Virus record (IMG/VR): IMGVR_UViG_3300046466_000226
Coordinates: 1-28,591 of that record
Direction: 5' to 3' (one strand)
Length of the DNA stretch: 28,591 bases
From: a virus
Shown here: piece after piece, positions 1 to 28,591 of the stretch
Layout: each line of letters begins with the position of its first letter
Position numbering within the stretch: the stretch's first letter is position 1
Notes under the pieces: model-generated
The model's input: the letters and a program-made list of their open reading frames with translations, nothing else
Database searches by the model: none
What the model was told of the DNA's origin: nothing
Position numbers and translations under genes: made by a program

Positions 1-1
1 T

Positions 2-88
2 CAACTTGAACATATCGAAATCGCAGACATGTGTTGGGACATTATCGGTGTCCACTTCCCTGATATCATAGAAGCACTCAATGACTGA
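2..88 (+). CDS. C-terminal end of an unidentified upstream gene (partial)
   Basis: An open frame enters from the left edge and ends at TGA 86-88, giving the last 28 residues of a protein that ends in HFPDIIEALND. The next gene starts at ATG 81 inside it, an overlap of 8 bases, which is the packing seen throughout this window. The fragment is too short to assign a family. It could be an artefact, but the frame is open and the overlap geometry fits a real gene end. Confidence 0.55.
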   Translation, partial: QLEHIEIADMCWDIIGVHFPDIIEALND

Positions 89-743
89 GATTGTAATCCG
101 TAATAAAGAGTTTCTCAAAACTCTGGATGACACACTTGATAGATTTCTACCACACACCGACAAGATGATAGAACTTAGTTCGCATCTCGGCCCTGCTCCA
201 ATCGGAGAGGGTGAACAGTATTGTAAACCTGACCATCTGTGGGAAGTTATGGAACGAGACCACATTGGATTTCCTGAAGAGGGATATGGGTTTCAGGTGT
301 CGCATGGTGCATCTGTTCTTCCCGAAATATTTGAACCACTCAAACTATGGACAAAGAATGAACTGGTTCGTATCTTCGGTGCGAACAATAACTCTTTAAC
401 ATCATACTATCCGCCCAAAGGGTTTGTCGGTTGGCACACAAACTGGAATGCCTTTGGATATCAACTCATTCTCACATGGAGTGAGGGTGGTGATGGATAC
501 TTTACTTATTATGATAAGAAGAATGATGAGTTTGTCAAACACGAAGATGTCAAAGGATGGCAGGCTCGGTGGTATCGATTTGGTCGCTGGGACGAAGAAG
601 AACACCACTGTTGGCACGCTGCATGGACTGAATGTCCCCGTTTCACTCTTGCGTTTAAGTTTCCTTATGGAAACCTCACAGAGAAACACGACCAAGCATA
701 TGACGCAATCCAAGACTTAATATATGATATAGAAAATGGTTGA
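81..743 (+). CDS. 2OG-Fe(II) oxygenase-like protein with an HxN in place of HxD
   Basis: This 220-residue protein has a double-stranded beta-helix pattern typical of 2-oxoglutarate/Fe(II) dioxygenases. The proximal motif GWHTNWN (H119, N121) is followed by beta strands, and the distal part HAAWTECPRFTLAFKF offers H179 and R187, the usual positions for the third iron ligand and the 2OG-binding arginine. The family normally has HxD or HxE, so the HxN here is odd and may mean altered metal binding or a lost hydroxylase activity. The substrate cannot be told. Marine T4-like phages commonly carry several such genes, and this window has at least five more. The gene overlaps the previous one by 8 bases and ends on the -35 box of the next promoter. 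Confidence 0.7.
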   Translation: MTEIVIRNKEFLKTLDDTLDRFLPHTDKMIELSSHLGPAPIGEGEQYCKPDHLWEVMERDHIGFPEEGYGFQVSHGASVLPEIFEPLKLWTKNELVRIFGANNNSLTSYYPPKGFVGWHTNWNAFGYQLILTWSEGGDGYFTYYDKKNDEFVKHEDVKGWQARWYRFGRWDEEEHHCWHAAWTECPRFTLAFKFPYGNLTEKHDQAYDAIQDLIYDIENG

Positions 744-768
744 CAAACCTGTCTGGTTTTGATATAAT
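740..768 (+). promoter_or_regulatory. Consensus sigma70-type promoter
   Basis: TTGACA at 740-745 and TATAAT at 763-768 are separated by 17 bases, a perfect consensus match. The -35 box overlaps the TGA of the upstream gene. The -10 box ends directly before ATG 769, so transcription would begin near 775, at or beyond the first start codon of the following gene. Confidence 0.85.
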
Positions 769-1371
769 ATGAAAATGAAAAATGAAACTATTACAAGGAT
801 TGCCCTAGTAGGTCTACTAGCGTTTTCTGTATTCAGTGTTATAAACATTGCAGTTAATATATTTTTAACTGAGAAAGAAGTTTTGGTTCAACATGTTATG
901 AGTGAACCTAAAACTCTAATCATTGAAGAACTGCCTCACACACAAGATGATTTGGAATGTCTTGCACTTAATCTTTATCATGAAGCTCGAAACGAATTAG
1001 ATGCGGGACTATATGCAGTTGCGGATGTAACACAAAATCGTGTTGCAGACCCTAGATGGCCTAATACAATATGTGATGTTGTGTATGAGGCACAAATGTA
1101 TACTGGGGTCAGTGGTAAAGAGTTTCCTAAACGTAATCAGTGTCAATTCTCTTGGTATTGTGATGGTCGTGATGACGAACCCCGTCAAGGTAGGTCATGG
1201 GAAAAATCCAAATACATTGCAAGAATGTTCTTGACACACGATGAGTTTCGTGGTATAACAGAAGGTGCGACACACTATCATGCAACCTATGTGAGTCCTC
1301 GTTGGGCAACTGCAAAGGGTATGCATATGGTGGGTCAGATTGGTGAACATATATTTTATAGGTGGAAGTAA
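769..1371 (+). CDS. SleB-type cell wall hydrolase (candidate endolysin) with N-terminal membrane anchor
   Basis: Residues 8-34 form a hydrophobic segment (signal anchor or signal-arrest-release type). Residues 60-200 match the SleB/Hydrolase_2 family: LALNLYHEARNE with the presumed catalytic Glu72, VADVTQNRV, QCQFSWYCDG and ATHYHATYVSPRWA near the C-terminus. SleB enzymes cut peptidoglycan glycan strands, so this is the best candidate for the phage lysin, acting in the periplasm after export or membrane release. A perfect promoter abuts the start. Since transcription from it should begin near 775, that transcript would start at Met3 (ATG 775), either leaderless or with reliance on read-through from upstream. 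Either ATG leaves the membrane segment intact. Confidence 0.88.
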   Translation: MKMKNETITRIALVGLLAFSVFSVINIAVNIFLTEKEVLVQHVMSEPKTLIIEELPHTQDDLECLALNLYHEARNELDAGLYAVADVTQNRVADPRWPNTICDVVYEAQMYTGVSGKEFPKRNQCQFSWYCDGRDDEPRQGRSWEKSKYIARMFLTHDEFRGITEGATHYHATYVSPRWATAKGMHMVGQIGEHIFYRWK

Positions 1372-1658
1372 TGATGATTCAATACAAATACGATGAAGAC
1401 ATGTATCTTGACGAGTTGACTGCATATGTCGATGCAACATATGGCGAACACTACTCACAGAACAAATATCAAGCAACCGAATTTATTATTGACGGTGGTC
1501 ATGGTGACGGTTTCTGTATCGGTAATATTCTAAAGTATGCACAACGATATGGTAACAAAGATGGTTACAATCGTAAAGACCTGTTGAAAGTGTTGCACTA
1601 TGCACTCATTCAACTTCACGTTCATGATGCTTATGGGAGAGACGACAATGAATCGTAA
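1371..1658 (+). CDS. DUF3310 phage protein
   Basis: The 95-residue product carries the DUF3310 signature around TEFIIDGGHGDGFCIGNILK, followed by YAQRYGNKDG and a helix with KVLHYALIQLH. DUF3310 proteins are small, widespread phage proteins, often near nucleotide metabolism genes, with no settled function. ATG 1371 overlaps the upstream TAA (TAATG) and has AGGTGG about 6 bases ahead, so it is preferred over GTG 1362; ATG 1374 is also possible. An N-terminal extension of about 30 acidic residues precedes the domain. Confidence 0.75.
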   Translation: MMIQYKYDEDMYLDELTAYVDATYGEHYSQNKYQATEFIIDGGHGDGFCIGNILKYAQRYGNKDGYNRKDLLKVLHYALIQLHVHDAYGRDDNES

Positions 1659-1878
1659 ATTAAAACGCACAACAGATGTTGCAATTAAGGGCGTCAAGTA
1701 TATTGACGCAGAAATGAATATGTGGGCAGACAAGTATTCTGGTGGTGGTGCAATACCTAAATCGGTTAAAAGAAGAGTCGCTCGTCTGGTTGAGGCTCGA
1801 AAAGTTGCTGTTGAAAAAGAAAACACTACACCCGAACCTTTGAATGAAATCGAACAAAAAATTCAAGAAATGGCTTGA
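1648..1878 (+). CDS. Small basic hypothetical protein
   Basis: ATG 1648 gives a 76-residue protein starting MNRKLKRTTDVAIKGVKYID. GGGAGAG lies about 7 bases upstream of the ATG, and the start overlaps the DUF3310 gene by 11 bases, suggesting translational coupling. The product is lysine/arginine rich in its first two thirds and ends in an acidic helix. No family is recognised. Its TGA overlaps the -35 box of the next promoter, the same arrangement as at 740. Confidence 0.6.
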   Translation: MNRKLKRTTDVAIKGVKYIDAEMNMWADKYSGGGAIPKSVKRRVARLVEARKVAVEKENTTPEPLNEIEQKIQEMA

Positions 1879-1903
1879 CAATTTCTTTTTGTTATGATAT
1901 TAT
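1875..1903 (+). promoter_or_regulatory. Sigma70-type promoter with inverted repeat over the -10
   Basis: TTGACA at 1875-1880 is followed after 17 bases by TATTAT at 1898-1903. An inverted repeat, ATGATA (1894-1899) and TATCAT (1908-1913), spans the -10 and the expected start site near 1909, so a repressor could bind here. It drives a long leader before the gene at 2028. Confidence 0.75.
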
Positions 1904-1908
1904 AAGTT

Positions 1909-2027
1909 ATCATCGGAATTAAGGATGGTTGGCTACAGTAAAGTTCCTCGATTGAGGTGTAGGGTGCGTGTTTCCAATGATATTTTATAATGTTGTTTTG
2001 AATATGAAATTCACGAAAGGAAAAGTT
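1909..2027 (+). promoter_or_regulatory. Long, apparently structured 5' leader
   Basis: About 120 bases lie between the expected start of transcription and ATG 2028. In the middle, CTACA (1933-1937) pairs with TGTAG (1958-1962), enclosing an 8-base bulge and a tight hairpin CCTC-GATT-GAGG (1946-1957). The stems stack directly on the 3' side. This could be a regulatory RNA element or simply an mRNA leader fold. It matches no riboswitch class I can recognise. Confidence 0.35.
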
Positions 2028-2306
2028 ATGAATTTTGTTACTGGTAATTTTGATATTGTAGGAACACATCTACAAGGAACAATCAACACATCATACAATC
2101 GTTTGGTTGATGTGTTTGGTAAACCCACAGAGTTTGCATCTGATGATGGTAAAGTCCAAGCAGAATGGGCAATCAAGTTCAATGATGGAACTCTCGCCAC
2201 AGTCTATGACTGGAAAGAAGATAAGTCAATGTATGAGGTTCGTGAATGGCACATTGGTGGTTATTCAGATGCCGCTGTTATGAATGTTGTGGATGAAGTG
2301 ATATGA
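2028..2306 (+). CDS. Conserved phage protein of unknown function
   Basis: ATG 2028 is chosen over upstream starts because GAAAGGAAAAG lies just before it. The 92-residue product has the pattern TSYNRLVDVFGKPTE, AEWAIKFNDGTLATVYDWK, EVREWHIGGYSDAA, resembling a small alpha/beta protein found repeatedly in marine T4-like phages (recalled, not verified here). No enzyme motif is evident. It begins a short unit behind the 1875 promoter and overlaps the next gene by an ATGA. Confidence 0.7.
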   Translation: MNFVTGNFDIVGTHLQGTINTSYNRLVDVFGKPTEFASDDGKVQAEWAIKFNDGTLATVYDWKEDKSMYEVREWHIGGYSDAAVMNVVDEVI

Positions 2307-2509
2307 AGTTTCTTCTGATTGTCGCTTCAATGAATATGGAAATATTGTATCCGTCAGAAGAGATGTGTGATTTGGCGGCAATAAAGTTCCGTGAACTCTA
2401 CAAGGAGGCAATCTGTGTTCCTGCTGGGATACAAGAAGAAGACCAGATGGTCAAGATGTTTAGATTGATGAAGGAGTTTGTTGAAAATGTCGAACCAAAG
2501 AGCCGCTAA
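2303..2509 (+). CDS. Small hypothetical protein
   Basis: A 68-residue, mostly helical acidic protein starts at ATG 2303 within an ATGA overlap. The first ten residues (MKFLLIVASM) are hydrophobic but too short for a clear membrane segment, and look more like a beta strand. No family is recognised. Coupling to the genes on both sides suggests a real gene. Confidence 0.55.
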   Translation: MKFLLIVASMNMEILYPSEEMCDLAAIKFRELYKEAICVPAGIQEEDQMVKMFRLMKEFVENVEPKSR

Positions 2510-2693
2510 AAAATCCAAACCTATGGGTGACGGAAACCTGATGAAGACTATGTTGTTCTTCAAGGCATGTAAAGAAGTTCTTGAAGAGTATGGTCATGAT
2601 GATGCTGCATTCTACTTTGAACAGTTAGAAACGCACATGCGAGATGGTGGCACTCTTGACCAGAACAAAGCGGGAAATATTCTTGGAGTATAA
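2487..2693 (+). CDS. Small hypothetical protein
   Basis: ATG 2487 with AAGGAG at 2471-2476 gives a 68-residue protein: a lysine-rich start (MSNQRAAKKSKP), then two amphipathic helices (LFFKACKEVLEEYG and AAFYFEQLETHM). TTG 2478 would add only three residues. It overlaps the upstream gene by 23 bases, and its stop lies inside the late-promoter octamer that precedes the tmRNA. Function unknown. Confidence 0.6.
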   Translation: MSNQRAAKKSKPMGDGNLMKTMLFFKACKEVLEEYGHDDAAFYFEQLETHMRDGGTLDQNKAGNILGV

Positions 2694-2696
2694 ATA
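2689..2696 (+). promoter_or_regulatory. T4-type late promoter upstream of tmRNA
   Basis: TATAAATA, the T4 late promoter -10 octamer, lies in non-coding DNA just before the tmRNA acceptor piece. Transcription would start near 2702. No -35 box is expected for this class, which needs phage sigma (gp55) and clamp functions not seen in this window. Confidence 0.6.
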
Positions 2697-2732
2697 ATGG
2701 TGTTAATTCATAGATTTTTATCGTATTCGTTG

Positions 2733-2993
2733 AAGCAAACTGAAAGATAGACTGGACGGGGGTGCGATACCCCCCGCCTCCACCAAACCCCCTCTGAGGG
2801 GGCGAAATAGGTTCGACAGGTATCAAGTAGGAATGTGGAGAATAGGTGCGGAAGCCACCTGTGAGTCGGACGGGCAATCCCATCCGCAAGAGCGCAACAA
2901 ACTCGTAAGTGCAAACGATAATTACGCACATGAGGATTACGCCCTCGCGGCATAATCTTCGGGGTCAGGGGACGCCTAGCAACAGAAGTCCCC
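2733..2993 (+). ncRNA. ssrA: Circularly permuted two-piece tmRNA
   Basis: The acceptor piece comes first. Its T arm is GGGGG (2758-2762), a 7-base loop, CCCCC (2770-2774); then CGCCTCC and ACCA end at 2785. After a 12-base spacer (2786-2797) the coding piece starts with GGGGGCG (2798-2804), which pairs perfectly with CGCCUCC, giving a G3:U70 wobble, the alanine identity element. The typical tmRNA 5' sequence GAAATAGGTTCGACAGG follows. The tag frame at 2911-2955 reads ANDNYAHEDYALAA then TAA, with the usual GTAAGT before the resume codon. A closing hairpin GGGGAC/GTCCCC (2968-2993) contains CCTAGCAACAGAA. The 5' end of the acceptor piece is uncertain by about 15 bases. The T loop reads TGCGATA rather than TTCRANY. 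Its likely role is rescue and tagging of stalled ribosomes; no smpB is present here. Confidence 0.95.
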
Positions 2994-3014
2994 ACTTTTA
3001 TATTAGGAGATATC

Positions 3015-3452
3015 ATGATTAGATTTATTACATTATTTGTGGCGTTAGTATTCACTACGCCAGCATATGCAGAAGAAACAATTGTTGAAATGTTGAATAA
3101 ACGAGACGATGGCGCTCGTATGGTATATTCAGAAGATGTTACATACATCAATGCAGGCGACACAATCAAATGGTTGCCGACTGATAAAGGTCACAATGTT
3201 GAGTTTATTGCAGGGCCAGAAGGTTATGAATTACCCAAACGTTCTAAGTTCAACAAAGAAGTCTCATTGACATTCGATGTGCCGGGCGTATATTTGTATC
3301 AATGCACACCTCATAAGGGTATGGGTATGATTGCACTTGTTGTTGTTGGTAATGATACATCGAATTTGGCACAAGTTGCGGCGACTAAAGTATTTGGTGG
3401 TAGTAAGAAGAAGTTACAAACTCTTGCTGCTGGAGTATCTTTAGGTAAATAA
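3015..3452 (+). CDS. Pseudoazurin (periplasmic blue copper protein)
   Basis: The 145-residue product has a signal peptide cleaved after AYA (residue 19), then a cupredoxin fold. Motifs match pseudoazurin closely: MLNKRDDGARMVY, PTDKGHNVEFI with copper ligand H60, and VYLYQCTPHKGMGM with C97, H100 and M105 in the family spacing. The C-terminal helix NLAQVAATK is also typical. Pseudoazurins shuttle one electron in the periplasm, for example to copper nitrite reductase or cytochrome oxidases. In a phage this would be an auxiliary metabolic gene, comparable in idea to plastocyanin in cyanophages. AGGAG at 3006-3010 supports the start. It sits directly after the tmRNA and may be co-transcribed from the late promoter at 2689. 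Confidence 0.9.
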   Translation: MIRFITLFVALVFTTPAYAEETIVEMLNKRDDGARMVYSEDVTYINAGDTIKWLPTDKGHNVEFIAGPEGYELPKRSKFNKEVSLTFDVPGVYLYQCTPHKGMGMIALVVVGNDTSNLAQVAATKVFGGSKKKLQTLAAGVSLGK

Positions 3453-3453
3453 A

Positions 3454-3549
3454 ATGGATAAGTTTGGATTTATTATTGATAAAGTAAGCGTTAAAGTTAT
3501 TTTACTATTACTTGCCTATGTTGGTATTTTATTTTGGAGTGTAAAATGA
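3454..3549 (+). CDS. 31-residue single-pass membrane peptide
   Basis: ATG 3454, one base after the pseudoazurin stop, encodes 31 residues: a charged start MDKFGFIIDK and a hydrophobic helix ending AYVGILFWSVK. The TGA overlaps ATG 3546 of the next membrane protein (ATGA), which argues that it is translated. Function unknown; a small membrane partner of the next gene is plausible. Confidence 0.45.
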   Translation: MDKFGFIIDKVSVKVILLLLAYVGILFWSVK

Positions 3550-3863
3550 GAAAATTTATTTATGATAGTTGGAATACAATCTTCGACCACAATATGAGCC
3601 CCTTGAAAAATATTCCTGATGTCCATGTAAGACATATGGTTTTACAAGTGCTCGCTTATATGTGGGTTATTGCATTTAGTGTTGCAATCGGTAGTTGGTC
3701 TGGATTTCTTTGGTCGATGTTGGGTCACATTGCACTGCTTACCGCAATCACAGTAACAGTAGCAACATATAAGGTTGCAGAAATAAGACCAAATACGTTT
3801 TTGGAATGGGGTTACAATCCTTCACCAAATCCAGGCAGAAGAGTTGATGGAGAACACGAATAA
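3546..3863 (+). CDS. Two-pass membrane protein of unknown function
   Basis: The 105-residue product has two hydrophobic spans, about residues 32-50 and 54-75, flanked by polar ends (MRKFIYDSW and a proline-rich basic tail). No family is recognised. It follows pseudoazurin and the 31-residue peptide in an apparent operon, so a role in the host membrane or electron transfer can be imagined but is not shown. ATG 3546 is preferred over TTG 3534 because of the ATGA coupling. Confidence 0.6.
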   Translation: MRKFIYDSWNTIFDHNMSPLKNIPDVHVRHMVLQVLAYMWVIAFSVAIGSWSGFLWSMLGHIALLTAITVTVATYKVAEIRPNTFLEWGYNPSPNPGRRVDGEHE

Positions 3864-3870
3864 TCCTAAC

Positions 3871-3947
3871 GGGGTTTAGCACAGTCTGGTAGTGCGCTCG
3901 CTTTGGGAGCGAGAGGTCGGAAGTTCGAATCTTCCAACCCCGACCAA
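3871..3947 (+). tRNA. tRNA-Pro(UGG) with encoded CCA
   Basis: A full 77-base cloverleaf is visible: acceptor CGGGGTT/AACCCCG with the C1:G72 pair typical of bacterial tRNA-Pro, D arm with GGTAG, anticodon stem CTCGC/GCGAG with loop TTTGGGA (anticodon TGG), T arm GGAAG-TTCGAAT-CTTCC, and ACCA at 3944-3947. Phage tRNAs often supplement host pools for late-gene codons. Confidence 0.96.
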
Positions 3948-3967
3948 CAAATAGGATATATAGTTGT

Positions 3968-4996
3968 ATGAAAGTAAGAACTCTAAAAAACAACGCAGTC
4001 GAAGCTTATGACTTTGATATCTACTCTGACGAGAATATCGCAGACTTGGGTAGACTTGTCGCGAATGAGTCTGTCGTTCTGGTAGACCAGAAACTAGACC
4101 AGAAGAGAACCTATGATGTTCAGATGCAGTGGGGTAGTCCCGCACACTCAATCGTTCACCTTGCCACATCGGTAGGGACAATGAAGGGTGTTCATTGGAA
4201 TAGTCTTCGACTGAATATTCTTAACGGTTCATCAGAGATTGAACCAGACTATCGCAACACCATGTCGGTTGTTACCTATCAGAGAAATAAGAAAGGTAGA
4301 CCGAAGGGTGTTTTTGCGAATGGCATATTGGGTTGGCACAGTGACCAAGTTGCCCTCAATGATGGAGACCGTATCATTGGTTTGGTTTCGGTTGAACATA
4401 CCGAAGGGTCACAGACTGCATTTCTTTGCACCAAAGAAGCATATAACAAACTGAATCACGAAGACAGAACGATGGTTGATGAACTCCAGAGTGTGTATCG
4501 TTGGAACAGAAAAAACTTTACGGGTAATCTGATTGACGAACAGAAACAGATGGTCAGATATAATCAAGTCCCTGTCGATGGTATGATGTGTAAACTACAA
4601 CAGTCAACACCGTCTGGTGTGAAGGGTATTCACTTCCCTGGCACTCTCTTCCATAAGTTCGATGGTATGACCGAAGAAGAAAGTCTGAAGTTCAAGGAAT
4701 ATCTCTGGGAGAAAATCAATCGGCCTGAATACATCTACACTCACGACTGGAAGGACGGTCAGGTTGTCTACATGGAACAGAACATCACTCTACACGCCCG
4801 TCCAACCGATATCATAGATGGTAATATGCGTAAGTTGTGGCGTAATATTTCATATATGGACAAACTATATTCAGGCGAGGGCCACAAAGATGAGTATACG
4901 GTGGACGGTAAAGTAATGGACGGTTCTGAATTCTTAACTTTGGTTGATGATATTCGAAGAGAAGAGTATGAGTCTGGAAGAAAAATTGCTGTCTAA
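3968..4996 (+). CDS. TauD/TfdA-type 2OG-Fe(II) dioxygenase
   Basis: The 342-residue length and layout fit the TauD/TfdA/gamma-butyrobetaine hydroxylase family. The proximal iron motif is GWHSDQ (H124, D126). The distal histidine lies in [10 protein letters not shown] (H276), followed by R288 and R292 at the spacing of the 2OG-binding arginines. These enzymes hydroxylate small molecules such as taurine, carnitine precursors or amino acids, using O2 and 2-oxoglutarate, in the cytoplasm. The substrate cannot be read from the sequence. The start at ATG 3968 follows the tRNA by 20 bases. The gene overlaps the next by 29 bases. Confidence 0.88.
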
Positions 4997-5429
4997 CATC
5001 GATACTCTTCTAACAGACTATCGTGTAGTAAAAGACAAATCAAAGAGAATACCAAATAAAGAACAGAACTCGTTTGGTAAGGGATGGGATACTGTCATAC
5101 TAAAATACGGTAGACCTTCTAAAATCAGTTATCTGATACCAAATACTTTTGAACTATTATTAGATGAGAGAATACGAGCCGCGCACTTTATAACTCTCTA
5201 TCCTAAATCGTTTGTTCCCGCCAACACAAAAATCAAATACTATGATGATGCAGTGGTTCATCATATACCTTTGATTATTCCAGAAGGTGAAACTGGAATG
5301 ATATTTTCAGATAATTATGAACTCAAGAAGTGGAAGATGGGTGAAACACTCACCTATGATGGAAGTAGAACATATGCGGGGTATAACTTTACTGACGAGG
5401 AACGAGTTATACTTCATATAGTTCAATAG
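4968..5429 (+). CDS. Degenerate Asp/Asn beta-hydroxylase-like protein
   Basis: The C-terminal half of this 153-residue protein looks like the aspartyl/asparaginyl beta-hydroxylase fold: VVHHIPLIIPEGETGMIF, then YELKKWKMGETLTYDG and NFTDEERVILHIVQ, where FDxxxxHxxxN and ERhxLhxD are usual. The iron ligands appear missing: no HxD precedes HHIPL (KYYDD stands there), and the expected distal histidine is a tyrosine in RTYAGYN. It may be a non-catalytic relative or a binding protein. ATG 4968 with GAAGAG ahead is the likely start. It overlaps the TauD gene and is followed by a terminator, so the two form one unit. Confidence 0.6.
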   Translation: MSLEEKLLSNIDTLLTDYRVVKDKSKRIPNKEQNSFGKGWDTVILKYGRPSKISYLIPNTFELLLDERIRAAHFITLYPKSFVPANTKIKYYDDAVVHHIPLIIPEGETGMIFSDNYELKKWKMGETLTYDGSRTYAGYNFTDEERVILHIVQ

Positions 5430-5456
5430 ATACGGTTGGTCGCGAAATAGACCCGC

Positions 5457-5487
5457 GAGACGCCCACGGTTAGCGTCTCATTTTTTT
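5457..5487 (+). terminator. Rho-independent terminator
   Basis: A 7-bp stem GAGACGC (5457-5463) / GCGTCTC (5473-5479) with a 9-base loop is followed by A and seven Ts. A second, overlapping stem TCGCG/CGCGA (5440-5458) lies just upstream. It separates the dioxygenase unit from the curli operon. Confidence 0.9.
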
Positions 5488-5508
5488 GTCCATTAAGACC
5501 TCTTTGCG

Positions 5509-5516
5509 TATAAATA
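5509..5516 (+). promoter_or_regulatory. T4-type late promoter of the curli operon
   Basis: TATAAATA at 5509-5516, between a strong terminator and the first gene at 5533, is well placed to drive the operon up to about 11397. Transcription would begin near 5522, leaving GAGGT (5522-5526) as ribosome site. No sigma70 boxes are seen here. Confidence 0.7.
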
Positions 5517-5532
5517 GGCATGAGGTAAGTAA

Positions 5533-5814
5533 ATGGAACAAGTGTTCACAATCATTGCTGAACTGGGTTTCCCTATTGCTGCCGCCTTAATTGGTGGTTT
5601 TTTTATGTTTCTGACCCTACGATATATCATGGATGGTGTTATCGGTCAGGTGAAGGGAATACACGGTATCGTATCAGCACTCGATAATCGAGTAAAGACG
5701 ATGAATCATGACCTGATTCGTCTCGATACAACTATGTGTGTCGTTTTAGGAATAAGACCAGACCTGAATCGTATCTCCCGCGCAGACGGTAAAAACGATG
5801 CGAGGAGAGACTGA
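5533..5814 (+). CDS. Small membrane/coiled-coil protein, YvrJ/holin-like
   Basis: The 93-residue product begins with a hydrophobic span (ELGFPIAAALIGGFFMFLTL, residues 10-29), then an amphipathic heptad segment (HGIVSALDNRVKTMNHDLIR) and a basic tail. The layout resembles small YvrJ/BhlA-type holin-like phage proteins. It and the next gene share the FGFPI/LGFPI start and a coiled coil with a D(L/I)IRL motif, so they are tandem paralogues. They lead the curli operon, so a role in membrane assembly or release is possible. GAGG seven bases before ATG 5533 supports the start. Confidence 0.65.
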   Translation: MEQVFTIIAELGFPIAAALIGGFFMFLTLRYIMDGVIGQVKGIHGIVSALDNRVKTMNHDLIRLDTTMCVVLGIRPDLNRISRADGKNDARRD

Positions 5815-6062
5815 TGGATGTTATAACCGCAATTAAAGATTTCGGTTTTCCTATTGTAGCGGCGGTTGGTATGTTGTATATGATTTATTTCGTCTGGAAA
5901 ACAATTACAGAGAAGATTGAAGTCTTTCTATCTGAAACTCAAACTACACTGGTTGGTTTGATTGACCGTGTTCGTATGTTGGACAATGATATCATTCGTC
6001 TACAACAAAAACTTGATACAGCGATTGAAGTAAAGAGAAGAGAAGATGAATCAAAAGAATAG
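5814..6062 (+). CDS. Small membrane/coiled-coil protein, paralogue of the preceding gene
   Basis: This 82-residue protein has the same plan as its neighbour: KDFGFPIVAAVGMLYMIYF as membrane span (residues 8-26), then a coiled coil (LIDRVRMLDNDIIRLQQKL). It starts in a TGATG overlap and overlaps csgF by 17 bases. It lacks the signal peptide and cysteines expected of CsgE, so it is not an evident CsgE replacement. Holin-like or accessory membrane function is inferred. Confidence 0.65.
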   Translation: MDVITAIKDFGFPIVAAVGMLYMIYFVWKTITEKIEVFLSETQTTLVGLIDRVRMLDNDIIRLQQKLDTAIEVKRREDESKE

Positions 6063-6573
6063 AGATATGTTTCGTAAATCTATTGGGCCAAATATCTGGT
6101 CAGGAGCAGATTTATGGAAAGCATTTATCGTTGGCGTAGTGGTTGGTATAATAGTGTTCTGGACAACAGATGCGATAGGCGCACCAATCGAATACAGTTT
6201 CAAGTCGCCATCATTCAATGGTGTCAATCAGTCATCACACTATCTGACGATTGAGAATCAAGAAACATCACGCAAAGAAGCAATAAAACAAGAATTAGAA
6301 GACTTACAAAAACAATTAGAACGAGACGCAAAGAATACGACACTTGCTAAGTTTATACGAAATGTAGAAAGTCGAATTTACTCTACACTGTCCAGACAAC
6401 TTGTGGAAGAGATGTTCGGTGAGAACCCATCAGATTCAGGTGAATTTGAGATTGAAGGCGCGGGTATCTCATATGTAAAAGATGATTTAGAAAACGAAGT
6501 GGAGTTAACGGTAACTGATGAAGATGGTAGCCAGACTGTCATTGTTATTCCTATCGGCGATTTTGGTTTCTAG
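6046..6573 (+). CDS. csgF: CsgF-like curli assembly factor
   Basis: The 175-residue product has a hydrophobic signal (residues 24-40) with probable cleavage after AIGA (46). The mature start PIEYSFKSPSFNG reproduces the FxxPxFxG pattern of mature CsgF that binds inside the CsgG pore. Then come a polar linker with a charged helix (78-98), the helix LAKFIRNVESRIYSTLSRQL (100-119), and a beta part with VELTVTDEDGSQTVIVIP, matching CsgF LNVTD-type strands. In bacteria CsgF caps the CsgG channel outside the cell and anchors the nucleator. Unusual features are a longer N-terminal region before the signal core and an extra charged helix. It is directly upstream of csgG and overlaps it by 56 bases. 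Confidence 0.87.
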   Translation: MNQKNRDMFRKSIGPNIWSGADLWKAFIVGVVVGIIVFWTTDAIGAPIEYSFKSPSFNGVNQSSHYLTIENQETSRKEAIKQELEDLQKQLERDAKNTTLAKFIRNVESRIYSTLSRQLVEEMFGENPSDSGEFEIEGAGISYVKDDLENEVELTVTDEDGSQTVIVIPIGDFGF

Positions 6574-7321
6574 TTGCACGACCCACAAATGGGATGTCCC
6601 CTCGCAACCAGAATCAGCAAAAGTTCAAGTGGCTCTTCTGACAGAAGAATTACAGAATATTGAACCTCCGATACGAAGACCAACGGTGGCGTTATATGCG
6701 TTCACCGACCAAACAGGACAGAAGAAACAAAACGCAAACGGCGGAACATCATTTAGTTCTGCGGTTACCCAAGCACCAGAAGTTTATCTGATTCGTGCTT
6801 TGACTCGTGCGGCTAACGGTCAGTTCTTTAAGGTGGTTGATAGGTCTGCACTAGATTGGTTAACGAGAGAGAGACAACTCATAAGACAGACACGAAGTTC
6901 TTATGAAGGTGATGGTGCAAAAAAATTACCGGCATTGACCTTTGCTGGTATGATAATTGCAGGCGGTATAGTAGGATATGACCACTCTACCGAAAGCGGA
7001 GGTGCGGGTGCGAGATATCTCGGCATCGGCTCTTCCAGAGAGTTTAGTCGTGACACAGTGACAATCAACATGAGGTTGATAAGTGTTGCGACTGGCGAGG
7101 TTTTACTTGATGTCATAACAAGTAAGACCATACTATCTGTCGCGTTTGGCGGAGACGTATTTCGTTATGTGGAACAGGGCACTCGACTCGTTGAGATTGA
7201 GTCTGGGACTGCCCGAAACGAAAGCGTTTCGATTGCCACTCAACGAGCGATTGAAACAGGTGTCTTAGAACTTATAAAACTCGGAAATAGAAAAAAGTTC
7301 TGGACATTCAAAGGAGAGTAA
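6518..7321 (+). CDS. csgG: CsgG-family outer-membrane curli secretion channel lipoprotein
   Basis: A lipoprotein signal ends in LVSSC (C20). The rest matches CsgG along its whole length (267 versus 277 residues in E. coli): VALYAFTDQTGQKK, SFSSAVTQAPEVYLIRAL, VVDRSALDWLTRERQLIR, GMIIAGGIVGYDHSTESGGAGARYLGIG-type segment at about 147-173, VTINMRLISVATGEVL, TSKTILS and an SAIETG-like RAIETGVLELI. CsgG forms a nine-subunit pore in the outer membrane. By alignment the constriction Phe56 is kept (F79), while Tyr51 and Asn55 become N74 and S78, so pore selectivity may differ, fitting the acidic substrate downstream. The signal peptide is encoded inside the csgF 3' end. Confidence 0.95.
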   Translation: MKMVARLSLLFLSAILVSSCTTHKWDVPSQPESAKVQVALLTEELQNIEPPIRRPTVALYAFTDQTGQKKQNANGGTSFSSAVTQAPEVYLIRALTRAANGQFFKVVDRSALDWLTRERQLIRQTRSSYEGDGAKKLPALTFAGMIIAGGIVGYDHSTESGGAGARYLGIGSSREFSRDTVTINMRLISVATGEVLLDVITSKTILSVAFGGDVFRYVEQGTRLVEIESGTARNESVSIATQRAIETGVLELIKLGNRKKFWTFKGE

Positions 7322-7322
7322 G

Positions 7323-8060
7323 ATGAACACTTTACAAAGAATTTTTGTGATGTTGTTCCTAGTAAACGCAGGGACATCGCCCGTATGGGCTGATAATGCG
7401 GTCTACATTGACCAAGTAGGGTCAGGTGTAGATATCGATGTTACTCAAGACGGTAGTGGAAACACAATTAGTAACAATGCTAATGACACAACCAAAATGA
7501 AGGTTGATGGCGATGACATCAATTTGAGTATCGATACCGTTGGTGATACCAACAAAGTTCTTGGTGCTATTATAGGTGACAACAGTGATGTTGATTTAGA
7601 CATCGATGGCGACACCAATACAGTCACAATCGACATTGATGGAACTGACACCTATGGTGCTGGTAACGGCAATGTGGTAATCGATTTGGACGGCGGTAAT
7701 AACACACTGGACTTGAGCATTGGTAACAACGACCAAGCAACGGGCGCAGATGTTGACTGGATTGTTGACGGTGACTATAACAGTGTAACTGCTGATATTG
7801 ACATCAACAACGCAACAAATAGCATTGACTTCGCTGGAGACAATGTAACAATCGATTATGATGGTGACGGATATGATGGTCACTCTGTAACAATCGATGG
7901 CGTTGGAACAACAAACTACTGGGATATTCAAATAGACCAACAGTCAACGTTACAGTCTGATACATTGAGCATTGAAATCGAGGGTTCAGGTGACACGACT
8001 ACAGATAATACCTTATGTGTTTCTCAGTCTGATTCTGGCACCGCTACCGGCTGTCAGTAA
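7323..8060 (+). CDS. Curlin-like secreted repeat protein, acidic
   Basis: A signal peptide (cleavage after VWA, residue 23) precedes about nine imperfect repeats of roughly 20-28 residues with the pattern (V/L)xIDxDGxxN, for example GDTNTVTIDIDG and GGNNTLDLSIGNN. The first, VYIDQVGSGVDIDVTQDGSGN, has the classic curlin QxGxxN/QDGxGN form. Later repeats replace the glutamine ladder by aspartate. The protein is very acidic and ends with two cysteines (LC and GC, 12 apart). Position straight after csgG (two bases from its stop) makes it the likely fibre subunit, analogous to CsgA/CsgB. It lacks the glycine-rich N22 targeting region of CsgA. Its last 89 bases overlap the next gene. Confidence 0.85.
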   Translation: MNTLQRIFVMLFLVNAGTSPVWADNAVYIDQVGSGVDIDVTQDGSGNTISNNANDTTKMKVDGDDINLSIDTVGDTNKVLGAIIGDNSDVDLDIDGDTNTVTIDIDGTDTYGAGNGNVVIDLDGGNNTLDLSIGNNDQATGADVDWIVDGDYNSVTADIDINNATNSIDFAGDNVTIDYDGDGYDGHSVTIDGVGTTNYWDIQIDQQSTLQSDTLSIEIEGSGDTTTDNTLCVSQSDSGTATGCQ

Positions 8061-9096
8061 GGATGTCGGTCTCATAGACCGTGCAGTCGGCTGGAGACAA
8101 GTAGTTAGAGACACAAATGAAATCGAACCTGAAAAGGGGTTTGATATAATAGCAAAAGACGACCTTCGCACAGGCGAGGGGCGTATGCAAGTGAAGTTCG
8201 TTGATGATTCGAAACTTCGCATGACCGAACACACACGCATTGTGATTGACAATGTGGTGTTTGATGATGACCCAAGTAAGTCTGACCTTGCAATGACATT
8301 CGCGCAGGGAACTGCTCGTTTCATTACGGGTAAACTTGGGACGATTGAGAAAGAGAATATTAGATTGAGAACACCGACTGCCTCAATCGGTATTCGCGGC
8401 ACAGACTTTACTGTGACCGTAGACGAGTTTGGTCGCACACTTGTAGTATTATTACCTGATGTGAATGGTATATCATCGGGTGAGATTATTGTTTCGACAA
8501 TGACTGGTGAGGTAGTGTTGAACAAACCGTTTCAATCCACCACAACCTCTGTGACTGAGGCGCCTCCCAGCAATCCTGCCATTCTAGACTTGACTCTAGA
8601 TATGTTGGATAATATCTTGATTATCAATCCACCCAAAGAGAGAATGACAGAACAAGAGTTCTATACGTCTGTGGACAGTCGTAAGAATATCAATCCTCTT
8701 GATATTGACTTTCTCGATGAACAACTATTAGATAACGAGGAGTTTGAACGTGACTATCTGGAATTTACTGAACTTGATATCAATTTCCTTGATGTGGAAC
8801 TCCTCGAAAACCTATTAGATAGTTACTCTGACCTAGATGCAGAATTGTTGAAAGAGAAAGAGGATAAGAGTGATACTGTCGTAGAAGGGACGAGTGAGGG
8901 CTTTGACACGGTGACTCAAATCAGCACCGTTGTTGAGGGCGATAAGATTACGATGATTCGTAATGTTCAATCTATCGTGGAGATATCTGTTTCGAACAGC
9001 GAAGAGACATCTATAAATCTAGATGTTGATGGAAAGGAACTTGACCCCATTACGGTCAATGGTGGCGGTAATACCACTATAAGTATTAAACAATGA
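7972..9096 (+). CDS. Secreted FecR-domain protein
   Basis: The frame begins at TTG 7972 (or GTG 7990) inside the curlin gene. Either start retains a signal peptide, IIPYVFLSLILAPLPAVS (residues 12-29). Residues 62-150 are a FecR domain: DDLRTGEGRMQVKFVDDSKLRM, IVIDNVVFD, TFAQGTARFITG, TPTASIGIRGTDFTVTV. A leucine/aspartate-rich part (242-292) holds a repeat, LDIDFLDEQLLDN and LDINFLDVELLEN. The C-terminus ends NGGGNTTISIKQ, close to a curlin GxxN strand. FecR domains occur in surface or periplasmic sensing. It overlaps the cyclase gene by an ATGA, so the pair is translationally coupled. The non-ATG start deep in the preceding gene is unusual. Confidence 0.85.
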   Translation: MKSRVQVTRLQIIPYVFLSLILAPLPAVSKDVGLIDRAVGWRQVVRDTNEIEPEKGFDIIAKDDLRTGEGRMQVKFVDDSKLRMTEHTRIVIDNVVFDDDPSKSDLAMTFAQGTARFITGKLGTIEKENIRLRTPTASIGIRGTDFTVTVDEFGRTLVVLLPDVNGISSGEIIVSTMTGEVVLNKPFQSTTTSVTEAPPSNPAILDLTLDMLDNILIINPPKERMTEQEFYTSVDSRKNINPLDIDFLDEQLLDNEEFERDYLEFTELDINFLDVELLENLLDSYSDLDAELLKEKEDKSDTVVEGTSEGFDTVTQISTVVEGDKITMIRNVQSIVEISVSNSEETSINLDVDGKELDPITVNGGGNTTISIKQ

Positions 9097-10925
9097 AAAC
9101 ATGGCATGTCCTTATTACACTGGGGTTGATGATAACCCTGAGACTGCTCGACCCCTTTCTCCTTGAAAGTGCGAGACTGTCTTTCTTTGACTCGATGCAA
9201 AGAGGACAGGAATCAAAACAATCTGAACAGATTGTCCTTATTGATATTGACGAATCGACCCTAGAGAAGTTCGGTCAGTATCCAATCCCCCGCGAAACAA
9301 TGGCAGACGAGTTGGCAAAACTTGGCAATCAGTCAGTGTTAGGTATCAATATCTTATTATCAGAACCAGACAGGTTCGGAGGGGATGACGCATTTTCAAA
9401 TATGTTGTTTGAAATGGAAGCGGTAATTGCTATTGCACCAAGCGATAAGACAAACACAGACTCCCGACCAACACCTGTAGGTGTGGCAACATTCGGTGAC
9501 CGCGATGCGGTAGAGTTTCGACCTGAACTAGATGGGATGTTATTTGCACTACCTGACTTCATGACAACTGCAATGGGTCATGGAACAATCTCTGCAACAC
9601 AGGATATCGATGGTATCACACGGAGAGTTCCTCTGATTGAGAACTTCGAGGGTCGCATGTATCCTGCCTTTGCACTGGATATCCTTCGCGTGGCTGCGGG
9701 TGACATATCATATCAAATCAAGACAGACGATTACGGAATACGATTTGTTCGCATACCGAAGTTTGATGTAGTGCAGACAGACGATAATAGTAATGTGCGT
9801 ATCGCATTCTGGAATGAGTTCAAGAGATATTCTTTCACAGAGATAGACCAGATACCAAGCGGAAGTATTGCGATACTGGGTGCGACCTTTAAGGGGACAT
9901 CTGTCGTATCAACTCCTGTCGGTGCGATGTATCCGCATGACATTCAGGCGAACCTGTTGAAGACGATGATTGATGGTGTGACTATCATACGGATGCCAGA
10001 GTTCAAGTTTTATGAACTTTTCGCAACGATTTTAGTGTCAATAATGATACTATTCATGTTATCTAAACTCTCTATCGTCATTTCGGGGGTATTTTTCCTG
10101 ATTATCAGTTCAAGTTTCGTGAATGGTGCATCACTGATATTCGACAATACCTTTATGCTTCTTGACCCCATTTTCCCTGTTATAACATTTGTTATAATCT
10201 TTGCACATGGTTCGTTTGTCCAGTTCTATACACAATTCAAAGCGAAACAAATGATTAAGGGTCAGTTCGGAACGTATCTAAGTCCTGACATGGTTGACAT
10301 GCTTGCTAACGACCCGTCACTGATGAAACTGGGCGGTGAACGCAAAGAGATGACATTCTTGTTCATGGACATCTGTGGATTCACCCCGATATCAGAACAC
10401 TACAAAAACAACGATGACCCCGAAGGATTAGTTAATCTAATCAACGAATACCTGAACGAGATGACCAACATCATTCTACACAACGGTGGAACTATAGATA
10501 AGTATATGGGCGATTGTATTATGGCGTTTTGGAACGCCCCTCTACCATGTGAGAATCATGCAGAGATGGCAGTGAAGTCTGCTATCGAGATAGAGGAGAA
10601 GACAAATGAACTTAAAAAGAAATATGAGTCTCGCGGTCTCCCGCCTATTAATGTGGGGACTGGCATTAATACTGGCGATTGTATTGTTGGAAACATGGGC
10701 TCTGAAAGCAGATTCGACTATTCGGTCATTGGAGATGCCGTCAACCTTGCCGCAAGACTCGAAGCGACTGCCGCAAGAGAAGACTATGTTGATTTCAAAA
10801 CAATCTATTCCAGTCACACAATGGAACAACTCACCGATATCAAGTCAAGACCTATAGGTAAAATCAAGGTCAAGGGTAAAGATGAATTGATTGAGATATA
10901 CACACATGATACAGATAATCGATAA
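9093..10925 (+). CDS. CHASE2-domain membrane adenylate cyclase (class III)
   Basis: The 610-residue protein has an N-terminal membrane segment (5-20), a periplasmic CHASE2 sensor domain (about 30-300; QIVLIDIDESTLEKFGQYPIPR is typical), three membrane spans (about 306-375) and a class III cyclase domain (415-605). Catalytic residues are complete: metal aspartates D426 (FMDICGF) and D474 (KYMGD), purine-specifying K470 and D548 (VIGDAVNLAARLE), and transition-state N551 and R555. The K/D pair predicts cAMP rather than cGMP. CHASE2 cyclases next to FecR genes are known in environmental bacteria, so the pair was probably acquired together. A membrane-borne cyclase in a phage is unusual. It could alter host cAMP signalling during infection. 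Confidence 0.94.
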   Translation: MKTWHVLITLGLMITLRLLDPFLLESARLSFFDSMQRGQESKQSEQIVLIDIDESTLEKFGQYPIPRETMADELAKLGNQSVLGINILLSEPDRFGGDDAFSNMLFEMEAVIAIAPSDKTNTDSRPTPVGVATFGDRDAVEFRPELDGMLFALPDFMTTAMGHGTISATQDIDGITRRVPLIENFEGRMYPAFALDILRVAAGDISYQIKTDDYGIRFVRIPKFDVVQTDDNSNVRIAFWNEFKRYSFTEIDQIPSGSIAILGATFKGTSVVSTPVGAMYPHDIQANLLKTMIDGVTIIRMPEFKFYELFATILVSIMILFMLSKLSIVISGVFFLIISSSFVNGASLIFDNTFMLLDPIFPVITFVIIFAHGSFVQFYTQFKAKQMIKGQFGTYLSPDMVDMLANDPSLMKLGGERKEMTFLFMDICGFTPISEHYKNNDDPEGLVNLINEYLNEMTNIILHNGGTIDKYMGDCIMAFWNAPLPCENHAEMAVKSAIEIEEKTNELKKKYESRGLPPINVGTGINTGDCIVGNMGSESRFDYSVIGDAVNLAARLEATAAREDYVDFKTIYSSHTMEQLTDIKSRPIGKIKVKGKDELIEIYTHDTDNR

Positions 10926-11397
10926 TTTCCTAGATGAAGAACTCTGGGATGAACTGATTGAAGACTATCATCGATGTCGTATGTATAGTGCATATGAATA
11001 TGGTGAGAGACTAGGCAGTGAGTATTATAGAGTTCAGTCTTGGGTGGGGTGTTATCGTAGTGATAATCTGACAGACATTTATTCAGAAGTGACAGAGAAA
11101 ATAAAAGGCGAACTGGGTATTGAAGTTCAAAAGATGACCTTCTTCAAACATCCTAAAGAGAGTTTTCCCGAACCGATGACATACGGCATGAATATTCCTC
11201 AACACATCGATGCGAATTTCGAAAGGTCGGGGGTTCTCTACATGGTAGGAAAAGAAGGTATGGGGACAACTATCAAGGATGAATATGTAGAGTGGCAACC
11301 AAATCGTGCAATTGCATTTGACGCACAGACTTATCATAATCCAAACTTTGGTGGAAAAGATAGGATTTCTTTAACTTTTTTTGGAAAAAAGACTTGA
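10906..11397 (+). CDS. 2OG-Fe(II) oxygenase
   Basis: ATG 10906 overlaps the cyclase by 20 bases and gives 163 residues. The motif QHIDANFERSGVLYM supplies H100 and D102, AFDAQTYHNPNF supplies H144, and KDRISLTFF supplies R153 at the usual 2OG-binding place. This is the short prolyl-4-hydroxylase-like type common in marine T4-like phages. The target is unknown; similar small oxygenases may modify proteins or nucleic acids. It closes the curli/cyclase operon, and the next promoter starts on its stop codon. Confidence 0.83.
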   Translation: MIQIIDNFLDEELWDELIEDYHRCRMYSAYEYGERLGSEYYRVQSWVGCYRSDNLTDIYSEVTEKIKGELGIEVQKMTFFKHPKESFPEPMTYGMNIPQHIDANFERSGVLYMVGKEGMGTTIKDEYVEWQPNRAIAFDAQTYHNPNFGGKDRISLTFFGKKT

Positions 11398-11422
11398 CAT
11401 TTTATTCTTGTTGTGATAATAT
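11394..11422 (+). promoter_or_regulatory. Sigma70-type promoter with flanking inverted repeat
   Basis: TTGACA at 11394-11399 and TAATAT at 11417-11422 are 17 bases apart. A 7-bp inverted repeat, TTGTGAT (11411-11417) and ATCACAA (11432-11438), spans the -10 and start site. The 14-base spacing is not that of a CRP site. The -35 overlaps the stop of the gene before. Confidence 0.75.
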
Positions 11423-11456
11423 AAGAACATAATCACAAACTAGAAGGAGATTGATT

Positions 11457-12407
11457 ATGGCACATGCAGTAGAAACAATGGCGTATGCGGGAGAAGTTCC
11501 GTGGCACGGACTTGGTGTTCCTGTATCGAATGACCTGACTCCCCGTCAGATGATGGATAAGGCTGGTCTGGACTGGACGGTTGAGAAGGAAGACCTTGTA
11601 ACATCGTCTGGCGCAACAGTGGAAGGCAAACAAGCACTTGTGCGTTCCTCTGACAACAAGGTTCTGGATGTCATCGGTAAAGGATGGAATCCTGTTCAGA
11701 ATGAAGAAGCATTTGAGTTCTTCTCTGAGTATGTCCTTGCGGGTGACATGGAAATGCACACCGCTGGTTCACTCAAAGACGGTAACATGGTGTGGGGTCT
11801 TGCAAAGGTGAAAGATACCTTTGATATTCTTGGTGGTGACCAAGTTGACTCATATCTCTTGTTTTCCAATCCACACCAGTATGGTAAGTCAATCGACATT
11901 CGGTTCACACCGATTCGTGTAGTGTGCAATAACACATTGTCACTCTCACTTGGTCAGAAGGTTGCAAACTCGGTGTCTCTGAACCACCGCACTACATTCA
12001 ATCCTGACTCAGTAAAAGAGACTTTGGGTATTGCATCTGAAAAGTTTGCACAATACAAAGAGACCGCAGAGTTTCTTTCATCCAAACGTTTTGGTATTAG
12101 CGAATTGATTCAATACTACAACGAAGTATTCCCTCGCACCTATCAAGGTAAGAAGGAAGTCAATGTCAAGACTGTTGGAGACCTGACTACCAATGCTCAA
12201 AAAGCATACGAGGTTCTGGAAACTCAGCCTGGCGCAGAGTTCGGTGAAGGAACATGGTGGCAGGCACTGAACAGTGTGACCTACCTGACCGACCACCAGA
12301 TGGGTCGTGAGGCAGACACACGTTTGACTTCTGCATGGTTTGGTTCAAACCAGACACGCAAAGTCCGTGCTGTAGAAAAAGCGGTGGAGTATGCACTCGC
12401 CGCTTAA
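11457..12407 (+). CDS. DUF932 / TIGR03299 phage-plasmid protein
   Basis: The 316-residue protein matches the DUF932 family from its first residues: MAYAGEVPWHGLG, then LDWTVEKEDL, ALVRSSDNKVLDVIGKGWNPVQN, FSNPHQYGKSIDIRFTP and RVVCNNTLSLSL. The family is common in phages and plasmids and has no established function. AAGGAGA (11444-11450) is ideally spaced to ATG 11457, which is preferred over TTG 11451. It has its own sigma70-like promoter, so early or middle expression is likely. It overlaps the following hydroxylase-like gene by 17 bases. Confidence 0.9.
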   Translation: MAHAVETMAYAGEVPWHGLGVPVSNDLTPRQMMDKAGLDWTVEKEDLVTSSGATVEGKQALVRSSDNKVLDVIGKGWNPVQNEEAFEFFSEYVLAGDMEMHTAGSLKDGNMVWGLAKVKDTFDILGGDQVDSYLLFSNPHQYGKSIDIRFTPIRVVCNNTLSLSLGQKVANSVSLNHRTTFNPDSVKETLGIASEKFAQYKETAEFLSSKRFGISELIQYYNEVFPRTYQGKKEVNVKTVGDLTTNAQKAYEVLETQPGAEFGEGTWWQALNSVTYLTDHQMGREADTRLTSAWFGSNQTRKVRAVEKAVEYALAA

Positions 12408-13035
12408 AAATATCAAAGTCTTGGGAGAGGTTGACGTAATCACTTACGTCAATCTCTTTTCAAATATCGATGATAGAGATTGGATGGGTGAATTCAATAA
12501 ATTCACTAAACATTATATTCCAGGCTTCCAAGAACTTGAAATACTCCCTATGTTATATTCTCTCAAGAAGACACATGTAACTAAATTTAGAGACGATTAT
12601 ACTGTTGAGGAAGCCGCAAGTAATTGGTCGATTGATAACGCAGTGGACTATAGAACAGGCGGTGGTCTTGGCGAAGATTATGTTACCTTGAAAGGTAGGT
12701 TGTATGAAAAGTTTTATGATGAAAGATTACTGACCGATATAAAAAAATTACTATCCGATAAATTCGGTGACGGAACAATCAGTATGTTTTTGTTAAACCT
12801 TATGAATCCACATTCAAATATTGAACCACATGTTGATGATACAACAGGAAACAAAAGGCGTATACACATACCACTCGTAACACACCCTGATATTAAATTT
12901 CGTAACGGTAATGATGAGATACATATGGAAGTTGGTAAGGTTTATTTGTTTGACCATGAAAAAGAACACTCAGTCATAAATCCAACAGATTATGAACGTA
13001 TTCATCTGATAATGGATTGGAGACCAAATGATTAA
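12391..13035 (+). CDS. Asp/Asn beta-hydroxylase-like oxygenase, copy 1
   Basis: The 214-residue product ends in an aspartyl/asparaginyl-hydroxylase-like domain: LMNPHSNIEPHVDDTTGNKR gives H147 and D149, RIHIPLVTH follows, then EKEHSVINPTDYERIHLIMDW gives H193 and R203. All iron and 2OG ligands seem present, unlike the related gene at 4968. It is a tandem duplicate of the next gene, and a 56-base stretch (12886-12941) differs from the copy at only two bases, far more similar than the rest. The biological target is unknown. The start overlaps the DUF932 gene by 17 bases. Confidence 0.8.
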   Translation: MHSPLKNIKVLGEVDVITYVNLFSNIDDRDWMGEFNKFTKHYIPGFQELEILPMLYSLKKTHVTKFRDDYTVEEAASNWSIDNAVDYRTGGGLGEDYVTLKGRLYEKFYDERLLTDIKKLLSDKFGDGTISMFLLNLMNPHSNIEPHVDDTTGNKRRIHIPLVTHPDIKFRNGNDEIHMEVGKVYLFDHEKEHSVINPTDYERIHLIMDWRPND

Positions 13036-13651
13036 AGTTCTTGGTGAAGTTGATGTAAGTTATTATATTAATCTCTTCTCTAATATTGATGATGCAGACT
13101 GGATAGATGAATTTTCAAAATTCAGTAAAAAATATATTCCTTTCTTTCGAGAATTGGATAGACTGCCACTTTTGTTAAATATGAGAAAAGACTATGAAAA
13201 TAACTATGAAAGTATTGAAGAGATTATTACTACTTCAGACGTTGGTAATAATCATGATGTTGTTGAGTTTCTAAATGAAGGCGACTTAAATGATGACATA
13301 ACCATTAAAGGCAAATTCTACGAAAAATATTACAACAAAAAGTTTTTCGATGAACTTTTCGAAGTTGTCAGAAATGAGTTCGGTGATGGACAATGTATGA
13401 CATTGATTTTTAATTTAATGAATCCTCACTCTAGGATTTATCCACACGCAGACGAGAGAACTGGTAATAAGAAACGTATACATATTCCTATCATTACACA
13501 TCCTGATATTAAGTTTCGTAACGGTAATGATGAGATACATATGGAAGTTGGTAAAGTATACAAAATAGAACATTCTATAGAACACTCTGTTGATAATCCG
13601 ACAGATTGTGAACGTATTCATTTAGTGATTGATTGGAAGATTAATGATTAA
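13028..13651 (+). CDS. Asp/Asn beta-hydroxylase-like oxygenase, copy 2
   Basis: This 207-residue paralogue of the preceding gene shares the N-terminus (IKVLGEVDV and LFSNIDD) and the catalytic part: PHSRIYPHADERTGNKKR with H140 and D142, SIEHSVDNPTDCERIHLVIDW with H186 and R196. The middle third (residues 50-95) has diverged strongly, which could reflect different partners. It overlaps copy 1 by 8 bases. Base composition is lower in GC than nearby genes, especially in the middle, but this is an eye estimate. Confidence 0.8.
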   Translation: MIKVLGEVDVSYYINLFSNIDDADWIDEFSKFSKKYIPFFRELDRLPLLLNMRKDYENNYESIEEIITTSDVGNNHDVVEFLNEGDLNDDITIKGKFYEKYYNKKFFDELFEVVRNEFGDGQCMTLIFNLMNPHSRIYPHADERTGNKKRIHIPIITHPDIKFRNGNDEIHMEVGKVYKIEHSIEHSVDNPTDCERIHLVIDWKIND

Positions 13652-13805
13652 ATTATTAAACTGGATTGGTAGAGTTTTCTCTACTCAAGATATCGACTAT
13701 GAGGAAACTCTAGGCGAGGAAGCTCGTCCTCATTGGGTGAAAAACGATGATGACGAATATATTGAAGCAATGTTAAATAGTGAAAAGGTTATAACAGATG
13801 ATTAA
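13644..13805 (+). CDS. 53-residue acidic hypothetical protein
   Basis: ATG 13644 overlaps the end of the previous gene by 8 bases, and the stop at 13803-13805 overlaps the peroxiredoxin start by 8. The product begins MIKLLNWIGRVFSTQDIDYE and is then strongly acidic (WVKNDDDEYIEAML). No family is recognised. The tight overlaps on both sides are the main reason to call it a gene. Confidence 0.5.
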   Translation: MIKLLNWIGRVFSTQDIDYEETLGEEARPHWVKNDDDEYIEAMLNSEKVITDD

Positions 13806-14367
13806 AGGTGTAACATTACCTCAAGTAACATTTCCAACCCGTGTTCGTAATGATGAACTGGGTGGAGACAACCCATTTGAATGGCGGAACGTGAGCAGTT
13901 CGTTTCTGTTCGGTAGTCAAGATTTGAAAAAACGTGTGGTGGTGTTCTCACTGCCAGGCGCATTTACTCCAACATGTTCGACATATCAATTACCTGACTT
14001 TGAGAAACTCGTGGCAGAAGGTGAGTTTGGGAAGTATGGTATCGATGATATTTACTGCGTATCAGTGAATGACACATTTGTAATGAACTGTTGGGCAAAA
14101 GACCAGAACCTCGAACATGTCAAAGTCGTGCCAGATGGCACGGGTGAGTTCACTCGCAAGATGGGTATGTTGGTTGACAAGTCGAATATCGGATTTGGTA
14201 TGCGGTCATGGCGTTATGCGATGATTGTCAAAAACGGTGTGGTTGAGGAATTCTTACCAGAGCCAGGGTTTGCAGACAATCATGGTGAAGACCCATATGG
14301 CGAATCATCTCCACAGAATGTTCTAAAAGTTCTTGAAGGACTCGAAGTTTCGGGCGCCCCTGTCTAA
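13798..14367 (+). CDS. Peroxiredoxin (Prx5-like)
   Basis: The 189-residue protein has the peroxiredoxin motif VFSLPGAFTPTCSTYQLPDF with peroxidatic C60, then GIDDIYCVSVND, FVMNCWAKDQN and RSWRYAMIVKNGVVEEF, all typical of the Prx5/AhpC-TSA2 group. It would reduce peroxides using thiols in the cytoplasm. C83 (IYC) and C93 (MNC) are other cysteines that might serve as resolving partners. In a phage this would protect the infected cell from oxidative stress and counts as an auxiliary metabolic gene. It is the last gene before a sigma70-type promoter. Confidence 0.9.
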   Translation: MIKGVTLPQVTFPTRVRNDELGGDNPFEWRNVSSSFLFGSQDLKKRVVVFSLPGAFTPTCSTYQLPDFEKLVAEGEFGKYGIDDIYCVSVNDTFVMNCWAKDQNLEHVKVVPDGTGEFTRKMGMLVDKSNIGFGMRSWRYAMIVKNGVVEEFLPEPGFADNHGEDPYGESSPQNVLKVLEGLEVSGAPV

Positions 14368-14396
14368 GTCATTGATATTATTGTGAAACAAAGTTC

Positions 14397-14430
14397 TTGA
14401 CAATTTCTGCCGAGGCCTTTAATATAAAGG
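14397..14430 (+). promoter_or_regulatory. Sigma70-type promoter with palindrome over the -10
   Basis: TTGACA (14397-14402), 17 bases, then TAATAT (14420-14425). The -10 is embedded in a perfect inverted repeat CCTTTA-ATA-TAAAGG (14416-14430), an operator-like arrangement. Confidence 0.75.
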
Positions 14431-14452
14431 TATAGTGAGAAGAGAGGTTGTT

Positions 14453-14899
14453 ATGGAAATTTACTTGGAAGACAATGGATATGACGTTGAGGATTACATC
14501 AACGCTGTAGCCGCTGTTCTTGTCCTTGACCAATATGAAGGTGACCTTCGCATCGAACTCAAAAGAAAATGTGATGCAGATGCTGGTGGTTACTGTTATG
14601 GTGACGAGGATGATATTGATATCGAGATTGCTACGCACGTTCAAGGCGAAGCGCTCGATATCGATACCATCAAAGTGAATATCGCTCATGAGATGGTTCA
14701 TGCTCAACAGATTGCAAGTGGTCGTTTGAAAGACCACGGTATCAAGATTATCGATGACCGTCTGGTCAAAGTTGCAGAGTGGGATGGTGAGTATCATACG
14801 AATACGAAGTATGATGACCAACCGTGGGAAATCGATGCGTATGGTCGTGAAGCACAAGTAGCACAAGAAGCAAAGGAGATGCTGGCACAATGGATGTAA
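14453..14899 (+). CDS. HExxH metallopeptidase-like protein 1
   Basis: A 148-residue protein with a zinc-binding helix NIAHEMVHAQQ (H79, E80, H83) and a downstream PWEIDAYGRE whose E126 fits the third ligand of gluzincin-type proteases. The first 60 residues are acidic, with CDADAGGYCYGDEDD holding C40 and C48. ATG 14453 is supported by AGAGAGG a few bases ahead; GTG 14435 is less likely. Catalysis of peptide cleavage is inferred from the motif only. It lies directly before a second HExxH gene, with a 10-base overlap, and both follow a regulated-looking promoter. Confidence 0.7.
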   Translation: MEIYLEDNGYDVEDYINAVAAVLVLDQYEGDLRIELKRKCDADAGGYCYGDEDDIDIEIATHVQGEALDIDTIKVNIAHEMVHAQQIASGRLKDHGIKIIDDRLVKVAEWDGEYHTNTKYDDQPWEIDAYGREAQVAQEAKEMLAQWM

Positions 14900-15480
14900 A
14901 CTTGAAACAGGCGTATAATGAATATCTGCGAAAGCATCGGTTCAAACAGAATCGTGGTGCTAATGGTCGTAATGATACTGAAAAGTCCAAGACCTATCAG
15001 GCAGAGTTTGCTTTCCAGAGACGATACAAAGTCAAAGACTTCAAGACTATTGAGGAAGCACAGAAACGTGCGAAACAAATCTACAAGACCAAAAAGTGGC
15101 AGAAGGTTTGGAAACTAGAAAGTCGCACAGACCGTGACCTTATAAAACAACCCGCAGTCGTTCTCAAAGAACGTAACACAGGTAGAGGTTTTGCTGGTTG
15201 GACTGATGGTTGGGCAGTAGTCCTAGATAGTAAAGCAGGGTTGGATGAATACACTCTGTTGCATGAGTTGACACACTGTTTGGGTCACATGCATCATGGT
15301 CGTTCTTTCCGCCGTGCTTTGTTGGAACTAGTCGGTGCATTCATCGGTGCAGATGCCAAGAAGATACTCAAGGAAGAGTTTACCAAACGCAAACTCAAGT
15401 ATGGTGTAGCTCGTCAACCATTGACCTACACTCAGTGGAATGCCGCACGAAAGAAAATGGAAAAGATACGAAATGTTTAA
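14890..15480 (+). CDS. HExxHxxGH metallohydrolase-like protein 2 (TIGR04338-like)
   Basis: The 196-residue product carries LLHELTHCLGHMHHGRSFRRALLELV: H125, E126 and H129 with further histidines at 133, 135 and 136, a layout resembling the TIGR04338 putative metallohydrolases (HELxHxxxxxxHGxxF). The N-terminal part is basic and helical with aromatic residues (YLRKHRFKQNR). The substrate is unknown; candidates are host proteins or a capsid/DNA-associated peptide. It is translationally coupled to the upstream HExxH gene and overlaps the nuclease gene by 8 bases. Confidence 0.72.
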   Translation: MDVNLKQAYNEYLRKHRFKQNRGANGRNDTEKSKTYQAEFAFQRRYKVKDFKTIEEAQKRAKQIYKTKKWQKVWKLESRTDRDLIKQPAVVLKERNTGRGFAGWTDGWAVVLDSKAGLDEYTLLHELTHCLGHMHHGRSFRRALLELVGAFIGADAKKILKEEFTKRKLKYGVARQPLTYTQWNAARKKMEKIRNV

Positions 15481-16153
15481 TCATCAACCTACACAACTCA
15501 ATGAAATGGAATCGGTCACCACGGAGAAGGGTCGCAAGTATAAGACCCCCGAAGGGATTGACCTTCCGTCTATTACTACTGTCCTGTCTATTCTTTCGCG
15601 GGATAGTATCGCCGCATGGCGTAAACGGGTTGGTGAGGAAGAAGCAAATCGTATCTCCCACCGTGCATCGTCACGGGGAACAAAGGTTCATGAAATCATC
15701 GAGAAGTATGTTGACAACGATGAAAATTACAAAGAGGGTTATACCCCCGATGTGATTGAGTCGTTTCTTATTATGAAACCAATTCTCGATGGTTTTATCG
15801 GCACAGTCTACGCACAGGAAGCACCTCTCTATTCAACTCACTTAGGCGTTGCTGGTCGCGTAGACTGTGTTGCCGAATTCGATGGACAACTATCTATCAT
15901 CGACTTTAAGACCAGTCGCAAAAAGAAAAAGAAAGACTGGGTGAAGAATTATTTCATGCAAGAGGCTGCATATGCGGTCATGTGGGAAGAACGCACGGGA
16001 CAACCTATCACCCAACTCGTTACACTTATCAGTGTTGACGGTGAAGACAAACCACAAATCTTTGTCGAACATCGAGACAATTGGATTAATTCTTTGCGTG
16101 ATACCATCAAAAAGTATAATGAAGAACAAGATTCGACTTCCATTTTATTATAA
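15473..16153 (+). CDS. PD-(D/E)XK exonuclease (RecB/Cas4-like)
   Basis: The 226-residue product shows the RecB-family nuclease motifs in order: RGTKVHEIIE (H73), LGVAGRVDCVAEF (D131), LSIIDFKTSRK (D144, K146) and NYFMQEAAYAVMW (Q163, Y168). These proteins are 5'-3' or dual DNA exonucleases that act in recombination or host DNA breakdown. The N-terminal LPSITTVLS is also typical of the phage versions. ATG 15473 is chosen because it overlaps the upstream stop by 8 bases; earlier starts would add a basic peptide inside the previous gene. A late promoter overlaps its stop codon. Confidence 0.87.
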   Translation: MFNHQPTQLNEMESVTTEKGRKYKTPEGIDLPSITTVLSILSRDSIAAWRKRVGEEEANRISHRASSRGTKVHEIIEKYVDNDENYKEGYTPDVIESFLIMKPILDGFIGTVYAQEAPLYSTHLGVAGRVDCVAEFDGQLSIIDFKTSRKKKKKDWVKNYFMQEAAYAVMWEERTGQPITQLVTLISVDGEDKPQIFVEHRDNWINSLRDTIKKYNEEQDSTSILL

Positions 16154-16166
16154 ATAGTGGTATAAT
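16149..16166 (+). promoter_or_regulatory. T4-type late promoter, with an adjacent TATAAT
   Basis: TATAAATA at 16149-16156 and TATAAT at 16161-16166 lie in a short gap before a virion-type gene. The octamer fits the T4 late class; no convincing -35 exists for the TATAAT. It opens the region of capsid-targeted proteins. Confidence 0.65.
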
Positions 16167-16190
16167 ACTATTTGTGTAAATAGGAAATCG

Positions 16191-17258
16191 ATGCAAAAGT
16201 TTGACAATTTCATTACAGAAGCACTGAAGGCTGAGGACTATGAGGCAGCGATTGTCATGGGGTTCTATGAACTCACTGGCAAACCGATGACTAGTGCAGA
16301 CCACGGCATCTCTGATAAAGTTTTCAAAGCAATTCAAGAAAACCCTCAAGCACAAGAGGCGGGTCGTAAGATTGCTCAATCAGTTCTAAATAAGTATCCA
16401 AAACTCAAGAAGGGAAAGGCAGAACAGTATGGTCGTGCGAAAGCATCTCTAACTTCTTTTTGGAAATCTTATGGTGCAAGTGATATTACACCCAAAACAG
16501 ATGTTCTCATAGGTGATATGAGATTCTCTGTTAAAATTGGTCTGGCACAATTGATGTCGGGTGGTAAATCAGAGTCAACTGCAACATTCGAAGCCGCCAT
16601 CAAAAATTCTAATCCAGACCTTGTAAAATCTCCACAATATGAAAAAACCACCGAAGTTCTTGAAGGGTTTGTAAAAAATACTCTTGCACCATCTCAACTA
16701 AGACCGATAATCAAAGCAGGAACGAATGAAGTAGTCAATCGTGCAGAGAAGGCGCATAAGGATGCAATGTCAGAACTAGGTGCGATGTTTGATGAATCCA
16801 AATCTTTCAAAGTTGAATTTGCACGAGAGGCGATGTCTGGGTTTGAAAAGTTTGGTGAAAACTCTAATGCGGCCGCAGAGTTTATGTTGGTTGCATCGGC
16901 TGACGGCGATAAGGTTGTTATTCATTCTGTTTATGATGATGACTATTGTCTCAAAATTGCGAATGCAATGAAATTGCAGGCGAGGTTCAAAACCTCATCT
17001 CGTAAGATAAAGGGAAAGAAAACTGGTGAGTATAATTTCTGGTCAGTGATATCCTTAATTGTAGATTCGATGCAAGAGGGTTATGAACATGACCAAGAAG
17101 AACTTTTGATAGAAGTATCCATTATGAGAAAAATTGGTAACTTTGTGAGAGGGACTTGGAGTAAGGTCTCATCATATTTCAAGAAAGGTGCGAGTAAACT
17201 CTATAAGTTTCTCGGCGCAACCCCAATAATTTCAACAAAGAAAAATATTAGGTTTTAG
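16191..17258 (+). CDS. Probable capsid-internal protein with T4-like targeting peptide
   Basis: The protein (355 residues) starts MQKFDNFITEALKAE. The first ten residues resemble the T4 internal-protein capsid-targeting sequence MKTYQEFIAE, which the prohead protease cuts after Glu; here the cut would follow E10. A middle segment has TDVLIGDMRFSVKIGLAQLM with D104 and K115, loosely like a PD-(D/E)XK core (Ser in place of the acidic residue), and QLMSGGKSESTATF. The C-terminal end is basic. I infer a head-packaged, possibly DNA-acting protein injected with the genome. Function is not proven. Confidence 0.7.
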   Translation: MQKFDNFITEALKAEDYEAAIVMGFYELTGKPMTSADHGISDKVFKAIQENPQAQEAGRKIAQSVLNKYPKLKKGKAEQYGRAKASLTSFWKSYGASDITPKTDVLIGDMRFSVKIGLAQLMSGGKSESTATFEAAIKNSNPDLVKSPQYEKTTEVLEGFVKNTLAPSQLRPIIKAGTNEVVNRAEKAHKDAMSELGAMFDESKSFKVEFAREAMSGFEKFGENSNAAAEFMLVASADGDKVVIHSVYDDDYCLKIANAMKLQARFKTSSRKIKGKKTGEYNFWSVISLIVDSMQEGYEHDQEELLIEVSIMRKIGNFVRGTWSKVSSYFKKGASKLYKFLGATPIISTKKNIRF

Positions 17259-17260
17259 TA

Positions 17261-18493
17261 ATGACAACGATACTTCATATCCCAGATTTTCTTTACGAAC
17301 AAAAGAATACTCACATGACTCATATTGAGGACAAGGTTCTCTATGGTGGTGTGAACGGGACTCGTCAGGCAATCAATGCATTGCGTGAACTTCGTGACAT
17401 GCTTGCGGGTGAGACTAGTTCCAAACTGTCGGTCAAGTGGGACGGTGCGCCTGCAATCTTCTGTGGTCAAGACCCACGCGATGGTGAGTTCTTTGTTGCG
17501 AAGAAAGGTATCTTTGCCAAGAACCCGAAGGTTTACAAGACTAATGACGAGATTGACGCAGACATGTCAGGCGACCTTGCAGATAAGATGAAAGCCGCAC
17601 TACGTTACCTTCCTGAACTGGGCATCAAAGGTGTCATTCAGGGAGACTTCTTGTTCTCAAAAGGAGACTTAAAGAATGAAGATATTGAGGGTCAACGCTA
17701 TACAACCTTCCACCCCAACACAATCATATACGCAATCCCATACGAACAGGCAGAAGCAGTTCGCAAAGCGCAAATCGGAATCGTCTGGCACACAACCTAC
17801 AACGGAAAAGACTTTGAAAGCATGAAGGCATCCTACGGTGTCGATGTATCGAAGTTCAAGTCTTCAAAGAACGTATACTCTGCTGATGCGATGTTACGCG
17901 AAACTGGTGGTGCGACAATGAATGCAAAAGAGACTGCCGCTGTCACTAAACACCTATCAGATGCGGGTAAGATATTCAATAAGATTTCTGGTTCGACTTT
18001 GCGTGAGTTAGAAGGTAATCCAGACCTTGCACAACTCATCGAACAATATAACAATACATATGTGCGTGAAGGACAGATGATTCCAAACAGTCGTAGTCAT
18101 GTGACGGGTCTTATTAGATGGATTAATACAAAGTTCAAAGCAGAGATGGACAAGCGTAAATCAGAGAAGGGACGCATGGTTCAACAGGCAAAGTTGGACG
18201 AAATCATGAAGTTCTTCTCCACAAAAAACAAAAAGTCGCTGATAAACATGTTTGAACTACAGAAAAATATTGTATTAGCAAAACTAAAACTTATAAATAA
18301 ACTTAATAGTATTGCAAAGTATGATGCATTTGTGCAAACTAAAAAAGGATACAAGGTTCGCACCGGCGCAGAAGGTTTTGTCGCTATTGATAAATTAGGT
18401 GGTGATGCGGTCAAGTTGGTTGACCGCCTTGAGTTTTCGTATAACAACTTCAGTCCAGATATACTGAAGGGATGGGAAAAACCAAAGAGGTAG
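17261..18493 (+). CDS. Nucleotidyltransferase/ligase-fold protein with KxDG motif (DUF6267-like)
   Basis: The 410-residue protein has LSVKWDGAPAIFCG (K59, D61, G62), matching motif I KxDG of ATP-dependent ligases and mRNA-capping enzymes, then FFVAKKGIF, VIQGDFLFSKGD (like motif IIIa/III) and EGFVAIDKLGGDAVKLVDR (E371 as motif IV, K385 as motif V). The order fits a covalent nucleotidyltransferase. Related proteins in marine T4-like phages are annotated DUF6267, as I recall. It sits between two virion-type genes, so it may be a packaged enzyme. An internal TATAAATA at 18292 is probably chance. Confidence 0.75.
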   Translation: MTTILHIPDFLYEQKNTHMTHIEDKVLYGGVNGTRQAINALRELRDMLAGETSSKLSVKWDGAPAIFCGQDPRDGEFFVAKKGIFAKNPKVYKTNDEIDADMSGDLADKMKAALRYLPELGIKGVIQGDFLFSKGDLKNEDIEGQRYTTFHPNTIIYAIPYEQAEAVRKAQIGIVWHTTYNGKDFESMKASYGVDVSKFKSSKNVYSADAMLRETGGATMNAKETAAVTKHLSDAGKIFNKISGSTLRELEGNPDLAQLIEQYNNTYVREGQMIPNSRSHVTGLIRWINTKFKAEMDKRKSEKGRMVQQAKLDEIMKFFSTKNKKSLINMFELQKNIVLAKLKLINKLNSIAKYDAFVQTKKGYKVRTGAEGFVAIDKLGGDAVKLVDRLEFSYNNFSPDILKGWEKPKR

Positions 18494-18497
18494 TAAG

Positions 18498-18944
18498 ATG
18501 GCTAAACCAATGAGCCTGAAAACATTTTTGAATGTGGACTACACCCAAACGGGTGATGAGTTCCAAGCAACCAACGCGAAGAAAAGAAAACGCGATTCTG
18601 GTGAAGGCACTCACGAAGCACTCAGTATGCAACAACGCCTAAAACTCGCGCGCTCTCTCAAGAAAAATAAAGCAAAAATTGCAATGGGTCGCAAACGTGC
18701 TGCCCGTAAAGTTGCATCTACTGATAAATTGAAAACAAGAGCGCAGAAACAAGCACGAAATACCTTCCTCAAGAAAATGACTAAAGGTGTTGAAAAAGGT
18801 GAACTCTCAATGGCTCGTAGACAGGGACTTGAGAAACGCCTAGATAAACTGAAACCAAAGATTGATAAACTAGCGAGAAAACTTCTTCCGAAGGTTCGTA
18901 AAGCAGAAATCGCGAAGAAACGAGGAAATCAACAAAGTGATTAA
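18498..18944 (+). CDS. Very basic conserved phage protein, head-associated
   Basis: A 148-residue, lysine/arginine-rich protein: MSLKTFLNVDY near the start (weakly like a capsid-targeting peptide), then EALSMQQRLKLARSLKKNK, GRKRAARKVAS, and a helical part with LSMARRQGLEKRL and KLARKLLPKVRKAE. Similar basic proteins are conserved in cyanophage-type T4-like genomes (recalled). DNA binding inside the head or a prohead core role is inferred from charge and context. It overlaps the next gene by 8 bases, with a GTG start there. Confidence 0.72.
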   Translation: MAKPMSLKTFLNVDYTQTGDEFQATNAKKRKRDSGEGTHEALSMQQRLKLARSLKKNKAKIAMGRKRAARKVASTDKLKTRAQKQARNTFLKKMTKGVEKGELSMARRQGLEKRLDKLKPKIDKLARKLLPKVRKAEIAKKRGNQQSD

Positions 18945-20454
18945 GAATTTCCAACAATACTTGGTCGAAGAAGAACGTGAGGTATTTTTCACGTTTGGTC
19001 GGATGAATCCGCCAACGATTGGTCATGGCAAAGTTATTGACACTATTGTCAAGAAGTCAAAGGGGTCTGACTATAAAATCTTTTTGTCCCAATCACAGGG
19101 CGCAAAAGACCCACTGTCGTATTCTGACAAAGTAAAACATATGCGTAAGATGTTCCCAAAACATGGTCGTAACATCATCGTAGATAAAAAAGTAAAGAAT
19201 GTATTTGATGTCGCTTCTAAACTGTATGACATGGGTTACAAGAAAATCACGATGGTGGTCGGTGAAGACCGTTTGCGTGAGTTCGATGTCCTGTTGAATA
19301 AATACAACGGTAAGAAAGCAAAACACGGTTTCTATAACTTCGAATCAATCAATATCGTATCTGCGGGTCAACGCGACCCTGACGCAGAAGGTGTAGAGGG
19401 AATGTCTGCATCTAAACAACGTGCAAACGCAAAGGAAAATGACTATCAATCATTTAGTCAAGGTGTCCCGTCAAGTATGTCAGACCGCGACACTCGCAAA
19501 CTCTTCAACGATGTTCGCACGGGATTGGGACTAAAAGAAGAACGCTCCTTCAAACGACACATTGACTTGGGTAAACTGGATGACACTCGCGAGGCATATG
19601 TCGAAGGTAAACTATTTGAATTGGGTGACACTGTTGTTATCAAAGAAAGTGATGAAGTCGGTATCATATCTGTTCTGGGTGCGAACTATGTCATCGTTGA
19701 ATGTGGTAATAAGAGACTCCGTAAATGGTTGAATGCAATAGAACTGGTCGAGAAGAAATCACGCCAAGACACAGAGATTGGTAAGGATGTCAAGGGGACG
19801 CAACCCGCAAAGTATTATGCGAAGGATGCTGAAGGCGATGACATGTCAAAGTCAACCAAGAAGAAACGTGCCGCACATTTCAAGAAAGGTGCTGCAAAAG
19901 ACGATGATGACCCGTCTGCATACAAACCAGCGCCAGGTGACAAGGATGCAAAGACGAAACCGTCTAAGTATACCAAAGCATTCAAGGACATGTATGAAGA
20001 GTCAGAACTTGACGAAAGAGTATTTGGTAAGACTGGCCCATTTGGTGGTAAGGGTGGTTCAATAGTTTTACTCCCTGATTTGGATAAGAAACTTGACCAA
20101 ATTATTAACAAAAAAGACTACAGGGATGCGGTTCGTGCGTATCTAAACTTTAGAAGAAAAAACAAATCTGACCCTAAAAAACAGGGTAGGAGTAGAGAGA
20201 ATATTGCATTTGACTTTTTCAAAAGTTATGGATTGAGTAGTCCTAGACAAATGATTAAGTATATTGATGGTCTTGTTCAGAAGGGTAAACTGCCGAAACA
20301 ATTAGCGATTGCAGAAGTAAGTGAAGACGCAGTAAAACAGGCGAAAGACCGTATCAAATCAGAGAAAGAACGTGATAAACAAAAACACGATACCATGTTA
20401 GACCGTGCAAGAATCGCACGAGCAAAAGCAAAAAACAAGGCGACAAGACCATGA
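18937..20454 (+). CDS. Cytidylyltransferase-fold nucleotidyltransferase fused to virion-type domains
   Basis: It starts at GTG 18937 with MIKNFQQYLVEEERE, again like a capsid-targeting peptide. Residues 15-170 form a nucleotidyltransferase (NMNAT/cytidylyltransferase) domain: FFTFGRMNPPTIGHGKVID with TIGH in the HxGH place, MVVGEDRLREF, and GMSASKQR as the ISSTxxR-type motif. Next come a small beta domain (218-275), a segment with QPAKYYAKDAEGDDMSKSTKK and DDDPSAYKPAPGDKDAKTKP seen in other phage proteins, a helical domain (350-455), and a coiled basic tail. The domain mosaic and N-terminal peptide suggest a packaged enzyme that acts on NAD or nucleotides after injection. That role is inference. 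Confidence 0.8.
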   Translation: MIKNFQQYLVEEEREVFFTFGRMNPPTIGHGKVIDTIVKKSKGSDYKIFLSQSQGAKDPLSYSDKVKHMRKMFPKHGRNIIVDKKVKNVFDVASKLYDMGYKKITMVVGEDRLREFDVLLNKYNGKKAKHGFYNFESINIVSAGQRDPDAEGVEGMSASKQRANAKENDYQSFSQGVPSSMSDRDTRKLFNDVRTGLGLKEERSFKRHIDLGKLDDTREAYVEGKLFELGDTVVIKESDEVGIISVLGANYVIVECGNKRLRKWLNAIELVEKKSRQDTEIGKDVKGTQPAKYYAKDAEGDDMSKSTKKKRAAHFKKGAAKDDDDPSAYKPAPGDKDAKTKPSKYTKAFKDMYEESELDERVFGKTGPFGGKGGSIVLLPDLDKKLDQIINKKDYRDAVRAYLNFRRKNKSDPKKQGRSRENIAFDFFKSYGLSSPRQMIKYIDGLVQKGKLPKQLAIAEVSEDAVKQAKDRIKSEKERDKQKHDTMLDRARIARAKAKNKATRP

Positions 20455-20684
20455 ACAGTTTCACTCAATTCATCACTGAGGCAGATAAAGCACTCACAAA
20501 GAAAGCAGAGAAGTCTGGTATCTCATATGGCACACTGAAGAAGGTCTATGACCGTGGTGTTGCCGCATGGAGAACTGGACACAGGCCAGGCACCACTCCA
20601 TCACAGTGGGGATATGCACGGGTCAATGCTTTTATCGTTAAAAAGAAAAAGGGTGGGTTGAACCACGATAAGGATTTAGCATAA
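20451..20684 (+). CDS. Small phage protein (DUF5824-like) with capsid-targeting peptide
   Basis: The 77-residue protein starts MNSFTQFITEADKALTKK; a cut after E10 would release a 67-residue domain with SGISYGTLKKVYDRGVAAW and GTTPSQWGYARVNAFI, a module found in many marine phage proteins (I believe DUF5824). It overlaps the previous gene with ATGA and the next with TAATG. A head-internal location is inferred from the targeting peptide. Confidence 0.78.
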   Translation: MNSFTQFITEADKALTKKAEKSGISYGTLKKVYDRGVAAWRTGHRPGTTPSQWGYARVNAFIVKKKKGGLNHDKDLA

Positions 20685-21919
20685 TGTCACTCTGGGATAA
20701 TATCAACAAGAAGAGACAACGAATCAAACAGGGTTCGGGTGAGAAGATGAGAAAAAAAGGTGACAAGGGCGCACCGACTCCAGACCAAATAAAAAGAGCA
20801 AAAGGCGAAGAGATGGAAGAAGGTAAAATGAAACAGGCGATGATGCGCCGACAAGACATGGCGAAACTTGCGAGTCTGTATTCCAAAGCAATGAAAGCAA
20901 TGCCAGGTTCACCCGCACAGAAAAAAATAAAAGCACAAATTGACCAGTATCGTAAGGAGTTAGGTATGAACGAATCTACAGAATCTCTAGAAGAAGCCAC
21001 CGATTTATACAATAAAGGCGGTATACAAATAGTAAGGTTTGCGGCTGGTAAAGGAAAACTAGGAGTTGAGATAACTGTCAAAAAAGGCACAAGCGCAAGC
21101 GAAATTGGTGGCCAAATTATCTTATCTGATGCTCAGTTCAAAAATCTTCAAAGAGCATTACCTAAAATCAAACTTAAACAAGGTTTAGGTGAAGCAGTCT
21201 CTCCTGCTCAACAAGCTGCGATTGCAATCTCAAAGAAAGAACGTGGTGAGAAACCAAAGAACGAATGTGCATCTGAAGATGATTTCAAACCGCATATGAT
21301 GTATGACCCAAAGACGGGTAAAGGTTACATGGCAAAGAAGTATGAAGACCATGTTCGTATGGACAAGATGGGTTACACTCACGAGAAACCAGAAGTCAAA
21401 GAAGGTAAAGATGACCTCTTCCAAGTAAATGTCAAAGGTGAAGGTGGTGCAACTGTCAGAGCAACAAGTGAAAAAGATGCAATCAACAAGGCATTTAGAA
21501 AACTTGGTATAGCAACAAGGTTTACTCGTGATAGACGATTCATGACCAAAGTTCAAGTTGTCCCTGCTGAGTCTGTCGAAGAAGTCAAGGAGTCTCGCGC
21601 ATATCGTGATGCCATGCGTAATATGAGCGCTCGCGGTGCAACCAAAGGTATGGCACGAACTAAAAAAGATAGAGATATCGAAGCAACCGATGATGACCGT
21701 AAGGCAGCATCAAAGAATATTATTATGCAGTTGCGTAAAGCGGCTGATTTACCAACAGGAGCAAACATTGAATTTGACAGAGGAAAAGGAAAAGTTACTC
21801 GCGACCAAGCGAAAACGGCACTGGCGCGTTTTAATGCATTATCAAAACCAAATGAAAAAGAGAAATTCCAAAAGAGCATCAAATCTCTTGCAGACATCAA
21901 AAAACTTTTAGGTAGGTAA
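20684..21919 (+). CDS. Modular virion-associated protein of unknown function
   Basis: The 411-residue protein is a chain of short modules: MSLWDNINKKRQRIKQGSGE with KGDKGAPT (1-35), a lysine-rich helix (45-95), a small beta domain (110-165), VSPAQQAAIAISKKERGEKP (170-190), PHMMYDPKTGKGYMAKKYED (202-222), a DLFQVNVKGEGGATV beta domain with repeated Lys/Glu (245-295), and a C-terminal helical part. Several modules recur in unrelated marine phage structural proteins. Sites of SLEEA type could be prohead protease cuts. No enzyme motif is seen. Confidence 0.68.
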   Translation: MSLWDNINKKRQRIKQGSGEKMRKKGDKGAPTPDQIKRAKGEEMEEGKMKQAMMRRQDMAKLASLYSKAMKAMPGSPAQKKIKAQIDQYRKELGMNESTESLEEATDLYNKGGIQIVRFAAGKGKLGVEITVKKGTSASEIGGQIILSDAQFKNLQRALPKIKLKQGLGEAVSPAQQAAIAISKKERGEKPKNECASEDDFKPHMMYDPKTGKGYMAKKYEDHVRMDKMGYTHEKPEVKEGKDDLFQVNVKGEGGATVRATSEKDAINKAFRKLGIATRFTRDRRFMTKVQVVPAESVEEVKESRAYRDAMRNMSARGATKGMARTKKDRDIEATDDDRKAASKNIIMQLRKAADLPTGANIEFDRGKGKVTRDQAKTALARFNALSKPNEKEKFQKSIKSLADIKKLLGR

Positions 21920-22453
21920 ATGCAAAGATTCACAGAACACACAGATTGTGGAACTGACGAGTGTTGTGGGACTTGTTCGTCTCTTATTGAAAACAACATT
22001 TTTCGGGTCGGGTCAGAAAAGTATTATGAATACTTCCGTGAAGCACGGGAACAATACTATGCGGGTAATCTCGAACTGGATGCCGCAGATGTAGATATCA
22101 TGGAGTCTAACTTAGGTGAGTTTGCACAATGGCGTGGTGAACACGTTGCACTAGACTGCATCTTTGAAGAAGACAAACAAGATGTGCCTCTGAATCAACC
22201 GAAGAGAGGTGGGCCGAAAAAATACTATGTATATGTTCGTGACCCTTCAACTGGTAATGTTAAGAAAGTATCATGGGGTGATACCACAGGACTGAAGGTT
22301 AAACTCAATGACCCTAAGGCGCGTAAGTCATTCGCTGCCCGTCATAAGTGTGACCAACAGAACGATAAAACTAAGGCTGCATACTGGGCATGTCGTTTGC
22401 CTAGATATGCGAAACAACTTGGTCTATCAGGAGGAGGCAGTTTCTTTTGGTAA
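21920..22453 (+). CDS. Conserved phage virion-type protein with C-terminal RHKCDQQNDKTKAAYW domain
   Basis: The first half (MQRFTEHTDCGTDECCGTC) contains four cysteines in 12 residues that could bind metal, then acidic helices. The C-terminal 70 residues, with PKKYYVYVRDPSTGNVKKVS, FAARHKCDQQNDKTKAAYWA and RLPRYAKQLGLSGGGSFFW, form a strongly conserved domain present as a stand-alone or fused module in many T4-like marine phages. Function unknown. AGGAGG near the end serves the next gene. Confidence 0.78.
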   Translation: MQRFTEHTDCGTDECCGTCSSLIENNIFRVGSEKYYEYFREAREQYYAGNLELDAADVDIMESNLGEFAQWRGEHVALDCIFEEDKQDVPLNQPKRGGPKKYYVYVRDPSTGNVKKVSWGDTTGLKVKLNDPKARKSFAARHKCDQQNDKTKAAYWACRLPRYAKQLGLSGGGSFFW

Positions 22454-22725
22454 AACCCTATACGGATATCTTCAGTCCTGACAAATGTGAAAGAGTCAGA
22501 ACTTTTGGGGAAGATATCCAAGAAATGGATTTGATATGGCATCGTGACTCCTGTAATCGTGAGGTTACTGTTCTCGATGGTGATAACTGGAAATTGCAAC
22601 TAGACAATCAGTTGCCTTTTATTATGGAAAAGGGTCGATTGTATCGCATACCGAAGATGGTCTATCACAGAATCATCAAAGGTAAAGGAGACTTGAGACT
22701 GAGAATTTGGGATGAAGTTAATTAA
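22447..22725 (+). CDS. Small cupin-like phage protein
   Basis: A 92-residue protein begins at TTG 22447, preceded by AGGAGGAGG about ten bases upstream; no ATG is available before the domain. The C-terminal half has a cupin second motif, MEKGRLYRIPKMVYHRIIKG, preceded by short strands (EVTVLDGDNWKLQL). It may bind a small ligand or metal, but only one histidine of the usual set is evident. It overlaps genes on both sides. Confidence 0.6.
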   Translation: MVKPYTDIFSPDKCERVRTFGEDIQEMDLIWHRDSCNREVTVLDGDNWKLQLDNQLPFIMEKGRLYRIPKMVYHRIIKGKGDLRLRIWDEVN

Positions 22726-23392
22726 TGTTCTCTATCGCGGTGGCGGTGGAGGTGAGTTTCTGGGAAGTCTTCTGACGGAACACAGTGATGTTGTTACAAA
22801 GAAGGTGGAACATGATGAATCAGTTGAGAGATGGTTTCTAGAGAGAAACGATGAAATCTCTCAATATTATATGGATGGTAGTCAACCTGTATCGGGTAAA
22901 GATTGGGATGACACTCTTTGGAACATACGACTAGACCACGGGTATGGTTTTCATGTTCACAAAGAATACTATCGAGACTATCTTTGGAATGATTGGAGCG
23001 AAACAAAGACTATCTTGCTCCAGTCAAGAACAGAGAAGAGTGTTAAATACATAGACCAACTTGCGAGAGCAAAACTTGGTCTAGGACAGAATAATCCTGA
23101 TGGTCACTGGTTGATTCAGAATGGATTTGATGTTGATAAGTTTTGGAATCGTCCGTGGGAGTCGTGTCAAGAACTGACCGAACTATACAAGAATATGATT
23201 CCAGAGGGACATGATTGGATTGGGGTTGACCCATACGATTTGTTCCATAATGATGAAGAGTGGTCAGAGAATGTTCTCTATACCATTATAAATTATTTAG
23301 GACTGGATGACTCTTTATTTGATGAATGGTCGGTAAAAATAGAAAAATATCGAATAAAGAACAAACAACTTATAAATAGAACTATAGTTTAA
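22712..23392 (+). CDS. Glycine-rich-loop protein, possible sulfotransferase-like
   Basis: The 226-residue product starts MKLINVLYRGGGGGEFLGSLL, a strand followed by a glycine-rich loop and helix like the 5'-phosphosulfate loop of sulfotransferases or a divergent P-loop. Later, TILLQSRTEKSVKYIDQLA could be the second conserved strand with Arg/Ser, and WIGVDPYDLF and a C-terminal helix follow the sulfotransferase plan. There is no Walker A lysine. The assignment is tentative; alternative readings are another Rossmann-type phage enzyme. It overlaps the cupin-like gene by 14 bases. Confidence 0.5.
   Translation: MKLINVLYRGGGGGEFLGSLLTEHSDVVTKKVEHDESVERWFLERNDEISQYYMDGSQPVSGKDWDDTLWNIRLDHGYGFHVHKEYYRDYLWNDWSETKTILLQSRTEKSVKYIDQLARAKLGLGQNNPDGHWLIQNGFDVDKFWNRPWESCQELTELYKNMIPEGHDWIGVDPYDLFHNDEEWSENVLYTIINYLGLDDSLFDEWSVKIEKYRIKNKQLINRTIV
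23371..23378 (+). promoter_or_regulatory. T4-type late promoter
   Basis: TATAAATA at the very end of the upstream gene, 24 bases before ATG 23402. The position fits a late transcript for the coiled-coil membrane protein and the virion genes after it. Confidence 0.55.
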
Positions 23393-23401
23393 TGGGAAGA
23401 C

Positions 23402-23716
23402 ATGGCTAAGGAAACACAATTAGAACGCCTCGCAAGGATTGAGACAGAATCCTCTGTAAGATTTGACCGTCTTGAAGATAAGATAGACAAACTTGCGGAT
23501 GCATTGATTTCTCTTGCTCGTGTGGAAGAGAAATTATCTAATCTTGAAAGTAATAATCAGAATAATTTCGAGCGCATGAATAAATTTTCTAAGAAACTAG
23601 ACGAGATTGAGAAAAAGGTAGACGATAATGCTCGAACCGTCTCAATCATTAACAAGGTAGTATACCTTATCAGTGCAGCGATAATCGCTGGTCTGGTTAA
23701 ATTTATGTGGATGTAA
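23402..23716 (+). CDS. Coiled-coil protein with C-terminal membrane anchor (XhlA-like)
   Basis: Residues 1-80 are heptad-rich (RFDRLEDKIDKLADALISL, VEEKLSNLESNNQNNFERM), and residues 83-103 form one membrane span (VVYLISAAIIAGLVKFMWM). The plan, 104 residues with a coiled coil then a tail anchor, matches hemolysin XhlA-type holin-associated proteins. It may help lysis together with the 3TM holin candidate at 26434, or be a virion/membrane tether. It follows a late promoter; GGAAG a few bases before the ATG is a modest ribosome site. Confidence 0.7.
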   Translation: MAKETQLERLARIETESSVRFDRLEDKIDKLADALISLARVEEKLSNLESNNQNNFERMNKFSKKLDEIEKKVDDNARTVSIINKVVYLISAAIIAGLVKFMWM

Positions 23717-23728
23717 ACGGAGATAACA

Positions 23729-24931
23729 ATGAGAACATCAGATATGAAAAGATTGGGTGAAGCGTGGGCATCCGTGACATCCAAGAAACAACAAGGTTAC
23801 ACAGAAGAAGAAATTCGTGAACTGTGTCATTCAAAAGACCACAACTGTGCAATCACAGTCAACCACCCTGAATGGGGTCTTGGAAAACCTGTCTATGAAT
23901 CACACGCGATTCCTACAGACGATGGTTTTGTTGAGTGGTATGATGTCCAGTTCAAACATGGTATCGAGGAACGTGTCCCTGTCGCCGACATGGAAGTCAT
24001 CGAAGAATCCAGTCATACGAAGAAAGATAAAAAGAAAACTGATGAAGGTAATGCCTTCACAGCAGCATTGCAAGCCGCCAAAGAAAAAGGTGATGATACA
24101 TTTGTTGTTGCCGGTAAAAAATATGATGTGAAAACAGAAGAAGCAAGACTTGCAAAAGAAGACGCTTCTAATGATAAGTCAGATGACGGTGATGGTCTTG
24201 ATAAGGCCGACCCAAAGGCTGCTAAGAAGAAATTCAAAGACCGTAAAGACAAAGACATCGACAATGATGGCGATGTTGATGACTCTGATGAATTCTTACA
24301 CAAACGCCGTAAAGCAATCGGTAAAGCGATGGCAAAAGATGAAGAAAACGGCGAAGAAGAGAATGGTGGCGAAGAAGACGGCGAAGAAAAGAAAGATATG
24401 CCAAAGGTCGCTGGTAAAAAAGATGACAAGAAGAAAGTTGCATCTAACGCCAAGACTGCGGAAATCAGTAAAATCGGTGAGTCAACTGAACAGTTGATTG
24501 CGATGCTTGAGACTGCTGCAAAACAACAGAAGTCCAATGCCACCAAACCAGAAGGTATGATGGACAAGGAATCTGGAAAGTCTAAAGAATTTGCGAATGC
24601 TCATAACAAGTCTGACAAGAAAATGGAAGACGATGTAGAAGACGCTAAAGACAAGACTACCAAAGCTGGTCAAGCAACCAAACCAAAATCTGGTAAACGC
24701 CCACAGGACAATGCATCAGGTGATACAAATGTTGTGAAGTCAACCGAAGCGCCTGTCAAAGAAGATACCGCTGATGAACTTGTAGCAAAAGCACAAGACA
24801 TAATCTCTGGTAAGACAATGAGTGAAATTGCTGAACTGGGTCAAAAAGAAAAGAATCCACATGATGCAAGAACAAGAGAAGCAAGAAAGTTTCTCGAAAG
24901 AATGGCAAAACGCCGTGGTTATGTAAAATAA
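23729..24931 (+). CDS. Highly charged virion-type protein with calcium-loop motif
   Basis: A 400-residue protein: an N-terminal domain (1-90) with CAITVNHPEWGLGKPVYESH, a short module EGNAFTAALQAAKEKGDDTF (107-126), then long charged, low-complexity stretches. At about 165-190, KDKDIDNDGDVDDSDEFLHK is an EF-hand/dockerin-like calcium loop followed by KRRKAIGKAM; such loops recur in marine T4-like virion proteins. The end is helical (NPHDARTREARKFLERMAKR). A prohead or head-decoration role is inferred. No targeting peptide of the FITE kind is present. Confidence 0.65.
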   Translation: MRTSDMKRLGEAWASVTSKKQQGYTEEEIRELCHSKDHNCAITVNHPEWGLGKPVYESHAIPTDDGFVEWYDVQFKHGIEERVPVADMEVIEESSHTKKDKKKTDEGNAFTAALQAAKEKGDDTFVVAGKKYDVKTEEARLAKEDASNDKSDDGDGLDKADPKAAKKKFKDRKDKDIDNDGDVDDSDEFLHKRRKAIGKAMAKDEENGEEENGGEEDGEEKKDMPKVAGKKDDKKKVASNAKTAEISKIGESTEQLIAMLETAAKQQKSNATKPEGMMDKESGKSKEFANAHNKSDKKMEDDVEDAKDKTTKAGQATKPKSGKRPQDNASGDTNVVKSTEAPVKEDTADELVAKAQDIISGKTMSEIAELGQKEKNPHDARTREARKFLERMAKRRGYVK

Positions 24932-24942
24932 GGATGATAAAG

Positions 24943-25269
24943 ATGACAATTAAAGCCCCTGCTTGGTGTGAAAACGCTATCCCTACTGCCCGTGGATGGG
25001 AAGACCCTGACACTGGTGAATTGTATGCATCTGGTGGTTTCACCCAAGAACAGATTGATGAGTTCTTTGGTGTTACACCAGTTGTAGAACAAGTTGAAGT
25101 CCCTGTGGAAGTTCAGACATTGACCGAAGCACCTGTTGGTGATAAGTCACTTGATGATATGTCAAAGGTTGAACTTGAAGCATTGGGTCGCCAACATGGC
25201 GTAGAACTTGACCGCCGTAAAAAGAAGTCAACCCTTGTTGAAAGAATGACTGGCATACTGAAAGACTAG
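24943..25269 (+). CDS. Conserved phage protein with C-terminal SAP/HeH-like domain
   Basis: ATG 24943 has AAGGA about eight bases upstream (ATG 24934 is an alternative). The 108-residue protein has an N-terminal module KAPAWCENAIPTARGWEDP with GELYASGGFTQEQIDEF, a proline/valine linker (PVVEQVEVPVEVQ) and a C-terminal helix-extended loop-helix LDDMSKVELEALGRQHGVEL resembling SAP/HeH DNA-binding domains. Similar proteins in T4-like marine phages are virion-associated, as I recall. It may link DNA to another virion component. Confidence 0.68.
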   Translation: MTIKAPAWCENAIPTARGWEDPDTGELYASGGFTQEQIDEFFGVTPVVEQVEVPVEVQTLTEAPVGDKSLDDMSKVELEALGRQHGVELDRRKKKSTLVERMTGILKD

Positions 25270-25305
25270 ATAGAGGTAATATACCCTCTGTTTGGATTTT
25301 TCATA

Positions 25306-25662
25306 ATGCAATTAACAAAAGATAATTTAATAGTATACGCTGCGAAGCACTATTATAATCCTAAATGTATCGACAGTGAGGAGTTTTTTGAGGACTTAAA
25401 AAGATTTAAGTATATCAAAAGACTTCTCAATCGATACAAAACTACAGGTGAGTTGTCTGAAAGACTCATCATTAATCATCTCATAGTAATTTTCAACGTA
25501 TTTGGTCATGAGGCAGGACTAGACATCCTCGAACTCAAGATTGAACTCGACCATTGGGAAACACTCAAACCATTTCTTATCTTTCTCAAGGCAATCAAAA
25601 ACGATATGTATACCAATATTGAAATGGATAAATTAGTCATTGAAAGACTTCGAAACATATAA
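25306..25662 (+). CDS. Conserved phage helical protein (DUF7207-like)
   Basis: A 118-residue, mostly helical protein: MQLTKDNLIVYAAKHYYNPK, EFFEDLKRFKYIKRLLNRY, LIINHLIVIFNVFG, and a C-terminus VIERLRNI. This pattern is familiar from T4-like cyanophages, where it lies beside structural genes. No catalytic motif. The upstream gap (25270-25305) holds a weak hairpin AGAGGTA/TACCCTCT and a T-rich run that might attenuate transcription. Confidence 0.72.
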   Translation: MQLTKDNLIVYAAKHYYNPKCIDSEEFFEDLKRFKYIKRLLNRYKTTGELSERLIINHLIVIFNVFGHEAGLDILELKIELDHWETLKPFLIFLKAIKNDMYTNIEMDKLVIERLRNI

Positions 25663-25665
25663 ATA
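25658..25665 (+). promoter_or_regulatory. T4-type late promoter
   Basis: TATAAATA overlaps the stop of the upstream gene and lies six bases before ATG 25671. The transcript would start near or after that ATG, so it might serve the genes further downstream or start leaderless. Confidence 0.45.
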
Positions 25666-25670
25666 GAACT

Positions 25671-26270
25671 ATGGGTATATTAAAGTCAGCAGCAGACCTC
25701 GTTTATACGATTCGATTCCTGAAACTTCTCGTAACACCATTCGAGAAGATGGGTGCGTATAAGGCAGGCATCATCGATGCAGATGGTAAGAAGAATCCAG
25801 ACTTCAACACTTTGAAGACTGATGACCGTGAGGCATATAGAACACACTATACTCCCTTCATCAGACTTGTTATCAATCTAAAAAGAATAATGGCAAAGGC
25901 GCCAGGCGGTCAATCTGTCATTGCACGTTATGGTGCAGCACTCGCACTCATACGAGAACATGGTGAATTATCAGATGATAGAGTGATGCAAATTCACGAA
26001 GAAACGGGGATTGATATTCTAGATGTTCTGGTTGAGGACTCCCAGTGGTTTGTGATTGATAATAATGAACTATCGCCAGGCATATACCGAATGAGATACG
26101 ATACACTAACTGTTCAATGTGAAGATGTCGTAAAGAAGGATGATAAGATTCGTGTTGTTGAGACCGATGCATCTCCGATTGATGAAATTTTAGGTATCAA
26201 CATATACAAGGGTATCCACGAAAACTCTAAACAGTGGGTATACTTTTCGACAGGGGAGATTACCCGATGA
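25671..26270 (+). CDS. Conserved T4-like phage protein of unknown function
   Basis: A 199-residue protein with MGILKSAADLVYTIRFLKLL, AYKAGIIDADGKKN, YTPFIRLVINLKRIMAKAPGG and the end QWVYFSTGEITR. The same arrangement occurs in many marine T4-like phage genomes next to a small MKxFxxF protein, as here. The N-terminal third is an amphipathic helix (FLKLLVTPFEKMG); the rest mixes helices and strands. Function unknown, probably structural. It overlaps the next gene by an ATGA. Confidence 0.72.
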   Translation: MGILKSAADLVYTIRFLKLLVTPFEKMGAYKAGIIDADGKKNPDFNTLKTDDREAYRTHYTPFIRLVINLKRIMAKAPGGQSVIARYGAALALIREHGELSDDRVMQIHEETGIDILDVLVEDSQWFVIDNNELSPGIYRMRYDTLTVQCEDVVKKDDKIRVVETDASPIDEILGINIYKGIHENSKQWVYFSTGEITR

Positions 26271-26434
26271 AGAGTTTTAGAGAATTTATGGGCACATCTG
26301 CGGTTGCGGGTGCGGGAGAAAATCCAGAAAAGATTGTCCCTGTCCATATGAAAAAGAAAAAGAAGAAGGATATTGAAGTCCTCAAAAGATTTATAGATAA
26401 ACGTGAAGAAAGTAAAACATATTGGAGTAAATAA
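26267..26434 (+). CDS. Small lysine-rich protein with targeting-like N-terminus
   Basis: ATG 26267 (AGGGGAG upstream at about 26251-26257) yields 55 residues starting MKSFREFMGTSAVAG, like the capsid-targeting peptides nearby but without the ITE cleavage residues. HMKKKKKKDIEVLKRF follows. A head-internal protein is possible. Its stop overlaps the holin-like start by one base. Confidence 0.6.
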   Translation: MKSFREFMGTSAVAGAGENPEKIVPVHMKKKKKKDIEVLKRFIDKREESKTYWSK

Positions 26435-26892
26435 TGTTAAGTGGATTATTAGGTAGTGTGTTAGGGTTTGGTGGTTCGGTTGTCCCTGCTATCACAGACC
26501 ATTTCAAACAAAAAGGTCAACAGAAGTTTGAACTAGAAAAAATGAAAACTATGGCAGAACTGCGTAAAGCAGGGTTCGACCATGAGTTAAGGGCATGGGA
26601 AGCACAGGCCGCAGATAATGAACATGATAGGTTAATTCAACATGATATCTCTATTAATCAAGGCACAGGGTTTATTGCTGGTTTACAGAAGTCAGTTCGC
26701 CCTATTATCACATACTGTTTTTTTGGGTTGTTTGCTGTTATTGAGATAACACTCCTAATGGAGGCATTAGAGAAGGGAACAGACTTCGCTGATGCAATTA
26801 ATATTCTCTGGGATGACGATACAAAAGCAATCTTCGCTGCCATTATCTCGTTCTGGTTTGGTTCTCGTGCGATTGATAAGGCTCGTAGATAA
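26434..26892 (+). CDS. 3TM holin-like protein (GTA_holin_3TM type)
   Basis: The 152-residue product has a hydrophobic N-terminus (MLSGLLGSVLGFGGSVVPAI), a charged coiled segment (25-75), the motif QKSVRPIITYCFFGLFAVIE (membrane span 90-109), and a last span about 132-146 followed by SRAIDKARR. This matches the 3TM holin family named for gene-transfer-agent release. Holins open the inner membrane for the endolysin. The beta-barrel gene follows at once (TAATG), suggesting an envelope-acting pair. Confidence 0.82.
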   Translation: MLSGLLGSVLGFGGSVVPAITDHFKQKGQQKFELEKMKTMAELRKAGFDHELRAWEAQAADNEHDRLIQHDISINQGTGFIAGLQKSVRPIITYCFFGLFAVIEITLLMEALEKGTDFADAINILWDDDTKAIFAAIISFWFGSRAIDKARR

Positions 26893-27572
26893 TGAATAAA
26901 ATATTCTTAGTTTTATTAACAACACTGGTTACTGCTTGTGTTGTTTGGTCAGGGCCTGCATTCGGTAAGAACTATATCAAACTTGGTTACAAAGTAGAAG
27001 ATAGTAATACCAAGAGTTTCAATCTACATCAAAAGTTTATATGGGAGCCTGAAGGTAAAGACTTTCAGATTGAAACTGAAACCAATGTCTATAAAACTTC
27101 AGTGAATGGTGAAGACCTTACTGACCGCGCAGATGGTGAGTATGAGTTTATTCTTAATTTCACACCAAGACATTATGGTATTGCAAACTTTGGTTTTAAC
27201 TACAATGCCAATCGTTTGATGGCAGAGTTCCGGCCGCATACAGGTGTGGGATGGGGATATAAGTTCTTCCGCAACGATAAATGGAAGATGTCTCATGAGT
27301 TCACCATCACACAGATGGGAACTGAGGACTATACAGAACTCGTTTGGCGAAACTCTACTTGGATTAGATACAAACACCCTGACTCTCCTATCAGTATCAC
27401 TAACAAGTATTTGTGGGAAAATGGTGACTATCATGAGTTGACCAAGAATCAGTTCAGTATCGATTACCATGTCAGTAAGAATTTAATGTTCTCTCTCAAC
27501 GACCTTTATATCAGCGATGATTCCGAAGAAGAATATAGTGTGACCTATATTTCACTTGGTTACAATTTTTGA
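26892..27572 (+). CDS. Outer-membrane beta-barrel protein (DUF481-like)
   Basis: A signal peptide is cleaved after PAFG (residue 25). The 200-residue mature protein alternates aromatic/hydrophobic and polar residues in strands about ten long (KNYIKLGYKVED, FNLHQKFIWEPEG, GVGWGYKFFRNDKW, SVTYISLGYNF) and ends in phenylalanine, the signature of outer-membrane insertion. It resembles DUF481 (YdiY-like) barrels. Encoded by a phage, it could alter the host surface, for instance to block superinfection, or aid outer-membrane disruption. It is coupled to the holin candidate and is the last gene before the ribonucleotide reductase promoter. Confidence 0.75.
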   Translation: MNKIFLVLLTTLVTACVVWSGPAFGKNYIKLGYKVEDSNTKSFNLHQKFIWEPEGKDFQIETETNVYKTSVNGEDLTDRADGEYEFILNFTPRHYGIANFGFNYNANRLMAEFRPHTGVGWGYKFFRNDKWKMSHEFTITQMGTEDYTELVWRNSTWIRYKHPDSPISITNKYLWENGDYHELTKNQFSIDYHVSKNLMFSLNDLYISDDSEEEYSVTYISLGYNF

Positions 27573-27582
27573 TAAAAAAAGT

Positions 27583-27611
27583 TTGACTTTTCCGCCCATT
27601 TAGGGTATAAT
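27583..27611 (+). promoter_or_regulatory. Sigma70-type promoter of ribonucleotide reductase
   Basis: TTGACT (27583-27588), 17 bases, TATAAT (27606-27611). A second TATAAT lies two bases further on. Host RNA polymerase could use it early, consistent with a nucleotide-metabolism gene. Confidence 0.85.
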
Positions 27612-27633
27612 ACTATAATCTGAAAACTCGTCT

Positions 27634-27654
27634 GGGTATAGATATAACTATCCC
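27634..27654 (+). promoter_or_regulatory. Hairpin in the nrdA leader
   Basis: GGG-T-ATAG (27634-27641) can pair with CTATCCC (27648-27654) around a 6-base loop with one bulged T. It lies between the start site near 27618 and ATG 27688. Role unknown. Confidence 0.3.
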
Positions 27655-27687
27655 CAAACAAAACCTTTGACTCTAAGGACACCCTCA

Positions 27688-28591
27688 ATGCCCGTAAAGA
27701 TTGACCGAAACAAAGATGACATCCTTGCAGAATACGCTGTCGGAATGTTAAAAGATTTCTACCTACTAGATTATGAAGATTCACCACAGGAAGGTTTTGC
27801 AAGAGCAGCAAGGGCGTGGTCAAAATATAGAGAGGAAATAGATGATGCACTCGCACAACGTCTATATGATTATGTTAGTAATAAGCATTTTATGTTTGCT
27901 AGTCCAGTATTATCTAACGCTCCCAACGGAAAGAAAAAAGACAAAGGGATGCCTATCTCTTGTTTCCTCACATATGTCCCCGATACTCTTGAGGGTCTTA
28001 TTAGCCATTCTAGTGAGCTTCGGTGGCTTTCTGTTTACGGTGGCGGTGTTGGCGGACATTGGTCTAGTGTGCGAACGGTCAGTGACATTGCGCCAGGGCC
28101 AATCCCATTTCTGCATACGGTAGATGCAGACATGATTGCTTACCGTCAGGGTAAGACACGCAAGGGTTCTTATGCCGCATATATGGATATCTCACATCCT
28201 GACGTTGTAGAATTTATGAACATGAGAATTCCTACAGGTGATGTGCAAAGAAAGGCGTTGAACCTTCATAACGCTATAAATATAACTGATGAGTTCATGG
28301 AGTGTGTCAGAGAAGACAAAGACTTTGACCTTCGTGACCCAAAGAATAGTGAAGTAAAAGAAACAGTTAATGCTCGTAAGTTGTGGGAACGTCTCCTTGA
28401 GATTCGTTTTCGAACAGGTGAACCTTATCTTAACTTCATAGATACGGCAAACAATGCGTTACCGCAACCGTTAAAAGATAAAGGACTAAAGATTCACGGG
28501 TCAAACCTGTGTAATGAGATTCACCTACCAACCAGCGCAGACAGAACTGCGGTGTGTTGCCTGTCATCTCTGAATTTAGAATACTACGATG
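27688..28591 (+). CDS. nrdA: Class I ribonucleotide reductase large subunit (partial at 3' edge)
   Basis: The frame runs open from ATG 27688 to the window end (301 codons). It begins directly with the catalytic domain, without an ATP-cone: YYD-less start MPVKIDRNKDD, then FASPVLSNAPNGKKKDKGMP and ISCFLTYVPDTLEG (redox-active Cys), LRWLSVYGGGVGGHWSSVR, GSYAAYMDISHPDVVEF, and GSNLCNEIHLPTS with the Asn-Cys-Glu radical site, then CCLSSLNLEYYD. It reduces ribonucleoside diphosphates for phage DNA synthesis. Absence of the N-terminal ATP-cone suggests loss of dATP inhibition, common in phage enzymes. TAAGGA lies about 10 bases before the ATG. No intron or frameshift is visible in this part. Confidence 0.93.
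   Translation, partial: MPVKIDRNKDDILAEYAVGMLKDFYLLDYEDSPQEGFARAARAWSKYREEIDDALAQRLYDYVSNKHFMFASPVLSNAPNGKKKDKGMPISCFLTYVPDTLEGLISHSSELRWLSVYGGGVGGHWSSVRTVSDIAPGPIPFLHTVDADMIAYRQGKTRKGSYAAYMDISHPDVVEFMNMRIPTGDVQRKALNLHNAINITDEFMECVREDKDFDLRDPKNSEVKETVNARKLWERLLEIRFRTGEPYLNFIDTANNALPQPLKDKGLKIHGSNLCNEIHLPTSADRTAVCCLSSLNLEYYD

Follow-up and report, generated by a model that had tools for sequence, protein, structure and literature searches.

A curli-type secretion cassette with a FecR-domain protein and a CHASE2-cyclase in a marine phage, and a possible fibre-base role for FecR

The window analyzed here comprises positions 1 to 28,591 of the virus record IMGVR_UViG_3300046466_000226. Within it lies a cassette of seven marine phage genes (5533-10925), all on the plus strand and arranged in one apparent late operon. 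The genes follow the order sm1, sm2, CsgF, CsgG, a curlin-like repeat protein, a FecR-domain protein, and a CHASE2-cyclase. A sequence-only reading of this DNA had described a phage-borne type VIII (curli) secretion cassette in one late operon spanning 5509-11397. The cassette was upheld and falls inside that span, while the ORF at its end (10891-11397) is a separate oxygenase-like gene outside the cassette proper. CsgF, CsgG, and the curlin-like protein were confirmed to be consecutive, through Pfam matches for the first two and a family-level match for curlin. Among the cassette ORFs, no Pfam match to CsgE, CsgC, or CsgD was found.

A late promoter and a terminator had been proposed ahead of the cassette, and a candidate for each was recovered. 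The T4-type late promoter motif TATAAATA is found on the plus strand at 5509-5516, and was identified by counting the motif in the window and in the upstream stretches of relatives. The window contains 7 copies against 1.14 expected, a number reached in 0 of 100 shuffles. Among distinct upstream stretches from the near clade, 34 of 35 have the motif ahead of the first cassette gene; in a wider set that takes in distant loci, and for which start positions were cruder, this falls to 41 of 135. Strand folding placed a terminator-like hairpin at 5457-5487 (plus strand), with a 7-bp stem and a 9-nt loop followed by U7; its folding z is -1.63, and 12 of 200 shuffles fold equally well. This hairpin was missing from the hairpin scan because the loop limit of the scan is 8. 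By eye, near relatives have similar or different hairpins upstream of the cassette.

The first two genes, sm1 (5533-5814; 93 aa) and sm2 (5814-6062; 82 aa), both match phrog_18771 (E = 1.1e-31 and 7.6e-24, respectively), and alignment shows sm2 to be a relative of sm1. From their sequences they are classed as predicted small membrane proteins ahead of csgF, sm1 having an apparent single membrane helix followed by a coiled-coil-like stretch. In addition, sm2 weakly matches a family of phage holins (E = 0.0051). Genes at the position before csgF have been published under the label "histidine kinase" ("HK"). However, neither small protein matched any Pfam family at E ≤ 1, HisKA and HATPase domains included. 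In the sm1 family (n = 102), an H-box-like His is found in 36 members and Asn in 27, and the motif is unmatched in 39. That the gene pair in the published "histidine kinase" position matches no kinase domain is, at the level of sequence profiles, new here.

CsgF (6046-6573) was placed in its family by profile search, as the earlier reading had proposed (PF10614, E = 3.6e-13; 50.2 bits, where 25.8 is the cut-off), and is 41% identical to the CsgF of HTVC008M. The FxxPxFxG start of CsgF is its putative docking site for CsgG. This motif, which had been noted in the window, is present in 144 of 144 phage CsgF proteins; among bacterial CsgF ORFs, PxFGG was found in 69 of 72 and the full FxxPxFxG in just 6 of 72. 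CsgG (6518-7321), the lipoprotein pore, matches PF03783 (E = 2.3e-45, 154.9 bits), and its family profile matches solved CsgG with E = 2.5e-62. The lipobox ascribed to it is visible as VSSC in the window, and of 148 distinct CsgG proteins from phages, 144 have a lipobox pattern.

The next gene (7323-8060) encodes an Asp-rich repeat protein with a signal-peptide-like start, which was assigned by profile comparison and an AF2 model. By itself, the window protein falls below the Pfam cut-off (PF07012, E = 0.018; 15.4 bits against 20.7). Curlin_rpt is matched at E ≤ 10 by 33 of its 55 relatives, the lowest E being 8.6e-6, and DUF3060 by 24 of the 55, the lowest E being 2.8e-5. Across all 55, certain Q, G, and N positions are invariant. 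In a profile-profile comparison, the phage family matches a bacterial curlin-like set, consisting of 53 proteins near csgG picked by curlin motif, with E = 2.9e-12. Judged from these profiles, the curlin identity holds at the family level. The AF2 model is a beta-solenoid (pLDDT 84.6, pTM 0.81) with strands approximately every 11 residues in the middle part. A fold search with this model returned nothing at E ≤ 0.001. Solved curli were absent among the matches listed, an absence that excludes nothing, and the best VIA-align match was the SufB/SufD beta-helix (Z 16.6), read as "beta-solenoid" alone. Against the sequences of solved structures, the curlin, CsgF, small-protein, and FecR profiles found no trustworthy relative.

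The sixth gene (7972-9096, starting at TTG 7972 or GTG 7990) encodes a protein with a FecR domain (PF04773, E = 1.1e-11), and FecR is the one Pfam family that the 57 members all match. Its layout consists of a signal-peptide-like start, a FecR fold, an acidic linker, and a C-terminal beta region with a curlin-strand-like tail. In the structural model (overall pTM 0.51) the linker is of low confidence and the C-terminal beta region is confident. The head aligns with the PupR signalling domain (6ovk; Z 15.0, 136 aligned), and part of it resembles 5ix9 (Foldseek E = 0.044, probability 1.00), at a Z of 7.0 for which the tool warns that the likeness may be merely a common arrangement. The PDB title of 5ix9 is "Cell surface anchoring domain"; this structure may come from the giant adhesin MpAFP, as its retention region, for which a literature search gave no confirmation. 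In the ferric-citrate regulator, FecR begins with a cytoplasmic anti-sigma domain, after which comes a membrane helix. No anti-sigma half was seen in the model of the phage protein, where the sole helix (5-21) precedes a beta domain starting at 33. The phage FecR is therefore unlike the ferric-citrate regulator, given its signal-peptide-like start and the missing anti-sigma half. Among the 20 ORFs around the gene that were scanned with Pfam, a part of those in the window, none matched an ECF sigma factor or a TonB-dependent receptor.

A curlin-strand-like motif ends 151 of 151 distinct phage FecR proteins collected, compared with 3.4% of shuffled tails, 0 of 660 proteins from five other cassette families, and none of the 9 bacterial relatives of FecR whose C-terminus could be read. 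The phage FecR proteins share descent, so these 151 tails do not represent 151 independent events. In profile comparison the tail maps, weakly, onto the last repeats of curlin. Against the phage curlin profile it scores 24.4 (E = 5.7e-4; best of 100 column-permuted controls 19.3). In absolute terms this similarity is low, with a probability of 29.6%, and the CsgF profile reaches 20.8 with that curlin as well, though at E = 0.024. With the bacterial curlin-like set the tail scores 19.2, where the control gives 15.1; with bacterial repeat units it scores 14.5 over 8 columns only, where the control gives 12.6. Curlin_rpt was absent among the best 25 of 33 Pfam families matched by the 57 FecR proteins. 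Among the published papers listed by literature searches, none dealt with a curlin-like tail on the phage FecR protein, and in the main text of PMC9599517, as available, the strings "nucleat", "C-terminal", and "anchor" are absent.

The last gene (9093-10925) encodes a CHASE2 sensor joined to a class III nucleotide cyclase (Pfam E = 1.2e-31 and 1.2e-19, respectively). Both Asp as well as the Lys, Asn, and Arg catalytic patterns are present in the window protein, and cAMP is the putative product. All tested patterns were found in 99 of 116 phage cyclases; the Asn/Arg pattern is missing in the other 17, including that of Melnitz. Among 139 loci where a cyclase would fit, it went undetected in 9, and the FecR and curli genes remain there.

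The cassette is also found in many other phages. A search of phage genomes for co-occurrence, suggested by the earlier reading, covered 200 viral loci, many of them partial and some overlapping on one contig. Nothing contradicts the order csgF, csgG, curlin, fecR, cyclase in 198 of these, and the other two differ by an additional curlin that precedes csgF. Given enough contig, CsgG is accompanied by CsgF in 158 of 158 cases and by FecR in 153 of 153, and curlin follows CsgG wherever the contig continues past it (L049 and L139 end there). Pelagibacter phage HTVC008M (NC_020484), with the T8SS module of PMC9599517, has the order of the window from the two small genes to the cyclase, and differs from it in that fecR and the cyclase are separated by a second curlin-like gene. 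Methylophilales phage Melnitz (MZ577097; PMC9004378) likewise shares the order and has a second curlin-like gene. The possibility that the region is a bacterial contig chimera was rejected because these cultured phages carry the same arrangement. Curli-like genes in marine phages, mentioned in the earlier reading, were indeed reported in 2020 and 2022 (PMC7029224, PMC9004378, PMC9599517), in descriptions that include FecR and the cyclase. The suggestion that their combination might be undescribed did not stand, as pelagiphage curli regions with FecR and adenylate cyclase appear in PMC9599517. What differs here from that module is the reinterpretation of FecR and the small genes without a kinase domain match.

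The bacterial curli T8SS (E. coli csg and alphaproteobacterial csgF-csgG) shares the CsgG, CsgF, and curlin families with the phage cassette, which unlike it lacks matches to CsgE, CsgC, and CsgD. In the best 80 of 366 bacterial CsgG loci, covered up to 10 kb on each side, there was no FecR match and one CHASE2-cyclase match, at a locus edge. The proposal that FecR and the cyclase already resided within alphaproteobacterial curli operons is thus unsupported. FecR was matched in just 2 of 15 tested genomes from those best 80 of 366 loci. In some alphaproteobacteria FecR adjoins CHASE2-cyclases; of 126 sampled genomes for which a cyclase was listed, at least 26 have the two within 6 kb of each other. 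FecR-CHASE2 gene clusters have been published for Campylobacterota (PMC9239204) and Burkholderia (PMC5192318). These combine a FecR-domain envelope protein with a CHASE2 sensor as in the phage, but no joining to curli genes was seen in the accessible text of these papers.

We consider the chances evenly balanced that the locus is a phage type VIII secretion cassette, expressed late and linked to a FecR/CHASE2-cyclase module. After Sec export, CsgG and CsgF would assemble into a pore in the outer membrane, through which the curlin-like protein would leave late in infection to become a surface fibre. The folded FecR head would hold its protein in the periplasm, with a linker of roughly 100 residues putatively running through the CsgG-CsgF pore to a curlin-like tail that would nucleate or anchor the fibre outside the cell. 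The CHASE2-cyclase, through a putative contact with the FecR head, could then turn fibre or export status into cAMP. For the phage, the benefit may lie in keeping cells together, in preventing superinfection, or in setting the time of release. Against this reading count the lack of clumping with Melnitz under the conditions of PMC9004378, the low similarity of the tail to curlin, the absence of Curlin_rpt among the FecR matches listed, the low pTM of the FecR model, and the loci in which no cyclase was detected. The full proposal, in which FecR is a new fibre-base protein and the whole a trans-envelope curli sensor with a cAMP readout, built by phages from two bacterial modules, is tentative and on present evidence rather unlikely.

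A published alternative, to which we give the same low standing, is that the curli simply hold sibling cells together or shield them from superinfection, with FecR and the cyclase regulating their expression. It draws on the hypotheses of PMC7029224 and PMC9599517, and homologues of the subunit, the pore, and the chaperone are present; the putative roles in aggregation and superinfection exclusion suggested earlier coincide with these hypotheses. However, a FecR with a signal-peptide-like start and no anti-sigma half fits poorly with it, the late-promoter motif of near-clade phages could already set the timing, and Melnitz produced no clumping under the conditions of PMC9004378. A less probable reading, published for Melnitz, holds that CsgG-CsgF is a gated hole which serves to depolarize or permeabilize the envelope during lysis, or to let molecules in, with curlin being vestigial. 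The lysis role is argued in PMC9004378 and uptake is mentioned in PMC7029224. Moreover, six of the nine loci without a detected cyclase have spanin-pair-like ORFs (by eye) after FecR, five of these six, closely similar to one another, with a lysozyme-like ORF. Against this, curlin comes after CsgG wherever the contig is long enough to show it, and its invariant Q, G, and N positions are unlike those of a relic. The least probable reading makes the fibre and pore mainly an antenna, with cAMP retuning host metabolism late in infection; the largely intact catalytic patterns and the Sinorhizobium CHASE2-cyclases that respond via the outer-membrane barrel NsrA (PMC13001267) favor it, but the cyclase is undetected in some loci keeping the other genes and a host cAMP receptor is only putative.

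Curli cassettes are widespread in ocean phages, viral curli proteins having been found at all 65 GOV2.0 stations (PMC9599517), and in the available text of PMC7029224, PMC9004378, and PMC9599517 their function is given as hypotheses only. The system itself is already known; the FecR anchor idea is a new and testable addition. The phage "FecR" has apparently been misread, and may anchor the fibre instead of regulating iron. If it is both fibre anchor and sensor, the iron-regulation reading must be dropped, and the cassette would be testable part by part in E. coli K-12.

The curli (type VIII secretion) cassette occupies 5533-10925 on the + strand of the window, a virus record of 28,591 bases. 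Its seven consecutive genes begin with two for small proteins; csgF, csgG and a curlin-like gene follow, and genes for a FecR-domain protein and a CHASE2-cyclase close the series. The sequence-only reading had placed CsgF, CsgG and the curlin-like protein consecutively, and this was borne out: the Pfam matches of the window's ORFs to CsgF, CsgG, FecR, CHASE2 and cyclase are strong. The curlin match of the window's own protein falls below the cut-off, and the assignment is firm at the family level, through relatives and profile comparison. Upstream of the operon lie a hairpin with a U-run and then TATAAATA; the hairpin has a fold z of only -1.63 and is absent from the output of a hairpin scan. 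The TATAAATA late-promoter motif precedes the opening gene of the cassette in 34 of 35 distinct upstream stretches from the near clade, but in 41 of 135 once distant loci were counted, which makes it a feature of the window's clade. Zaragoza-Solas et al. were unable to predict late promoters for pelagimyophages (PMC7029224). All seven TATAAATA sites of the window are on the + strand, and the one at 2689 falls within the tmRNA gene region. This phage-borne, two-piece alphaproteobacterial tmRNA (2652-2996; Rfam RF01849, E 1.1e-26, and RF04321, E 4e-21) is missing from ARAGORN output; one reading by eye would give a tag ending in ALAA, and the tmRNA hints at an alphaproteobacterial host.

Of the 200 viral loci collected, many are partial, some share a contig and overlap, and a few nearly duplicate the window. 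A single order of the genes present is kept in 198, and the remaining two have an extra curlin ahead of csgF. Where enough contig was available, CsgF accompanied CsgG in 158/158 loci and FecR did so in 153/153, so that FecR is as constant as CsgF. The cyclase followed FecR in 130 of 139 such loci and was undetected in nine, making it the more dispensable part. In six of these nine (L138, L152, L155, L160, L162 and L169), overlapping spanin-pair-like ORFs, recognized by eye, occupy the cyclase's place after FecR, and all but L138 also have a T4-type lysozyme-like ORF (by eye). The curli cassette thus adjoins a likely lysis module there, although the five lysozyme-bearing loci are closely similar and represent few lineages. 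In two other loci (L008 and L020) the cyclase is broken into several open frames, as is FecR in L020, through either sequencing errors or gene decay in these contigs. A record labelled 'Salmonella phage' (OR851715) encodes a CsgG-like protein; at only 1499 bases, it is probably bacterial DNA.

The window's gene order was also found in two cultured phages, HTVC008M (Pelagibacter) and Melnitz (Methylophilales). CsgF and CsgG plus further genes were reported in 2020 (PMC7029224), the Melnitz pore was modelled in 2022 (PMC9004378), and PMC9599517 (2022) gives HK, CsgF, CsgG, CsgA/B, FecR, a second curlin and adenylate cyclase for pelagiphages of two families. The earlier suggestion that the combination with FecR and a cyclase may be undescribed therefore fails. 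The same source labels the position before csgF as a histidine kinase. Both small proteins encoded there, of 93 aa (sm1) and 82 aa, fall in a single phage protein family, and neither matches a Pfam domain at E <= 1. Of 102 sm1 proteins, 36 have an H-box-like His. On these sequences the kinase label is not supported for the two genes.

FecR residues 60-218 (model) match the PupR periplasmic signalling domain at Z 15.0 and, judged from the model, the fold assignment is right. Although it shares this fold, the phage protein does not fit the FecR of the citrate system, since in sequence and model it lacks an anti-sigma half and has a single helix at its N-terminus, which is taken to be a signal peptide. 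In sampled alphaproteobacteria its best relatives are often found close to the N-terminus of very long proteins. Part of the FecR head is also similar to the solved structure 5ix9, a 'cell surface anchoring domain', with a Foldseek E of 0.044 and a probability of 1.00. The Z of 7.0 for this match, over 73 residues, is of a level that may reflect a mere common arrangement. The model continues with a low-confidence linker and then a beta region at the C-terminus, modelled with confidence, whose end is a Gln that does not vary among 57 relatives. The linker (window 8700-8870) contains a conserved acidic-hydrophobic stretch of the L-D-I-D-F-L-D type, with several positions invariant among these relatives.

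A curlin-strand-like pattern closes 151/151 distinct phage FecR proteins, a count that reflects constraint rather than independent gains because they share descent. It was found in 3.4% of shuffled tails, in 0/660 proteins of five other cassette families and in 0/9 bacterial FecR relatives with a readable C-terminus (few, some of odd length). In profile comparison, the tail aligned to the last repeats of curlin above all 100 permuted controls, and it also outscored 100 controls when the target was a set of bacterial curlin-like proteins or, over 8 columns only, the repeat units of those proteins. The match is weak in absolute terms (probability 29.6%); CsgF scored 20.8 (E 0.024) against the same curlin profile, and the Pfam curlin model was not among the families listed for 57 FecR proteins. 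The likeness of the tail to curlin is suggestive.

In bacteria, a FecR match lies within 6 kb of a CHASE2-cyclase in at least 26 of 126 sampled genomes with a listed cyclase, among the matches listed. The sample is the class to which an Azospirillum belongs, taken as Alphaproteobacteria, and the matches come from two lists of 150 rows each, out of 385 and 372 genomes. A FecR match is likewise near the cyclase in 6 of the 30 best cyclase loci, with short flanks, whereas no FecR match was found in the best 80 of 366 bacterial CsgG loci, some on short contigs. The phage cassette thus appears to be a curli exporter joined to a FecR-CHASE2 signalling pair. Such pairing is described for Campylobacterota (PMC9239204) and for Burkholderia (PMC5192318), where the partner is a CHASE2 kinase.

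Patterns for the metal-binding Asp and for the Lys, Asn and Arg can be read in the sequence of the window's cyclase. All catalytic patterns tested are present in 99 of 116 phage cyclases, and the Asn/Arg pattern is absent in 17, including that of Melnitz. The base-selecting position, readable in 101, is Ser (62) or Thr (39), which fits class IIIb adenylate cyclases. Oxygenase-like genes cluster around the cassette, namely a TauD-like gene (3968-4996), a weak Asp/Asn hydroxylase-like gene (10891-11397) and two Asp/Asn hydroxylase genes (12391-13651), followed by a redoxin gene (13798-14367; all by Pfam).

The analysis establishes the identities of the genes, their order and conservation, the late-promoter motif, and the fold and tail pattern of FecR; the mechanism is inferred. 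As a system the curli cassette is already known, and its new, testable part is the reinterpretation of FecR. The CsgG-CsgF pore would export the curlin-like solenoid, the FecR protein may serve as fibre anchor or nucleator, and cAMP would be the readout.
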